Below, one piece after another: positions 1 through 64,000 of a stretch of DNA of 64,000 bases. Position numbers and translations under genes: made by a program. Origin of the DNA: Neisseria leonii. GTDB lineage: Bacteria; Pseudomonadota; Gammaproteobacteria; Burkholderiales; Neisseriaceae. The stretch is taken from positions 1,240,001 to 1,304,000 of the forward strand of contig NZ_CP145606.1 in assembly GCF_028776105.2 (NCBI RefSeq), given 5' to 3'. Position 1 is the first letter of the stretch. Every line of letters starts with the position of its first letter. The notes below the pieces were generated by a model. The model was given only the letters and a program-made list of their open reading frames with translations. It was not told where the DNA came from and did no database searches.

Positions 1-497
1 TGTTCCACAATATCGCAGGCGTCCCACGGATAATTGATCCACCAGTCCTCGACGGTGATGCCGCTGAAATAATGCACATCTTCGGGAATGCTGCCCGTTT
101 TCTCCTTGATCTTCTCATGCAGCACCGCCACGCCGATTTCGCCCAAATGCTCGCGGCGCAATTCGTTCAAAACAAACTCCATGGTAACGCGCGAATCGTC
201 CACCTCGTCCACCACCAGCACATTTTTCCCTTTGAGGGATTCCGGCAGGGGATCGAGCCACTGGATTTTGCGCACGGCATCAGTCGGACGGCCGTCGCTG
301 TCGCCGTCATAATAGGCCGTGGTCACAGCATAAATCGGAATATTCAGAAAACAGCGCAGAATCCGCGCCGGAATAAAACCGCCGCCGCCGATGGCAATCA
401 TGGCATCAAACTTCACGCTGCCCGCTGTGATTTTTTCCGCCAACGCCTTTAAAACCTGATGAATATCGTCATAGGTGTACCAAATTTTCTGAACCAT
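1..497 (-). CDS. Purine-type phosphoribosyltransferase (3' end cut by window edge)
   Basis: The reading frame begins at the ATG complementary to 495-497 and runs off the left edge without a stop, giving about 165 residues. Residues 93-103 (VLVVDEVDDSR) form the PRPP-binding signature of type I phosphoribosyltransferases, with the two acidic residues and the small residues that hold ribose phosphate. A flexible-loop region precedes it. A WINYPW segment near residue 153 resembles the C-terminal purine pocket of Gpt/Hpt-like enzymes, so hypoxanthine, guanine or xanthine salvage is the best guess. The exact base cannot be decided from sequence. Other family members, such as regulators, are less likely. 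Confidence 0.8.
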   Translation of the reverse strand, partial: MVQKIWYTYDDIHQVLKALAEKITAGSVKFDAMIAIGGGGFIPARILRCFLNIPIYAVTTAYYDGDSDGRPTDAVRKIQWLDPLPESLKGKNVLVVDEVDDSRVTMEFVLNELRREHLGEIGVAVLHEKIKEKTGSIPEDVHYFSGITVEDWWINYPWDACDIVE

Positions 498-633
498 TTT
501 TCTGACCCCGCTCAACAATAACCCGGCAGCCGGTTGGCAAGTATAGCGCGAAAACCGCACCTGCGGCGCATCTGCCGGACAGTAACGAAAAACGGAAATC
601 CCTCAGGATTTCCGTTGCAATCGGCAGGCGAGT

Positions 634-813
634 TTATTCGCCTTTGGCTTTGACCACTTTGCGGCCGCGGTACATACCGTTGGGCGAAATGTGGTGCGGG
701 CGGTGTACTTCGCCGGTTGCGCTATCTACAGACAGGGCAGGCGCGGTCAGCGCATCGTGCGAGCGGTGCATACCGCGTTTGGAGGGAGATTTTTTGTTTT
801 GTTGAACAGCCAT
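634..813 (-). CDS. rpmF: 50S ribosomal protein L32
   Basis: This 59-residue protein starts [20 protein letters not shown], the typical basic start of bacterial L32, and has the family's usual length. It contains no CxxC zinc pair, as in the zinc-independent L32 form. It lies 27 bases downstream of yceD on the same strand, an arrangement widely conserved (yceD-rpmF), so the two are probably cotranscribed. The ribosome binding site is a purine-rich GGAG-type sequence just upstream of the ATG at 813. Confidence 0.96.
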
Positions 814-840
814 TTCAAGCTCCTAGAAAATAAATAAAGT

Positions 841-1344
841 TTACGTATTGCTTTTCAGCCCCGCCAGTACGGCAAACGGATTGGGCCGGTCTTGATTGAC
901 CTGCGACAAAACCTCATTGCCGCAGTCCTCATGGCGCGGCGACAAAGGCATAGCCATCAGAATCTGGTCTTCCACCAACCCGCGCACGTCCAGCACTTCG
1001 GACATCACCATGCCTTCCAATTCCTCATCAGCCAGCATGGCCTCGTCCAGTTTCTCCTCATCGGCAAACCAAACGATGCGCACGCTTTCATCCAAGAGAT
1101 AAGGCATGGGCTGCAAACAACGCTGGCAGTACAGAGACAGCTCGGCCTGAACCGACAAATCCGCATACGGCCGCTGCCAACGGTCTTTCCCGCCGCGCAG
1201 CGAGAAAGCGGCTGCCGCACTTTGATCGGCCAGATATTCGTGCGACGACAGACGGCCGTCCAGCTCGTTCAGACGAAAGCTGCCGCTCAGCGTCTGCGCC
1301 TGACCGGCAAACGCCTGGGGGGCAATCAAATTAGGGTCTAACAT
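841..1344 (-). CDS. yceD: YceD family (DUF177) protein, 23S rRNA accumulation factor
   Basis: The product has 167 residues from the chosen start and matches the DUF177/YceD family, which is linked in other bacteria to 23S rRNA accumulation and always sits next to rpmF. Cysteines at 73 and 76 (CQRC) and 141 are typical of the family, as are the acidic middle (DEEKLDEAMLADEELEG) and the NPFAVLAGLK end. A longer frame reaches an ATG at 1395 (17 more residues). I prefer 1344 because a good minus-strand promoter (AGTCAA 1377-1382 as -35, ATGATA 1354-1359 as -10, 17-base spacing) lies inside the longer version. That start would then have almost no leader. Confidence 0.85.
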   Translation of the reverse strand: MLDPNLIAPQAFAGQAQTLSGSFRLNELDGRLSSHEYLADQSAAAAFSLRGGKDRWQRPYADLSVQAELSLYCQRCLQPMPYLLDESVRIVWFADEEKLDEAMLADEELEGMVMSEVLDVRGLVEDQILMAMPLSPRHEDCGNEVLSQVNQDRPNPFAVLAGLKSNT

Positions 1345-1353
1345 AAACGGAGC

Positions 1354-1382
1354 ATGATATAATTCAAACGCTTTCAAGTCAA
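1354..1382 (-). promoter_or_regulatory. Putative sigma-70 promoter for yceD-rpmF
   Basis: On the minus strand the sequence reads TTGACT, 17 bases, TATCAT. Transcription would start at about 1347, almost directly at the yceD ATG at 1344. The same AT-rich patch carries an extended -10 on the plus strand (TGATATAAT, 1355-1363) suited to driving yceF, so this looks like a compact divergent promoter region. Confidence 0.5.
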
Positions 1383-1393
1383 TGCTTTTCACC

Positions 1394-1990
1394 ATGAATA
1401 AACCGCTTCCCCTGATTTTGGGCTCCGGCTCCGTATTCAGAAAACAACAGTTGGCACGTTTGGGGCTGGATTTTCAGACGGCCTCTCCCGATTGCGACGA
1501 AACACCGCTGCCCGGCGAATCCGCCGCCGATACGGCCCACAGACTTTCGGTTGCCAAAGCCCGCTCGCTGGCCCCGCACTATCCCGCCCACCTGATTATC
1601 GGTGCCGACCAAGTCGCGCTGTGCAACGGCCGCCAACTGGGCAAACCCATGCACACCGGTGCGGCGGCAGACATGCTGGCCGCCCTGTCCGGCCAAACCA
1701 TCGAATTTTACAGCGCGCTGGCACTGCTCAACACACAAAGCGGCCGCCTGCACACGCATACCGACCGCACCACCGTCAAAATGCGTCCCCTCACCGGCAG
1801 CCGGATCGCCGCCTATCTGACGCGCGAACCCGATGCCGTCTATTGCGCCGGTGCCGCCAAAAGCGAAGGTTTAGGCGGCGCGCTGATTGAGCGCATCGAC
1901 AGCAGTGACCCCAACGCCTTAATCGGCCTGCCGCTGTTCCGTTTAATCGACTTCCTCGCTGCCGAAGGCGTGGAAATACTCACCGCATAA
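1394..1990 (+). CDS. yceF: Maf-family nucleotide pyrophosphatase, YceF type
   Basis: The 198-residue product belongs to the Maf/HAM1 fold of housecleaning nucleotide pyrophosphatases, which hydrolyse modified NTPs to NMP and pyrophosphate. The N-terminal LILGSGSVFRKQQL nucleotide-binding segment, the DETPLPGES stretch and the IIGADQV motif with the catalytic aspartate near residue 72 are all present. The wording DQV rather than DTV points to the YceF branch (7-methyl-GTP preferring) rather than the YhdE branch. The conserved chromosomal position next to yceD-rpmF agrees. An upstream in-frame ATG at 1382 is possible, but MNKPLPLIL fits the family start better. Confidence 0.9.
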   Translation: MNKPLPLILGSGSVFRKQQLARLGLDFQTASPDCDETPLPGESAADTAHRLSVAKARSLAPHYPAHLIIGADQVALCNGRQLGKPMHTGAAADMLAALSGQTIEFYSALALLNTQSGRLHTHTDRTTVKMRPLTGSRIAAYLTREPDAVYCAGAAKSEGLGGALIERIDSSDPNALIGLPLFRLIDFLAAEGVEILTA

Positions 1991-1997
1991 CATCACC

Positions 1998-2717
1998 ATG
2001 ACCCCCGTTCTTTATCTGATTCCCACCCCGCTGGGCGCACCCGACACCCCCTGCCTGCTGCCGCACGAAGCGGCGCAAATCGCACCGCTGACCGATTTTG
2101 TCGTAGAAGCGGAAAAAACCGCCCGCGCCCACCTGAAACATCTCGGCGTCCGCACCCCTGTCCGCGAACTGAACCTGCAACCGCTCAACGAACACACCGA
2201 CAGCCGCCGCCTGCCCGAACTGCTCGCCCCCCTGCTGGCCGGACGCAGCATGGGGCTGTTAAGCGAAGCCGGCTGCCCCGCCGTGGCCGACCCCGGCGCG
2301 CAACTGGTGGCACTGGCACACGCACACGGCTTTGAAGTGCGCCCGCTCATCGGCCCTTCCAGCATTCTGCTCGCCCTGATGGCTTCGGGTGCCAACGGAC
2401 AGAACTTTGCCTTCAAAGGCTATCTGCCCGCCGAAAAAAACGCCCGTGCCGAAGCCCTAAAAGCTTTGGAAACCCGTTCGCGCCAAGCATCGGAAACCGC
2501 CGTCTTCATCGAAACACCCTACCGCAACAACGCCCTGCTGGCCGATGCCGTGCAGCTGCTCCACCCCGCCACGCGCCTGTGCGCCGCCTGCGACCTGACA
2601 CTGTCCACCCAACACATCATCAGCCGAAGCATCGGCGAATGGCGCAGACACCCCCTGCCCGATTTGAAAAAACGGCCGACGGTTTTTGTCCTGTATGCGG
2701 GACAACAGGCCGCCTGA
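1998..2717 (+). CDS. RsmI-like SAM-dependent methyltransferase (tetrapyrrole methylase fold)
   Basis: The 239-residue protein carries the landmarks of the RsmI/YraL subgroup of the tetrapyrrole methylase fold: LYLIPTPLG at the start, SEAGCPAVADPG at residues 89-100 (the SDAGTPxxSDPG motif), GPSSILLALMASG, FKGYLP and VFIETPYRN. RsmI itself 2'-O-methylates C1402 of 16S rRNA. This shorter, more divergent form is often a paralogue encoded directly after maf, as here (7 bases after yceF), and its substrate is uncertain. The gene ends just before an inverted DUS. Confidence 0.75.
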   Translation: MTPVLYLIPTPLGAPDTPCLLPHEAAQIAPLTDFVVEAEKTARAHLKHLGVRTPVRELNLQPLNEHTDSRRLPELLAPLLAGRSMGLLSEAGCPAVADPGAQLVALAHAHGFEVRPLIGPSSILLALMASGANGQNFAFKGYLPAEKNARAEALKALETRSRQASETAVFIETPYRNNALLADAVQLLHPATRLCAACDLTLSTQHIISRSIGEWRRHPLPDLKKRPTVFVLYAGQQAA

Positions 2718-2774
2718 AAACCTGCTGCCCAACGTTTTTCAGACGGCCTGACGGATTTGCGGCAAAAAAAACGG

Positions 2775-2803
2775 TTGCCAAACCGCCGTGCAAAATTTAT
2801 AAT
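2775..2803 (+). promoter_or_regulatory. Promoter of tRNA-Pro(CGG)
   Basis: TTGCCA at 2775-2780 and a perfect TATAAT at 2798-2803 are separated by 17 bases. The -10 element ends 12 bases before the mature tRNA start. Confidence 0.75.
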
Positions 2804-2815
2804 CCGTTTTCTTTT

Positions 2816-2892
<77 letters not shown>

Positions 2893-2896
2893 ATTG

Positions 2897-2930
2897 AAAA
2901 AGCCCTTGATTTCATTATCAAGGGCTTTTT
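2897..2930 (+). terminator. Intrinsic terminator after tRNA-Pro
   Basis: AAAGCCCTTGAT pairs with ATCAAGGGCTTT around a short loop and is followed by a T run, four bases after the tRNA CCA end. Confidence 0.85.
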
Positions 2931-3296
2931 AACGTCCCGTGGCGGAAAATTTTTCCGGCCAATCCGACCGATTCCTATCCTTTCCTTCGAACCTTCCTTC
3001 TCTTCTTTCCGCACATCAAAACAAAGCGGCCGGCTATCCGCCCGCCTGATGTCGGATTCGAGAATCCGACCTGCCGATCCGTCCGCTTCAACGGAACACA
3101 AGGCCGGATAACCCGTATCTGAGTAGGCCGGATAACCCGTATCCGACTCCCTCCCCAAAAAAACGGATCAAACCGTATGGCAGCGATACGGAATTCAATC
3201 ATCCAAATGCCGAAAACAACCCAAAAAAGGCCGTCTGAAAACACATACCATGCGTTTTCAGACGGCCTGATGACGCAGTCGGCCAGACCTTAAATC
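2931..3296. repeat. Non-coding gap with palindromic repeats and a DUS pair
   Basis: No credible gene lies here. The palindrome GTCGGATTCGAGAATCCGAC is at 3051-3070. Two near-identical tandem copies of a GGCCGGATAACCCGTATC unit lie between 3102 and 3148. An inverted DUS pair at 3228-3268 probably terminates ileS from the minus strand. The palindromes belong to a family seen again at 11924, 11988, 18148 and 23263. Confidence 0.7.
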
Positions 3297-6083
3297 TCAG
3301 ACATAATCGCGCTGCTCGCCTGTACCGTCGATGTTGTCCGCACAACGCGCGCAAACGGTTTCGTGTCCGGCTGTACTGCCCACGTCGTCGGTATAATGCC
3401 AGCAGCGTTCGCATTTATCACCGCCACTGACAACAGCTTCGACGGTCAACGCTTCGGCTTCACGCACTTCGGCACGGGACACCAGCAAAGCGAAGCGCAA
3501 TTCTGCACCCAATGCACGCAGGTAGACCGCCTGGTCGGCAGGTGCGGCGATGCGTACTTCGGCTTGCAGCGACGAACCCAGCGATTTATCGGCACGCAGC
3601 GGCTCGATGGCCGCCGTTACCGCCGCGCGCACTTCGCGTACAGCCTGCCATTTTTTCACCAGCTCCGCTTCACCGGCTGCGGGCATGGCGGGGAATTCGT
3701 GCAGCGTATGGAACAGGACGCTGTCCTCTTCGCCGCCGCCGATAATCGCCCAAGCCTCTTCGGCGGTAAAGCACAGAATCGGCGCCATCAGCAATACCAG
3801 ACTGCGCGTGATGTGGTACAGCGCGGTTTGCGCGCTGCGGCGGGCGTGGCTGTCGGCACGGGTGGTATAGAGTCTGTCTTTCAGAATATCCAGATAGAAT
3901 GCGCCCAAGTCTTCCGAACAGAAGTTCACAATATCCTGTACCGCCAGATGGAAGGCATAGCGCGGATAATAATCGCCCGCCAGACGCTCCTGCAACTGAC
4001 GCGCCATCACCAGCGCGTAGCGGTCGATTTCCACCATATCGGCCTGCGGTACGGCATCTTCCACCGGGTTGAAATCGGAAAGATTGGCCAGCAGGAAGCG
4101 CAGCGTATTGCGCAGACGGCGGTAGCTTTCCGTTACACGTTTGAGGATTTCTTTGGAAATCGCCAGTTCGCCGGAATAGTCCGTTGCGGCCGTCCACAGG
4201 CGCAGAATATCGGCACCGAATTCGTTGTACACTTCCTGCGGTGCCACCACATTGCCGATGGATTTGGACATTTTGCGCCCGTTCTGATCGACCACAAAAC
4301 CGTGCGTCAGCAATTGTTTGTACGGCGCGCGGCCGAGTGTGGCGCAGCCTGTGAGCATGGACGACTGGAACCAGCCGCGGTGCTGGTCGCTGCCTTCGAG
4401 ATACAGATCCGCCGGCCAGGCCAGCTCTTCACGCTGTTTGAGTACGGAAAAATGGGTGCTGCCCGAATCGAACCAAACGTCCATTGTGTCGGTCAGTTTG
4501 TCGTATTGTGCGCAGTCTTCGGCACTCAACAGCTCGCTTTTATCCAGTGCAAACCAAGCCTCGATGCCTTTTTCTTCGATGCGCTGCGCCACTTGTTCCA
4601 GCAGTCCGGCCGAATCGGGGTGCAGTTCGCCCGTTTCTTTATGGACGAAAAACGTCATCGGCGTACCCCAGAAACGCTGACGCGACACCACCCAGTCGGG
4701 GCGGCCTTCAATCATTGCCTGCAAACGCGCGCGTCCCCACGCGGGGAAAAATTCGGTATCGTCCACAGCCTGCAACGCACGGTTGCGCAGCGTATTGCCT
4801 GCCGTACCGGCTTTGTCCATACCGATAAACCATTGGCCGGTGGCACGGTAAATCAGCGGGGTTTTGTGCCGCCAGCAGTGGGCGTAACTGTGTTCGATTT
4901 TGCCGCTTGCCAGCAGGCGCGCATTTTCTGCCAGCCATTCGATAATCACGTCATTGGCCGCCCATACGGTCAGACCCGCCACGCGCGGCACTTCGGCAAT
5001 ATAGCGGCCTTCGGCATTAACCGGATTGTACAGTTCGATGCCGTATTGTTTGCAGACCAGAAAATCTTCCACACCGTGTGCGGGGGCAGTGTGTACCAGG
5101 CCGGTACCCGCTTCGGTGGTGACGTGGCTGCCGTTGAGCAGCAGAATATCGCGGTCCAGGAAAGGATGCGCCAGATGCAGGTTTTCCAGTTTGACACCGG
5201 CGGTTTCGGCCAATACGCGCGCGCCGTCTGCCAAGCCGTAGCGTTGGAGCGCGTCTTCAGCCAAATCTTTGGCCAGTACGAGTTTGCCTTTGGCCGTGTC
5301 CGTCAGTTGGTACACAATGTCGGCACCGGCCGAAACGGCCTGGCTGGCCGGCAGTGTCCACGGCGTAGTCGTCCAAATCACGCCGAAAGCCTCGCCTGCC
5401 AGCTCGGGCAGGCCGAACGCGGCCGCCAGCGCGGCATTGTCTTTGAACCGGTACGCCACATCGATGGCGGGCGATACTTTGTCTTTATATTCCACTTCGG
5501 CTTCGGCCAGCGACGAACCGCAGTCCAGACAGAACTGGACGGGCTTCGCGCCCCGATAGAGATAACCGGCCCGATAAATCTCACCCAACGTGCGCACAGT
5601 ATCGGCTTCGGTTTTAAAATTCATGGTGAGATACGGATTGTCCCAGTCGCCCAACACCCCCAAACGGATAAAGTCGCGCTTTTGTCTGGCAATCTGCTCG
5701 GCGGCATATTCGCGGCACAGTTCGCGGAAACGCGCCATCGGCATCTCTTTGCCGTGCAGCTTTTCCACCATCACTTCAATCGGCAGACCGTGGCAGTCCC
5801 AGCCGGGCACATAAGGCGCATCGAAACCGGCCAGCGTTTTGCTGCGGATAATGATGTCTTTGAGGATTTTATTGACCGCATGGCCGATATGGATATCGCC
5901 GTTGGCATAAGGCGGGCCGTCGTGCAGGATAAATTTCGGCCGGCCGGCGGCTTTTTCGCGCAGTTTTTGGTAACGCTTCTGCTCATACCAGCTTTTGATC
6001 CAGCCCGGTTCGCGCTTGGCCAGATCGCCGCGCATCGGAAACGGCGTATCCAGCAGATTGACGGTTTGGCGGTAATCAGTCAT
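3297..6083 (-). CDS. ileS: Isoleucyl-tRNA synthetase
   Basis: This 928-residue class I synthetase charges tRNA-Ile. The HIGH signature is at residues 65-68 (within [12 protein letters not shown]), [10 protein letters not shown] lies near residue 600, and the C-terminal zinc knuckle has paired cysteines (CERC and CARC). Length is normal for a bacterial IleRS. The start [18 protein letters not shown] is preferred over an ATG 15 bases upstream because it matches the family N-terminus. It follows ribF on the same strand; lspA, which follows ileS in many proteobacteria, is absent here. Confidence 0.97.
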
Positions 6084-6107
6084 GTTCTTTCCCAACAAAG
6101 AGTTTGA

Positions 6108-6153
6108 ACCGTTTTTCAGACGGCCTGTCTGAAAAGGCCGTCTGAAAAACGGT
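6108..6153 (-). terminator. Perfect DUS hairpin between ribF and ileS
   Basis: A 19-base arm, ACCGTTTTTCAGACGGCCT, pairs perfectly with its complement around a 7-base loop. Both arms contain the full AG-DUS. The hairpin could end ribF transcripts, although no long T run follows. Confidence 0.5.
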
Positions 6154-6208
6154 ATATCGATAAAATGGAAGCATTGTAACCGAATTAAATTATCGGTTGG
6201 CGGCGGAT

Positions 6209-7132
6209 TTAACGCCAGTTGCGCGCCAGCACCATATCGGCATGAATGCGGCGGCGCAGACTGTCCAAATCGGCAAACTTTTCTTCGTCGTGCAGCTTGT
6301 GCAGAAAATGCACCGTCAGCCGCTCGCCGTAAAGATTGCCGGAAAAATCGAAAATATGGACTTCCAGTTTCTGCCCGCCGTCGGTCTCTACCGTCGGATT
6401 GCGCCCGAAACTGGCCACCCCCCTCCGGCGGCCGAAACGCCCCGCCGCCTCCACCACAAACACGCCGCTCAAAGCATAATGATGCGGCGGCAGGTGGACA
6501 TTGGCCGTCGGGCAGCCCATCTGCCGCCCCAACTTTTTCCCGTGTTTCACCCGCCCGCTGAGGACATAATCATGCCCCAAAATCTGTGCCGCACGGTCCA
6601 GCCGCCCCGCCTGCAACGCGCTGCGCACCGCCGTACTGCTGGCACGCTCGCCCGCCACCAGAATACTCGGCGTCTGCTCGGTAACAAACGCGGTCTGCGC
6701 CTGCAATAAATCGAAACCGCCTTCGCGTCCGCAGCCGAAACGGAAATCGTCGCCCACCAGCAGATAACGCGTGTTCAATTCGGCCAGCAATACCGTGTCG
6801 ATAAACCGCTGCGCGGGCTGCGCGGCAAACGGCGTGCCGAAATGGAGTACGCGCACCGCATCGACACAGCCGCTGTCACGCAACAGGCCGAGCTTGTCGC
6901 GCAGCGGCGACAGGCGGGCGGGCGGCGTGCTGCCGCGCAGGCGGGCAAAAAACTCATTGGGCTGCGGTTCGAACACCACCGCCACCGCAGGCAGACTGCG
7001 GGCGGCAGCCTCCGCTTTCAATTTCTGCAAAATATGCCGGTGTCCCGTATGCACGCCGTCAAAATTGCCGATGCTCACCGCCGCACCCGGCAGCAAATCC
7101 GGCACGGTGCTGCGGTTGAACCAGATGTCCAT
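6209..7132 (-). CDS. ribF: Bifunctional riboflavin kinase / FAD synthetase
   Basis: The 307-residue enzyme phosphorylates riboflavin to FMN and adenylates FMN to FAD. The N-terminal nucleotidyltransferase domain shows [11 protein letters not shown] at residues 21-31, followed by FEPQPNEFF. The C-terminal flavokinase domain contains [19 protein letters not shown] and a family-typical [10 protein letters not shown]. The frame stays open for 86 codons further upstream, but the domain starts right after MDIWFNR and the usual family length is about 300-315. A second ATG at 7135 is an equally possible start. Confidence 0.95.
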
Positions 7133-7220
7133 CATCCATCCATCGCCGTCAGGCAAAAAGGCATTATTGTAAACAGATTCACGGCCTGAATAAACCCGCT
7201 GCGGAATGCAAAAACGCAAA

Positions 7221-7260
7221 AGGCCGTCTGAAAACGGGGAAACGCGGTTTTCAGACGGCC
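7221..7260. repeat. Inverted AG-DUS pair
   Basis: AGGCCGTCTGAAAACG pairs with CGGTTTTCAGACGGCC. It lies between the divergent ribF and hpnC genes, so it is not at a gene end and may act mainly in DNA uptake. Confidence 0.8.
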
Positions 7261-7415
7261 GGGTTCCGGCAGGCATGGTGCGCCAGTATCCCGCACCGCG
7301 CTGCAAGCGCAGCAGGTACGGTGGATCCTGCCGGACGCATAGTCTGCTTCTTCTTAAATTTTTGTTACAATCATCCCGTTTTCCGTTCACACCCGTTTTC
7401 AGACGGCCTGATGCG

Positions 7416-8231
7416 ATGTCTGTCGATCATTACGAAAATTTTCCGGTGGGTTCGCTGGCGCTGCCGCGCCGTCTGCGGCGGCCGGTACACGCGGTTTATG
7501 CCTTTGCGCGGTATGCGGACGATCTGGCCGACGAAGGTTCCGCCCCGCCGCAGGAACGGTTGGCGGCACTGGGCGCGTTGGCCGCCGACCTCGACCGTAT
7601 CGCCGCAGGGGAGCAGCCGCATTCGGCTCTGATGCGGCGGCTGGACGATGAAGCCGTGCGGCCGTTTGCCCTGCCCTTGGCACCGTTTTACGATTTGCTG
7701 TCGGCTTTCCGGCAAGATGTCCGGGTTACGCGTTACCGGCATTATGCCGATCTGGCGGATTACTGCCGCCGCAGCGCCAATCCGGTGGGACGGATTATGC
7801 TGCATCTGTTCGGGCAGACCGATTCAGTCAGCATCGCACAGAGCGACGGTATCTGCACGGCACTGCAACTCATCAACTTCTGGCAGGACGTGGCAGCCGA
7901 CTGGCAGAAAGGCCGGGTGTATCTGCCTCAGGAAGATATGGCGCGTTTCGGCGTAACCGAAGCGCACCTTGCCGAAGGACGTGCCGATGCGGCGTTTCAG
8001 CGGCTGATGGCGTTTGAATGCGGCCGTGCGTTCAAGATACTGAAAGCCGGTTCGCCGCTGGGCAAAACGCTGCGCGGACGGGCAGGGTTCGAGCTGCGCA
8101 TGATTGTGGTGGGCGGCCTGCTGGTTTTACAGAAATTGGACGGTGTGCAATACGATGTGTTCCGCCGGCGGCCGGTTTTGGGTTGGAAAGACGGGGCGGT
8201 CATGTTCCGCCGCGCGCTGCTGAAAAAATAG
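7416..8231 (+). CDS. hpnC: Squalene/phytoene synthase family protein, HpnC type
   Basis: The 271-residue protein is an all-helical head-to-head isoprenoid synthase. It has both Asp-rich motifs that hold magnesium and diphosphate: DDLADE at 35-40 and NFWQDVAAD at 154-162. The beginning (YENFPVGSLALPRRLRRPVHAVYAFARYADDLADE) has the order seen in HpnC, which converts presqualene diphosphate to hydroxysqualene in hopanoid makers. No hpnD or hpnE lies nearby, so the true product is open. An extended -10 (TGTTACAAT, 7363-7371) precedes the gene. The frame extends upstream, but MSVDHYENFP gives the family length. Confidence 0.8.
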   Translation: MSVDHYENFPVGSLALPRRLRRPVHAVYAFARYADDLADEGSAPPQERLAALGALAADLDRIAAGEQPHSALMRRLDDEAVRPFALPLAPFYDLLSAFRQDVRVTRYRHYADLADYCRRSANPVGRIMLHLFGQTDSVSIAQSDGICTALQLINFWQDVAADWQKGRVYLPQEDMARFGVTEAHLAEGRADAAFQRLMAFECGRAFKILKAGSPLGKTLRGRAGFELRMIVVGGLLVLQKLDGVQYDVFRRRPVLGWKDGAVMFRRALLKK

Positions 8232-8297
8232 CAGCCCTGTTTTTCAGACGGCCTACGGCGTTTTCAGGATATTTCGAAAAATTGGAAAGAGCGGTTT

Positions 8298-8756
8298 ATG
8301 CAGAAAATTTTAATCATCAACGGCCCGAATCTGAATTTGTTGGGGACGCGCGAACCGCAGATTTACGGCAGCACCACGCTGGCCGATATCGAACGCGGCG
8401 CGGTGGCGCAGGGGCACGAATGGGGACTGGCGGTCAGCTGTTTCCAGAGCAACTGCGAGGGTGATTTGGTCGGCCGCATTCACGCGGCGCGCGATGAGGG
8501 GGTGGACGGCATCATCATCAATGCGGGTGCCTACACCCACACCAGTATCGCCCTGCGCGATGCTTTGGCGGGCGTAGCCATTCCGTTTGTCGAAGTGCAT
8601 ATTTCCAATGTGCATCAACGCGAACCGTTCCGCCATCATTCTTATCTGTCCGACCGGGCTGTCGGCGTGATTGTCGGCTTGGGGGTTTACGGTTACGAAG
8701 CGGCACTGCGCTATTGGGCGCAGACGCTTGGTTCTGCTCGGGAAGCCGGCAAATGA
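8298..8756 (+). CDS. aroQ: Type II 3-dehydroquinate dehydratase
   Basis: The 152-residue type II dehydroquinase interconverts 3-dehydroquinate and 3-dehydroshikimate. It shows [12 protein letters not shown] at 9-20 with the catalytic tyrosine at 23, [19 protein letters not shown] and EVHISN with the catalytic histidine. The stop overlaps the start of the next gene (ATGA), so the two are translationally coupled. Confidence 0.95.
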
Positions 8757-9583
8757 ACATCAACGGCAGCACACAAGTCATCGCACACATCGGCTTTCCG
8801 ACGTTTACCTTTAAATCGCCGATGATTTACAACCCGTATTTTGAAGCGGCCGGCATCAATGCGCTGGTTGTACCGTTTGCCTCGCAGGCACCCGAATACC
8901 CCGATTTTCTGCACGCCCTGTTCGGCTGCGGCAATGTCATCGGCGCTCTGATTACTATGCCGCATAAGGTTTCGACGGCGGCACTGGTCGGCCGTCTGAG
9001 CCGCACGGCCGAAATTGCCGGTGCGTGCAATGCCGTGCGGCGTGCCGCTGACGGCACGCTGGAAGGCGAGATGTTTGACGGCGAAGGCTTTGTACGCAGC
9101 GCACAGCGCAAAGGGTTCGACCCCTCGGGCAAGCTGGCGTTGGTGGCCGGTTGCGGCGGTGTGGGTTCGGCAATCGCCGCTTCGCTGGCTGCGGCAGGTG
9201 TGGCCGGTTTGCGCCTATTCGATGTCGATTCGGCTGCCGCCGAAGCATTGGCAGGCCGTCTGAAAACACACTATCCGCAACTTACCGTCGAAACCGGAAA
9301 CAGCAATCCGTCGGATTGCGGCTGGGTGGTCAATGCCACGCCTTTGGGCATGAATGCGGGCGATGCCATGCCTTTGGACACAGCCCGCATTCCGTCTTCC
9401 GCGCTGGTGGGCGATGTTGTTCTGCAAAGTGAAACCGCTTTCCTGAATGCCGCACGCGGCCGAGGCTGTACGGTACTGACGGGTACCGATATGCTGTTCG
9501 AGCAGATTCCCGCCTATCTGGATTATTTCGGACTGCCGGCAACAACGGCGGAACATTTGCGCAGCGTGGCCCGTTTGGCATAA
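8753..9583 (+). CDS. Shikimate dehydrogenase family oxidoreductase (AroE/YdiB-like)
   Basis: The 276-residue protein has the two-domain AroE fold: an N-terminal substrate domain and a Rossmann domain with GCGGVGSA at 133-140. The catalytic lysine (Lys72 in MPHK), Asn93 and Asp109 (FDGEGF) are kept. Two positions that hold the substrate in E. coli AroE, Ser14 and Asn59, are Phe20 and Leu66 here. The NTDG motif reads MFDG. This suggests a divergent member acting on quinate, shikimate or a relative rather than the housekeeping AroE. The start MNINGS at 8753 overlaps the aroQ stop. Neighbours (dehydroquinase, aromatic-acid transporter) fit a quinate or shikimate use role, which is inference. Confidence 0.8.
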
Positions 9584-9657
9584 AGCGCACCGGCAAGCTT
9601 TTCAGACGGCCTTCTGCCGCCAAACCACAACACCCTTCTCGGAATTGAGGAACAACT

Positions 9658-10998
9658 ATGCCGCAAAACCATGAAATCAATGTCCGCGCACTGCTCGACA
9701 GCCGCGGCATCAGCCTGTATCAGAAACTGGTCATTTTCCTCTGTTTTCTGATTGTGGTCATGGACGGCTTCGATGTGGTGATTATGGGATTTGTCGCCCC
9801 TTCCCTGCGCGAAGCTTGGCAGTTGAGCAATAACGAACTGGCTCCGGTCATCAGTGCCGCCCTGTTCGGGCTGACCTTCGGCGCCCTGACCGCAGGCCCG
9901 CTGGGCGACCGCTTCGGGCGGCGCAAAGTACTGATTGCCAGTGTATTCACTTTCGGCCTGTTTACGCTGCTGGCTGCGTTTTCCACCGAAATCTGGCATT
10001 TGATCTCCAAACGCTTTATCGCCGGTTTTGCCATGGGCGGCATTATGCCGATGGCTGCCACACTGGCCAAAGAATATTCGCCGCAACGCCACAGTGCGCT
10101 GCTGGTAACGGTTGTATTTGCCGGTTTTACCGTCGGTGCGGCAGGCGGCGGTTTCTTGGCGGCATGGATGATTCCGAAATGGGGTTGGGAAAGTGTTTTT
10201 GTTTTCGGCGGCGTACTGCCGATGCTGTTGAGCATTTTTATGTTATTCAAGCTGCCCGAATCCCTGGCTTTTATGGTGTACCGGGGCGACAGGCGGGAAA
10301 CCGTGCGCGCCATCGTCGAACGCTGCGCGCCCGGCAGCACCACCGCACACAGCACATTCAGCATTCCCTCTGCCCCCGCAGCATCAGGCGGCCGAAATCC
10401 GGTCAAAACCGTACTCAATCCCCACTACCGCAGCGGCACCCTGCTGCTGTGGCTCATCTATTTCAGCCATCTCTTTCTGGTGTACCTGCTGGGCAGCTGG
10501 ATGCCCACCATGCTGCGGGAATCGGCCATGAACCTCGAACAGGCATCGATCATTTCGGCCATGTTCCAACTGGGCGGTCCGCTGGGTTCGGTACTGCTGG
10601 GCTGGCTGATGGACCGCTTTGAGCCGCACCGTATCTTATCGCTCTCCTATTTGAGTGGCGCGGCCGTTTTGGTCTTGATGAGCAGCCTCGGTACCGACTA
10701 CCTGCTGCTGTGTCTGACCGCATTTTACATCGGTGCCGCATTCAACGGCGGCGGAACCGGCATGAACGCCCTATCCAGCAACTTCTTTCCGCTGTCGGCG
10801 CGCGCCACCGGCAACGGCTGGATGCACGGTATCGGCCGTACCGGTGCCATCATCTCGGCTTTTGCCGGTGCATGGATGCTGAATGCAGGGTGGAATTTCC
10901 CGACCGTCGCACTGGCACTGACCGTTCCGGCCATGCTCATCGCTGCGGCTTTGAACATCAAATATATTCTCTACCGCAAAAAAACGCATAACATGTAG
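9658..10998 (+). CDS. MFS transporter, aromatic acid:H+ symporter (PcaK/BenK-like)
   Basis: This 446-residue, 12-helix major facilitator protein has the DGFD motif in the first helix (36-39) and the loop 2-3 signature GPLGDRFGRRK (80-90), both typical of the aromatic acid:H+ symporter family (PcaK, BenK, MhpT, also shikimate/quinate carriers). It uses the proton gradient at the inner membrane. It lies 74 bases after the AroE-like gene, with one inverted DUS between them, and is likely part of the same functional group. A clear AGGAA ribosome site precedes the ATG. The substrate is not decided by sequence. Confidence 0.85.
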   Translation: MPQNHEINVRALLDSRGISLYQKLVIFLCFLIVVMDGFDVVIMGFVAPSLREAWQLSNNELAPVISAALFGLTFGALTAGPLGDRFGRRKVLIASVFTFGLFTLLAAFSTEIWHLISKRFIAGFAMGGIMPMAATLAKEYSPQRHSALLVTVVFAGFTVGAAGGGFLAAWMIPKWGWESVFVFGGVLPMLLSIFMLFKLPESLAFMVYRGDRRETVRAIVERCAPGSTTAHSTFSIPSAPAASGGRNPVKTVLNPHYRSGTLLLWLIYFSHLFLVYLLGSWMPTMLRESAMNLEQASIISAMFQLGGPLGSVLLGWLMDRFEPHRILSLSYLSGAAVLVLMSSLGTDYLLLCLTAFYIGAAFNGGGTGMNALSSNFFPLSARATGNGWMHGIGRTGAIISAFAGAWMLNAGWNFPTVALALTVPAMLIAAALNIKYILYRKKTHNM

Positions 10999-11063
10999 CC
11001 TTACTGCGCCGTCCTGCCATTTCAGACGGCCTGCCGCACACAACCGCCACGCAGGCTTACAAA

Positions 11064-11220
11064 GAAATCTCCGGTCAACATGTCCGTTGCCTTTTCCCAA
11101 GCCGTCGACAGCGGGCGGCGCGCCTACCTGTCGGCACCGGTTGCCGCCTGCGCCCAAGCACGCGCCAGCACCCCTACCGTCGGCCAACCGTTCTGGCACA
11201 GCAGCGGATACACCGAATAA
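11064..11220 (+). pseudogene. thiG: Remnant of the 3' end of thiG (thiazole synthase)
   Basis: About 50 codons read in one frame as SPVNMSVAFSQAVDSGRR, then YLSAPVAACAQARA, then STPTVGQPFWHSSGYTE and a stop. This matches the expected C-terminal tail of neisserial ThiG, which has a PVNM helix, an AVESGR helix and a STPTVGQPFW end. The rest of the roughly 260-residue enzyme, including the catalytic lysine, is missing upstream, where the MFS gene and an inverted DUS lie. I see it as a gene end left after a rearrangement. A short protein from the ATG at 11080 cannot be excluded. The family tail is from memory; alignment was not possible. Confidence 0.6.
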
Positions 11221-11224
11221 ACAC

Positions 11225-11923
11225 ATGAAGCAGTTGCCCTACACCTTTTCAGACGGCCTCTCCATCACCCTGCTGCTGTCGCAGCGCGCCAGAAAGCACA
11301 TCATTCTGCGCCCCAACGATACCCGCAGCCTGCGTATCAGCCACCCGCCCCATCTGTCGCACCCTGCCCTCCTGCGCTGGCTGCACGCCAACGAATCCGC
11401 ATTGCGCCAAGTCTTGTCCCGCACCCCGTCGCCCCAAGAGCGGCCGTCTGAAATCTACTATCTCGGCCGCAAACTGCCGCTGCATACACACGCCGCCCCC
11501 GATGTCCGCATCACCGGAGATGCCGTTTACCTGCCCGAAACCGATTACCCAAGCCGACAGACAGCCCTAACACAGCATTTATATCGTCAGGCAGAGGCCG
11601 TCCTACTGCCGCAGCTGAACCGCCACGCCCGCACACTCGACCTGTATCCCGCAAGCATTTCACTAAGCCGCGCAAGCACCTTTTGGGGCGTCTGCCGCCC
11701 GAGCGGCATCAAACTCAACTGGCGGCTGATCGGCGCACCCGAATGGGTGAGCGACTATGTCTGCATCCACGAACTGTGCCATCTGCTCCATGCGAACCAC
11801 AGCGCACAGTTCTGGACGGAAGTAACCCGCCACACCCCGCATAGAGAAACAGCAAAGGCCTGGCTTCGCCGGCAGGGCCGTTTTCTGTTTCTGCCCCAAC
11901 CGGCCTTAAATATTACTTGGTAG
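11225..11923 (+). CDS. YgjP-like M48/DUF45 metallopeptidase
   Basis: The 232-residue protein carries the zinc motif HELCH near residue 180, followed by LLHANHSAQFW, the HExxH...H..FW pattern of the YgjP/DUF45 (WLM/SprT-like) metalloprotease group. The N-terminal SDGLSITLLLSQRARKHIILR and the SISLSRASTFWGVC stretch are also family features. It is probably soluble and cytoplasmic, with unknown substrate. The reading frame is open further upstream but there overlaps the thiG remnant, so MKQLPY at 11225 is chosen. The TTTTCAGACGGCCT of an inverted DUS is embedded in codons 7-11. Confidence 0.85.
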   Translation: MKQLPYTFSDGLSITLLLSQRARKHIILRPNDTRSLRISHPPHLSHPALLRWLHANESALRQVLSRTPSPQERPSEIYYLGRKLPLHTHAAPDVRITGDAVYLPETDYPSRQTALTQHLYRQAEAVLLPQLNRHARTLDLYPASISLSRASTFWGVCRPSGIKLNWRLIGAPEWVSDYVCIHELCHLLHANHSAQFWTEVTRHTPHRETAKAWLRRQGRFLFLPQPALNITW

Positions 11924-12010
11924 GTCGGATTCTTGAATCCGACACGGGGTGATTGATATTTGAGAATCGAAAGATATTCAGCACCGTGCCGGATACCCGT
12001 ATCCGACCTA
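11924..12010. repeat. Two palindromic repeat units between ygjP-like gene and the rRNA operon
   Basis: GTCGGATTCTTGAATCCGAC (11924-11943) and GCCGGATACCCGTATCCGACC (11988-12009) are two subtypes of the palindrome family seen elsewhere in the window. They lie about 110-190 bases from the 5S gene. Confidence 0.75.
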
Positions 12011-12083
12011 CTCCCCCTCCCCCATTCCCCGGTCTGCCATTTCATTTTCCGGGCAAGCCGCCATAAAGCAGCACATAAAAGCA

Positions 12084-12108
12084 AACCCCCGCACATTGTG
12101 CAGGGGTT
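12084..12108 (-). terminator. rRNA operon terminator
   Basis: On the minus strand AACCCCTGCAC and GTGCGGGGGTT form a stem with one mismatch, followed by TTTGCTTTT, 11 bases after the end of 5S. Confidence 0.8.
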
Positions 12109-12119
12109 CTGAATTGGTG

Positions 12120-12231
12120 TCTGGCGGTGACCTACTTTCACATGGGCATCCACACTATCATCGGCGCTGGTTCGTTTCACGGTCCTGTTCGGGATGGGAA
12201 GGCGTGGGACCAAACCGCTATGGCCGCCAGA
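12120..12231 (-). rRNA. rrf: 5S ribosomal RNA
   Basis: The minus strand reads TCTGGCGGCCATAGCGG at the 5' end and ends GTAGGTCACCGCCAGA, which pair as the 5S terminal stem. The internal CCCATCCCGAACAGG segment is the conserved loop. Ends may be off by a base or two. Confidence 0.96.
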
Positions 12232-12348
12232 CATAAACTGTACAAACCGGAAAGCCGTTACGCTGTTGCGTTTATTTATTGTTTAATCAACTGGTGATGA
12301 AGTATTTCATCAGTAAGCTTAATCTTTGAGCATCAAAGTGCTTCAAAT

Positions 12349-15242
<2,894 letters not shown>

Positions 15243-15587
15243 TTTGAAGAACCTTTCGACTTCGCCTTACCCGGCGTTGACTACCCGGTAAAACTTAAAT
15301 TCTCTACTCTGATAAAGCTTACTGCTTTGTTGTGAGTAGTTTGTGCCTTTTGTCTTCCACAAACTACTTGATACAATCATCACCCAAATTCTGTTCCGAT
15401 TTGTTTTACGCCTGAAATACTGTTGCATCAGTATTTCAAACCAAATCAGACAGTGTCTTTGTTTGTTGATTTCGGCTTTCCAATTTGTTAAAGATCGATG
15501 CGGTGTTTTTTCAACTTCGCAAATAAAAGCAAGCTGCGCATTCTAGCAGCTTTCTTTGATTTGTAAAGTCTGTATCCGGCAGGCTTG

Positions 15588-15663
15588 TGGTGGAGGCAAA
15601 CGGGATCGAACCGATGACCCCCTGCTTGCAAAGCAGGTGCTCTACCAACTGAGCTATGCCCCC
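15588..15663 (-). tRNA. tRNA-Ala(TGC)
   Basis: Minus-strand GGGGGCATAGCTCAG start, anticodon loop TTTGCAA (anticodon TGC) and encoded CCA. It lies in the 16S-23S spacer. Confidence 0.97.
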
Positions 15664-15680
15664 AGTGTCTTGCTGTATGA

Positions 15681-15757
<77 letters not shown>

Positions 15758-15867
15758 ATGTCCTGTAAAGAAACCGGTCATCATCAATGATACTCTTTCA
15801 GACGGCCTGCTTCTTCCGCATTCTCTGATTACCGATAAGTGTGGGTGCCCGAGCCTCTTCTTTTCTC

Positions 15868-17412
<1,545 letters not shown>

Positions 17413-17552
17413 ATCTCTAACTTTTTAACTTCTGGTCTGCTTCAAAGAAACCGACAAGGATAAATAAATCTATCCTGTCTGTTTTTGTCGCAGTGTGAGG
17501 CTCGCGCACTCACACTTATCGGTAATCTGTTTGTTAAAGAGCAAAGACGATT

Positions 17553-17580
17553 ATTTTAGCACGCAATTTAAAAAAGTCAA
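17553..17580 (-). promoter_or_regulatory. rRNA operon promoter
   Basis: On the minus strand TTGACT and TAAAAT are separated by 16 bases, about 140 bases upstream of the mature 16S 5' end. A T-rich stretch precedes the -35. A GTGTGAG/CTCACAC hairpin near 17494-17515 lies in the leader. Confidence 0.75.
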
Positions 17581-17722
17581 AATCTTTTTTCAATCAAACC
17601 AAAATAACCCGCCGCAGAAGCAGCGAAGAACAACACTATACCCCCACATAAACAAAAATGCAAGCACTCCAACCGGTTTTTTACCAAAACGTGACAGTCA
17701 ATCTTTCAAATCTCTATTTTAT

Positions 17723-18052
17723 ATGGATTTTATATGCACCCTTTATCGGGCTTCTATGGTCGCGGCTTCTGTGCACGCTTTGATGGGGCTTCTCCCGACG
17801 CATAAGGCGGAAGCCCAGGGGCTCGGGACGGGCGCATCCGTAATAACGGGTAACCGTTCGGTACCGCCGGCTTGCGGCCTCCCAAATCCCGGCTTTATTT
17901 GGCAGTTTGGTTTTCAGCAAAATCCCCCATCCGAAAAATCTCCCTTCCGCCGGCCTCTGTGCAGGTTAGTCTGCTATGGCTGCCGGATAAAAAGAGGGAA
18001 ATCTGGAAATCTGGAAATCTGGAAATCTGGAAATCTGGAAATCTGGAAATAA
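17723..18052 (+). CDS. Possible small protein whose C-terminus runs into an octamer repeat
   Basis: The 109-codon frame begins MDFICTLYRASMVAASVHA and continues with a protein-like stretch rich in glycine and proline. The YRASMV core recalls the Ash/Icd-like small proteins of P4-type phages, but I cannot confirm this. The last 17 or so residues are encoded by the AAATCTGG repeats (GNLEIWKS period) and end at a TAA formed where this array meets the next. No good ribosome site is seen just before the ATG, and the location between rrn and birA-coaX gives no functional hint. It could equally be non-coding. Confidence 0.25.
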   Translation: MDFICTLYRASMVAASVHALMGLLPTHKAEAQGLGTGASVITGNRSVPPACGLPNPGFIWQFGFQQNPPSEKSPFRRPLCRLVCYGCRIKRGKSGNLEIWKSGNLEIWK

Positions 18053-18145
18053 GGTAAGAAGGTAAGAAGGTAAGAAGGTAAGAAGGTAAGAAGGTAAGAA
18101 GGTAAGAAGGTAAGAAGGTAAGAAGGTAAGAAGGTAAGAAGGTAA
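17999..18145. repeat. Two adjoining octanucleotide tandem arrays
   Basis: Six copies of AAATCTGG (17999-18046) plus AAAT are followed directly by about 12 copies of AAGGTAAG (18051-18145). All copies are perfect. Both units are 8 bases, so any change in copy number shifts reading frame. Confidence 0.95.
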
Positions 18146-18147
18146 AT

Positions 18148-18171
18148 GTCGGATACCAGTATCCGACCTAC
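18148..18171. repeat. Palindromic repeat, GATAC subtype
   Basis: GTCGGATACCAGTATCCGAC followed by CTAC abuts the end of the octamer array. It is the same family as at 11988 on the other side of the rRNA operon. Confidence 0.75.
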
Positions 18172-18362
18172 TCCTTAAAAAAACATCCATGAAGCCCAAG
18201 AACAGAGGCGTGCTTAGCATTAAGTATCTATGGCCGCTAGGGCTTTTTTGCCCGATTCTTAGGTAATGCCGGATACGTCCGGCATTCGGTCGAATTGCAA
18301 ATAGGCCGCCTGTTTTACCGGTTCAGACGGCCTATCTTTAATAGCAGTATATATTGCAAACC

Positions 18363-20096
18363 TTATGGCTGCCCTTGTTCTTGCTGAATCCAACCCAGAA
18401 GGCCGATTAAAACCAAATTGTCTGCAATACAGATCTGTCCCCAATCGGGCGCGCTCGGCCTTAATGCCTCTGCCACTCTGGCCGCACCGCCGCCGGTAAT
18501 GACGATATCGACCGTTTTCCCGCCCACGCGGTTGCGCAGTCTTGCCTGCATCAGCAAAACGGCACCGCAAACCGCATCCATCATGCCGCTGGCCAATGCG
18601 TTGGGTGTGGTGGTCGCAAACGGATAGACTTTGCCGTGCGGGCGGTTGAGATTGGCGGTTTTCTGCGCCATGGCCTCTTTCATCAGATGGAATCCGGGCA
18701 TAATGCTGCCGCCGAGATAATGATTGTCGTCGGTCAGCGCGTCGATGGTTACCGCCGTGCCGCAACTGACAACGACGCAGGCATTTTGGCTGAAACGGCG
18801 GCTGCCCAGCACATTAAACCAGCGGTCGGCTCCGTGCTCCTGCGGGTTGCGGTAATGGTTTTTGATACCCATGCCCTGTGTCATCGACCCCAACCAGCGT
18901 ATCGGCTGCAACAGCTGTGCGGCCACTTTGGCCTTTTTTTCTTCGCCGCAAACCGCGCTGCCGATAATCTGCCACTGCACACCGCCGTTCTGCCGCCAGT
19001 CTTCCCCCAGCGCGGACAAATCGCGGTAAGGTGCTTTGGAAACGCTTTTCAGACGGCCGTTTTCCACCCACGCCCATTTGAGTTGGCTGTTACCGCCGTC
19101 CAAAAGCAGATACTGCGGCCGACTGCCCGGGGGCGGCAGAGGTTCACTCTGCCTCAGGCTGATTTCTCCGCCGAAAAAACGCTGTCTGCCGGCCGGCGTT
19201 GCCAAAAGCAGTGCACCCTGATCGTCCACACCGCTCATCTGCCCCTCGGCCAGGCAAGTACCATTGTGCAGCAGGCGTACAGATTGGCCGCAATCACGGT
19301 TGGCCGCTTCATAATCCGCACGGTAAGGCGCAAAGCCGTTTTGTGCATAACCGGACAGAATTTGCGCCAACTCGCACATCAACGCCGCCACCAACTCATC
19401 GGCGGCCACGGGGCGGGCAGCAACAGCCTGCACCGACGCCACCTGCCCGACTGTCTTGGGCAGCACAAAATTAATACCGATGCCGATGACCGCAACGGTT
19501 TTGCCGCCGCTGCGCACAGTTTCAATCAAAATACCGCCCAATTTGCCGGCACCGCAAACCAAATCGTTCGGCCACTTAATCCGGGCAGGAACGCCCGCTG
19601 CGGACAAAGCACGCTGGCAGGCGAGCGCGCACACCAAAGCCAGCGCGCCCAACTGCGCCTGCGGCCGGTCAAACACCCACCCCAGACTGAACATCAGGCA
19701 TTCGCCTTCACGCGCCTGCCAGCTCTTGCCCTGCCGGCCGCGCCCTGCGGTTTGACAATAGACCTGCCGCCAAACACGGTGCGCCGACTCGGGCGACTGT
19801 TTGGCCAGCCGCATGACCTCATCGTTGCTGGACGTACACTCATACAGCAAGGCCGTCTGAAAACCGCTTTTTTCACCGCTTCGGTGCAGCAAATCTTCAT
19901 TCAGCACCGCCAACGGCCGCACCAGCCTCCATTGGCCGTCATGCTGGCGCAGCAGACCGCGGATATGCGGCGGCATCTGCTGCCACAAGCCGTTCAAACC
20001 GTGCGGCGGCACACCGGCCGCGCGCGCCAATTCAGTAACATGGCGCGGCAAACCGGACGCCAGCAGCGACAGAAGCCGCCAATGCTGCGCCTGCAT
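18363..20096 (-). CDS. birA-coaX: Bifunctional biotin-protein ligase / type III pantothenate kinase fusion
   Basis: The 577-residue protein joins two enzymes. Residues 1-330 or so are BirA-like: an N-terminal winged-helix segment, the biotinyl-AMP loop GRGRQGKSW (about 118-126) and KWPNDL, which attaches biotin to the acetyl-CoA carboxylase carrier. The rest is type III pantothenate kinase, the first step of CoA synthesis, with [12 protein letters not shown], the SCGTAVTID motif and [11 protein letters not shown]. This fusion is known from pathogenic Neisseria. The start overlaps the rfaE2 stop (TGATG), so the pair is probably translationally coupled. Both halves look intact. Confidence 0.93.
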
Positions 20097-20596
20097 CAGG
20101 ACACCCCTGCCGCACGGATTCGGGCCAATGTCTGCGTCGTCGAGGTTTGATGCCGAAACGGAATAGACAGCACCCGTCCGCCGCGCGCCAGTGTTTCCGC
20201 CGCACCGACGATTTTGTCCACCGGCCAGTCGCCGCCTTTCACCAATACATCAGGACGAATCATTTCAACCAACCCGGCCGGTGTATCCTCGTCAAACCAC
20301 GTTACCAAATCCACACTGGCCAACGCCGCCGCCACCGCTGCACGGTTTGCCAGCGGATTGACCGGCCTGTCGCCACCCTTGCCCAAGCGGCGCACCGAAT
20401 CATCGGTATTCAACGCCAGCACCAGTGCCGCACCCTCGGCGCGCGCCTGCGCCAGATAAGTAACATGGCCGCGGTGCAGAATATCGAAGCAGCCGTTGGT
20501 AAACACCAACGGACGCGGCAAAGCCGCAAGCCGTACCGCCAAATCAGTCGGCGCACAGATTTTCTGCTCGAAATCGGGATTATCGAAACCGTCCAT
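20096..20596 (-). CDS. rfaE2: D-glycero-beta-D-manno-heptose 1-phosphate adenylyltransferase
   Basis: The 166-residue nucleotidyltransferase has [14 protein letters not shown] at 32-45, the HxGH motif of the family, and a [14 protein letters not shown] segment typical of RfaE2/HldE-C. It makes ADP-heptose for the lipooligosaccharide inner core. It stands alone, without the kinase domain, as in other Neisseria. Two adjacent ATGs exist. The second (20596) sits six bases after GGGGAG and is preferred. Upstream codons open in frame to 20665 look non-coding. Confidence 0.92.
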
Positions 20597-20900
20597 CATA
20601 TTCTCCCCAACCAAATATCTGCCGCGCATCATACCCGAAGCACGCCCGCAGCAGCAATGAAACACAGGCAGCCTCTTGTTTTATCCACAAAAAGCCTGAC
20701 CGCCATAGATTAGGTATGCCGTCAAACCCGCCATATTCACCTCTACTTTGCAGAGCCCTGCTGCGCCGGTTTTAGCTTCACAGAAACTCACTTCGCTGGT
20801 ATTAGCTATGCGGAAAATATTGTTGCACACTATTTCCAGACAGCATAATTTCAGACGGCATAAAACAAAACCCGCCTGAATACAGGCGGGTTTGAATATA
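20597..20900. other. Gap upstream of rfaE2 and downstream of tRNA-His
   Basis: No gene is seen. The stretch holds a TTTTAGCTTCACAGAAACTC motif near 20758, an imperfect palindrome GGAAAATATTGTTGCACAC near 20812, an inverted AT-type DUS (TTCAGACGGCAT, 20850-20861) and the tRNA terminator. Confidence 0.6.
20868..20893 (-). terminator. Terminator of the Pro-Arg-His tRNA operon
   Basis: AAACCCGCCTG and CAGGCGGGTTT pair perfectly around AATA. On the minus strand the stem is followed by TTTGTTTTA. Confidence 0.85.
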
Positions 20901-20976
20901 TGGGGTGGCTGATGGGGCTCGAACCCACGACAACCGGAATCACAATCCGGGGCTCTACCAACTGAGCTACAGCCAC
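20901..20976 (-). tRNA. tRNA-His(GTG)
   Basis: Minus strand GTGGCTGTAGCTCAG start, anticodon loop with GTG, CCA encoded. The base before the start (20977) gives the extra 5' G expected for tRNA-His. Confidence 0.96.
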
Positions 20977-21004
20977 CACAAAAAACTTGCGGACTTTCCC
21001 ATTC

Positions 21005-21081
21005 TGGCGCGCCCGACAGGAATCGAACCTGTAACCGCCCGCTTAGAAGGCGGGTGCTCTATCCGGTTGAGCTACGGGCGC
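21005..21081 (-). tRNA. tRNA-Arg(TCT)
   Basis: Acceptor arms GCGCCCG/CGGGCGC, anticodon loop CTTCTAA giving TCT, CCA encoded. Confidence 0.95.
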
Positions 21082-21120
21082 TCTAACCTTATTTCCTGTC
21101 GCGCTTGACATCAAGGGCGT

Positions 21121-21198
21121 TGGTCGGGGCGGTGGGATTCGAACTCACGACCCTCTGCTCCCAAAGCAGATGCGCTAACCAGGCTGCGCTACGCCCCG
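21121..21198 (-). tRNA. tRNA-Pro(TGG)
   Basis: Acceptor arms CGGGGCG/CGCCCCG, anticodon loop TTTGGGA giving TGG, CCA encoded. It is the first gene of the minus-strand tRNA cluster. Confidence 0.95.
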
Positions 21199-21505
21199 AC
21201 AGAAGCGCGAACTATACCGGCCATTTTCCATTCCGTCAATCACGAAAACACCGGATACGCCAACCAATGTCCTTATCTGTTTTATTTTTATCGGAATTTA
21301 TTTCACAGCCGCCCGACAACGGGGAACCGTCTGTTTCAGGCAGGCTTGTACCATGCCGTCTGAAAATAGTGCGCAACACTATTTCTGCGAGGCTAAAATT
21401 TCTTCGAAGCCAAAACCGGCGCAGCGGGTTTCTGCGGAGGCGGAAAAATGCGACAATACCGCCCGCTATCTTTAATTCATTTCCATTCCGCAAGAAAGAA
21501 TGCTC
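21199..21505. other. Gap between tRNA-Pro and folD
   Basis: No gene is seen. An AT-type DUS (ATGCCGTCTGAA) is at 21353-21364, directly joined to a palindromic stretch (GAAAATAGTGCGCAACACTA, ending TTTC) like the one on the other side of the tRNA cluster. Promoters for the tRNA operon and folD must lie here but are not clear. Confidence 0.6.
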
Positions 21506-22363
21506 ATGTCTGCACAACTGATTAACGGTAAAGAAATTTCCCGACAACGCCTGGATATGGTGGCCGGACGCGTGGCCGAACGCACCGCAAAAGGGCTGCA
21601 CACGCCCTGTCTGGCGGTGGTACTGGTGGGTAACGACCCCGCCAGCGCGGTATATGTGCGCAACAAAAAAATCGCCTGCGAAAAAGTCGGCTTCCGCTCG
21701 CTCTCCTATGAATTGGACGCCGACACCACCCAGCAGCAACTGTTGGAACTGGTCGACAAATTAAATGCCGACGATTCGGTGGACGGCATTTTGGTACAAC
21801 TGCCTCTGCCCGCCCAAATCGACAGCCAGGCCGTTTTAGAACGGATTCTGCCGCACAAAGATGTAGACGGTTTCCACCCGTACAATGTCGGCCGTCTGGC
21901 CGTGAAAATGCCGCTGATGCGCCCCTGTACGCCCAAAGGCGTGATGACGCTGCTGGAAACCTGCGGTATCGATGTCGAAGGCAAAAAAGCCGTGGTCGTC
22001 GGCGCATCGAATATTGTCGGCCGCCCGCAGCTGCTGGAACTGTTGCTGGCGCGTGCCACGGTAACCATCTGCCACAGCAAAACCCGAAATCTGGCCGAAG
22101 AAGTGGCCGCCGCCGATATTGTGGTCGCGGGCGTGGGCATTCCGAACTTTATCAAAGGCGAATGGATCAAACCCGGTGCCGTCGTTATCGATGTCGGCAT
22201 CAACCGCCTGCCCGACGGCAGCCTGTGCGGCGATGTGGAATTTGAAGCAGCCAAAGCGCGCGCAGCCATGATTACACCCGTTCCCGGCGGCGTGGGACCG
22301 ATGACGATTGCCACCCTGCTGGAAAACACTTTATACGCCGCCGAACTGCACGACCCGGCCTAA
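21506..22363 (+). CDS. folD: Methylenetetrahydrofolate dehydrogenase / cyclohydrolase
   Basis: The 285-residue bifunctional enzyme interconverts methylene-THF, methenyl-THF and formyl-THF. It has YVRNKKIAC with the catalytic lysine, [11 protein letters not shown], the [12 protein letters not shown] motif, GASNIVGRP for NADP binding and [12 protein letters not shown] near the end. The start [10 protein letters not shown] is preferred over an ATG two codons upstream because it matches the family. Confidence 0.97.
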
Positions 22364-22545
22364 ACACTAATAATGTAATTATTCTCTGTCTCAGATGATG
22401 ATAGTCAACGTTTACGAACAAATATGGCAAAAACGAGAACAATTGTCCCAGTAAATCCTAGCTACAACCTTCCTCTTTATGGAAAATAGAAGCAACGCAC
22501 AACCGCGATAGGATATGTGACCTTTCATTAGAAAAGAAGACTGCT

Positions 22546-23079
22546 ATGCTGATTGTTATAGGTGGATCCGGTATGCTTTTGGAGGCGACCCAGGTTCTGA
22601 CTAAAAGGTATAGAGCAGATGTGTTACTGTGCAGTAGAGACCGTGATTCTTATGGCTCTCTTCTGAAAGAAAATGCTCATGCTCAGTTTGTCCCTTTTGA
22701 TTTCTCAAGGGAAAGCGATTATCAAAGCTTGGAAGAGCAGGTGATTCATCGAGAGGAAAGGTTACAATTCTTGGTTTGGGTTCATAGTCCTTATTATCCA
22801 TATCTGTCAAAATTTTTGATGAAGTTGAAAAAATTGATTGATATCGTTTATTTGGTTAAGGGGAGTAACAGTCACTCCTTACCCCTAAATTTGACACAAG
22901 AATTGCCCTTAAAACTTATCCAGTTAGGAGTCCATCCGACAGAAAACCGCTGGTTGACCAATCATGAAATTAGTCAGCAGGTTTTAGATGCGATGCTTGA
23001 AAAAAGAAGAGTTTTGGGAAGCAATAGAGCGCCAAGAGATTTATTCTATAATAAAAATTATTGTTCATGCGTTTGTTGA
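22546..23079 (+). CDS. Rossmann-fold (short-chain dehydrogenase-like) protein in a low-GC insert
   Basis: The 177-residue protein starts MLIVIGGSGMLLEAT, a glycine-rich dinucleotide-binding turn, and then has LLCSRDRDSYGSL and VWVHSPYYPYLSKFL, in line with short NAD(P)-binding proteins seen mostly in Firmicutes. No YxxxK catalytic pair is obvious, so catalysis is unsure. The DNA is clearly more AT-rich than its surroundings, including the 180 bases upstream, and codon use is different (many TTA, AAA, GAA). This points to horizontal transfer from a low-GC donor. The sequence GAAAAGAAGACTGCT before the ATG could serve as ribosome site. Confidence 0.65.
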   Translation: MLIVIGGSGMLLEATQVLTKRYRADVLLCSRDRDSYGSLLKENAHAQFVPFDFSRESDYQSLEEQVIHREERLQFLVWVHSPYYPYLSKFLMKLKKLIDIVYLVKGSNSHSLPLNLTQELPLKLIQLGVHPTENRWLTNHEISQQVLDAMLEKRRVLGSNRAPRDLFYNKNYCSCVC

Positions 23080-23332
23080 AAATGGCCAAACTGAGGCGGC
23101 TCCAACAACAGCCCGTCTGAAACAGCACAGGCGTTTTAGCTTCGCCAAATCCGCCTAAACGGCGTTTTAGCTTCGCAGAAACTCGCCGTGCTCGTTTTCA
23201 GACGGCCTCTTTGGTACAGATTGCACAGCCTGTAACCCGACACCACCCTTTAACCGGAAACCGTAGGTCGGATTCCAGAATCCGACCTACCATCCAGTAC
23301 GCCAGTCTTTTTATACCCCGACGGAGATACCC
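23080..23332. repeat. Gap with repeated TTTTAGCTTCGC motif and a palindrome
   Basis: GCGTTTTAGCTTCGC occurs twice (near 23114 and 23163), one copy followed by AGAAACTCGC, as upstream of the tRNA cluster. An inverted DUS lies at about 23198-23209. A perfect 28-base palindrome GTAGGTCGGATTC-CA-GAATCCGACCTAC spans 23263-23290, about 40 bases before dtd. Confidence 0.75.
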
Positions 23333-23794
23333 ATGCGCGCCGTGATTCAAAAAGTAACCCATGCCGCCGTTGATGTGGTGGACGGTACACACCGCGAAAC
23401 CGTCGGCAAAATCGGCGGCGGGCTGATGGTACTGCTCGGTGTCGGACACGGCGACAGCGAAGCCGATGCCCGCTATATCGCCGACAAAATCGCCACCCTG
23501 CGTATTTTTGAAGACGAAAACGGCAAACTCAACCGTTCGCTGCACGACACCGGCGGCAGCGTGCTGCTGGTATCCCAATTCACGCTCTATGCCGATGCAC
23601 GCAGCGGACGGCGGCCGTCATTCTCCGCCGCCGCCCGCCCCGAAGAAGCCGAACGGCTGTATCAAACCGTTGCCGCACAGCTGCGCAGTCACGGCATCGA
23701 TGTCGCGACCGGCCGTTTCCAAACCCATATGCAGGTTTCTTTGTGCAACGACGGCCCGGTTACCCTGCTGTTGGACTCGGCCAAACAGTTTTAA
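23333..23794 (+). CDS. dtd: D-aminoacyl-tRNA deacylase
   Basis: The 153-residue enzyme hydrolyses D-aminoacyl-tRNAs (and Gly-tRNA-Ala), protecting translation. It shows the SQFTLYAD motif, the [10 protein letters not shown] segment and the C-terminal [11 protein letters not shown] containing the cross-subunit Gly-Pro pair of the active site. Length and order are standard. A GGAG ribosome site precedes the ATG. Confidence 0.96.
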
Positions 23795-23806
23795 GCACAC
23801 AGCAAG

Positions 23807-23846
23807 AGGCCGTCTGAATGCAGACCATGCTGTTTTCAGACGGCCT
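23807..23846 (+). terminator. Inverted DUS pair after dtd
   Basis: AGGCCGTCTGAA and TTCAGACGGCCT are separated by 16 bases, 12 bases after the dtd stop. Confidence 0.65.
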
Positions 23847-24106
23847 CTATCACCAATCGTGCCTTCCATTTGATGTGCGGTTTGAAACGTCCTGCTGCAT
23901 CACGCAAAGGCCGGGTCTGCCGCCGATAAGAATACGGCCTCCATTTTTGCCGACACCCCTGCACCCTCCCCGGCCACGCGCATCGCCCGAAACGCAAATC
24001 CTGCTGTATTTTCGGCCGTAAAAAGCCCCGGAAGCCGGTAACCGGCTGCCGGGGCACAGTTCAAAAGAGGCGGTATGACTCTGCACAACCGCCCGACCGC
24101 GTCGGT
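23847..24106. other. Gap between dtd and the phosphate transporter
   Basis: Short open frames exist on both strands but none has a recognisable family or ribosome site. The only clear element is the hairpin at 24025-24055. Confidence 0.5.
24025..24055 (-). terminator. Terminator of the PiT transporter gene
   Basis: GCCCCGG-A-AGCCGGT and ACCGGCT-G-CCGGGGC form a long stem. On the minus strand it is followed by TTTTACGG. Confidence 0.75.
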
Positions 24107-25696
24107 CTAGCCGAATACCGCCCGCAGAATAAAGAAGCAGACAACCGACAAAATCGATGCGGCAGGCAGCGTGATGACCCATGCCAGCGCAATCGGCTTC
24201 ATCGCCTGCCAGTTGGCATTGCGGTTTACCAGACCGATACCCAATACGGCACCGACCAGAACGTGCGTACTGGAAATCGGCAAACCGGAAAGAGACGCCA
24301 TCATCACAACCGAAGCGGCGGCCAGCTCCGCAGTAAAACCGGAAGACGGATGCATCTCGGCCAGCGTCGTCCCAACCGTTTTAATCACTTCCTTGCCGAT
24401 AAACCACAAGCCCACAATCAAAGCAATGCCGAACGTCAGCAACACCACCGGCGGCACCGGAGCCGATGTACCGATTTCGCCCGTACGCAATACATCCATA
24501 ATCGCAGCAAACGGGCCGATGGCGTTGGCAATATCGTTGGCTCCGTGGCTGAACGCAAAACCCGCCGCCGTAAATACCTGCATCCAGCTGAACATCAGGA
24601 AAGTCGATTTAGCCAAATCTTTGCGTTTGAGCGTTTTGGCATAAATAAACGTAGCCAGCCAAATACCGGCACCGATCATCAGAATCGTCAGATAGCTGCT
24701 CAATTCGCTCATGCCCAAGTTCAGGTTTTTCAAACCTTTGAAAATCAGCATCGCCGAAATCATCATACCGCCCACCGCAGAAATCAGCGGCACCCAAGAA
24801 TGCAGTGCTTTATAGGTATCGATGCTGTTTTTGCGCTCGTTAATCTCGTGCAGACCCTGATAATACGCAGACTCCAACTCACTGGCATCAAAATCCTGCT
24901 CATTGTAGATCTGCGCATCACGCGCCATAGCGGAAGCAACCTGAATTTTTTCCTGCTCAGACAACGCTTCAAAACGTTGGCGGTAATCTTCTTTATAAGC
25001 CTTCTTTTCCGCCTTAATCTCTTTCAGCCGCTCTTCAATACGGTCGTTATAGTCCAAAACGTATTTTTTGACTTGGGAAAACAGGATATAGGAGACCAAG
25101 CCCCCCATCACCGGAGACAGTATCCAAGAAACCGCAATCTGACCGATTTTCCCCCACTGCACCAAAGCCAGCGAACCCGACGCATCGCCGCTGAGCAGAT
25201 AGCCCAGCATCATCGAGCTGCCGACAATACCGCCGATAATCGCATGCGTTGTCGATACGGGAAAACCCCTTTTGGTAGCAAACAGCAGCCACAAAGCCGC
25301 CGCCAGCAGAGAAGACATCATCACATAGACAAACTGCATCGGCTCCATCGGAATGGAATCCATATTGACGATGCCGCTGCGGATGGTGGCCGTTACCTCG
25401 CCGCCTGCAATCACCGCTCCGCTGACCTCAAAAACAGCGGCAACCAGCAAAGCCTGAGTAACCGTCAGCGTTCCCGCGCCCACCGAAGTACCGAATGAGT
25501 TGGCCACATCGTTGCCGCCGATATTGAATGCCATAAATACGCCGAACAGCGTAGCCAAAAGGAACATCGTGATATGGTTGTACTGGGTATAGCCCAAACC
25601 CCAATAAACAAAATAGCCGACCATGCTTACCAGCATGACAGCAAACGTTATATTGATTTTATACATATGGGTGTTTACGGATTTCGTCTGCACCAT
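24107..25696 (-). CDS. Inorganic phosphate transporter, PiT family
   Basis: The 529-residue inner-membrane protein carries the duplicated PiT signatures: GGNDVANSFGT at 60-70 and GANDIANAIGPF near residue 400. PiT proteins import metal-phosphate with protons or sodium. Between the two halves lies a hydrophilic, lysine- and glutamate-rich loop of about 100 residues (around 205-300) likely to form a cytoplasmic coiled coil. The ATG at 25696 is preceded by GAGGG at good distance. It lies divergent from thiE. Confidence 0.93.
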   Translation of the reverse strand: MVQTKSVNTHMYKINITFAVMLVSMVGYFVYWGLGYTQYNHITMFLLATLFGVFMAFNIGGNDVANSFGTSVGAGTLTVTQALLVAAVFEVSGAVIAGGEVTATIRSGIVNMDSIPMEPMQFVYVMMSSLLAAALWLLFATKRGFPVSTTHAIIGGIVGSSMMLGYLLSGDASGSLALVQWGKIGQIAVSWILSPVMGGLVSYILFSQVKKYVLDYNDRIEERLKEIKAEKKAYKEDYRQRFEALSEQEKIQVASAMARDAQIYNEQDFDASELESAYYQGLHEINERKNSIDTYKALHSWVPLISAVGGMMISAMLIFKGLKNLNLGMSELSSYLTILMIGAGIWLATFIYAKTLKRKDLAKSTFLMFSWMQVFTAAGFAFSHGANDIANAIGPFAAIMDVLRTGEIGTSAPVPPVVLLTFGIALIVGLWFIGKEVIKTVGTTLAEMHPSSGFTAELAAASVVMMASLSGLPISSTHVLVGAVLGIGLVNRNANWQAMKPIALAWVITLPAASILSVVCFFILRAVFG

Positions 25697-25796
25697 GATA
25701 CGCCCTCAGGAACCTGTCAAAAATGAAAATACCTGCCGCTTGCAGGCTGGCGAAGTATAAACAGCCAATATGACAAAAATGCGACAGCACACAAAC

Positions 25797-25824
25797 TTGC
25801 ACTAAAAGCGGTAACTATTATAAA
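25797..25824 (+). promoter_or_regulatory. Putative thiE promoter
   Basis: TTGCAC (25797-25802), 16 bases, TATAAA (25819-25824), 28 bases before the thiE start. There is no room for, and no sign of, a TPP riboswitch. Confidence 0.55.
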
Positions 25825-25852
25825 TTCAAGTACTACGCCAAGAAAGATACCG

Positions 25853-26479
25853 ATGCACCAAAACCTGAACTTTCCCGCACCCTCCGCACCGCTGCGCTTT
25901 TACGCCGTCGTTCCCGACGCACAATGGGTAGCACGCATGGCCGCCGCCGGTGCCGATACCGTTCAGTTGCGCAACAAAACACTCAGCGGAGCGGCACTGG
26001 AAGCCGAAATCCGCCGCAGTGTGGCCGTCTGCCGCGATACCGCTGTCCAGCTGTTTATCAACGATTACTGGGAGCAGGCCATCGATGCGGAGGCATACGG
26101 CGTTCACTTGGGACAGGAAGATATGGACAGTGCAGACTTGGCCGCCATCGCAAAAGCCGGTCTGCGCTTGGGCATCAGCACCCACTCAACTGACGAACTC
26201 GACCGCGCCCTGGCCGTCTGCCCCAGCTACGTTGCCTGCGGTGCCGTATTCCCCACCACCACCAAAGTCTTGAAAAGCGAGCCGCAAGGCTTGGAAAACC
26301 TGCGCCGTTATGTACAGCAGGCAGGCAGTACGCCCGTCGTCGCCATCGGCGGCATTGACTTGGACAACGCACAGGCCGTCTTAAAAACCGGCGCCGCCTC
26401 GCTGGCCGTAGTACGCGCCGTAACCGAAGCGGCCGATCCGGAAGCCGTTGTCCGCCGTTTTCAGGCCTTATGGCCTTAA
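25853..26479 (+). CDS. thiE: Thiamine phosphate synthase
   Basis: The 208-residue TIM-barrel enzyme joins HMP-PP and thiazole phosphate to thiamine phosphate. Motifs include VQLRNKT at 37-43, FINDYWEQAI, GVHLGQEDM, GISTHSTDE, FPTTTK and the phosphate-binding VVAIGGID. It is of the normal length. No other thi gene is intact nearby; the thiG tail at 11 kb is a remnant. Confidence 0.94.
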   Translation: MHQNLNFPAPSAPLRFYAVVPDAQWVARMAAAGADTVQLRNKTLSGAALEAEIRRSVAVCRDTAVQLFINDYWEQAIDAEAYGVHLGQEDMDSADLAAIAKAGLRLGISTHSTDELDRALAVCPSYVACGAVFPTTTKVLKSEPQGLENLRRYVQQAGSTPVVAIGGIDLDNAQAVLKTGAASLAVVRAVTEAADPEAVVRRFQALWP

Positions 26480-26501
26480 CCCCCAACCGAGTAAACCGAC
26501 C

Positions 26502-28154
26502 ATGAACACCGATATAACCTTGTTGACGTACTTATTACCTGCCGCAGCCGCCCTGCTTGCCGGCCTGATTATGTGGATCGTGATGCGCAGCCGCGCGCAG
26601 CAGGCCGCCCGAACCCAAGCAGCCGCCTACCAGTCCCGCGAAGCCGAATCGGCACAACGGTTGGCAGTTGCCCAAGACCGCCTGCTGCATACCGAAACCT
26701 TATATCAGGAGGGCGAAACTGCTTTACAGCAAATCCGTGCCGAACATACCGCCCTGCACCACCGTCTCACCGAAGCGGAAACCCTCTGCCGCCGCCTGCC
26801 CGAATTGGAAGCACAACTGGCCGAGAGTCTTGCGTACACACAACATTGGCAGGAACAGGCACAGCAGCATGCCCGCGAACTCAGCGGGCAAGCCGAACAC
26901 GTCCGCCATCTGGAAACGCAAACCGCCGAAACAGGCCGTCTGAAAGCCGCCCTGACCGAACTGCAGCAGCAATTGGCCGACAGCCGCCTGCAATACACCC
27001 GGCTGAAAACCCAAGCCGAACAGGAGCAGGCCGCCCACGAAGAAAAACTTGCCCTGCTCAACGATGCCCGCAACCAGTTGGGCGCACAGTTTCAACACCT
27101 GGCCAACGCAATCTTCGAAGAAAAAAGCCGTCGCATTACCGAGCAGAACCATGAATACTTAGGCCGCCTGCTCACCCCGCTGAACGAACGTATCCACGGT
27201 TTCAGCCAACTGGTGCAGCAGACCTACGAAAAAGAAACCAAAGAACGGCTGACCTTAGAAAACGAACTGAAACGCCTGCAACTGCTCAACAGCCAGCTGC
27301 ACCACGACGCCAAGGCCCTGACCCAAGCCCTGCTCGGAACACAGAACAAATCGCAGGGCAGCTGGGGCGAAATGATATTGGAAAGCGTGCTGGAACACTC
27401 CGGCCTGCAAAAAGGGCGCGAATACATCACTCAGGCCGTCGGCAGCCGCACAGAGGAAGACGGCAGTATCCGCCGCCTGCAACCCGACGTTTTAATCAAC
27501 CTGCCCGACGGCAAACAAATCATCATCGATGCCAAAGTTTCGCTCACCGCCTATGTCCGCCATACCGAAGCGGCGGATACCGAGACTGCCGCACGCGAAC
27601 TGGCTGCCCATATCCAATCGGTACGCAGCCACGTCAAAACCCTGTCGCAAAAACAGTACAGCGATATCGAAGGCCTGCATACACTGGATTTCGTCTTTAT
27701 GTTTATTCCGATCGAACCGGCCTACCTGAGCGCGCTGCAACACGACGGCAGCCTGTTTCAGGAATGCTTCGACAAACGCATCATGCTGGTCGGCCCCAGC
27801 ACCCTGCTCGCCACCCTGCGCACCGTCGTCAACCTCTGGCGCAACGAACAGCAGAACCTCAACGCCCAGAAAATCGCCGAAGAAGGCGGCAAACTGTACG
27901 ACAAATTCGTCGGCTTCGTACAGACGCTGGAAAAAGTGGGCAAAAACCTCAGTCAGGCACAAAGCGAATACCAAAACGCCTACAACCAACTCTCCGGCGG
28001 TCGCGGCAACCTGATTACCCGTGCCGAAAAACTGCACCGTCTGGGCATCAAAGCGGGCAAACGGCTCGACAAAACGCTGACGGAAGCAGCCGCACACACC
28101 GCCGACCGCCTGCCTCTGCCCGCCGGCCAATCCGACTCCGAAACCGGCCACTGA
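26502..28154 (+). CDS. rmuC: DNA recombination protein RmuC
   Basis: The 550-residue protein has one N-terminal membrane helix (about 8-28), a long coiled coil (about 40-220) rich in Gln, Ala and Glu, and a C-terminal RmuC domain with SQGSWGEMILESVLE, IIIDAKVSLTAY and DFVFMFIPIEPA. RmuC limits inversions and other recombination at short repeats, and the PD-(D/E)XK-like core suggests a nuclease fold. The start MNTDITLLTYLLP is 22 bases after thiE and gives the membrane anchor. Confidence 0.92.
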   Translation: MNTDITLLTYLLPAAAALLAGLIMWIVMRSRAQQAARTQAAAYQSREAESAQRLAVAQDRLLHTETLYQEGETALQQIRAEHTALHHRLTEAETLCRRLPELEAQLAESLAYTQHWQEQAQQHARELSGQAEHVRHLETQTAETGRLKAALTELQQQLADSRLQYTRLKTQAEQEQAAHEEKLALLNDARNQLGAQFQHLANAIFEEKSRRITEQNHEYLGRLLTPLNERIHGFSQLVQQTYEKETKERLTLENELKRLQLLNSQLHHDAKALTQALLGTQNKSQGSWGEMILESVLEHSGLQKGREYITQAVGSRTEEDGSIRRLQPDVLINLPDGKQIIIDAKVSLTAYVRHTEAADTETAARELAAHIQSVRSHVKTLSQKQYSDIEGLHTLDFVFMFIPIEPAYLSALQHDGSLFQECFDKRIMLVGPSTLLATLRTVVNLWRNEQQNLNAQKIAEEGGKLYDKFVGFVQTLEKVGKNLSQAQSEYQNAYNQLSGGRGNLITRAEKLHRLGIKAGKRLDKTLTEAAAHTADRLPLPAGQSDSETGH

Positions 28155-28180
28155 CACTTTGCCGCACCCGCAGACAAAAA

Positions 28181-28232
28181 AGGCCGTCTGAAAACGGTAT
28201 ACCCGGCATAGGTTCCCGTTTTCAGACGGCCT
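28181..28232. terminator. Bidirectional DUS-pair terminator between rmuC and engB
   Basis: AGGCCGTCTGAAAACGG pairs with CCGTTTTCAGACGGCCT between two convergent genes. Confidence 0.75.
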
Positions 28233-28240
28233 AATTTATA

Positions 28241-28885
28241 TTAAAGGTCCGCCCGTCCGCCTGAATCGGCTGCCTGCTCCGTATCAGCCAAACGGGCAAA
28301 CCATGCCCCCACCACCTGATTGACCTCGTCAATCCCCTGTTTTTTCAGACTGGAAAACAGCTGCACCGACACTTCTTGGCGGCCGGTAAACGGTTTTAAG
28401 GCTTTTTTGACAGAAGACAAAGTTTTCAGCTGGTCGTTCCTGGATAATTTATCTGCCTTGGACAGCAGGATATGCACCGGCCGGCCGGTAGGTGCTAAAA
28501 AATCCAGCATCTGAATATCCAAAGGTTTGAGCGGGTGGCGGCAGTCCATAATCAGCACCAAACCCAAAAGCTGGCGGCGGGTTTGCAGATAACGGCCGAG
28601 CAGTTCCACCCAATGGCGGCGCACCGCCTCCGGCACTTCGGCATAACCGTATCCCGGCAGATCCACCATAAAATGCCCGTTGGCCAAACCGAAAAAATTG
28701 ATATGCTGCGTCCGCCCCGGCGTTTTCGACACATAAGCCAGCCGCACATGGTTGCACAGCGCATTGATCGCGCTGGACTTGCCCGCATTCGAACGGCCGA
28801 CAAAAGCAATTTCCGCGCCGGTATCGGGCAAATCTTTCACATGATTGACCGTGGTAAAAAATTTTGCGTTTTGAAATAAGTTCAT
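28241..28885 (-). CDS. engB: Ribosome biogenesis GTPase YihA/YsxC
   Basis: The 214-residue GTPase has G1 GRSNAGKSS at 30-38, a TPGRTQ switch I, G3 DLPGYG, and G4 LSKADK. EngB helps late assembly of the 50S subunit. The frame is open for another 250 codons upstream on this strand, but that part is merely antisense to the cytochrome c4 gene. [12 protein letters not shown] is the family start. Confidence 0.96.
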
Positions 28886-29026
28886 AAATCTGGAAAAACA
28901 AAGTAAATCTGGTATAGAATACCACGTTTGAAGAATAAACGGTTTAACCGGGCGGCAGACAACGTCCGGCATATGTATAAGAAAAGGTACCGCGCAATCC
29001 GGCGGTACCGCTATCAGGAGCCTTCC

Positions 29027-29650
29027 ATGAAACGTATGACCCTGCTTGTCCTGGCATCCGCCGCCGCTGCGGCATCGGCCGCGCCCAAAGCCGACATCGC
29101 CAGAGGCAAAGAAATCGCCACCACCGTCTGCGCGGCCTGCCACGCGGCAGACGGCAACAGCGGTGTGGTAATGTACCCGAAACTGGCCGGACAACACCCC
29201 GCCTACACCATCAAAGAAACTCTGGCGATTAAAAACCACAAACGCCTGACCGGTGCCGCCGCCTCCATGGCACCGATGGTGGCCGGACTGTCCGACCAGG
29301 ACATCGCCGATGTGGCCGCCTATTACAGCAAACAATATCCCAAACCGGGCGAAGCCAATCCGAAGCAGAACTTTGAGCTGGGTGCCAAAATCTTCCGAGG
29401 CGGCCTGGCAGACAAAAAGATTCCCGCCTGCATGGCCTGCCACAGCCCGAACGGTGCCGGTATGCCCGCAGGCGGTACCGAAGTGGCGGCCTATCCCCGT
29501 TTGAGCGGCCAGCATCAGTCCTACATTGTAGAACAGCTCAAAGCCTATGCTTCCGGCCAGCGCAAATCGGGCATGATGGGCGACATTGCCAAACGCATGA
29601 CGGAAGAAGAAATGAACGCCGTCGGCAACTTTATCCAAGGCCTGCACTAA
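29027..29650 (+). CDS. Diheme cytochrome c4
   Basis: The 207-residue periplasmic protein has a signal peptide (about 1-19) and two class I cytochrome domains with heme motifs CAACH (35-39) and CMACH (near 130), each followed by a distal Met region (MAPMV; GMMGD). Cytochrome c4 carries electrons between the bc1 complex and terminal oxidases. CAGGAG at 29015-29020 is a strong ribosome site. The System II assembly genes that would attach its hemes follow directly. Confidence 0.95.
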
Positions 29651-29664
29651 ACTGCCTGTATGTT

Positions 29665-29705
29665 CGGGCTGCCGTACCTCCGGTACCGGCAGCCCGATTG
29701 TTTTG
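29665..29705 (+). terminator. Terminator after cytochrome c4
   Basis: CGGGCTGCCGTACC pairs with GGTACCGGCAGCCCG with a one-base bulge, followed by ATTGTTTT. Confidence 0.7.
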
Positions 29706-29882
29706 CCTGTTTAGGCCGTCTGAAACACGGCCGTCCGCTATCCGTCCGCCAGCCCTGTTTTCAGACGGCCTGACAGTCTGTTTTTTACGCGTTTCCTGCT
29801 GGTCAATCCAACAGGTTTATCAGATAATTACCCTTTTTGTCCGCCAGCGGCAAACACTTATCCGAACCACGCCTGCCACCTT

Positions 29883-31904
29883 ATGAAACCCGAACGAACC
29901 CCGCTTATCCGCCGCCCGTGGTTTGCCTTTCTCAGCTCCATGCGCTTCGCCGTCTCTCTGCTGAGCATTCTGGGCATTGCCTCGATTATCGGCACGGTTC
30001 TGCCGCAGAATATGCCGATGACCCAATACATCGTCAAATTCGGCCCGTTCTGGACGGAAATCTTCCGCACCCTCGGACTGTTTGACGTTTATGCTTCGGG
30101 CTGGTTTGTGCTGATCATGATCTTTCTGGTACTCAGCACCGCCCTGTGTCTGTGGCGCAACATACCGCCGTTCTTGAAAGACATGCGCTCCTTCCGCCTG
30201 AAAACCGGCGAAAAATCCCTGTCCGCCATGAGGCACAGCAGCCTGCTTCCCGCAGCCCTGACACCGGAAACCGCCGCACGCTACCTGACCGCGCAAGGCT
30301 TCCAAACCCGTCAGGCACGCCGCGAAGACGGTTCGGTACTGGTCGCGGCCAAAAAAGGGGCAATGAACCGCTGGGGTTATATTTTTGCCCATCTGGCCTT
30401 GATTGTGATCTGTATCGGCGGCCTGATCGACAGCAATCTGTTTTTAAAAATCGGCACCCTGACCGGCCGCATCGTCCCCGACACCGGCTCCCAATTCGCC
30501 AACCAGTTCAAACCCGAAAGCAAAATGGGGCTGAACAATATCTCGTTTCGCGGCAACGTCAACATCACCGAAGGCCAAACCGCCGACGTGGTTTTTTTAA
30601 ATGCCGACAACGGTATGCTGGTTCAGGATCTGCCGTTCAGCGTGAAGCTCAACCGCTTCCATCTGGAATATTACGATACCGGTATGCCGAAAAACTTTGC
30701 CAGTGATCTGACCATCACCGACAAGGCCAGCGGCAAATCGTTCGACCAAACCATACGCGTCAACCACCCGCTCAGCATCAACGGCATCACCATCTATCAG
30801 GCCAGTTTTGCCGACGGCGGCTCCGATGTACGCTTCAAGGCATGGGACTTGGCTGGTTACAGCAGCCGCTATGCCGACCTGAACGCCGTTTCCATGAGTA
30901 CCTTCCCGCTGAATTTGGGCAGCGGCAAAGAATACCGTCTCGAAATCGACCAGTTTACCGCCACCAACATCGAAGACATGAGCGCGCCGCCTGCCGAAAG
31001 AAGCTGGGGCGAAGCCATCAATGATGTCCGGGCGGTGCGCCACGCCAAAAAATTCAGCAATCTCGGTCCTTCGGTCATCTACCGCCTGCGCGACGGTGCG
31101 GGACAGGCCGTCGAATTTAAAAACTATATGCTGCCGGTCGAGCAGGAAGGCGACTACTACTACATTACCGGCACGCGCACCGATGTGAAAAAGCCCTACC
31201 GCTGGCTGCGTATTCCCATCGACAAAGCCGGGAAAATCGATACCTTTATGGCCTTGCGCCAATCCGTTGCCGATGCCGCCCTGCGCCGTGAAATTGTGGC
31301 CGCTGCGGCGGCCGAGTCGCCCGAAGCCATCCGCAAACCGTTTACCCGGGCCGTCGAAAATACGCTGGCACTGTTTGCACGCGGCGGCTATCTGGCGCTC
31401 AACGATTTTATGAACGGCAATATCCCCGAAGCCGAACGCGAAAAAACCCGCGATTATTTCTACCAAATCCTGTACGGCAGCCTCAACAGCCTGCTGGAAG
31501 AAACCATCAGGCGCAACAAGCTGCCCGAATGGCCGCAGGACGAAGCGCGCAACCGCTTCCTGCTCGCCGCGATGGACGCCTACACCGGCCTGACCGAATA
31601 CCCCGCCCCCGTCCTGCTGCAACTGGACGGCTTCAAAGAAGTGCGCTCTTCCGGCCTGCAAATGACCAAATCACCCGGCGCCGCTTTGGTGTATCTGGGG
31701 TCGGTACTGCTGGTTTTGGGCACGTTTTTTATGTTCTACATCCGCGAAAAACGCGCGTGGCTGCTGTTTTCAGACGGCCGTATCCGCTTTGCCATGTCTT
31801 CCGGCCGCAACGAACGCGATCTCGAAAAAGAATTTCCCCAACACGTTGAACGTTTGGCGCAATTAGCACAGGACTTAGACCATGAATCCCAACCCCGCCG
31901 ATAA
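29883..31904 (+). CDS. resB: Cytochrome c biogenesis protein ResB (Ccs1)
   Basis: The 673-residue membrane protein has three hydrophobic helices in the first 190 residues (FLSSMRFAVSLLSILGIAS, the WFVLIMIFLVLSTALCLW region, and the IFAHLALIVICIGGLIDS region), a large periplasmic domain and a final helix near 600. This is the layout of ResB/Ccs1, which with ResC/CcsA moves heme across the membrane and joins it to apocytochromes c. The next gene starts inside its 3' end, showing translational coupling. Confidence 0.93.
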   Translation: MKPERTPLIRRPWFAFLSSMRFAVSLLSILGIASIIGTVLPQNMPMTQYIVKFGPFWTEIFRTLGLFDVYASGWFVLIMIFLVLSTALCLWRNIPPFLKDMRSFRLKTGEKSLSAMRHSSLLPAALTPETAARYLTAQGFQTRQARREDGSVLVAAKKGAMNRWGYIFAHLALIVICIGGLIDSNLFLKIGTLTGRIVPDTGSQFANQFKPESKMGLNNISFRGNVNITEGQTADVVFLNADNGMLVQDLPFSVKLNRFHLEYYDTGMPKNFASDLTITDKASGKSFDQTIRVNHPLSINGITIYQASFADGGSDVRFKAWDLAGYSSRYADLNAVSMSTFPLNLGSGKEYRLEIDQFTATNIEDMSAPPAERSWGEAINDVRAVRHAKKFSNLGPSVIYRLRDGAGQAVEFKNYMLPVEQEGDYYYITGTRTDVKKPYRWLRIPIDKAGKIDTFMALRQSVADAALRREIVAAAAAESPEAIRKPFTRAVENTLALFARGGYLALNDFMNGNIPEAEREKTRDYFYQILYGSLNSLLEETIRRNKLPEWPQDEARNRFLLAAMDAYTGLTEYPAPVLLQLDGFKEVRSSGLQMTKSPGAALVYLGSVLLVLGTFFMFYIREKRAWLLFSDGRIRFAMSSGRNERDLEKEFPQHVERLAQLAQDLDHESQPRR

Positions 31905-33081
31905 ATCCGCCCCCGCACCGCAACACGCGCTGCTGTATTCCGCCTCCCCCATCGGGACGCTCGGCCCGGCCGACTGGCTGTTTGCCGCAGCCATGGCCGC
32001 CGTTGCCGCTTTTGTCCAATACACTCTGCCGCAGCACATGGACATCTATGAAACCGTGATTCTGTGGAGCAGTGCCGCCGGTGCCGTTGCCTTAGGCTGG
32101 TTCTTCAAACCCCTGCGCTGGTATCTTCCCCTGTGCATCGCGCTGGCTTACAGTGCCGTCAAACTGTATGCGGGCGATATGCAGAACGGCGAAGACTTTT
32201 TACTGCGCTATTTTCTCAGCAGCCAGTCGGCCATTATGTGGCAGTGTACCTTTGTCTTTATCGCCTGGTTCTGCTATCTGGCCGGCACTTTGGCCGCCCG
32301 CCGCCACAGCAGCCCCACCAATACCCTGCTCAACCTCGGTACGGCCTTCACTTGGCTCTCCGCTGTCGGCGGGCTGACCGGCCTGTTGGTGCGCTGGCAT
32401 GAAAGCTATCTGCTGCGCCCCGATGCCGGTTATATTCCGGTGTCCAATCTCTATGAGGTCTTCGTCCTGTTCCTGATTGTTACCGCCCTGATGTATCTCT
32501 ATTACGAGAAAAAATTCGCCATTCAGCGTCTGGGCGTATTTGTACTGACCTTTATGGCCGCTTTGGTCGGCTTTATTCTGTGGTACAGCATTTCGCGCGG
32601 CGCGCACGCCATTCTGCCGCTGATTCCGGCCTTGCAGTCGTGGTGGATGAAAATCCATGTACCGGCCAACTTCGTCGGCTATGGCGCGTTCTGTATTGCC
32701 GCCATGCTCGGTGTGGCCGAACTTTGGGTGTTGAACCGGGAAGCCAAAGGCCTCAAAAGCCGCCTGCCCGCTTCACACCTGATTGAAGAAGTCATGTACA
32801 AAGCCATTGCGGTGGGCTTTCTCTTTTTCACCATCGCCACCATTCTCGGCGCACTGTGGGCGGCGGATGCGTGGGGGCGTTATTGGAGCTGGGACCCGAA
32901 GGAAACTTGGGCGTTTATCGTCTGGCTCAACTACGCCGTCTGGCTGCATCTGCGGCTGGTGGCCGGCTGGCGCGGCAAGATATTGGCCTGGTGGGCGGTA
33001 ACCGGCCTGTTCATTACCGCCTTTGCCTTTATCGGCGTGAATATGTTTCTCAGCGGTCTGCATTCTTACGGCAGTCTGTAA
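31882..33081 (+). CDS. ccsA: Cytochrome c biogenesis protein CcsA/ResC (heme handling)
   Basis: The 399-residue multi-helix protein contains the tryptophan-rich WGRYWSWDPKETWAF signature near residue 330, which presents heme to the periplasmic side in System II assembly. Conserved histidines lie in flanking helices. It overlaps the resB 3' end by 23 bases in another frame. RefSeq-style annotation often calls this family CcsB. Length is larger than chloroplast CcsA because of an N-terminal extension with extra helices. Confidence 0.93.
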   Translation: MNPNPADKSAPAPQHALLYSASPIGTLGPADWLFAAAMAAVAAFVQYTLPQHMDIYETVILWSSAAGAVALGWFFKPLRWYLPLCIALAYSAVKLYAGDMQNGEDFLLRYFLSSQSAIMWQCTFVFIAWFCYLAGTLAARRHSSPTNTLLNLGTAFTWLSAVGGLTGLLVRWHESYLLRPDAGYIPVSNLYEVFVLFLIVTALMYLYYEKKFAIQRLGVFVLTFMAALVGFILWYSISRGAHAILPLIPALQSWWMKIHVPANFVGYGAFCIAAMLGVAELWVLNREAKGLKSRLPASHLIEEVMYKAIAVGFLFFTIATILGALWAADAWGRYWSWDPKETWAFIVWLNYAVWLHLRLVAGWRGKILAWWAVTGLFITAFAFIGVNMFLSGLHSYGSL

Positions 33082-33086
33082 CCCTT

Positions 33087-33127
33087 AGGCCGTCTGAAAA
33101 CCTTTTCATACAGTTTTCAGACGGCCT
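33087..33127 (+). terminator. Inverted DUS pair after ccsA
   Basis: AGGCCGTCTGAAAAC and GTTTTCAGACGGCCT enclose a 12-base loop, followed by TTTATT. Confidence 0.75.
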
Positions 33128-33249
33128 TTATTACCGGCCCGAAGAAGCCTAACCAAGCTTCACAGTATCTCTTCCCGCGGCGGGCATTGGTTTTTTCAAT
33201 GCAAGCTGTTAAACTGTCCGCATCTTTATTTTCAGGATCGGCACACTTT

Positions 33250-33321
33250 ATGAAAGACGCGGAGCAGAGCGGGTTAAACCACCATACCGCCGTCTTTATG
33301 CGCCGTTTTCGGGCAGCCTGA
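33250..33321 (+). CDS. Possible 23-residue leader peptide upstream of the TerC gene
   Basis: A short frame reads MKDAEQSGLNHHTAVFMRRF then RAA and stop. It ends inside the first arm of the terminator-like hairpin at 33313-33340, the geometry of a translation-coupled attenuator. The ribosome site is weak (CAGGATCGGCACACTTT before the ATG). There is no protein family to compare, so coding is uncertain. Confidence 0.3.
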   Translation: MKDAEQSGLNHHTAVFMRRFRAA

Positions 33322-33340
33322 TGTTTGCAGGCTGCTTTTT
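33313..33340 (+). terminator. Terminator-like hairpin in the terC leader (possible attenuator)
   Basis: GCAGCCTG and CAGGCTGC form a perfect 8-base stem with a 7-base loop followed by TTTTT, only 24 bases upstream of the terC ATG. Confidence 0.6.
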
Positions 33341-33364
33341 GCTGTTTGAAGGAAACACATCATC

Positions 33365-34921
33365 ATGGATTTCAGCTGGCTGGCCGAACCGCACACTTGG
33401 ATAGGCTTTGCAACCCTGCTGCTGCTCGAAGTCGTGCTCGGCATCGACAATCTGGTCTTCATCGCCATTCTGGCCAATAAAGTCAAACCCAAACTGCGCG
33501 ACCGCGCCCGTATTGTCGGCCTGTCGCTGGCCGTGGTCATGCGCGTCATTATGCTCGGCCTGATGGCCTATGTGATGGCACTGACCGAACCGTTTGTGGA
33601 AATATTCGGCTGGCCGGTAGCGGGCAAAGACCTGATTATGCTGCTGGGCGGCCTGTTCCTGCTCTACAAAGCCACCACCGAACTGCACGAACGGCTGGAA
33701 GGCGCAAACCACTTCGCCGTTGCCGACACGCAGAAAAAACACGCACCGTTTTGGGGCGTGGTAGTACAGATTCTGGTACTGGACGCAGTATTTTCGATTG
33801 ATTCCGTCATTACCGCCGCTGCGATGGTGGACCATATCGTCGTGGCCATGGCCGCCGTAGTCATCGCGATGGCCGTCATGCTGATGGCCAGCAAACCTCT
33901 GACGGACTTTGTCGAACGCCACCCCACTGTCGTCATGCTCTGTTTGGGCTTTTTGCTGATGATCGGTTTCAGCCTGATTGCCGAAGCTTTCCATTTCCAA
34001 ATTCCCAAAGGCTATCTCTACGCCGCCATCGGTTTCTCGATTCTGATTGAAATATTCAACCAAGTATCGCAGAAAAACACCAAACGCAACGACTACATCA
34101 GCAGCTCGTGGCGGCAGCGCACCGCCGAAAACGTTCTGGGCATGATGGGCATACGCGAAAGTATTCTGGCCACTTCCGGCAACAGCGGCAGCGGCCACTT
34201 TGAAGAAAACGAAAAATCCATGATCCGCAGCGTGCTGACACTGGCCGAACGGCCGGTCATGGGCATCATGATTCCGCGCCGCGACATCGAACGGCTGGAC
34301 ATTTCTCAAAGCCGCGAAGAGCAGAAACAGCACCTGAAAAACACGCCCTACTCCCGCCTGCTGGTGGTCGGCAAAGCCGGTGTCGACGAGCCTTTGGGCT
34401 ACATCAATAAAAAAGACCTGCTCGGCCAAATGCTGGAAAACGGCGACTGGAATATCCAAGCCGCCCTGCGCCAGCCGCTGATTCTGCCCGACAGCACCAA
34501 CGCCCTGACCGCCATCGAACTGTTCCGCGCCAACAGTGCCGACTATTCGCTGGTGGTCGATGAATTCGGTGCCATCTTGGGCATGGTTACCATGAAAGAC
34601 CTGCTGGAAACCATCGCGGGCGATTTCCCCGAAGAATTCGAACGCGAAGAAGCAACCGCCGAAGCCGCCACCGTTTCCGATTCGGGCATGATTGTGGACG
34701 GCTCGCTGGAATATGTCGAACTGGCACCGCAACTCAACCTGCCGCCGCAGGAAGAAGATGCCGACTACCACACCGTCGCCGGCCTGATGATGGAAGAAAT
34801 GCAGAGCATTCCCGAAGTGGGCGAAGGCACGGCGTTTCACGGCTGGTATTTTGAAGTACTGGAAAAAGAAGGCCAACGCATCGAACGGATTAAAATCACC
34901 CCGCTACCCGCCGAAGAGTAA
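33365..34921 (+). CDS. TerC-family membrane protein with CBS pair and CorC/HlyC C-terminal domain
   Basis: The 518-residue protein has an N-terminal TerC domain with about seven helices (LLLLEVVLGIDNLVFIAI near 18-36 and LVLDAVFSIDSV near 138-149 carry the paired acidic membrane motifs), then a pair of CBS domains (about 290-410; MIPRRDIERLD marks the first) and a CorC/HlyC domain (about 430-515). This YoaE/YegH-like layout is linked to metal ion handling; some TerC proteins export manganese. GAAGGAAACACATCATC supplies the ribosome site. The upstream hairpin suggests transcript-level control. Confidence 0.88.
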   Translation: MDFSWLAEPHTWIGFATLLLLEVVLGIDNLVFIAILANKVKPKLRDRARIVGLSLAVVMRVIMLGLMAYVMALTEPFVEIFGWPVAGKDLIMLLGGLFLLYKATTELHERLEGANHFAVADTQKKHAPFWGVVVQILVLDAVFSIDSVITAAAMVDHIVVAMAAVVIAMAVMLMASKPLTDFVERHPTVVMLCLGFLLMIGFSLIAEAFHFQIPKGYLYAAIGFSILIEIFNQVSQKNTKRNDYISSSWRQRTAENVLGMMGIRESILATSGNSGSGHFEENEKSMIRSVLTLAERPVMGIMIPRRDIERLDISQSREEQKQHLKNTPYSRLLVVGKAGVDEPLGYINKKDLLGQMLENGDWNIQAALRQPLILPDSTNALTAIELFRANSADYSLVVDEFGAILGMVTMKDLLETIAGDFPEEFEREEATAEAATVSDSGMIVDGSLEYVELAPQLNLPPQEEDADYHTVAGLMMEEMQSIPEVGEGTAFHGWYFEVLEKEGQRIERIKITPLPAEE

Positions 34922-34932
34922 AGGAAACTGCC

Positions 34933-35199
34933 ATGAATATCGTGCACCAACCCGAATCCCGCCGCTTCGTCTATCAGGAAGACGGCCACACCGCCCATCT
35001 CGATTACCGCGATGAAAACGGCCGTCTGAACTTCCACCACACTTGGGTTCCGCCCGAACTGGGCGGGCGCGGCATCGCCTCGGCACTCGCCCGCCACGCA
35101 CTCGATCACGCCCGCAGCGAAAAACGCCTCGTCATTCCGTCCTGCTCCTTTGTCGCAGGCTATATCGAAAAACACCCCGAATATCGGGACTTGCTCTGA
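34933..35199 (+). CDS. Small GNAT-family N-acetyltransferase (COG2388/YjdJ type)
   Basis: The 88-residue protein keeps only the core of the GNAT fold: an N-terminal strand pair, FHHTWVPPELGGRGIASAL with the acetyl-CoA pyrophosphate loop (GGRGIA), and PSCSFVAGYIEKHPEY at the end. These mini-acetyltransferases have unknown acceptors. The gene is 11 bases after terC and probably cotranscribed. An AAAGGAAA ribosome site is present. A DUS is embedded at codons for GRLN. Confidence 0.9.
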   Translation: MNIVHQPESRRFVYQEDGHTAHLDYRDENGRLNFHHTWVPPELGGRGIASALARHALDHARSEKRLVIPSCSFVAGYIEKHPEYRDLL

Positions 35200-35656
35200 C
35201 AATTTACGTTTGGCCAAACCGACAGAATACGGCATCTGCCCCGTGAGGCCGTCTGAAAACCAAGCAGGCCGCTGTTCAGACGGCCGCCGACCAAACCGCA
35301 CACCATCATGCTGCATCGCGGCACATCATCTGGTGCGGATACACCAAACATCCAGTACACACAGTCGGCAGCCATCGGGCTTTACCCTGTACCCTGCCGA
35401 ACAACCCATCAGCCGCATCGGCTCTGCCGTTTTGGCCGACAGCCCGCGTTGTGCCGCTTCACACTGCCTGCGCTGACGGCAAAAAATCTGCACACGCGGT
35501 GTACCATCGCACAACCCATAGAAAAAAGCACGGAAGGGAATCCGTGCTTTTTGATTGTCGGCAGAATATCGGCCGGCTGAACCGGCAATCGATATTCTAT
35601 CTGCATTCATTACAACTGCCGGCCCCAATCGGATACAGGTACCGGCCGTATCCGTT
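35200..35656. other. Gap between the GNAT gene and fabF
   Basis: No gene is recognised. An inverted DUS pair at 35246-35285 can end the terC-GNAT transcript, and a symmetrical terminator lies at 35522-35552. The remaining open frames have no family resemblance or ribosome sites. Confidence 0.6.
35522..35552. terminator. Symmetrical intrinsic terminator
   Basis: AAAAAAGCACGGA and TCCGTGCTTTTT form a stem with A and T runs on either side, able to stop transcription from both directions. Confidence 0.75.
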
Positions 35657-36904
35657 TTAACCGGTAAATTTCTTAAATACCAGCGTACCGTTGGTACCGC
35701 CGAAGCCGAACGAGTTGGAAATGGCCACATCGATTTTCAAATCGCGCGCTTCGTTGGCGCAATAGTCCAAATCGCAACCGCCCTCAATGTCCTGCTCGAA
35801 AATATTGATGGTGGGCGGCGATTTCTGTTCGTATACCGCCATCACGCTGTAAACCGCCTCCACGCCGCCGGCCGCGCCCAGTAAATGACCGGTCATCGAT
35901 TTGGTGGAATTGATGACGGCTTTTTCCGCCTGGCTGCCCAAAGCCAGTTTCAGCGCATTGGTTTCATTGGCATCACCCAGCGGCGTGGAAGTACCGTGTG
36001 CATTCACATAATCCACTTCGTCGGCACGGATACCGCCGTCTTTCAAGGCTCGCGTAACCGCCAGCGCGGGACCTTCGGTATTCGGCGCGGTAATGTGGTA
36101 CGCATCGGAGCTCATACCGAAACCCGCCAATTCGGCGTAAATCTTCGCCCCGCGTTTTTTGGCGTGTTCCAGCTCTTCCAACACCAGCACGCCCGCACCC
36201 TCGCCCATCACAAAACCGTCGCGGTTTTTGTCCCACGGACGCGAAGCGGTTGCGGGATCGTCGTTGCGGGTGGACAGTGCCTTCATCGCGGCAAAACCGC
36301 CCATGCCCAGCATACAGACCGCACCTTCCGCCCCGCCGGCAATCATCACGTCCGCATCGCCGTATTGAATCATGCGGGCGGAATCGCCGATAGAGTGCGC
36401 GCCGGTGGTACAGGCCGACACCATGCCGTAGCTGGGGCCGCGGTAGCCTTTGAGAATGGTTACATGACCGGAAATCAGGTTAATCAGCGAGCCGGGAATA
36501 AAGAACGGATTGATTTTGCGCACGCCGTTTTCAAATACGGCCTGTGCCGTCTGCTCGATGCTCGGCAGGCCGCCGATACCCGAACCGATGTTCACGCCCA
36601 CCCGGTCTTTGTCCAGAACGGTGCAGTCGTCCAATCCCGCATCGGCAATCGCCTGCAGGGAAGCCGCGATGCCGTAGTGGATAAAGTCGTCCATACGGCG
36701 CGCCTCTTTGGCACTGATGTATTGCCCGATGTCGAAACCGCGCACTTCTCCGGCAATCTGGCTGTTGAGTTCCGAAGCATCGAAACGGGTAATGGCACCG
36801 ATGCCGCTTTTGCCCGCGAGCAGATTTGTCCAAGCCGAAGCCACATCGTTTCCCACGGGCGATACCTGCCCCAAACCGGTAATAACCACTCTTCTCTGAC
36901 TCAT
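35657..36904 (-). CDS. fabF: Beta-ketoacyl-ACP synthase II
   Basis: The 415-residue condensing enzyme elongates acyl-ACP with malonyl-ACP. The catalytic cysteine sits in SACTTG (near 165), the two histidines in NAHGTSTPLGD and KSMTGHLLGAAG, and the C-terminal NSFGFGGTN glycine loop is intact. It lies just downstream of acpP on the same strand, as in most fatty acid clusters, though fabD and fabG are not here. Confidence 0.96.
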   Translation of the reverse strand: MSQRRVVITGLGQVSPVGNDVASAWTNLLAGKSGIGAITRFDASELNSQIAGEVRGFDIGQYISAKEARRMDDFIHYGIAASLQAIADAGLDDCTVLDKDRVGVNIGSGIGGLPSIEQTAQAVFENGVRKINPFFIPGSLINLISGHVTILKGYRGPSYGMVSACTTGAHSIGDSARMIQYGDADVMIAGGAEGAVCMLGMGGFAAMKALSTRNDDPATASRPWDKNRDGFVMGEGAGVLVLEELEHAKKRGAKIYAELAGFGMSSDAYHITAPNTEGPALAVTRALKDGGIRADEVDYVNAHGTSTPLGDANETNALKLALGSQAEKAVINSTKSMTGHLLGAAGGVEAVYSVMAVYEQKSPPTINIFEQDIEGGCDLDYCANEARDLKIDVAISNSFGFGGTNGTLVFKKFTG

Positions 36905-37114
36905 ATATCATCTCGCTGTGTGTTGCCCGACCCGAGGCCGTCTGAAAATCTGTTCTGCAACAGCCACCGGAACCTGCATCTGCCATACTCAGGTTTTACC
37001 CGGCGGAGGGAAAGACGCAGGCGCCTGATCCCGATCGGATTGACCGACCAATCAATAAAACAGCCCCTGTGTGCAGGCAAGCCCGCGCGCAGAGGCCGGT
37101 TTATTCAACGGGCA

Positions 37115-37351
37115 TCAAGCCTGATGGGCGGTAATGTAGTCGATTGCCAGTTGTACGGTGGTGATTTTTTCGGCTTCTTCATCGGGAATTTCACAGCCGA
37201 AAGCTTCTTCCAAAGCCATCACCAGCTCGACAGTATCCAGAGAGTCTGCACCCAGATCGTCTTGGAAGGAAGATTCGTTTTTCACTTCGGCTTCGGCAAC
37301 ACCCAGCTGCTCGGCAACGATTTTCTTCACTTGTTGTTCGATGTTTGACAT
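37115..37351 (-). CDS. acpP: Acyl carrier protein
   Basis: The 78-residue acidic protein has the phosphopantetheine site at Ser37 in [10 protein letters not shown], and the standard helix pattern ending [10 protein letters not shown]. It carries growing fatty acids on its 4'-phosphopantetheine arm. A 210-base gap separates it from fabF. A TACAAT -10-like element on the minus strand lies about 65 bases upstream of the start. Confidence 0.97.
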
Positions 37352-37546
37352 ATTTTCAGTCCTTTAAAAGCCTTTTAACGGCGTGGTTACAGTAAAATTC
37401 AACCGTTCGACGCGGATTGTATCAAATCGGTTTAGAGTTTTCCATCTATTTTTAAACGCGCAGACTGCGGTTTTCAGACGGCCTGTCTGTGCCGCATATT
37501 AGCATAGGCTGAATTTGCACTACAAGCGGCTTTTGCGCGGCGCGGA

Positions 37547-39559
37547 TCAGCCTGCCTTTGTGCCGACGGTTTGGCGCAGGAAAGTCAGCAGGGCAGCCAA
37601 TTCTTCGGCGGCGGCCTCCTGTGTGCCGTTGCCGGTATGCCCGCCCTGACCGGGGGCGTACAGCCAGCTTTGCGGCGAGATTTCACGCAGGCGCGCATAG
37701 AATTTCAGTGCGTGGGCAGGGTGGACGCGGTCATCGCTCAGGCTGGTGCTGATCCATGCGGGCGGATAATCCGTACCTTCGCGCAATTGGTGGTAGGGCG
37801 ACAACTGCGCCAGATAAGTGTGCATTTCGGGTTGGTCGGGGTCGCCGTACTCATCTGTCCAGCTGGCACCGGCCGACAGGCGGTGGTAACGGAGCATATC
37901 GGTCAGCGGCACTTCGCACACCAGCGCGCCCATGCGCCCGGGTGCGCGGACAAACGCACAGGCCGCCACCAAGCCGCCGTTGCTGCCGCCCTGAACCGCA
38001 ATTTTTGCGGGCGAAGACAGGCCGCGCTGTGCCAAATCGCCGATAACGGCCAATAAGTCGTCCGCGCTTTTGTGCTTGTTCCGCCCCTGCGCCGCGCGGT
38101 GCCAATATTTGAATTCGCCGCCGCCGCGCACATTGGCCAGCACGAACGCACCGCCCGCCGCCACCCAATGCCGCCCGATATTGCCCAAATAGTGCGGCAG
38201 CTCGGGCACACCGAAACCGCCGTACACATACACCAGCGCGGGCGTGTCGGGCGATGCATCCTTGGCGACATAATAGTAGGGAACGGCCGTACCGTCGGCA
38301 CTGTCCGTCCAATATTGGCCGACCTGCACGCCTGCCGTGTCGTACTGTTTGGGCTGGCGGCGCAGCACACTCAGCTCATTAACCTGCAAATCGAGTGAAA
38401 ACAGTGTCAGCGGCGTGGTGAAATCGCCCGCGGCCAGATACAGCACATCGCCGCCCCACGGCTGGTCGGCCAATTCCAGCGCGCCTTGGGGCAAGTCGGG
38501 CAAGGCCTGTTCCTGCCAGGTGTCGTCCTGCCATTTCCACGCTTTCAGACGGCCTGCCACATTGTCCAGCAGATTGACGACGATAAAGCGTTTGGTGGTT
38601 TCCACGGCGGCAACCGCCTGTTTGTCGTCCGGCTCGAAAATCACTTGTGCCGCACCCAATACGCCTTTGTTGAGTTTGACCGCCACCAGTGCACCGGCCG
38701 GATAATGTTGGTTGGCGCGCGTCCATGCGCCGCGCAGCTGAACCAGCAGCTGACCGGCCAGATAGCCGACAATATCGCAGTCCGGCGGCAGGTTGAGACG
38801 GACGGTGCTGCCGTCGGCCAACACCTGCAAATAGTCTTTGGTAAAAAAACCGTCTGCCGATTCGATGAAATCTACCGGCGCACCCTGCCCGTCCAGATAA
38901 CGCCAGGCATGGACCATCATGCCGTCGGTTTCCATGCGGTACACCGGCAGGCCGTCTGAAAATGCTTCGCCCCTGCGCAGCAGCCACACTTCACGCGGAT
39001 AACCCGACGACGTCAATTGGTTTTCGTCCCAAGCGGGGCAGACCCACACACTGTTTTCGTCGCGCCACGCGATATGGCTTTTGGCGGCGGGAAAATGGAA
39101 ACCGTCGGCCACAATCTGCCGTGCGGCCAAGTCGAATTCCAGCGTATAGGCCGCATCGCCGCCCGCCACACTCAGGCTGAGCAGGGCGCGGTGCGGGGCT
39201 TCGACATAATGCGACACACCGTCCAGATACACATCGTCGCCCAATATTTCATCAAAATCGGCCACCGAAAACAGAATCTCCCAATCCGGTATCCCCGCGC
39301 GGTAAGCCGATGCCGAGCAGACGCGGTACACGCCTTTCGGATAATCGGCACTTTGATGGAAATGGTACATCCGTGCGCGGTGTTCCTGACAAAACGGAAT
39401 CTGCCTATCGTCCTGCAATTGGGCAAGAATATCCTGTTTGAGACGCCGAAATTCATCGGACTGCATAAACCGCTGCCGGGTTTGTGCGTGTGCTTGGGCG
39501 GCGAAGCGGCGGGTGGCTTCGGCGTCGATGTCTTCAAAGTGTGAAAAAGGATCGTGCAT
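37547..39559 (-). CDS. Prolyl oligopeptidase family serine peptidase (S9)
   Basis: The 670-residue protein has an N-terminal beta-propeller region and a C-terminal alpha/beta hydrolase domain with the nucleophile in GGSNGG, the acid in SLSDDRVHP and the histidine in GQGGHTG, all in S9 order. The YVYGGFGVPELP oxyanion segment is present. There is no signal peptide, so it should be cytoplasmic and act on short proline-containing peptides. It is a stand-alone gene, and the MHDPFSHFEDID start is family-like. Confidence 0.9.
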   Translation of the reverse strand: MHDPFSHFEDIDAEATRRFAAQAHAQTRQRFMQSDEFRRLKQDILAQLQDDRQIPFCQEHRARMYHFHQSADYPKGVYRVCSASAYRAGIPDWEILFSVADFDEILGDDVYLDGVSHYVEAPHRALLSLSVAGGDAAYTLEFDLAARQIVADGFHFPAAKSHIAWRDENSVWVCPAWDENQLTSSGYPREVWLLRRGEAFSDGLPVYRMETDGMMVHAWRYLDGQGAPVDFIESADGFFTKDYLQVLADGSTVRLNLPPDCDIVGYLAGQLLVQLRGAWTRANQHYPAGALVAVKLNKGVLGAAQVIFEPDDKQAVAAVETTKRFIVVNLLDNVAGRLKAWKWQDDTWQEQALPDLPQGALELADQPWGGDVLYLAAGDFTTPLTLFSLDLQVNELSVLRRQPKQYDTAGVQVGQYWTDSADGTAVPYYYVAKDASPDTPALVYVYGGFGVPELPHYLGNIGRHWVAAGGAFVLANVRGGGEFKYWHRAAQGRNKHKSADDLLAVIGDLAQRGLSSPAKIAVQGGSNGGLVAACAFVRAPGRMGALVCEVPLTDMLRYHRLSAGASWTDEYGDPDQPEMHTYLAQLSPYHQLREGTDYPPAWISTSLSDDRVHPAHALKFYARLREISPQSWLYAPGQGGHTGNGTQEAAAEELAALLTFLRQTVGTKAG

Positions 39560-39608
39560 AAATCAGGCCGTCTGAAAAAGGAAGTCGGTCACGGATCGGG
39601 AAAACGGT

Positions 39609-39634
39609 AAAAGGCAGACACAGCCTGCCTTTTG
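39609..39634. terminator. Hairpin between the peptidase and TetR genes
   Basis: AAAGGCAG and CTGCCTTT pair, flanked by an A run and a T run. It would end the tetR transcript on the minus strand. Confidence 0.6.
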
Positions 39635-39655
39635 CCCTGGCAACGGATACCGCCC

Positions 39656-40309
39656 TCAGCTGCGGACGGGCATCAACCTGGCCACAGCCGCCTCCAAAGC
39701 CTCGCGGTGTTCCGCCGCAACATAGGGGCGCAACAGGCTGAGATCCCGCAGCACGCCCAACTGTTTCGACTCCGCACCCAACTTGTCGCGCCCGCGCACC
39801 GAGCCGTGGAAATCAAACCAGTATTTCGTGATAATCCACAGATTTAATGCAAGACTCTGCAAATCTTCACGGCTTGCCTGCAACAGCCCCTGACCGACCA
39901 GCGTTTCCAGATAATGCAGCACGCGCGGCGAGGCTTTGGCACGGGTAAATTCATTGTGGTCGCCCAACAGTTCGGCACTGCGCGACAGCAGCGAATTCAT
40001 GTCGCTGAACAAAAAGCGGTAATCCCACATAATATCGAATACGCCGGTTAAATGTTCCACCACCATATCGATGCTTTTGGGCAGCTCGGCACCGCGTATC
40101 CACGCCATCATGCGGCTGCTGTACTGCTGGTGCAGCTGCAAAATGATTTCGTCTTTATTGCGGAAGTGGTAATACAGATTGCCCGGACTGATGCCCAAAT
40201 GGGCGGCGATATGGTTGGTGCTGATATTGCGCTCGCCCTCTTCGTTGAACAGAACCAAACTGGCTTCCACAATCCGCGCGTAGGTATTCGGTCGGGTTTC
40301 TTTCGCCAT
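39656..40309 (-). CDS. TetR/AcrR-family transcriptional regulator
   Basis: The 217-residue protein begins with a TetR helix-turn-helix domain (about 8-55: IVEASLVLFNEEGERNIS, IAAHLGISPGNLYYHFRNKDEI), followed by an all-helical ligand domain rich in aromatic residues. The effector and targets are unknown. It lies 21 bases upstream of murB on the same strand reading away from it (murB precedes it), so it may share the norM-murB transcript. The nearby MATE pump is a possible target, which is inference only. Confidence 0.9.
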   Translation of the reverse strand: MAKETRPNTYARIVEASLVLFNEEGERNISTNHIAAHLGISPGNLYYHFRNKDEIILQLHQQYSSRMMAWIRGAELPKSIDMVVEHLTGVFDIMWDYRFLFSDMNSLLSRSAELLGDHNEFTRAKASPRVLHYLETLVGQGLLQASREDLQSLALNLWIITKYWFDFHGSVRGRDKLGAESKQLGVLRDLSLLRPYVAAEHREALEAAVARLMPVRS

Positions 40310-40330
40310 CTTTCTCTCCTTATGGTTTCA

Positions 40331-41362
40331 TCAGCCATGCACCGGCAGCCATACCGGCTCGGGGTACAGCACCACATCAAACTGCCGCGCCACCCGGCGG
40401 CAGATTTCCGCCGCCAGCGCACGCACATCGGCCGCCGTTGCGCCGCCACGGTTCACCAGCACCAAGGCCTGCCTGTCGTGCACCGCCGCACCGCCCACGG
40501 CAAAACCTTTCAGGCCGCACCGGTCGATCAGCCAACCGGCCGCCAGTTTCACCGCTCCGTCGGCCTGCGGATAATGCGGCATGGCCGGATACGCCGCCAG
40601 CAGACGGCCTGCCTGCTCTGCCGCCACGACCGGATTTTTAAAGAAACTGCCCGCATTGCCCAACACGGCCGGATCGGGCAGTTTCCGCATACGGATACGG
40701 CAGACGGCATCGGATACGTCTTTGGCCGTGGGGCTGCGGCCGCCGCACGATTCTGCCAGCACCTGAGCCAAATCGCCGTACTGCACATTCGGCCGGAAAC
40801 TTTCGTTCAACACAAACCGCACCGACACAATCACATAACGCCCTTTGCCCGCCTGCTTGAACAGGCTCTCGCGGTAGGCAAAACGGCAGTCTTCGTTGCT
40901 CAGCCGCACAAATGCGCGCGCTTCCCAGTCGTAACAGTACACCGAGTCGATACGGTCTTTCACTTCCACGCCGTACGCGCCGATGTTCTGCACCGGTGCC
41001 GCGCCCACCGTCCCCGGAATCAGGCTGAGATTTTCCAAACCGCTCAACCCCCGATCCAAAGTCAACCGCACAAAATCGTGCCACACTTCGCCCGCCTGCA
41101 CGTCCAGCCACACCCGGCCGTTTTCGCGCCCGACTTCCTGAACACCCTTATTCTCCAAGCGTACCACCAAGGCCGGATAATCGCCGTCAAACAGCACATT
41201 GCTGCCGCCGCCCAACCACAGCACACTTTGCGGATCGAACTGCGGACAGTCCGCCAAATCGGGCAAATGACGGACATCTTTCAGCGCATAAAACCATTTG
41301 GCGCGCGCCGGCAGGCCAAACGTATGGTATCCCCGCAAATCCACATCTTGCCGAATATCCAT
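40331..41362 (-). CDS. murB: UDP-N-acetylenolpyruvoylglucosamine reductase
   Basis: The 343-residue flavoenzyme reduces UDP-GlcNAc-enolpyruvate to UDP-MurNAc. It is the long (E. coli-type) MurB with LGGGSNVLF for FAD, SLIPGTVGAAPVQNIGAYG, the CRFAYRESLFK segment and GNAGSFFKNP with the catalytic serine. The frame extends upstream, but MDIRQDVDLRGYHTFG is the conserved start. Its ATG overlaps the stop of the MATE gene by one base (TGATG). Confidence 0.96.
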   Translation of the reverse strand: MDIRQDVDLRGYHTFGLPARAKWFYALKDVRHLPDLADCPQFDPQSVLWLGGGSNVLFDGDYPALVVRLENKGVQEVGRENGRVWLDVQAGEVWHDFVRLTLDRGLSGLENLSLIPGTVGAAPVQNIGAYGVEVKDRIDSVYCYDWEARAFVRLSNEDCRFAYRESLFKQAGKGRYVIVSVRFVLNESFRPNVQYGDLAQVLAESCGGRSPTAKDVSDAVCRIRMRKLPDPAVLGNAGSFFKNPVVAAEQAGRLLAAYPAMPHYPQADGAVKLAAGWLIDRCGLKGFAVGGAAVHDRQALVLVNRGGATAADVRALAAEICRRVARQFDVVLYPEPVWLPVHG

Positions 41363-42741
41363 CACACCAATCCTCTTTCCCGCGCCACGCGCCCGCTGTG
41401 CCGCTCCAACAGCCACAACAACAGCCCCGATGCGGCGGCCAGCGACAGTATCAACGCCGTCCAAAAACCGAAAATCCCCATCTGAAACCCGTTGGCAAAA
41501 TAATAACCCGGCAGCAGCCCCATGCCCCAGAATGCCGCCGCATGCACCAGCATCGGTGCTTTGGTGATTTTATAGCCGCGCAGTGCGTAAGAGGCAATGC
41601 ACTGGCCAAAATCGAAAAACTGGAACCATGCCGCCAGCAGCAGCACCGACGCAGCCAGCGCGCGCACGTCCGCATCGGGGGTAAACGCCGCCGCCAGAGG
41701 TTCGCGCGCCAATATCAGAAACAGCATCGTGCACACCGCCAACACCATGCCCGACACCACCGCCACACCCGAAATATAGCGTGCCTGCTGCCGCCTGCCG
41801 CGCCCGAGCGCATAACCCACCCGCACCGTAGCCGCCGCACCGAGTGCCTGCGGAATCATATAAACCACACTCGTGATACTGATGACAATCTGCTGTGCGG
41901 CCACACTGTCCGCGCCGAATTTCGCCACCAGGAACACAATCAGCGAAAACAGGCTCACTTCCAGAAAATACGATGCCCCGATCGGCCAACCCAACCGCCA
42001 AATCTGTTTCAAAGCCGCCTTATCGGGCCTGCTGAACCCGCCGGTCAGGCCGAACGGTACAAAATAGCGGTTTTTCTTCACATACAGCCACAACGCGGCC
42101 GCATTGAACCAAAACACCAGCATGGTAGCCAAACCGCAGCCCGCACCGCCCAAAGCAGGCAGGCCGAACCGGCCGTACACAAACACATAATTGAGCGGGA
42201 TATTCAGAAACAGCGCCGCCCAACTGATCCACATCACCGCTTTGGGTTTGTTCAGACTCGACACATAAGCGTGCAGGGCGCGGTGCAGCATGGCCGCGGG
42301 CATACCGAGTGCGGCAAACACCAGATACTGCGCCAGCATCGATTCTACCGCGCCGCCCAAATCGAGATACCACATCAGCGGACGTACCGCCGCCAGCAAA
42401 AGCACCATGCCCGCCGTCCCGACCATCAGACCGAACCACAAACCCTGCCGCCCCAAACGGCCGACCGCTTCGGTCTTCCCGGCACCGAAAAGCTGCGCAA
42501 TCATCGGATTGAGTGCCGTCATCACACCGATCAGCGTAATCAGCACCAGGCTCATCGCCGACGACCCCAAGGCCACCGCCGCCAAATCGTCCTTACCGGC
42601 CGCCCCCGCCATCGCCGTATCGACCAGACCCACACCCACCGTGGCCATCTGCGCCAGCATCATCGGCAGAGCCAAAACGGCCAATGCCGAACATTCTTTA
42701 CGGAACACCGGCCAAGCATACCGGTTGATACTCAATAACAT
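41362..42741 (-). CDS. norM: MATE-family multidrug efflux pump (NorM)
   Basis: The 459-residue protein has twelve hydrophobic helices and the MATE landmarks: LPMMLAQMATVGVGLVDTAMAG with the membrane aspartate in helix 1-2, MTALNPMIAQLFGAG, and LNIPLNYVFVYG. NorM proteins export cationic drugs and fluoroquinolones using sodium or protons. It is translationally coupled to murB downstream. An inverted DUS pair precedes it at 42764-42802. Confidence 0.93.
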   Translation of the reverse strand: MLLSINRYAWPVFRKECSALAVLALPMMLAQMATVGVGLVDTAMAGAAGKDDLAAVALGSSAMSLVLITLIGVMTALNPMIAQLFGAGKTEAVGRLGRQGLWFGLMVGTAGMVLLLAAVRPLMWYLDLGGAVESMLAQYLVFAALGMPAAMLHRALHAYVSSLNKPKAVMWISWAALFLNIPLNYVFVYGRFGLPALGGAGCGLATMLVFWFNAAALWLYVKKNRYFVPFGLTGGFSRPDKAALKQIWRLGWPIGASYFLEVSLFSLIVFLVAKFGADSVAAQQIVISITSVVYMIPQALGAAATVRVGYALGRGRRQQARYISGVAVVSGMVLAVCTMLFLILAREPLAAAFTPDADVRALAASVLLLAAWFQFFDFGQCIASYALRGYKITKAPMLVHAAAFWGMGLLPGYYFANGFQMGIFGFWTALILSLAAASGLLLWLLERHSGRVARERGLV

Positions 42742-43057
42742 AAAACACCGTCAATCCGCCCCGGGGCCGTCTGAAAACCATAACTGTCTTTTCAGACGGC
42801 CTGCCGTATTATTTCCTGCGGCATACCGTCAAACTGCGGATTCTAACAAATTCCCCGCAAAAGCGCGGACATTTTGCCCGCCGCAGCGGCCGCGTTTGCC
42901 CAATCTGTTCCCAATCCGAATCGGGCAGCACAAATTTCATTCATCTTGATTCGGGAAAAATTTCAAGCCGCACCACCCAATTTAGCCTTGATTTCGCCGC
43001 ACCGAGCGCATAATCTCAAACTGTACCGAACGGCTTTACCCCATACAAGGAAAAAAC
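42742..43057. other. Divergent gap between norM and metF
   Basis: An inverted DUS pair lies at 42764-42802. A weak promoter-like pair, TTGATT (42988-42993) and CATAAT (43009-43014) with 15-base spacing, points toward metF. Nothing else is seen. Confidence 0.5.
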
Positions 43058-43897
43058 ATGACCGGCCACCCCCAAAAACTCAGCTTTGAATTCTTCCCCA
43101 CGCGCACGCCCGAAGGCCGCGCCAAACAGGTTACCACCCGCAAACAGCTGCGCCAGTTCGCCCCCGACTTCTTCTCCTGCACCTCCGGCGCGGGCGGCTC
43201 CACCAAAGACGGCACCCTGCAAACCATTACCGACATTTTGAACGAAGGCACGCCCGCTGCACCGCACCTGCCCTGCGTCGGTCAAACCCCGCAGGAAATC
43301 GTTGAGCTGCTCGATACCTACAAAGCCCTGGGCGTGCGCCACATCGTCGCCCTGCGCGGCGACATACCGTCCGGCGTCGGCGCAGGCATGACCGGCCTGC
43401 GTTATGCCAACGAACTGGTCGAGCTGATTAAACACACCTACGGCAGCCACTTCCACATCGAAATCGCCGCCTACCCCGAATACCACCCGCAGGCGCGCAG
43501 CGCGGAAGACGACATCAACAACTTCGTGCGCAAAGCCAAAGCCGGTGCCGACTCGGCCATCACCCAATATTTCTACAACGCCGATGCCTACTTCCGTTTT
43601 GTGGACGACGTACAGGGGCGCGGCGTGGACATTCCGATCGTCCCCGGCATCATGCCGATTGCCAGCTTCTCCAAACTGGCGCGCTTCTCCGATACCTGCG
43701 GTGCCGAAATTCCGCGCTGGCTGCGCCTGAAATTGCAGTCTTATGCCGACGACACCGCCGCCATCAAAGCCCTCGCGCTGGACGTGGTAACCGAAATGTG
43801 CGAACGCCTGCTGCGCGAAGGCGCGCCCGGCCTGCATTTTTACACCCTCAATCAGGCCGGACTGGTTTCCACCATCTGTCAGCGGCTGGGCTACTGA
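43058..43897 (+). CDS. metF: 5,10-methylenetetrahydrofolate reductase
   Basis: The 279-residue FAD enzyme makes methyl-THF for methionine synthesis. It has LSFEFFPTRTPEG with the catalytic glutamate, the ALRGD motif, the AAYPEYHPQA loop, ITQYFYNAD and IVPGIMPI, and ends GLHFYTLNQAG as in MetF. AAGGAAAAAAC gives the ribosome site. Confidence 0.96.
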   Translation: MTGHPQKLSFEFFPTRTPEGRAKQVTTRKQLRQFAPDFFSCTSGAGGSTKDGTLQTITDILNEGTPAAPHLPCVGQTPQEIVELLDTYKALGVRHIVALRGDIPSGVGAGMTGLRYANELVELIKHTYGSHFHIEIAAYPEYHPQARSAEDDINNFVRKAKAGADSAITQYFYNADAYFRFVDDVQGRGVDIPIVPGIMPIASFSKLARFSDTCGAEIPRWLRLKLQSYADDTAAIKALALDVVTEMCERLLREGAPGLHFYTLNQAGLVSTICQRLGY

Positions 43898-43959
43898 CCC
43901 CGCATAGAGGCCGTCTGAAAAAGCCCGCCCTATCCGTTTTTTTCGGTTAAAATCCGCCC

Positions 43960-44487
43960 ATGAATGCACAACAGAACATTTTTCTCATCGGCCTGATGGG
44001 CGCGGGGAAAACCACCGTCGGCAAACAGCTCGCCCAGCAGCTCGGCCGCCCGTTTTACGACAGCGACCACGTCATCTGCGAGCGCACCGGCGTTTCCATT
44101 CCCACCATCTTCGAATTGGAAGGCGAAGACGGTTTCAGACGGCGTGAAGAAAACACCATCGACCATTTAAGCCGTCTGAACGGCATTGTTTTGGCCACCG
44201 GCGGCGGTGCACCCATGCGCGAAGCCAACCGCCGCTGCCTGAGCGGACGCGGCACCGTCATCTACCTGCACGCCCGCCCGCCCGTCCTGCTCGAACGCAC
44301 CCGCGCCGACAAAAACCGCCCGCTGCTGCAAGTGGCCGATCCCTTGGCCAAACTGCAAGAACTCTACGATTTGCGCGATCCGGTTTACCGCCGCACCGCC
44401 GCCCACATTGTCGAAGCCGACAACCCGAGCTGCACCAAAACCGTGCAGCACATTCTCAACCTTCTGCACAACCATAAGGCCGTCTGA
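43960..44487 (+). CDS. aroK: Shikimate kinase
   Basis: The 175-residue kinase has Walker [10 protein letters not shown] (11-19), the DSDHVI magnesium/shikimate motif, FRRREE, GGGAP and the RPLL lid. It phosphorylates shikimate at the 3-hydroxyl. Its last codons and stop (GCC GTC TGA) are supplied by an AG-DUS, and aroB starts at the next base. Confidence 0.96.
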
Positions 44488-45570
44488 ATGCGCACCCTGA
44501 CCGTCGATACCCCGTCCCACCGCTACCCCATCTACATCGGCAGCGGCCTGAGCGGACAACTGGCGCAACTGCTTGCCGCCCACACCACACGCCGTGCCGC
44601 CATCATTACCAACACCACCATCGAACCGCTCTACGCCCCGCGCCTGCGCGCCGCCCTCGACGAAACCGGCACCGCCCACTTCACCATCATCCTCGAAGAC
44701 GGCGAACAATATAAAGACTGGCACTCACTCAACCGCATTTTCGACGGCCTGATGCAGGCCGAAGCCGAACGCAACACTACCCTGATTGCCTTGGGCGGCG
44801 GCGTCATCGGCGACATCACCGGCTTTGCCGCCGCCTGCTACCAGCGCGGCGCGCCGTTTATCCAAATGCCCACCACCCTGCTAAGCCAGGTCGATTCGTC
44901 CGTCGGCGGCAAAACCGCCATCAATCACCCCTTGGGCAAAAACATGATCGGCGCATTCTACCAGCCGCAGGCCGTACTGGCCGATCTGGACACCCTCGCC
45001 ACCCTGCCCGCACGCGAATTTTCCGCCGGCATGGCCGAAGTCATCAAATACGCGCTGCTGGGCGATGCCGGATTTCTGCTGTGGCTGGAAAACCACATAG
45101 ACAGACTGATGGCACAGGAACCCGACATTCTGGCACAGGCCGTTTACCACTGCTGCCGCATGAAAGCCGACATTGTCGCCGCCGACGAAACCGAACGCGG
45201 CATCCGCGCCTGGCTCAATCTCGGCCACACCTTCGGCCACGCCATCGAAGCCGAAATGGGCTACGGCAACTGGCTGCACGGAGAAGCCGTGGCCGCAGGC
45301 ATGGTTCTGGCCGCACGCCTGTCCGTCGAAACCGGCCGTCTGAACAGCAGCGATGTCGCGCGCATCACCGCACTGCTGGCACGCGCCGGCCTGCCCGTCG
45401 AACCGCCGCGCTTCCCGTTTGACCACTGGCTCGCCCACATGCGGCACGACAAAAAAGTCAGCAACGGCGTGATGCGCTTTATCGGCCTGGAACAATTGGG
45501 CCGCGCCGTCATCGACGACATCACCGACCACACCCTTCTGCACCGCACACTCGCCCCGTATCTGCCGTAA
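44488..45570 (+). CDS. aroB: 3-dehydroquinate synthase
   Basis: The 360-residue NAD- and zinc-dependent enzyme turns DAHP into 3-dehydroquinate. It has [45 protein letters not shown], and the zinc ligands in ADETERG and [12 protein letters not shown] plus [10 protein letters not shown]. It is directly joined to aroK, the common aroKB arrangement. Confidence 0.97.
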
Positions 45571-45640
45571 CGCGTAAACAGATATTCAGACTGCAGCAGG
45601 CCGTCTGAACAGCCTGCCCCCCGACCTTTCGGGAGCCGTC

Positions 45641-46842
45641 ATGAATGCCCACCCGCCGCAACGTCTGCCCCACCCCGCACACACCGCCGTCATCGGTACC
45701 CGCCGGCGGCCGGGCAGTTCCGGCAAACGCATTTTCTCCGCGCTGCCCCGTCCGCCAACATACTGTATCCCGTCAATCCCAAACACAAAACTGTCGCCGG
45801 ACTCAACGCTTTCACCCATATCGACAAAATCCCCCATATCATCGACTGCGGCCTGATGCTCACCCCGCCGGACACCGACGGCAGCCTGCCGCAGCAAACG
45901 CGTACGCCACACCGTTATCCTGCGCCCCGACACCCCGCCCGACCTGACCGAATCCCTTACCCGACAAGACGCAGTCTCCGAAGGCCGTCTGATTGCGTAC
46001 GGCGCAGACAGCCCCGCCGAAAACCGGGCTGTCGGCCCGCACCTTTCCCCAACGGGAAAAATCGCCCTGATCGGCCACTATCCCTCGTCCACCGCCGACG
46101 TACTGCACCACCTCGGCGGCCTGCCCGTCGGCTTTGCCAACCACATCAACCTGACTGTCTGCAACCGGCAAACCGTCCGCCTAATCGGCTGTTTCCAAGA
46201 AAGTCGCAGCGTACAAATCCTGCTCGTCGGACACAGTATGCAGACCGACGGTTCCATTTTTAAGCGCACCGTGCCAAGCAGCCAAACGCAAAACCGCCAC
46301 CCTGCACCACCCACAACACCCTGCCGTCCGCCGAAAATCCCTGCTGCAACACACCGCAGGAGCTGCGCACCACCGTCCGTGCCGCCTACAACCCGAAAAA
46401 AACAGTGTGCCGCAGGCCTGCATATTCTGACTCCTTGCGAAAACGGCAGGCTCCGCCGCCCTGTTGCCGGATACCGCCCAAGACGAATGGCCGTCTGAAA
46501 ACGGCGCACTGGCCGTACGCGACCATGCCGCCCGCCTGCTGGCCGGCGAACACTGCCGCACGCTTTTGATCGACACCGCAGGCCGTGAAAAACCGCCGCC
46601 CCAAGCCGCCCTTCCTGCTTCTGCCGACAACCGGCACAGCGGCAACCTGACCGCCGCCCTGCACCGGCCGCTGCCTGCGAAAACCTGCCGGCCGAACTCC
46701 TGTCCGACAATCCGCCATGATCCAAACTGGTGCAGAATCCGGGATTTTCCCTCCAACCTGCCGCCCATAACCGTATACCGACTGTCGCAAATCTGCCGCC
46801 AAATCCGTCCCGTCCGGCCTAAAAAATGCCCCGCCCGCAACT
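45641..46842 (+). pseudogene. Decayed CoA-binding / NDP-forming acyl-CoA synthetase-like gene
   Basis: Protein-like segments appear in changing frames over 1.2 kb. The start reads MNAHPPQRLPHPAHTAVIG then TRRRPGSSGKRIFSA, the opening of a CoA-binding domain. After a frame change comes LYPVNPKHKTVAGLNAF and DCGLMLTPPDT, the typical PVNPK and VIATPP motifs of ADP-forming acyl-CoA synthetase subunits and PatZ-type acetyltransferases. Further on, GKIALIGHYPSSTADVLHHL and GFANHINL match the second domain (SQSG/GFSxxxSLG region). Frames are broken several times, so the product is not made. A DUS lies inside. The family assignment rests on motifs, not alignment. Confidence 0.65.
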
Positions 46843-46847
46843 AATAC

Positions 46848-46877
46848 TTGCCAGCATGGTTTAAATTACTCTAAAAT
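46848..46877 (+). promoter_or_regulatory. Promoter of the rpsP operon
   Basis: TTGCCA (46848-46853) and TAAAAT (46872-46877), 18-base spacing, 40 bases before the rpsP ATG. Confidence 0.65.
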
Positions 46878-46917
46878 TAGCGGTTTTCTATATCTCCGTA
46901 TTTAAGGAATCAATCAC

Positions 46918-47166
46918 ATGGTAGTTATCCGTTTAGCCCGCGGCGGCTCTAAAAAACGCCCGTTTTACAACATCGTCGTAACCGACAGCCGCAACCGCCG
47001 CGACGGCCGCTTCATCGAGCGCGTGGGTTTCTACAATCCTGTTGCCAACGAAAAACAGGAACGTGTCCGCCTGGATGCCGACCGCCTGAACCACTGGATC
47101 GGCCAAGGCGCGCAAGTGAGCGATGCCGTTGCCAAACTGGTCAAAGAGCAGAAAGCCGCCGCCTAA
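46918..47166 (+). CDS. rpsP: 30S ribosomal protein S16
   Basis: The 82-residue protein [20 protein letters not shown] and [15 protein letters not shown] are the diagnostic S16 segments. It is the first gene of the conserved rpsP-rimM-trmD-rplS operon. A TAAGGAATC ribosome site precedes the ATG. Confidence 0.98.
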
Positions 47167-47170
47167 ACCC

Positions 47171-47680
47171 ATGGACAGCCGCACACAATGGGTAGCCATG
47201 GGCTACGTCAAAGGCGTATTCGGCATCAAAGGCTGGGTGAAAATCTCGGCCGACACCGAATACACCGACAGCCTGCTGGATTACCCCGAGTGGCGTTTGG
47301 TCAAAGACGGCCGCGTACAGACCCTGACCGTCGAAGCAGGCAAACTCAACAGCGGCGAACTGCACGTCAAATTCGAAGGCATTGACGACCGCGACAGCGC
47401 ATTTGCCCTGCGCGGCCATACCATCGAAATCGCCCGCAGCGATTTTGCCCCCGCCGAAGATGACGAATACTACTGGGCGGATCTGGTCGGCATGACCGTG
47501 ATTAACCGCAGCGGCGAAGCCCTCGGCAGCGTCAAAAACCTGATGGCGACCGGCGCGCACGACATTCTCGTTATCGAAGGCAGCCACGGCAGCAAACTGA
47601 TACCGTTTGTCGCCCACTTTATCGACAGCGTGGATCAGCAAACACGCACGATTACCGCCGACTGGGGCTTGGACTACTGA
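47171..47680 (+). CDS. rimM: Ribosome maturation factor RimM
   Basis: The 169-residue protein has the N-terminal RimM barrel ([18 protein letters not shown]) and a C-terminal PRC-barrel ([20 protein letters not shown]). It assists 16S head-domain processing through S19. The start MDSRTQWV is five bases after rpsP; its stop overlaps the trmD ATG (TGATG). Confidence 0.96.
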
Positions 47681-48429
47681 TGCACATTCAGGCCGTTACC
47701 CTGTTTCCCGAAATGTTCGCCGCCATCACCGAATACGGCGTCACCGGACGGGCACTCAAACAGGGATTGTGGCGGTTCGGCACCGTCAATCCGCGACAGT
47801 TTGCCGACAACAAATTGGGCTATATCGACGACCGCCCTTTCGGCGGCGGCCCCGGCATGATTATGATGGCACCGCCGCTTCATGCCGCCATCGAACAAGC
47901 CAAACAGGCCGCAGGCGGTGCGGCACACGTGGTTTATTTAAGCCCGCAGGGGCGGCCGCTGACCCACAGTCGGGCGGCCGAACTGGCTCAAACCGACAAC
48001 CTGATTCTGCTGTGCGGCCGCTACGAAGGCATAGATGAACGCCTGTTGCAGCACAGCGTAGATGAAGAAATCGGCATCGGCGACTTTGTCGTCTCCGGCG
48101 GCGAACTGCCCGCCATGATGCTGATGGATGCCGTTTTGCGGCTGGTGCCGGGCGTATTGGGCGATATGCAGTCTGCCGAACAGGATTCGTTTTCAGACGG
48201 CCTGCTGGACTGCCCCCACTATACCAAACCCTTAGAATTTCAAGGCATGGGCGTTCCCGAAGTGTTACGCTCGGGACATCATGGCTTGATTGCGCAATGG
48301 CGGTTGAAACAATCGCTCTCGCGCACCTTGGCGCGGCGGCCGGATTTACTGGCCGGCCGTACCTTAATCCCACAGGAAGCCCGCCTCTTGGCCGAAATCG
48401 AACAAGAGCAACAGGCATTCCCATCATAA
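47680..48429 (+). CDS. trmD: tRNA (guanine37-N1)-methyltransferase
   Basis: The 249-residue SPOUT methylase has the deep trefoil knot with [23 protein letters not shown], and [17 protein letters not shown]. It methylates G37 of tRNAs reading CUN, CCN and CGG, preventing frameshifts. An inverted DUS is embedded in codons for FSDGLL, a common neisserial tolerance. Confidence 0.97.
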
Positions 48430-48442
48430 CTTAGGAAAAAAA

Positions 48443-48808
48443 ATGAACTTGATCCAACAACTCGAGCAAGAAGAAATTGCCCGCCTGAACAAAGAAATCC
48501 CCGAATTTGCCCCGGGCGACACCGTTGTCGTATGGGCGCGCGTAGTCGAAGGCAGCCGCACCCGTCTGCAAGCTTACGAAGGCGTCGTGATTGCGCGTAA
48601 AAACCGCGGCCTGAACAGCAACGTCATCGTCCGCAAAATCTCCAACGGCGAAGGCGTCGAGCGTACTTTCCCGATTTACTCTCCGCGCGTCGAAAAAATC
48701 GAAGTCAAACGCCGCGGCGATGTACGCCGTGCCAAACTGTACTACCTGCGCGGTCTGACCGGCAAAGCGGCACGCATCAAAGAAAAACTGCCCGCACGCA
48801 AAGGCTGA
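48443..48808 (+). CDS. rplS: 50S ribosomal protein L19
   Basis: The 121-residue protein [25 protein letters not shown]-type strand, [13 protein letters not shown] and [15 protein letters not shown] are L19 signatures. It is the last gene of the operon. Confidence 0.98.
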
Positions 48809-48834
48809 TCGGTCGTACAGCCACACCGGAAAAC

Positions 48835-48866
48835 CACCCGGACGGACAAGTTTCGGGTGTTTTTTT
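48835..48866 (+). terminator. Terminator of the rpsP operon
   Basis: CACCCG and CGGGTG form the stem, followed by a run of eight T. Confidence 0.7.
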
Positions 48867-49166
48867 GCATTCCGCCGCCAATCCTTTTTCCGTCCGCGCC
48901 CACTATCTGTATCAGACGGTTCAAATCGATATCCATAACCGATCTACATTCAAACGGCCCGACTGAACTTGCGCAGCCGATATACAGACACCGCAGCACA
49001 CCGCCTCCCGGACACTCCCAGCCGACACGTTCGGCCGTCCAGCATCAAGCATCGACTCTGCCTGCATTCTGCACACCAGCCTTTTCATACAACCACTCCG
49101 GCCGCGCGTCCTACCCCGCAGCCAGACAGCCGCTTGCAGGCCGTCTGAACGCCGTCTGCAACAAAA

Positions 49167-49193
49167 AACGCTGCAACCTCCCGTTGCAGCGTT
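49167..49193 (-). terminator. Terminator of the minus-strand lipoprotein gene
   Basis: AACGCTGCAAC and GTTGCAGCGTT form an 11-base stem. On the minus strand it is followed by TTTTTG, 17 bases after the stop. Confidence 0.8.
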
Positions 49194-49210
49194 ATTGATC
49201 ACGACCCGCA

Positions 49211-49753
49211 TCAATACTGCGGCGTACCACGCATCACCGTACGGCTTTGGAAAGTCGCCACAATACAGTCGGCATAACCGGCCGGTGCCATGCGGCCGGA
49301 ATCAAAGCGGCCGTTGTTGCCGGCGGCATAACTGCCCACATGATTGACACGGCGCACTGTCCCCCGCGCCCGGCGCGGATTCTGCAAATTGTTCACCCCG
49401 TTGATAATGGCGCGCTCGCAGCTTTTCGCCTCATCGCGGCCGAAAGAACGTGCCGCGGCATTGGTGCGCAGCTCGCCGCTGCCGCCGAAGCTGACCGGTA
49501 CATTATTGCTCAAAGCAGATTGCGCTTCGGCCGTTTTCAGCACAGCGGCAATATTGCAACGGAACACCATATTTTTGCCCGCACCTTCATTGTCGCGCTG
49601 CAATTTGCAGGCACCCGAATCCGCCACGGCAGACCGGCCCGGCGCAGAAGATGCACCCGCACCGCCGCCCTTGCCCGAAGCACCGGTACTGCCACATGCA
49701 GCCAAAGCCAGCACCGCCGCACAGGCCAAAACCGTTTTTTCAAAAATCTTCAT
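49211..49753 (-). CDS. Predicted lipoprotein of unknown function
   Basis: The 180-residue protein has a lipoprotein signal peptide (MKIFEKTVLACAAVLALAAC) with lipobox LAAC and Cys20 as lipid anchor, then a Gly/Ser-rich linker of about 20 residues. The mature part has four more cysteines (ACKLQR, FRCN, SCER, DCIV), enough for two disulfides, and basic patches (NPRRARGTVRRVNH). I do not recognise a family. Longer in-frame starts exist, but only MKIFEK places the signal sequence correctly. It lies divergent from the tbpB promoter, so Fur control of both is conceivable, without direct evidence. Confidence 0.75.
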   Translation of the reverse strand: MKIFEKTVLACAAVLALAACGSTGASGKGGGAGASSAPGRSAVADSGACKLQRDNEGAGKNMVFRCNIAAVLKTAEAQSALSNNVPVSFGGSGELRTNAAARSFGRDEAKSCERAIINGVNNLQNPRRARGTVRRVNHVGSYAAGNNGRFDSGRMAPAGYADCIVATFQSRTVMRGTPQY

Positions 49754-49923
49754 CGCATCACTCCTTAAACCATTATTCTCTGTCCATATGCGGGCCGTCT
49801 GTTTCAGACGGCCCGCAAACGGTGTTACCCGCACATTATAACCGTAATTTCCCGCCACACTGCAAAGATGTGCGGTTTACCCGGCATCGGACAACCGGAA
49901 AACATAAATAAAAGCCAAAACCA

Positions 49924-49951
49924 TTTACAAAATTTAAACATGTGTTATAAT
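49924..49951 (+). promoter_or_regulatory. tbpB promoter
   Basis: TTTACA (49924-49929), 16 bases, perfect TATAAT (49946-49951). Confidence 0.7.
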
Positions 49952-49952
49952 T

Positions 49953-49971
49953 GGTAATTATTATCAATAAT
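49953..49971 (+). promoter_or_regulatory. Fur-box-like operator before tbpB
   Basis: GGTAATTATTATCAATAAT agrees with the 19-base Fur consensus GATAATGATAATCATTATC at 13 positions by eye and lies right after the -10 element, where bound Fur would block initiation. Confidence 0.6.
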
Positions 49972-50162
49972 GTTTGACGGTTATGTTATCCCACGCCCCG
50001 CATCTGCCTGATGCCGCACCCTGTTTTCTGATTCCCGTCTAAACGCCCGCAGACGGCATGTGTCGTTTCAGACGGCCTGCCCGCAGTTTTCCGCCATTCC
50101 TTCCATCTTTCACGACCGGCCGCACACCCTGCTGTGCGCCGACCGTCTTCAAGGAGAACCTG

Positions 50163-51929
50163 ATGCCTTTCCCGGCCAAACGCAGCTCCGCGCTGCTGAT
50201 TTCCCTGCTGCTTGCCGCCTGCGCCGGCGGCGGCAGCTTCGATACCCAAAACATTTCTGTCAATAACGACCCGCCGCCCGCACCGAAAGAATGGAAAGAT
50301 GCGGAAAGCCGCCCGCACCAGACACCGCAGCAGGTGGAAGGCATCATGCAGCCCGCACTCGGCTACTCCATGCCGATTCCGCGCCGCAACTGGTCCAAAC
50401 TCGATCAAAACGGCAACAGAATTCCCGACGGTTCGGATGCGGAACCTTACCTGAAACTGAACGCAGATAACGTCCAAGCCATCTCCGGCACCACCGGCAC
50501 CGTGCCGCACGAAGAAAAAATTACCGAAAACCTGAGAAATCCAACCAGGCCGCACCGCGTCATCACATCAAAGAAAAACAGCGGCTTCCAATTTGTCCAT
50601 GCCGGTTTTGCCTATTCCGATGCCGGTCTGGAAATGATCAGAAAAGACGGTAACGGCCCGATCATTTCCGCCCGAACCGGCTTCAAAGGCTATGTGTACT
50701 ATCAAGGCCAAACGCCCGCCACCGCCCTGCCTGTCGGCCAAACCGCCACATACAGAGGCAACTGGCATTACGTTACTGATACCAAGCAGGGACGCAACGG
50801 CCGCCTATACGGCACAAACGATCAATTTGCAGGGAATCGGTACGGCCTGCTGTCCAACGACGATACGGGCAGCTTCGTCAAAAGTTACGACAGCGAATTT
50901 CAAGCTGACTTTGCTGCGAAAAAACTGACCGGCACCCTCAAAGAAACCTTGGTCACCAGTAATGCACAAAATGCACCCGAAAAAACCCGCTATACCATCG
51001 AAGCCGATATTGCCGGCAACCGTTTCAGAGGAAAAGCCAAACACCTGCCGGACGATACGCGCCTGTTTGCCAGCGACTCATCACTGCTCGAAGGCGGTTT
51101 CTACGGCGATAAAGCACAGGAGCTGGCAGGCAAATTCCTGGCCGACGACGACAGCCTGTTTGCCGTTTTTGCCGCCAAACAGGATAACCCCCTGCCTGCC
51201 GAGACCGTATTTGATGCCAAAATCATCGACAAACAGAATCCGCAGGACGCACCGCAGAATCTGACTACTTTCGGCGATGTTACCGCCCTGCTGGTTGACG
51301 GCCGAACCATTCCGCTCTATCCGGCCGATGTCAAGGGTTTTGTCATGACCACCGGCAATAACGGCACCACAGCGGAAATCTGCTGCCGCAATCTGGACAA
51401 TGTGCGCTTCGGTATACTGTCCCGGCAAGGAGAGATGCAGCAACTGTTCCTGCAGGGCGAGCGTACGCCCGCCGCCGCTATGCCGCAGGACGGGCAGGCT
51501 TTCTACCGCGGCACATGGAGCGCATTTATTTCCGGGCCGTCTGAATGGGCGGCCGCTGCCGACAACAATGCAGACAGCGGAAACCGGGCAAAATTCCATG
51601 TCGATTTCGGCAATAAAACCATTGTCGGCGAACTGATGGCGGCCGAACGTCTCACCCCCGCCTTTCTCATTAACGGCACCATCAGCGGCAACGGCTTTAC
51701 CGGCACGGCCAAAACCGGGGACAGAGGTTTCAGTCTCGACCCGCAAAACGCCAACGATCCCAAAACCGTCCACCTCAAAGCCGCTGTGAGCGGCGGCTTC
51801 TACGGCGACCAAGCCCAAGAATTGGGCGGTGCGTTTTCCGGCAGCCGTTCGGGCTACGGACACAGCAATCCGGACACCCAATTCGGCGTCGTCTTCGGTG
51901 CGAAACGCCAAGTCAAAAACAACGAATAA
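50163..51929 (+). CDS. tbpB: TbpB-type surface lipoprotein (transferrin-binding protein B family)
   Basis: The 588-residue product has a lipoprotein signal with lipobox LAAC and a glycine-rich anchor (CAGGGSFD), as in Slam-exported lipoproteins. It is bilobed: each lobe ends in the barrel signature GGFYGDKAQEL (near 310) and GGFYGDQAQELGG (near 555). Lobe details match TbpB: YRGNWHYVTDT, VDGRTIPL, EICCRNLDNVRFG with two adjacent cysteines, LFLQGERT, and the final VFGAKRQ. It lacks the acidic clusters of LbpB and is shorter than many TbpB proteins. By family it would capture iron-loaded host transferrin at the cell surface. AAGGAGAACCTG is a strong ribosome site. It forms a unit with tbpA, 24 bases on. 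Confidence 0.88.
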   Translation: MPFPAKRSSALLISLLLAACAGGGSFDTQNISVNNDPPPAPKEWKDAESRPHQTPQQVEGIMQPALGYSMPIPRRNWSKLDQNGNRIPDGSDAEPYLKLNADNVQAISGTTGTVPHEEKITENLRNPTRPHRVITSKKNSGFQFVHAGFAYSDAGLEMIRKDGNGPIISARTGFKGYVYYQGQTPATALPVGQTATYRGNWHYVTDTKQGRNGRLYGTNDQFAGNRYGLLSNDDTGSFVKSYDSEFQADFAAKKLTGTLKETLVTSNAQNAPEKTRYTIEADIAGNRFRGKAKHLPDDTRLFASDSSLLEGGFYGDKAQELAGKFLADDDSLFAVFAAKQDNPLPAETVFDAKIIDKQNPQDAPQNLTTFGDVTALLVDGRTIPLYPADVKGFVMTTGNNGTTAEICCRNLDNVRFGILSRQGEMQQLFLQGERTPAAAMPQDGQAFYRGTWSAFISGPSEWAAAADNNADSGNRAKFHVDFGNKTIVGELMAAERLTPAFLINGTISGNGFTGTAKTGDRGFSLDPQNANDPKTVHLKAAVSGGFYGDQAQELGGAFSGSRSGYGHSNPDTQFGVVFGAKRQVKNNE

Positions 51930-51953
51930 CAGATGATGGAAAGGAAAGCGTCG

Positions 51954-54800
51954 ATGTATCGCCATCACCCGAATTTTAAAGTCAAGGCCGTCTGCATCGC
52001 CCTGTCCGGCCTGCTGGTTCAGACGGCATGGGCAGACAGCCCCGCCGTCCCCGAAGCCGGAAATACAGTACAGCTGCAAGACGTGGTCGTCAAAGGACAG
52101 AAGCGTGCCACGCGCCGCAGCAATGAAATCACAGGCTTGGGCAAAATCGTGAAAACCACCGATGCCATCAATCAGGAACAGGTACTCAATATCCGCGACC
52201 TGACCCGCTACGATCCGGGCATTTCCGTCGTCGAACAGGGACGCGGCGCCAGCTCGGGCTATTCGATACGCGGCGTGGACCGCAACCGCATCTCCCTGTC
52301 GGTGGACAACCTGCCGCAGATTCAGTCCTACTCTATCCAAGGTGTGAACAGCGGCAGCGGCGCGATTAACGAAATCGAATATGAAAACGTACGCGCCATC
52401 GAATTGAGCAAAGGTGCCAGCTCCGCCGAATACGGCAACGGCGCATTGGGCGGCGCGGTGGGCTTCCGCACCAAAGAAGTCGATGACCTGCTGCCCGACG
52501 GCAAAGACTGGGGGTTGAACAGCAAAACCGCATACAGTTCCAAAAACCGCCAACTCACCCAATCACTCGGCTTTGCCGCCCGTAAAAACGGCTTGGAGGC
52601 GATGGTGCAGTACACCCGACGTAAGGGCGGGGAAACACAGGTACACAAAGATGCGGACAAAAGTACCCGCTATGAAATTACCCGCTTGGGTGCATTTGCA
52701 GGCGAATACGACTTTCTGGGCGATGCCAACCGGAAACACAGCAGTTGGTTTGTTTTGCAGGACGAATGCCCGACTTTGAACTGCGCGCCCAAACCGATTG
52801 CCGCCGCCACCGAAAGCCATTTCCGCTACGACCGCACGCAAAACGGCTACGACCCCTACACCCCCGAAGAGCAAGCCGAAGCCAAACGGCTGGTGCACCC
52901 CGTTGAAAAAGTAAACGCCAAAGACTATACCGGCCCCGACCGCGTGCTGCCCAATCCGATGGACTACCGTACCGGCTCGTGGCTGACCAAACTCGGCTAC
53001 CGTTTCTCACCCGAACACTATCTGGGCGGCGTATTCGAGCAGACCGCACAAAATTACGACATCCGCGATATGAGCGTACCCGCCTATTATCTGGGTGCAG
53101 ACCGCAAAAACATCAAAACATTGGACGGCAAAGGCATTTACTCCGGCCAAAATCTCGGCGAAGGGCTGACTTTCGGGGCGAACCCCGCCCAAGACGCTTC
53201 GGCCGGGCTGGGCTGGTCGCGCAGCCAGTTTTTCGACGAACGGCACCGAAAATCACGCAAAGGCCTGGTATACCGCTTCACGCCGAACGGCGCGGCAGAC
53301 AGTCTCTCGCTCTCATACGACGAACAGAAAATCGGCTTGGACAGCCGCCTGAAAACGCTCAACTGCGCACCTTATCCCACTGTGGACAAAAATTGCCGGG
53401 CCGCGCCGGACAAACCTTGGAGCTACACCCGTTCGGAAACAAACCGTTACGAGGAAAAGCACCGCCTGGCACAGCTGAACTTTGACAAAACGGCCGAAAC
53501 CGGCCCGGTCAGACACCAATTCAGCGGCCTTCTGGGCGCGGACTTCTTCCAATCCACCCTCACGCGCAGCGAAGATGTCAGCGAATATGTGAAACAGAAA
53601 TGGACACTGCTCGACCGCAACGTACGCGGCCAAAACCATGCGGGAAACGGTACGCCCGACAACCCCTACATCTATCAAAACGGCGGCACCGAGCTGATCC
53701 GCACCAACGAATGCTACGGCGAAAGCGAAGGTTCGTGGAACTGCGGCCAACGGAAAATTACCGGCCGCAGCGAATTTATCGCCCTGCGCGACCAAATGAA
53801 AATCGGCCGTCATCTGGAACTCGGCCTCGGCGCGCGTTACGACCGCTACCGCACCCGTTCCAACGACGAATGGACAGCCGCCAAAACCTACAAAAACTTC
53901 TCGTGGAATGCAGGCGTGGTCGTCAAACCCACCGCCAATATCAATCTCGCCTACCGCGCGTCCACCGGATTCCGGGTACCGAGCTTCCAGGAAATGTTCG
54001 GCTTCCGCACACCGGGCTATTCCAAGGCCGATGCCGAAGCTTATCAGAAACAATACGGCAAGCCGATGTTCCAGCCCACCGATGCCGAACCGGAAAAATC
54101 CTTCAATCAGGAAATCGGCATCGGCTTCAAAGGCGGTTGGGGTATGCTGGAAATCAGCCATTTCCGCAACCGTTACGACGGCCTGATTGCCGCCGCCCGC
54201 AAAGAAGGCAATACCGCCAACAAAGCCTACTACAACGTACAGGACGTTAAACTGACCGGCTACAACCTTATCGGCAAAATCGACTGGCACGGCATCTGGA
54301 ACAAACTGCCCGAAGGCCTGTATACCACACTGGGCTATAACCGCGTCAAACCCGACAGCATCCGCAACCGTCCCGGCTTTACCCGAATCGACACCTACCT
54401 GCTGGATACCATACAGCCTTCGCGTTACGTTGCCGGCTTGGGCTATCACGATCCGGGCGAACGCTGGGGCGTGAATGCCATGATGACTTACTCGAAAGGC
54501 AAAAACCCCGGCGAGCTGATCGGCAAGTCCACGCACGGCGGCCGGGAGTACAACATCAGTGCCACCGGCAAAGCCAGCAGGAGTTGGCAGATTGTCGATC
54601 TGACCGGCTATGTGAACCTGAAAAAAGATTTCACCCTGCGCGCCGGTGTCTATAATCTGTTCAACCACCGCTACGTAACCTGGGAAGCACTGCGCCAGTC
54701 GTCTACCGGTGCCGTACACCAGCAGCGCAACGTCGGCAATTATGCCCGCTACGCCGCGCCCGGCCGCAACTATACCGTGTCGCTGCAAATGAAATTCTAG
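51954..54800 (+). CDS. tbpA: TbpA/LbpA-type TonB-dependent receptor
   Basis: The 948-residue outer-membrane protein has a signal peptide (1-27), a TonB box region (VQLQDVVV, 39-46), a plug domain (NIRDLTRYDPGISVVEQGRG, SGYSIRGVDRNR, GSGAINEIEYENV) and a 22-strand barrel ending GRNYTVSLQMKF. Plug wording and C-terminus (YNLFNHRYVTWEALRQ) fit TbpA/LbpA closely. Loop cysteine pairs (DECPTLNC, NCAPYPTVDKNC, ECYGESEGSWNC) recall TbpA disulfide loops. It extracts iron from transferrin or lactoferrin and passes it inward using TonB energy. The partner TbpB favours transferrin. An upstream ATG at 51933 exists, but GGAAAGGAAAG before 51954 and the signal sequence favour this start. Confidence 0.88.
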   Translation: MYRHHPNFKVKAVCIALSGLLVQTAWADSPAVPEAGNTVQLQDVVVKGQKRATRRSNEITGLGKIVKTTDAINQEQVLNIRDLTRYDPGISVVEQGRGASSGYSIRGVDRNRISLSVDNLPQIQSYSIQGVNSGSGAINEIEYENVRAIELSKGASSAEYGNGALGGAVGFRTKEVDDLLPDGKDWGLNSKTAYSSKNRQLTQSLGFAARKNGLEAMVQYTRRKGGETQVHKDADKSTRYEITRLGAFAGEYDFLGDANRKHSSWFVLQDECPTLNCAPKPIAAATESHFRYDRTQNGYDPYTPEEQAEAKRLVHPVEKVNAKDYTGPDRVLPNPMDYRTGSWLTKLGYRFSPEHYLGGVFEQTAQNYDIRDMSVPAYYLGADRKNIKTLDGKGIYSGQNLGEGLTFGANPAQDASAGLGWSRSQFFDERHRKSRKGLVYRFTPNGAADSLSLSYDEQKIGLDSRLKTLNCAPYPTVDKNCRAAPDKPWSYTRSETNRYEEKHRLAQLNFDKTAETGPVRHQFSGLLGADFFQSTLTRSEDVSEYVKQKWTLLDRNVRGQNHAGNGTPDNPYIYQNGGTELIRTNECYGESEGSWNCGQRKITGRSEFIALRDQMKIGRHLELGLGARYDRYRTRSNDEWTAAKTYKNFSWNAGVVVKPTANINLAYRASTGFRVPSFQEMFGFRTPGYSKADAEAYQKQYGKPMFQPTDAEPEKSFNQEIGIGFKGGWGMLEISHFRNRYDGLIAAARKEGNTANKAYYNVQDVKLTGYNLIGKIDWHGIWNKLPEGLYTTLGYNRVKPDSIRNRPGFTRIDTYLLDTIQPSRYVAGLGYHDPGERWGVNAMMTYSKGKNPGELIGKSTHGGREYNISATGKASRSWQIVDLTGYVNLKKDFTLRAGVYNLFNHRYVTWEALRQSSTGAVHQQRNVGNYARYAAPGRNYTVSLQMKF

Positions 54801-54810
54801 GCCGTCTGAA

Positions 54811-54853
54811 AACCGCAGCCTGCCGGATCTACACTGTCCGGCAGGCTGCGGTT
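54811..54853 (+). terminator. Perfect 17-base hairpin after tbpA
   Basis: AACCGCAGCCTGCCGGA pairs with TCCGGCAGGCTGCGGTT around nine bases, next to a DUS that overlaps the tbpA stop. No T run follows, so it may be a transcript-stabilising hairpin instead. Confidence 0.55.
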
Positions 54854-55013
54854 CGGGTGTCGGCCTGCAATCCGTGCCGCACGGCTTTTCAGACGGCCTG
54901 ACGGCACGCAGGCCGGATACGTATCCGAAAAAAGCCCGGACAGACACCCGGATACCTTTTCTTTCCCCAAAACGGACACCTGCCGGAATCGGGCACCAGA
55001 CCGCAGCACATTT

Positions 55014-55042
55014 TTCAGACGGCCTCCCTCAGGCCGTCTGAA
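55014..55042. repeat. Inverted AG-DUS pair upstream of slam
   Basis: TTCAGACGGCCT and AGGCCGTCTGAA separated by five bases, 40 bases before the slam ATG. Confidence 0.85.
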
Positions 55043-55081
55043 AACCCGGTACAGCCCGTCTGCCGAAACCGCCGCCAAACC

Positions 55082-56533
55082 ATGAAAAAACTGTTTTCCC
55101 TGACCCTGACCGCCGCCCTCTCCTGTCATGCCTACGCCGACGACGACAGCAGCCTCATCGCCGACCGCCTGAACGATCAACGTGCCGTAACAGCGGCCGC
55201 AGCCGCTCCGCCTGCCGCACCGGCAGAACCTGCAGCCGCCGTACCGCCGCCGGTAACCCGCACGCTTGCCATCTCGAAAGAAGAACTGGCACGCCGCCCC
55301 GAACTGGTGGTACGCGCCCTGATGGCCGCTGTGGTACAGAACAACCGCACCGCCGTCGATTTGGTCTATCCGCTCTACCAAGCCCTGCCCGCCGCCCATC
55401 ACGACCCGCAGCTTACCCTGTGGGCACAGGCGGTCTTGGCGCGGCAGCAGGGCGATCTGCGTGCCGGCATCGCACAATACCGCCGCCTGCTGGCCGAAAC
55501 GCCCGAGCTGACCGCCGCCCGCCTGCAATTGGCCGCCGCGTTGTTTGAAGACAACCAGACAGAAGCCGCCGAAGACCAGTTCCAAAAGCTGCGCACCCTC
55601 CCCGATCCGAACGTACGGCGTATCGCCGATACCTATCTCGATGCTCTGGCCCGGCGCGACCGTTGGACGCTTTCCGGCAGCATCAGCTACCTGAACGACC
55701 CCAATATCAATAACGCCCCCAAATCCGGCACCCGCTACGGCAACTGGCACGCCCCCGAGACGGAATCCGCCCAAGGCATCGGCCTGAATCTCAATCTGGG
55801 CAAGAAATGGTCGTGGGGCAACGGCTTTTACAACGAACTGCGGATCCATGCGCAAGGGAAATACTATTGGGACAACCGCAAATACAACGATGCGGGCGGC
55901 CGCGCCAGCCTCGGCATCGGTTTCCGCAATGCCAAATGGCAGGCTGCCCTGCTACCGTTTGCCGAACAGTCGCTGTATGCAGGCGGCCGTACGGGACAAA
56001 CCCGCTACAAACGCTTTTACCGGGGCGGCGGGGCTACGCTGGAAGGCAGCTACTGGCTGTCCCCGCAATGGCAGTTCACCGCAGGTTACGAGCAGATGCA
56101 GCTGCGTTACGCCAGCCGCAGACACCTCAACGGCGGCTACCGCCAGATCAGCGGCGGCATCCACTATCTGCCCGATGCCACACGCCTGTTTTTTGCCAAT
56201 CTCCACTATAACCGCACCGACACCCGCGACCGGGACGACAGTTTTATCCGCAAAGGCATCACCGCAGGCTGGGGGCAGGAATGGGAGCAAGGCTTGTCCA
56301 CACATGTTTCACTCGGTTTCGCCCAAAAACACTATCAGGCACCGATGCCGGTGTTCGGCATCACCCAGCGCAACCGCGAATGGAATGCACAGGCCGCCGT
56401 GTGGCACAGAGCTTTCCATTTCAAAGGCATCACACCGCGCCTTACCTACGGTTACAACCGTGTCCAAAGCAACCACAGCTTTTACAGCTACGCCAAACAC
56501 CGCGTATTTGTCGATTTCAGCAAGCGGTTTTGA
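55082..56533 (+). CDS. Slam-family surface lipoprotein assembly modulator (DUF560)
   Basis: The 483-residue outer-membrane protein has a signal peptide (1-19), an Ala/Pro-rich linker, a helical TPR-like segment (about 70-195: ALPAAHHDPQLTLWAQAVLA, LAETPELTAARLQLAAALF) and a C-terminal beta-barrel beginning near DRWTLSGSISYLNDPNINNA and ending HRVFVDFSKRF. The SISYLNDPNINNAP stretch and final strand are characteristic of Slam. Slam proteins move TbpB-, LbpB-, fHbp- or HpuA-type lipoproteins to the cell surface. Its position after tbpBA makes TbpB the obvious client. No clear promoter is seen in the 281-base gap, so read-through from tbpA is possible despite the hairpin. Confidence 0.9.
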   Translation: MKKLFSLTLTAALSCHAYADDDSSLIADRLNDQRAVTAAAAAPPAAPAEPAAAVPPPVTRTLAISKEELARRPELVVRALMAAVVQNNRTAVDLVYPLYQALPAAHHDPQLTLWAQAVLARQQGDLRAGIAQYRRLLAETPELTAARLQLAAALFEDNQTEAAEDQFQKLRTLPDPNVRRIADTYLDALARRDRWTLSGSISYLNDPNINNAPKSGTRYGNWHAPETESAQGIGLNLNLGKKWSWGNGFYNELRIHAQGKYYWDNRKYNDAGGRASLGIGFRNAKWQAALLPFAEQSLYAGGRTGQTRYKRFYRGGGATLEGSYWLSPQWQFTAGYEQMQLRYASRRHLNGGYRQISGGIHYLPDATRLFFANLHYNRTDTRDRDDSFIRKGITAGWGQEWEQGLSTHVSLGFAQKHYQAPMPVFGITQRNREWNAQAAVWHRAFHFKGITPRLTYGYNRVQSNHSFYSYAKHRVFVDFSKRF

Positions 56534-56631
56534 ACAACAGGCAGAGACCGTCCCTTCGTTTTTCCGACAAGCCGGAAGACGCTGACCGCTTTGAAGCGGT
56601 ACCGCCCCACCCGCCGTCCATGTCAAAACTT

Positions 56632-56650
56632 AATAATGATAATAATTATT
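56632..56650 (+). promoter_or_regulatory. Fur-box-like operator
   Basis: AATAATGATAATAATTATT agrees with the 19-base Fur consensus at 16 positions by eye and touches the -35 element downstream. Confidence 0.75.
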
Positions 56651-56677
56651 GATTTTATTTTTAACCAATATTAAAAT
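56649..56677 (+). promoter_or_regulatory. Promoter of the heme-type receptor and ABC genes
   Basis: TTGATT (56649-56654), 17 bases, TAAAAT (56672-56677), 84 bases before the ATG. Confidence 0.7.
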
Positions 56678-56760
56678 TCGCATCTCCGCAGATGCCTGCC
56701 CTGCCGGCATTGCGGCAATTTCCCGTTCCGTTTTCCGAATTTTCCAACTATCCCGACCGC

Positions 56761-58992
56761 ATGAACACCCGTCTTTACACTCCCGTTGCACTCTCAGCCG
56801 CACTGTGCCTGGCCATACCGGCCGCACTTGCCGAATCCTCCGTTACCGGCCCGGACAAACCGGCCAAAACAACGCAAAAAGAACCAGTCAAACTACCGGC
56901 CGTGGTTGTCAAAGGCAGGCACATCGGCAAACCGTTTGAAACACCGGCCGCCGTCAGCCGCCACGGACAGGACGAACTGGGACAGGACATCAATACCCTG
57001 ATCCGCACCCTGCCGGGTACGTTTACCCAGCACGACATCGGGCAAGGCGGTTTTGCCGTCAATATCCGCGGTTTGGAAGGTTTGGGGCGGGTCAATACCA
57101 CGGTGGACGGTGTCAGCCAGACTTTCTACCAAACCAACCCCGCGCACGGCTGGAACGGCAATACCACTTATGTCGATGAAAACTTTATCGCAGGTATCGA
57201 AGTGACACGGGGAACGGCCGCCGGTGCGGGCGGCATCAATGCGCTGGCAGGCCATGCCGAATTGCGCACCATCGACATAGACGATTTAATCGACAAAGAC
57301 CGCAATTTCGGTATGCAGACCACTTACCGCCAAGGCAGCAACGGTTACGGAAAAAACGGTATGCTGGGCGTTGCCGCCCGTTACAGCCTGAATGAAGACA
57401 GTAGCATCGGCTTTTTGAGCGCGGTCAGCGGAAAACGGAAGCTGGGTTACAAAAACGGGGCGGGCGAAACCATTGCTTCAGACGGCTTCGACGAAAACCT
57501 GCCGATGGAAAGCGGCCTGCGCGCGCGCAGCACACTCAACAAACTGCAATGGCAGATCGGGAAAAACCATGCACTGACACTCAGCCATATGGGCAGCCGC
57601 TCCCGCTTTACCAACAACCACAGCCCCCTGCAAGTGCGTACCCGGACCGGCCTGCTCAAATACCGCTACACGCCTCTGTCCGACTTGGTCGATTTGCGTG
57701 CAGATCTTTCCTATACCGATGCGCGGCAGACATTCCTGCGCGGCACCAACAGCAGCGAAGATTATGTCGGCCGCACCACCGCCAATCCCTCTTGGGCTTT
57801 CACCCTGCAAAACCGCAGCCTTTTCGATCTCCAAGGCAGCGACTTGATACTCGACTACGGCGGCAAAACCATGCGCACCCGCTACCGCAGTAATTACAGC
57901 AACAAACTGCTTCTGGCCGAAGGCAGGCAGAATACGGACAGCCTGTTTGCCGATGCCCGGTGGCAGCCGGGGAAATGGACGGTATCCGCAGGCATCGGTT
58001 ACCAGCGTTACGGCATACAGGGCTACCTGCCGCCGACCGACGACAACGGCGCAATTGTGCTGCCCAAAGGCGGAGACATTCATTTCAAGCGCACGGAAGG
58101 CCGTCTGAATCCGCGATTCGGGCTGGCATACCAAGCCTTGAACTGGCTGCAAATGTACGCCAATATCGGCCGCAGCAGCCGCAGCCCCAATGTCCAGGAA
58201 TTTATGTACACCAACAACGTGCAGGGCAACCCCTATTCGGTCAATCCCTACCTGAAAGGCGAAACGGCCCTGAACCGCGACATCGGCCTGAACATTCTCA
58301 AATACGGCCTGCTCAAACCGGATGACAGCCTGCGCCTGAAAGCGGGCTATTTCGACAACCGCATCAAAAACTTCATCACCCAGACCCAGCTCTACATCTG
58401 CGGCGAGGACAGTCTCAGCCGTTGCAGCTTGGACGATTACGCAGGCGGCAGCAACCGCATCGCACCGGTCGGGCTCTTCCTCAACCTGCGCGATACCGTC
58501 CGCCAGCGCGGCTGGGAAGTTGAAGGCGGTTATGATTTCGGACGCGGCTACATCAATCTGAGTTGGAGCAAAACCACCAACAACTTCCCTTCCGACTACT
58601 TGGCAGACATGGGCTTCTCCCATATACGCACCCTGCCGGAAAACGTCTGGTCGCTGGACATCGGCTCCCGCTGGCTGGACAACCGCCTGATTGTCGGCGC
58701 ACGCCTGAACCGTACAGGGAAGGACACCATTGCCGGCGGCGTGGACAGCGAGAGCGGCATCCAGTCGACCGCCAAGCTGTCCGCCAATCCCACCATCATC
58801 GACCTCTATGCCAGCTATCAGGCCGCCAAGCAGCTGAAACTGTTTCTGAATATCGACAATCTGACCAACCGTGTTTACAACTACCCGCTCAGCGGCGGCA
58901 CATTGGGTACAGGCAACTTGGGATACAGCAATGCCAACCGCGGCACCGGCAGGGGGCGGACCATTTACGGCGGCCTGTCGGTGAAATTCTAA
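56761..58992 (+). CDS. TonB-dependent heme/hemoglobin-type receptor
   Basis: The 743-residue receptor has a signal peptide ending near residue 24 (ALA-ESS), a TonB box region KLPAVVVKG (44-52), a plug domain (TLIRTLPGTFTQHDIGQGGF, VNIRGLEGLGRVN) and a barrel ending IYGGLSVKF. The stretch GRSSRSPNVQEF followed by NPYLKGE mirrors the FRAP and NPNL boxes of HasR/HemR-type heme receptors in degenerate form. A cysteine pair (CGEDSLSRC) lies in one late loop. The following ChaN-like protein and heme-type ABC importer support heme or hemoglobin as ligand; another metal chelate is possible. MNTRLYTP is the start that exposes the signal peptide. Confidence 0.82.
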   Translation: MNTRLYTPVALSAALCLAIPAALAESSVTGPDKPAKTTQKEPVKLPAVVVKGRHIGKPFETPAAVSRHGQDELGQDINTLIRTLPGTFTQHDIGQGGFAVNIRGLEGLGRVNTTVDGVSQTFYQTNPAHGWNGNTTYVDENFIAGIEVTRGTAAGAGGINALAGHAELRTIDIDDLIDKDRNFGMQTTYRQGSNGYGKNGMLGVAARYSLNEDSSIGFLSAVSGKRKLGYKNGAGETIASDGFDENLPMESGLRARSTLNKLQWQIGKNHALTLSHMGSRSRFTNNHSPLQVRTRTGLLKYRYTPLSDLVDLRADLSYTDARQTFLRGTNSSEDYVGRTTANPSWAFTLQNRSLFDLQGSDLILDYGGKTMRTRYRSNYSNKLLLAEGRQNTDSLFADARWQPGKWTVSAGIGYQRYGIQGYLPPTDDNGAIVLPKGGDIHFKRTEGRLNPRFGLAYQALNWLQMYANIGRSSRSPNVQEFMYTNNVQGNPYSVNPYLKGETALNRDIGLNILKYGLLKPDDSLRLKAGYFDNRIKNFITQTQLYICGEDSLSRCSLDDYAGGSNRIAPVGLFLNLRDTVRQRGWEVEGGYDFGRGYINLSWSKTTNNFPSDYLADMGFSHIRTLPENVWSLDIGSRWLDNRLIVGARLNRTGKDTIAGGVDSESGIQSTAKLSANPTIIDLYASYQAAKQLKLFLNIDNLTNRVYNYPLSGGTLGTGNLGYSNANRGTGRGRTIYGGLSVKF

Positions 58993-59029
58993 ATCCGTGC
59001 CCGCCCCAGCCCGCTATCGGGACAACAGC

Positions 59030-59842
59030 ATGAATACATACCTGAAAAAATGGTCCGGCATCATCATCCTGTACCTGCTGTCGGCAGCGGCGGCAGCACA
59101 GGTACCCGCCGGACGCATTTACGATACGGCAGCCCAAACCGACATCACGGCAGAAGCACTGGTACAGGCACTGGCACAAAGCCCGATGGTGATTATCGGC
59201 GAAAAACATGATGAAACCGCCCACCACCAAGCCGAGTTATGGCTGTTGCAGCAAACCGAAACACCGCGCAGCCGGGGTTCGGTCTTATTGGAAATGCTGG
59301 ATACCGCACAACAGCGGGACGTCACGCGCGTTCAGCAATGGCTTCTGGACGGAGGCAGCACAAGCGAGCGGCGGCTGCCGGAAAAAATGGCGTGGAACCA
59401 TGCCTGGAACTGGCCGGATTACGCCAGTACCGTATCATGGATCATGCGCCGTCAGGCCAAGGTTCTGGCTGCCGCACCCGGCAGGGACGATGTACGCCGT
59501 GCTGCCGCTTTCGTTCCCGACGGCAGATACAGCGGCGCACCTGCCGTCCGGCAGGCATTGGAGCAGATCATCGGCACCAACCATACCGGCACGGGCAATA
59601 CGGACAAGGTCTCCATGCAGCAGTTCAAAGACAGCACCATGGCACAGAATCTGGCTGCCGCACCCCGACCCGCCTGGCTGCTGACCGGATCGATACATGC
59701 CTCCAAACAGCTGGGCATACCGCTGTTTTTACGCGATGCGGGCAAGGCATCCGATGCCAAAGTACTGATTCTGACTACCCGAGACAGCGACATCGATACC
59801 GGTCACGGCGATTACATCTGGTATCTGGATCCCGCCCCCTGA
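59030..59842 (+). CDS. ChaN-family heme-binding protein
   Basis: The 270-residue exported protein has an N-terminal signal peptide (about 1-24, ending AAAAAQ) and the ChaN fold motif IIGEKHDETAHH at 55-66, plus SIHASKQLGIP near 218. ChaN proteins dimerise around stacked hemes and are usually lipoproteins in heme-uptake operons (as with PhuW). Here no lipobox cysteine is present, so it looks soluble and periplasmic. It lies 37 bases after the receptor and 61 before the binding protein, in one operon. Confidence 0.82.
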   Translation: MNTYLKKWSGIIILYLLSAAAAAQVPAGRIYDTAAQTDITAEALVQALAQSPMVIIGEKHDETAHHQAELWLLQQTETPRSRGSVLLEMLDTAQQRDVTRVQQWLLDGGSTSERRLPEKMAWNHAWNWPDYASTVSWIMRRQAKVLAAAPGRDDVRRAAAFVPDGRYSGAPAVRQALEQIIGTNHTGTGNTDKVSMQQFKDSTMAQNLAAAPRPAWLLTGSIHASKQLGIPLFLRDAGKASDAKVLILTTRDSDIDTGHGDYIWYLDPAP

Positions 59843-59903
59843 CCGGCCGCGCCGTTTTCAGACGGCCCGGCCGCCCCAACCCTACCGCATCAGGAAATAC
59901 ACC

Positions 59904-60689
59904 ATGAAAAAATACCTCTCCCTCCTGTTACTGGCCGCCTGCCTGCCCGCCGCCGCCCAGCGCGTTATCGTGCTCACGCCCGATGTGGCCGATATTGTCG
60001 CCCGGCTCGGTGCGGAAAAAGAAGTCGTCGGCATTCACGAATTCAACCGCAACCCCGCCTTCAACAATACGCCGTCCGTCGGTTTTTACCGCAACCTTTC
60101 TGCCGAACCGATACTGGCGGGCAAACCCGATCTCGTCATCGGCAGCTGGCTGGCCAAACCGGACGGTATCTACACCCACCTGCGCAATGCCGGTGTCAAA
60201 GCCGAAAATGTCCATACCGACGAATCACCGGAAAACTACCGCCAAAGCCTGATGCGCATCGGCAGGCTGCTGGGCAAAGAACCGCAGGCCGCCAATCTCG
60301 CCCGCACATTCCAAAACGGCATGCAGCCCATGCCGAAAACCGGCAAGCGTTATTTGCTCAGCTACGACGGCCGTTATGCGGCAGGCAGAAACACCGTCGG
60401 CGACACCCTGATCAGACTGGCAGGCGGCATCAATGCCGCAGCACAAGTGGACGGCCTCAAACCGCTCTCCCGCGAGGGCTGGCTGAAAGCAAAACCCGAT
60501 ATCGTGATTATCGCCAAACATAACGAACAAAGTATCGGCGGTGCCGCCAAAGTCCTGCAACGCCCCGAAATCGCTGCCAGCCCGGCGGGACAAAACCGGC
60601 GCGTCCTGTTCTGGCCTGCCGACGACTATATGCGCTACGGCCTGTACACCCCCGATATTGTGCGCCGTCTGCACGGTTTGGCCCAATAA
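59904..60689 (+). CDS. hmuT: Heme-type ABC transporter substrate-binding protein (HmuT/PhuT-like)
   Basis: The 261-residue periplasmic protein opens MKKYLSLLLLAACLPAAAQR, a short signal; AAQ-type cleavage is more likely than lipidation at Cys13. The core is a BtuF/FecB-type helical-backbone binding fold: RVIVLTPDVADIVARLGAEK, VVGIHEFNRNP with a tyrosine-rich next turn, KPDLVIGSW, and KPDIVIIAKHNEQS. Gene order with permease and ATPase and with a heme-type receptor supports heme; siderophore is an alternative. Confidence 0.83.
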   Translation: MKKYLSLLLLAACLPAAAQRVIVLTPDVADIVARLGAEKEVVGIHEFNRNPAFNNTPSVGFYRNLSAEPILAGKPDLVIGSWLAKPDGIYTHLRNAGVKAENVHTDESPENYRQSLMRIGRLLGKEPQAANLARTFQNGMQPMPKTGKRYLLSYDGRYAAGRNTVGDTLIRLAGGINAAAQVDGLKPLSREGWLKAKPDIVIIAKHNEQSIGGAAKVLQRPEIAASPAGQNRRVLFWPADDYMRYGLYTPDIVRRLHGLAQ

Positions 60690-60702
60690 AACGGGGACGC
60701 GC

Positions 60703-61635
60703 ATGAAAAAATATCTGGCCGTATGGCTGGCCGCAGCCGTTTTACTCGTCTGGTTCTGCGCCGGTATCGGCGAAGGCGGCTGGCGCAATCCGCTGGCCGC
60801 AGACCCTGTGCTGATGCAGATCCGGCTGCCCAGAATAGCGGCCGCACTGCTGGCCGGAGCCGCACTGGCGGCCAGCGGTTCCGCCTTGCAGGCATTGTTT
60901 GAAAACCCTCTGGCCGATCCCAGCCTCATCGGTACGTCGGGCGGGGCGGCCATGGGCGTGGTATCGGCCATCGCCTTCGGCTGGCCGGTGGCCGTTCCGG
61001 CCGCCGCATTTATCGGTGCGTTTGCCGTCTGTATGATTATTCTGGCCGCCCACCGCCTTTTCGGCGGCGGCAAACTCGGACTGCTGGTGATGGGTTTCGT
61101 CATCAGTGCGCTGTGCGGTGCACTGGTCAGCCTGGTCTTGTTCCTTTCAGACGACATGGCACTGCGCAGCGCCATGACCTGGCTCTCGGGCAGTTTCTCC
61201 GAAGCGGGATTCATCTCGCCGCTGTATGCGGCCGCGATTATGCTGGCCGGTTTCGTGATTCTGACCGTATGCGGCCGCCGGCTCGACTATCTGCTGCTGG
61301 GCGACGAAGTGGCGCACACGCTGGGTATCCATATCGGACTGACCCGCATCTTGACCGTTACCGGTGCCGCCCTGATGACCGGTGCGGCGGTTTCGCTCGG
61401 CGGCATTATCGGCTTTGTCGGCATGATGGTACCCAATGTGCTGGCACAAACCGTCGGCGGCGGCCGCACCCGCTTAATCGCACTCTCGGCAGCGGCCGGA
61501 TCGCTGTTTATGCTGGCAGCCGATACATTTGCCCGCCGGGTGGTTTATCCGGTGGATCTGCCGGTCGGCATCGTCATTGCCATTCTCGGCGGCCCTTTCT
61601 TTTTATGGCTGATTATCAGGGAACAGAAGCGTTAA
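60703..61635 (+). CDS. hmuU: FecCD-family ABC permease (HmuU/PhuU-like)
   Basis: The 310-residue inner-membrane protein belongs to the FecCD/BtuC family with about ten helices. It shows [24 protein letters not shown] text ([20 protein letters not shown]), the QALFENPLADPSLIGTSGGA loop and the GFVGMMVPNVLAQ coupling segment. It starts 13 bases after hmuT; the frame is open further upstream but overlaps hmuT. Confidence 0.88.
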   Translation: MKKYLAVWLAAAVLLVWFCAGIGEGGWRNPLAADPVLMQIRLPRIAAALLAGAALAASGSALQALFENPLADPSLIGTSGGAAMGVVSAIAFGWPVAVPAAAFIGAFAVCMIILAAHRLFGGGKLGLLVMGFVISALCGALVSLVLFLSDDMALRSAMTWLSGSFSEAGFISPLYAAAIMLAGFVILTVCGRRLDYLLLGDEVAHTLGIHIGLTRILTVTGAALMTGAAVSLGGIIGFVGMMVPNVLAQTVGGGRTRLIALSAAAGSLFMLAADTFARRVVYPVDLPVGIVIAILGGPFFLWLIIREQKR

Positions 61636-61636
61636 T

Positions 61637-62374
61637 ATGACCCTATCGCTCAGAAACTGCACGGTTCACGCCCATCACCGGACCATTCTGTCGGTCGGCC
61701 GAATCGACATTCCCGCCCGTGAAATCAGCGCTGTCATCGGCCCCAACGGAGCGGGGAAATCCACGCTGCTCAAACAGTTTCTCTATCACGCGCAAACCGA
61801 ATGGTGCGGCCTGCCCATGAAGTCCGCCCTGAAACAGCGCAAAATCGCCTGGGTCGGACAGCACGAACATTTCCGCCTGCCGATGACGGTAGCCGAATAT
61901 GTCGTGATGGGGCGGGCACAACCGGCATGGTTCCGCCCGGCACGGCCCGCCGGTAACGATTTAAAAACACTGCTGGATCTCTTTGACCTGACACCGCTGC
62001 AAGACAAACGCATCGAAACGCTCAGCGGCGGCGAGCAGCAGCGTGCGGCCATTATCCGCGCCCTGCTGCAACAGCCCGAACTGCTGATGCTGGACGAGCC
62101 GACCAACCATCTCGACGTACACTACCAACACCGTCTGATGCACCACCTGCAAACGCTGCCGCAACAGGGCACCACCGTGGTGATGGTGCTGCACGATCTG
62201 AATCTGGCCGCCCATTACAGCAGCCACGCCCTGCTGATGGACAAAGGGGGCGTGGCCGCATCAGGCGCAACGGCACAAGTGATGGATACCGCCCTGCTGA
62301 GCCGTATCTATGATTGGCCGATATGCGCCTATCGGGCAAACGGCAAAACCTGGTTTCAGGCCGCAACCTTATAA
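61637..62374 (+). CDS. hmuV: Heme-type ABC transporter ATPase (HmuV/PhuV-like)
   Basis: The 245-residue ATPase has Walker A GPNGAGKST (35-43), the signature LSGGEQQRA, Walker B LLMLDEPTNHLD and the switch histidine in VLHDLNLAAHY. It powers import through HmuU. It begins immediately after the hmuU stop, so the three genes are one unit. The end of the operon is the DUS-pair terminator that follows. Confidence 0.9.
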   Translation: MTLSLRNCTVHAHHRTILSVGRIDIPAREISAVIGPNGAGKSTLLKQFLYHAQTEWCGLPMKSALKQRKIAWVGQHEHFRLPMTVAEYVVMGRAQPAWFRPARPAGNDLKTLLDLFDLTPLQDKRIETLSGGEQQRAAIIRALLQQPELLMLDEPTNHLDVHYQHRLMHHLQTLPQQGTTVVMVLHDLNLAAHYSSHALLMDKGGVAASGATAQVMDTALLSRIYDWPICAYRANGKTWFQAATL

Positions 62375-62393
62375 GCAATTGGGGACATGCCAA

Positions 62394-62432
62394 AGGCCGT
62401 CTGAAAACGCTTCATCTGTTTTCAGACGGCCT
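62394..62432. terminator. DUS-pair terminator between hmuV and tldD
   Basis: AGGCCGTCTGAAAA and TTTTCAGACGGCCT pair between convergent genes. Confidence 0.75.
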
Positions 62433-62472
62433 TGATGTTACCAACCGTCGCGGACGGCCAGACTTCGGACGG

Positions 62473-63915
62473 CTAATGCTCGCTGCCGCCCACAATCAAC
62501 CCGGCATCGATTTTCAGCGTCGGCTGCCCCACGCCCACCGGCACACTCTGGCCGTCTTTACCGCACACGCCCACGCCTTTGTCCAAAGCCGTATCGTTAC
62601 CGATCATGGACACGTGTTTCAACACTTCCGGCCCGTTGCCGATAATCGTCGCCCCTTTCACCGGATACTGCAATTTACCGTTTTCCACCCACCATGCCTC
62701 GGAAGCGGAAAACACGAATTTGCCGCTGGTGATGTCCACTTGGCCGCCGCCGAAATTGACCGCGTAAATGCCTTGGTCCACCGATGCGATGATTTCCTGC
62801 GCGTCATACTGTCCGTTTTCCATAAACGTATTCGTCATGCGCGGCATGGGCGCGGAAGAATAACTTTCGCGGCGGCCGTTGCCCGTTACCGGCACGCCCA
62901 TCAGGCGGGCATTGGTTTCGTCTTGCAGATAGCCGGTCAGAATACCGTCTTCAATCAAGACGGTACGGCCGGTGGGGTTGCCCTCGTCGTCGATATTGAG
63001 CGAACCGCGCCGGTCGGCCAGATTGCCCTGATCGACTACGGTAACGCCCTTGGCCGCCACCCGCTGCCCGATGCGTCCGGCAAACGCACTCGTGCCTTTG
63101 CGGTTGAAATCGCCTTCCAAACCGTGCCCCACCGCCTCGTGCAGCAGCACACCCGGCCAGCCGCTGCCCAACACGACCGTCATCGCACCCGCCGGCGCGG
63201 GGCGTGCTTCCAGATTCACCAAAGCCTGCTGCACGGCCGTCTGCACATATTCCTGCAATTTCACCTCATCGAAATAAGCCAAATCAAAACGGCCGCCGCC
63301 ACCCGCCGACCCCATCTCGCGCCGCTGCCCCTGCTGTGCAATCACGCTGACGCTCAGACGCACCAGCGGACGGATATCCGCCGCATGGCGGCCGTCCAGC
63401 CGCGCAATGTAGATTAAATCGTATTCGCAGGTCAGCCCCGCCATCACCTGCACTACGCGCGGATCCGCCGCCTTGGCCAAAGCCTCCACACGGTTGAGCA
63501 GGGCGACTTTGTCCGCCGAATCCAAACTGTGAATCGGATTGCCGCTGCCGTGCACCGCCGAGGCCGTCTGAATAGCGGTATCCGGCACCTGAAACCGGCC
63601 GCCTGCCGCGCCGATGGCTTTGACCGTATCGGCCGAACGCAGAATACTGTCCGCATTCAGGCTGTCGGCATAGGCAAAAGCCGTTTTCTCACCGGCCACC
63701 GCCCGTACGCCCACACCCTGATCAATCTGGAAGCTGCCCGACTTCACCAGCCCTTCTTCCAAATGCCAGCTTTCAAACGCCGTCCGCTGGCAGTATATAT
63801 CGGCAAAATCCACATGGCGGCTGCCGATGCGTGCCAGCGCACCCGCCAGTATGTCCGGTGCCAGCCCGTTGGCCGCCAGCAAATCGCGGCACACCGTTTC
63901 ATGATGTGTCTGCAT
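62473..63915 (-). CDS. tldD: Metalloprotease TldD
   Basis: The 480-residue protein matches TldD, the catalytic half of the TldD-TldE complex that degrades unfolded peptides and processes microcins and CcdA. The zinc motif HEAVGH (near 262) sits in SGWPGVLLHEAVGHGLEGDF. Glycine-rich GSAGGGGR and the NFGGGQVD segment are family features. The ATG at 63915, eight or so bases after GGAAAA, gives the usual length; a GTG four codons upstream is less likely. tldE is not in the window. Confidence 0.95.
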   Translation of the reverse strand: MQTHHETVCRDLLAANGLAPDILAGALARIGSRHVDFADIYCQRTAFESWHLEEGLVKSGSFQIDQGVGVRAVAGEKTAFAYADSLNADSILRSADTVKAIGAAGGRFQVPDTAIQTASAVHGSGNPIHSLDSADKVALLNRVEALAKAADPRVVQVMAGLTCEYDLIYIARLDGRHAADIRPLVRLSVSVIAQQGQRREMGSAGGGGRFDLAYFDEVKLQEYVQTAVQQALVNLEARPAPAGAMTVVLGSGWPGVLLHEAVGHGLEGDFNRKGTSAFAGRIGQRVAAKGVTVVDQGNLADRRGSLNIDDEGNPTGRTVLIEDGILTGYLQDETNARLMGVPVTGNGRRESYSSAPMPRMTNTFMENGQYDAQEIIASVDQGIYAVNFGGGQVDITSGKFVFSASEAWWVENGKLQYPVKGATIIGNGPEVLKHVSMIGNDTALDKGVGVCGKDGQSVPVGVGQPTLKIDAGLIVGGSEH

Positions 63916-64000
63916 AACATTTTCCACTATTCAAACGGCTGCCATTATACGGCAGTTTGGCGGCGTCTTTGTACCGCTGCCCACCCTGCTGCCCAAACAA
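63916..64000. other. Upstream region of tldD
   Basis: A minus-strand TATAAT (complement at 63944-63949) lies about 30 bases before the tldD ATG. No convincing -35 element and no gene is visible before the edge. Confidence 0.5.

Follow-up and report, generated by a model that had tools for sequence, protein, structure and literature searches.

A transferrin-receptor-type cassette of Pasteurellaceae kinship beside a heme operon of Neisseria kinship in Neisseria leonii

Described systems and the layout of the locus

Receptors of the TbpB-TbpA type are described from Neisseria, Haemophilus, Actinobacillus and Moraxella, and the pair in Neisseria leonii, a species from rabbits, has the same domains, gene order, lipobox and TonB receptor family; it differs in being carried by a Neisseria yet standing closest to the pair of Actinobacillus capsulatus, one isolate of which came from a rabbit ear. 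Heme operons of the Hmu/Phu type comprise a TonB receptor, a ChaN/PhuW-like protein and HmuTUV. The second half of the N. leonii locus shares these elements, but it is without HmuS and its receptor falls below the cut-off of the heme model. PMC7412671 describes PhuW as important for the uptake of heme. A Glaesserella australis locus (L118) has TbpB-TbpA-Slam in the same order as N. leonii, with a Slam of 55% identity, but its TbpA (48%) and TbpB (37%) are at lower identities and no heme module was found in its 22.8 kb. In Slam-client clusters, as described by Hooda et al. (2017, PMC5449769), Slam likewise stands beside a TbpB-type client and a TonB receptor, the latter in 120 of 185 lipoprotein-containing clusters; the N. 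leonii Slam differs in belonging to a Pasteurellaceae lineage inside a Neisseria.

Within the window (the 64,000-nucleotide stretch of contig NZ_CP145606.1 that was analysed), eight genes, all open and all on the + strand, occupy positions 50163-62374 in the order tbpB, tbpA, slam, hemR, chaN, hmuT, hmuU, hmuV; an earlier note, made from the letters alone, had described them as consecutive on one strand, and so they are. They form two units, TbpB-TbpA-Slam (unit 1) and HemR-ChaN-HmuTUV (unit 2), each with its own Fur-like site and its own kinship.

49924..49951, +, sigma-70-like promoter of unit 1, TTTACA-16-TATAAT with TG before the -10 (11/12, a consensus match only)
49953..49971, no strand, Fur-box-like site 1, immediately after the unit 1 -10 (14/19 matches)
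50163..51929, +, tbpB-like surface lipoprotein, 588 aa, lipobox LLAAC (PF01298, PF17484, PF17483, NF041636)
51954..54800 (alternative start 51933), +, tbpA-like TonB-dependent receptor (TIGR01776)
55014..55042, no strand, inverted AG-DUS pair (AGGCCGTCTGAA), terminator-like, in the tbpA/slam gap
55082..56533, +, Slam (surface lipoprotein assembly modulator), 483 aa (PF04575, PF24575)
56632..56650, +, Fur-box-like site 2, ahead of the heme receptor gene (16/19 matches)
56761..58992 (alternative start 56692), +, heme-type TonB-dependent receptor HemR, 743 aa (TIGR01785 best, below cut-off)
59030..59842 (alternative start 58997), +, ChaN-like protein (PF04187)
59904..60689, +, HmuT-type periplasmic heme-binding protein (PF01497)
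60703..61635, +, HmuU-type FecCD permease, 310 aa (PF01032, 7e-76)
61637..62374, +, HmuV-type ATPase (PF00005)
62394..62432, no strand, inverted AG-DUS pair, terminator-like, at the end of unit 2

The earlier note had also placed Fur-box-like sequences at two promoters, and both were found. No shuffle equalled the score of site 2, either among 100 of the whole window or among 100 local ones, and 1 of 100 local shuffles equalled that of site 1; ahead of slam there was no such site, the best match being 9/19, equalled in 95 of 100 shuffles. As classes, neither promoter-like matches in the window (8 found, 5.8 expected) nor terminator-like matches (23 found, 20.2 expected) exceed chance. From the two sites we would expect Fur to repress both units when iron is plentiful. 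Neisseria uptake sequences stand between the genes of unit 1, and the inverted AG-DUS pair between tbpA and slam may serve as a terminator.

Identity and predicted roles of the gene products

Family searches bore out the gene identities given in the earlier note. TbpB matched TbpB_B_D in the domain search (3e-57); it has two handle and barrel lobes (PF17484, PF17483, and PF01298 in two stretches), with LLAAC near the N-terminus, and its best solved chain is a TbpB (3e-96). TbpA has the plug and barrel (PF07715, PF00593), its best matched solved TbpA chain is 9clm_A (1e-226), and it scored 1143.8 bits against a cut-off of 468.8 with TIGR01776, a lactoferrin/transferrin receptor model that takes the TbpA and LbpA types together and does not separate them. 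Slam matched SlipAM (2e-83), with both the TPR domain and the SlipAM/DUF560 barrel present.

The breadth of TIGR01776 would also allow lactoferrin, or another host protein, as the iron source of unit 1 in place of transferrin. Solved LbpB chains (4e-74) are nearer to the N. leonii TbpB than meningococcal-type TbpB chains (2e-65), and the tree splits off the sequences taken for LbpA weakly (75-82 bootstrap). Against this, TbpB has 588 aa, its ten best solved matches are all TbpB, and an LbpB-like acidic stretch is absent from it (9/40, against 23, 28 and 29/40 in three sequences that we take to be neisserial LbpB); since two Moraxella sequences of the LbpB branch reach just 10 and 16/40, this stretch is not universal in that branch. 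The nearest relatives, moreover, belong to the Pasteurellaceae, and according to PMC9853020 lactoferrin receptors did not arise in that family. We regard a source other than transferrin as quite unlikely.

TbpB would be made as a lipoprotein and then moved to the surface by the adjoining Slam, a role suggested by the adjacency of the genes and the client family NF041636; the proposal of the earlier note that the surface catcher is packaged with its own exporter holds. At the surface TbpB would catch iron-loaded host transferrin and pass it to TbpA, which would draw the iron across the outer membrane on TonB energy, and an FbpA-type protein encoded elsewhere in the genome would carry it onward.

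For HemR the best model was TIGR01785 (TonB-hemin), at 281.9 bits below the curated cut-off of 316.85; the solved chain closest to it, 9oaa_T (2e-51), is described as a TonB-dependent receptor with no ligand given, and HasR follows at 3e-27. ChaN matched Cofac_haem_bdg/ChaN (1e-29) and the solved 'putative lipoprotein' 2g5g (5e-22). The importer genes belong to the Peripla_BP_2, FecCD and ABC_tran families; the nearest solved relative of HmuT is the hemin-binding HmuT 3md9 (4.5e-32), and the best NCBIfam model for HmuV, below its cut-off, is a heme ABC transporter ATP-binding protein. A heme-type binding protein, a permease and an ATPase, as in Hmu/Phu systems, are thus all present by sequence, and the importer is full, as had been claimed. 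HemR would take up heme, ChaN and HmuT would receive it in the periplasm and HmuUV would import it, whereupon HmuS and heme oxygenase would free the iron. The description of the block as self-contained did not hold: its open reading frames include no HmuS, no ferric-binding protein and no TonB/ExbBD, and genes for HmuS, heme oxygenase and an FbpA-like protein lie elsewhere in the N. leonii genome.

Kinship and origin of the two units

The nearest relatives of unit 2 are other Neisseria (58-78% identity), with HemR at 60-65% and ChaN at 58-60% to the relatives G031, G034 and G037. HmuS is present in the operon of the sister species G037 and G031, whose copies are 66% alike, but not in that of N. 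leonii, where 61 bases separate chaN and hmuT. The N. leonii HmuS lies about 375 kb away (C1:1679987-1681027) beside a second receptor; a simple move out of the operon is unsupported, as this copy is 40-43% identical to the HmuS of G037 and G031 and has its own receptor. Unit 2 thus appears to be a Neisseria heme operon that has lost HmuS.

Unit 1 has other kin. TbpA is 72% identical to that of A. capsulatus against about 51% for the best near-full-length Neisseriaceae match, and TbpB 60% against about 43%, short pieces of TbpB reaching 45-51% in Neisseriaceae. The flanking genes conflict with this: TldD is 78-83% identical in 18 of 20 Neisseriaceae, 63% in G064 and 54% in A. capsulatus, and TrmD 75-81% in 18 of 20, 66% in G064 and 58% in A. 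capsulatus, with no orthologue of either in the incomplete genome G038. N. leonii and A. capsulatus pair with support 100/100 in a TbpA tree of 48 rows and with 100 in a TbpB tree of 40 rows built by a quick method. AU tests reject grouping the N. leonii TbpA with three Neisseria TbpA (p 1.4e-5), a single Neisseriaceae TbpA clade (p 7.8e-30) and the N. leonii Slam with Neisseriaceae (p 7e-70); the Slam falls within a 23-row clade (97/92) that contains 18 rows named as Pasteurellaceae and 4 without a name. Of 161 variable TbpA columns, 71 (44%) are the same in N. leonii and A. capsulatus; 52 other rows match N. leonii at 8% on average and at 16% at best. Gene trees and identities of unit 1 thus conflict with the core genes, as expected of horizontal transfer.

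Our preferred reading, which we consider likely, is that unit 1 is an old acquisition from a member of the Pasteurellaceae with a TbpBA related to that of A. capsulatus, that unit 2 represents a Neisseria heme operon after loss of HmuS, and that both have the functions proposed above. The transfer probably took place in a shared lagomorph host, and would be old enough for the composition to match the new genome: the GC3 of the block (0.65-0.72) is that of the flanking genes (0.64-0.74) and shows no trace of transfer, 18 other long open reading frames, not checked as genes, having GC3 0.68 (sd 0.05). A recently acquired genomic island is not supported by composition. An empty-site comparison is ruled out by the wide separation of TldD and TrmD in relatives assembled as a single contig, G049, G052 and G053 among them. 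The Slam is nearest to another protein (64%) and not to the A. capsulatus Slam (53-54%, too low to support direct derivation), and no Slam lies within 10 kb of the A. capsulatus TbpA; the cassette could thus be of mosaic origin. We count against the preferred reading the native composition, the short pieces of TbpB, the kinship of Slam, a weak TbpA branch, the LbpB matches, and the score of HemR together with its nearest solved chain.

The weak branch is that which joins the N. leonii pair to further Pasteurellaceae in the careful TbpA tree (84/56), so the direction of transfer rests mainly on Slam. This branch, together with the native composition and the Neisseria uptake sequences between the genes, would also suit a transfer from a Neisseria lineage to A. 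capsulatus; we think this unlikely, as the N. leonii Slam nests among Pasteurellaceae and the A. capsulatus TbpBA is native in composition too (GC3 0.36-0.41). There it follows genes that we take from their sequences to be tonB-exbB-exbD, and tonB-exbB-exbD followed by TbpBA is a layout known from other Actinobacillus. An old receptor type that both families inherited and most others lost, with no transfer between families, could draw on the several receptor types that the TbpA tree reveals in Neisseriaceae and on the many genomes without a receptor (21 of 83 family genomes have TbpA at E 1e-60). It is already contradicted by a TbpA identity exceeding that of TldD and TrmD in the same two genomes, and even the variable TbpA columns agree; we find it scarcely credible.

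The earlier note had favoured one acquired iron and heme island. A single strand, a length of 12.4 kb, two Fur-like sites and the absence of the joined block from all 82 other family genomes searched speak for it, but the halves differ in their nearest relatives, each occurs alone elsewhere, and the second Fur-like site precedes HemR. HemR was present at E 1e-60 in nine other genomes, none of which carried TbpA at the same threshold. We reject the single island, which we judge very improbable, on the different kin of the halves and their separate occurrence. That something was acquired stands, since unit 1 is closest to Pasteurellaceae; that it was one block does not, as the heme operon is closest to Neisseria. 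The earlier note would have counted itself refuted had the same block been the ordinary arrangement in related species, and on this the result is split: each half is an ordinary arrangement, but the joined block is absent from those 82 genomes. TbpB-TbpA-Slam is common, recurring in six other family genomes (G001, G002, G010, G038 twice, G041 and G049) in regions chosen for carrying it, and is thus not always dispersed in the genus, where the earlier note had called these genes usually dispersed; even so, 18 of the 26 TbpA-bearing loci fetched have no Slam beside TbpBA, and none lies within 10 kb in N. gonorrhoeae or N. bergeri. Overall, the earlier reading is partly supported.

Transferrin receptors among bacteria of one host

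Three joins in the TbpA tree cross families within one kind of host. The rabbit bacteria N. leonii and A. capsulatus form the first; among ruminant bacteria Wielerella bovis joins Histophilus somni and A. seminis and, at a greater distance, cattle Moraxella; and human Neisseria join human Haemophilus. A Neisseria that we take to be a sea-lion species did not join with pinniped Pasteurellaceae in this tree. A rule that TbpA follows the host was not upheld: over the 28 labelled rows of a quick TbpA tree, where most host labels are provisional and the same-host pattern had been noticed before counting, host required 11 changes (8 states, minimum 7) and family 7 (4 states, minimum 3), which gives host no advantage over family.

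PMC9853020 describes bacterial transferrin receptors as exquisitely host-specific, a specificity that evolved over 40 million years in primates. Our data suggest that bacterial families living in one animal can acquire host-specific iron receptors from each other. Whether, more broadly, transferrin-receptor cassettes form a pool traded among the bacterial families of one mammal, with host range gained in one step, we regard as evenly balanced. N. leonii and A. capsulatus would make a natural test pair, rabbits being a common laboratory animal, and if a Neisseria can take its receptor from a member of the Pasteurellaceae in its own host animal, there is no need for each lineage to evolve host specificity anew.

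Gene content and control elements of the iron and heme locus

All eight genes that the earlier note had read on one strand were found in order, and family searches upheld each of its labels, the sole reservation being HemR, whose top model (TonB-hemin) scored under the curated cut-off. The solved chain closest to HemR is a TonB-dependent receptor with no ligand stated, with HasR next, while HmuT is closest to solved heme-binding HmuT proteins. The genes form two units, TbpB-TbpA-Slam (unit 1) and HemR-ChaN-HmuT-HmuU-HmuV (unit 2), and the parts of the joined block are known kinds in known arrangements. The genome is a single contig of 2,206,085 bases, of which the window covers bases 1240001-1304000. 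Its HemR falls in a protein cluster that bears the name Neisseria leonii, at 99% identity, and the strain is probably the type strain; N. leonii is described in PMC11316581 with a type strain (3986T) of 2.21 Mb and about 57% G+C, rabbits as the source of all three strains, and AG-DUS as the dominant uptake sequence. AG-DUS occurs 47 times in the window against 0.01 expected.

Features of the locus (window positions)
upstream of the block: genes we take to be rimM, trmD and rplS
49211-49858, minus strand: lipoprotein-like open reading frame of 215 aa upstream of tbpB, no Pfam match at E 1e-3
49953-49971: Fur-like site before TbpB
50163-62374, plus strand: TbpB, TbpA, Slam, HemR, ChaN, HmuT, HmuU, HmuV
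55014-55042: inverted uptake-sequence pair between TbpA and Slam
56632-56650: Fur-like site before HemR
62394-62432: second inverted uptake-sequence pair, after HmuV
downstream of the block: TldD gene, in convergent orientation

Fur-box-like sequences had been claimed at two places, and sequence matching located them before TbpB (14/19, equalled by 1 of 100 shuffles) and, more strongly, before HemR (16/19, equalled by none of 100). A promoter-like match also lies upstream of TbpB; as a class such matches are not above chance in the window. Five relatives carry Fur-like sites of 14-15/19 upstream of HemR, the one in G037, a Neisseria genome, being matched or beaten by 9 of 100 shuffles. A tonB-like gene of Actinobacillus capsulatus is preceded by a site of 15/19 (equalled by 1 of 100 shuffles), and TbpB of Glaesserella australis has no evident upstream site (12/19; 73 of 100 shuffles as good). 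The same scan found no Fur-like site upstream of Slam. Inverted uptake-sequence pairs often serve as terminators; because one sits between TbpA and Slam, Slam may be expressed by read-through or from an unrecognised promoter.

Kinship of TbpB, TbpA and Slam

TbpA and TbpB share 72% and 60% identity with their counterparts in A. capsulatus DSM 19761 (Pasteurellaceae), and about 51% and 43% with their top near-full-length matches in Neisseriaceae, where shorter TbpB pieces reach 45-51%. A search of 5.8 billion database proteins found 579 TbpA relatives (7991 candidates scored); among the 120 listed, P0002, of the A. capsulatus type, stands at 72% and the next protein at 52%. Variable positions show the likeness too: in 161 TbpA columns where every residue stays at or below 25% across 52 other rows, A. 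capsulatus has the window's residue at 71, and the mean share of agreement for the other rows is 8%, the highest 16%. As controls, the flanking TldD and TrmD were searched in 20 Neisseriaceae, A. capsulatus and G. australis. In 18 of the 20 Neisseriaceae the identities are 78-83% for TldD and 75-81% for TrmD; G064 gives 63% and 66%, and G038 has neither orthologue. TldD is 54% identical to A. capsulatus and G. australis alike, and TrmD 58% and 57%. The flanking genes thus behave as expected of Neisseria, and unit 1 is foreign by sequence kinship.

Trees give the same pairing for TbpA (48 rows; window with A. capsulatus, 100/100) and TbpB (40 rows, quick method; support 100). In the Slam tree (46 rows) the window falls inside a clade of 23 rows (97/92), made up of 18 Pasteurellaceae-named rows, four without a name and the window itself, whose sister is P0122, an unnamed protein at 64% identity. 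AU tests rejected a group made of the window's TbpA and three from Neisseria (p 1.4e-5), and the placing of TbpA (p 7.8e-30) or Slam (p 7e-70) in one Neisseriaceae clade. These p values are overstated because the groups were named after the first tree was seen and the two Neisseriaceae-clade groups are broad, mixing several receptor types; the fairest test is that with the three Neisseria TbpA.

On direction, the Slam tree favours a Pasteurellaceae donor; the TbpA tree, with support of 84/56, adds little. GC3 is 0.65-0.72 in unit 1 and 0.64-0.74 in its flanking genes, and 0.36-0.41 in A. capsulatus TbpBA and 0.30-0.44 in its neighbours. Each set resembles its own surroundings, so that the transfer is old or its trace erased. 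No Slam lies within 10 kb of A. capsulatus TbpBA, and the Slam of that genome, related to the window's (54%), is located elsewhere. The donor was therefore either a relative with the trio in the order TbpB-TbpA-Slam, which the G. australis locus shares with unit 1, or the cassette is a mosaic.

Distribution of the two units

Among 83 Neisseriaceae genomes, the window's own included, 64 have a Slam match, 21 TbpA (E 1e-60) and 35 TbpB. Gene order was compared in regions picked for their hits, comprising 26 loci with TbpA. The order TbpB-TbpA-Slam also occurs in G001 (Slam cut by a contig end), G002, G010, G038 (two loci), G041 and G049, and G082 has Slam-TbpB-TbpA; in the remaining 18 loci, some truncated where their contig ends, no Slam was seen. 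In the collection of named loci, 19 of 54 have a Slam match. Unit 1 is thus an ordinary arrangement, and Slam beside TbpB and TonB receptors, as here, was already described by Hooda et al. (2017; PMC5449769). At L094 723-5201 (named record L122, a Conchiformibius MAG), a single 1493-aa open frame holds both a TbpB and a TbpA match, an apparent fusion that may be real or an assembly error. TbpA or TbpB frames in G030, G049 and G053 contain internal stop codons, possibly reflecting receptor decay.

HemR (E 1e-60) was found in 10 and ChaN in nine of the same 83 genomes. Neisseria G031, G034 and G037 have the order HemR-ChaN-X-HmuT-HmuU-HmuV, with identities to the window of 58-78%. A family search identifies X of G037 as HmuS-type; X of G031 is assigned to this type by its 66% identity to the G037 protein, and G034 has a gap of equal size there. 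The window operon has no HmuS. The HmuS found in the same genome, at C1:1679987-1681027, shares only 40-43% identity with the operon copies. It follows a second heme/hemoglobin-type TonB receptor, for which TIGR01786 and TIGR01785 both score above cut-off; receptor and HmuS together span G000:C1:1677704-1681027 (L114 6704-10027), away from HmuTUV. Importer genes are in opposite orientation in G062 and G064, and no importer gene turned up next to HemR-ChaN in the regions covered for G005, G006 and G008.

Two further Slam loci lie in the N. leonii genome. At L092 9061-14389 (G000:C1:1638061-1643389) a divergent Slam stands with an HpuA-like lipoprotein (PF16960, 5e-78) and with a TonB receptor whose position marks it as HpuB-like, a second Slam-client set. 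At L091 8276-10474 (G000:C1:2118276-2120474) a third Slam comes immediately after a lipoprotein of 238 aa whose barrel is of the TbpB/fHbp type.

None of the nine other HemR genomes has TbpA at 1e-60, and the joined block is therefore unique in the 83-genome set; G025 and Moraxella macacae have weak HemR-like matches (24-34%) next to TbpA, with neither ChaN nor a complete importer. The synteny comparison proposed in the earlier note thus divides, with the order of unit 1 recurring and the joined block in no other genome of the set. Its suggestion of a single acquired island is half right: the foreign kinship of unit 1 agrees with it, and unit 2, closest to Neisseria operons, does not.

Ligand and host

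The acidic stretch of three compared rows that we take to be neisserial LbpB (23-29 of 40) is missing from TbpB (9 of 40), and TbpB chains fill the first ten places among its solved matches. Lactoferrin receptors are said in PMC9853020 not to have appeared in Pasteurellaceae. For these reasons transferrin is a likelier ligand of unit 1 than lactoferrin. On the other side, solved LbpB chains (4e-74) outrank meningococcal-type TbpB chains (2e-65) in the same match list, and two Moraxella rows in the LbpB branch also have no acidic stretch (10 and 16 of 40). Since N. leonii comes from rabbits and A. capsulatus is a rabbit-associated species, we infer rabbit transferrin as the target. One A. capsulatus isolate is recorded from a rabbit ear (PMC12024415).

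In the TbpA tree human Neisseria group with human Haemophilus, and Wielerella bovis (G082, at 99% identity to the named protein), presumably a cattle species, with Histophilus somni and Actinobacillus seminis. At its locus (L087) TbpA, TbpB and Slam all do so, likely a second cross-family transfer in a shared host. Host labels other than those of N. leonii, M. oculi (abstract) and A. capsulatus are presumed. In a comparison of 23 labelled rows, three of the four host groups of Neisseriaceae have a row from their own host as the closest labelled one outside the family, the exception being G052, which we take to be the sea-lion species N. zalophi; over 28 labelled TbpA rows host did no better than family. 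The literature searched, including the text available of PMC9853020, PMC10182148, PMC7857515 and PMC6142043, yielded no statement of this cross-family pattern; it may already be known, because the search covered open papers and not subscription ones such as a 2021 lactoferrin-receptor review. The new point, and one worth testing, is that a Neisseria from rabbits carries a host-specific receptor cassette whose kinship crosses families.
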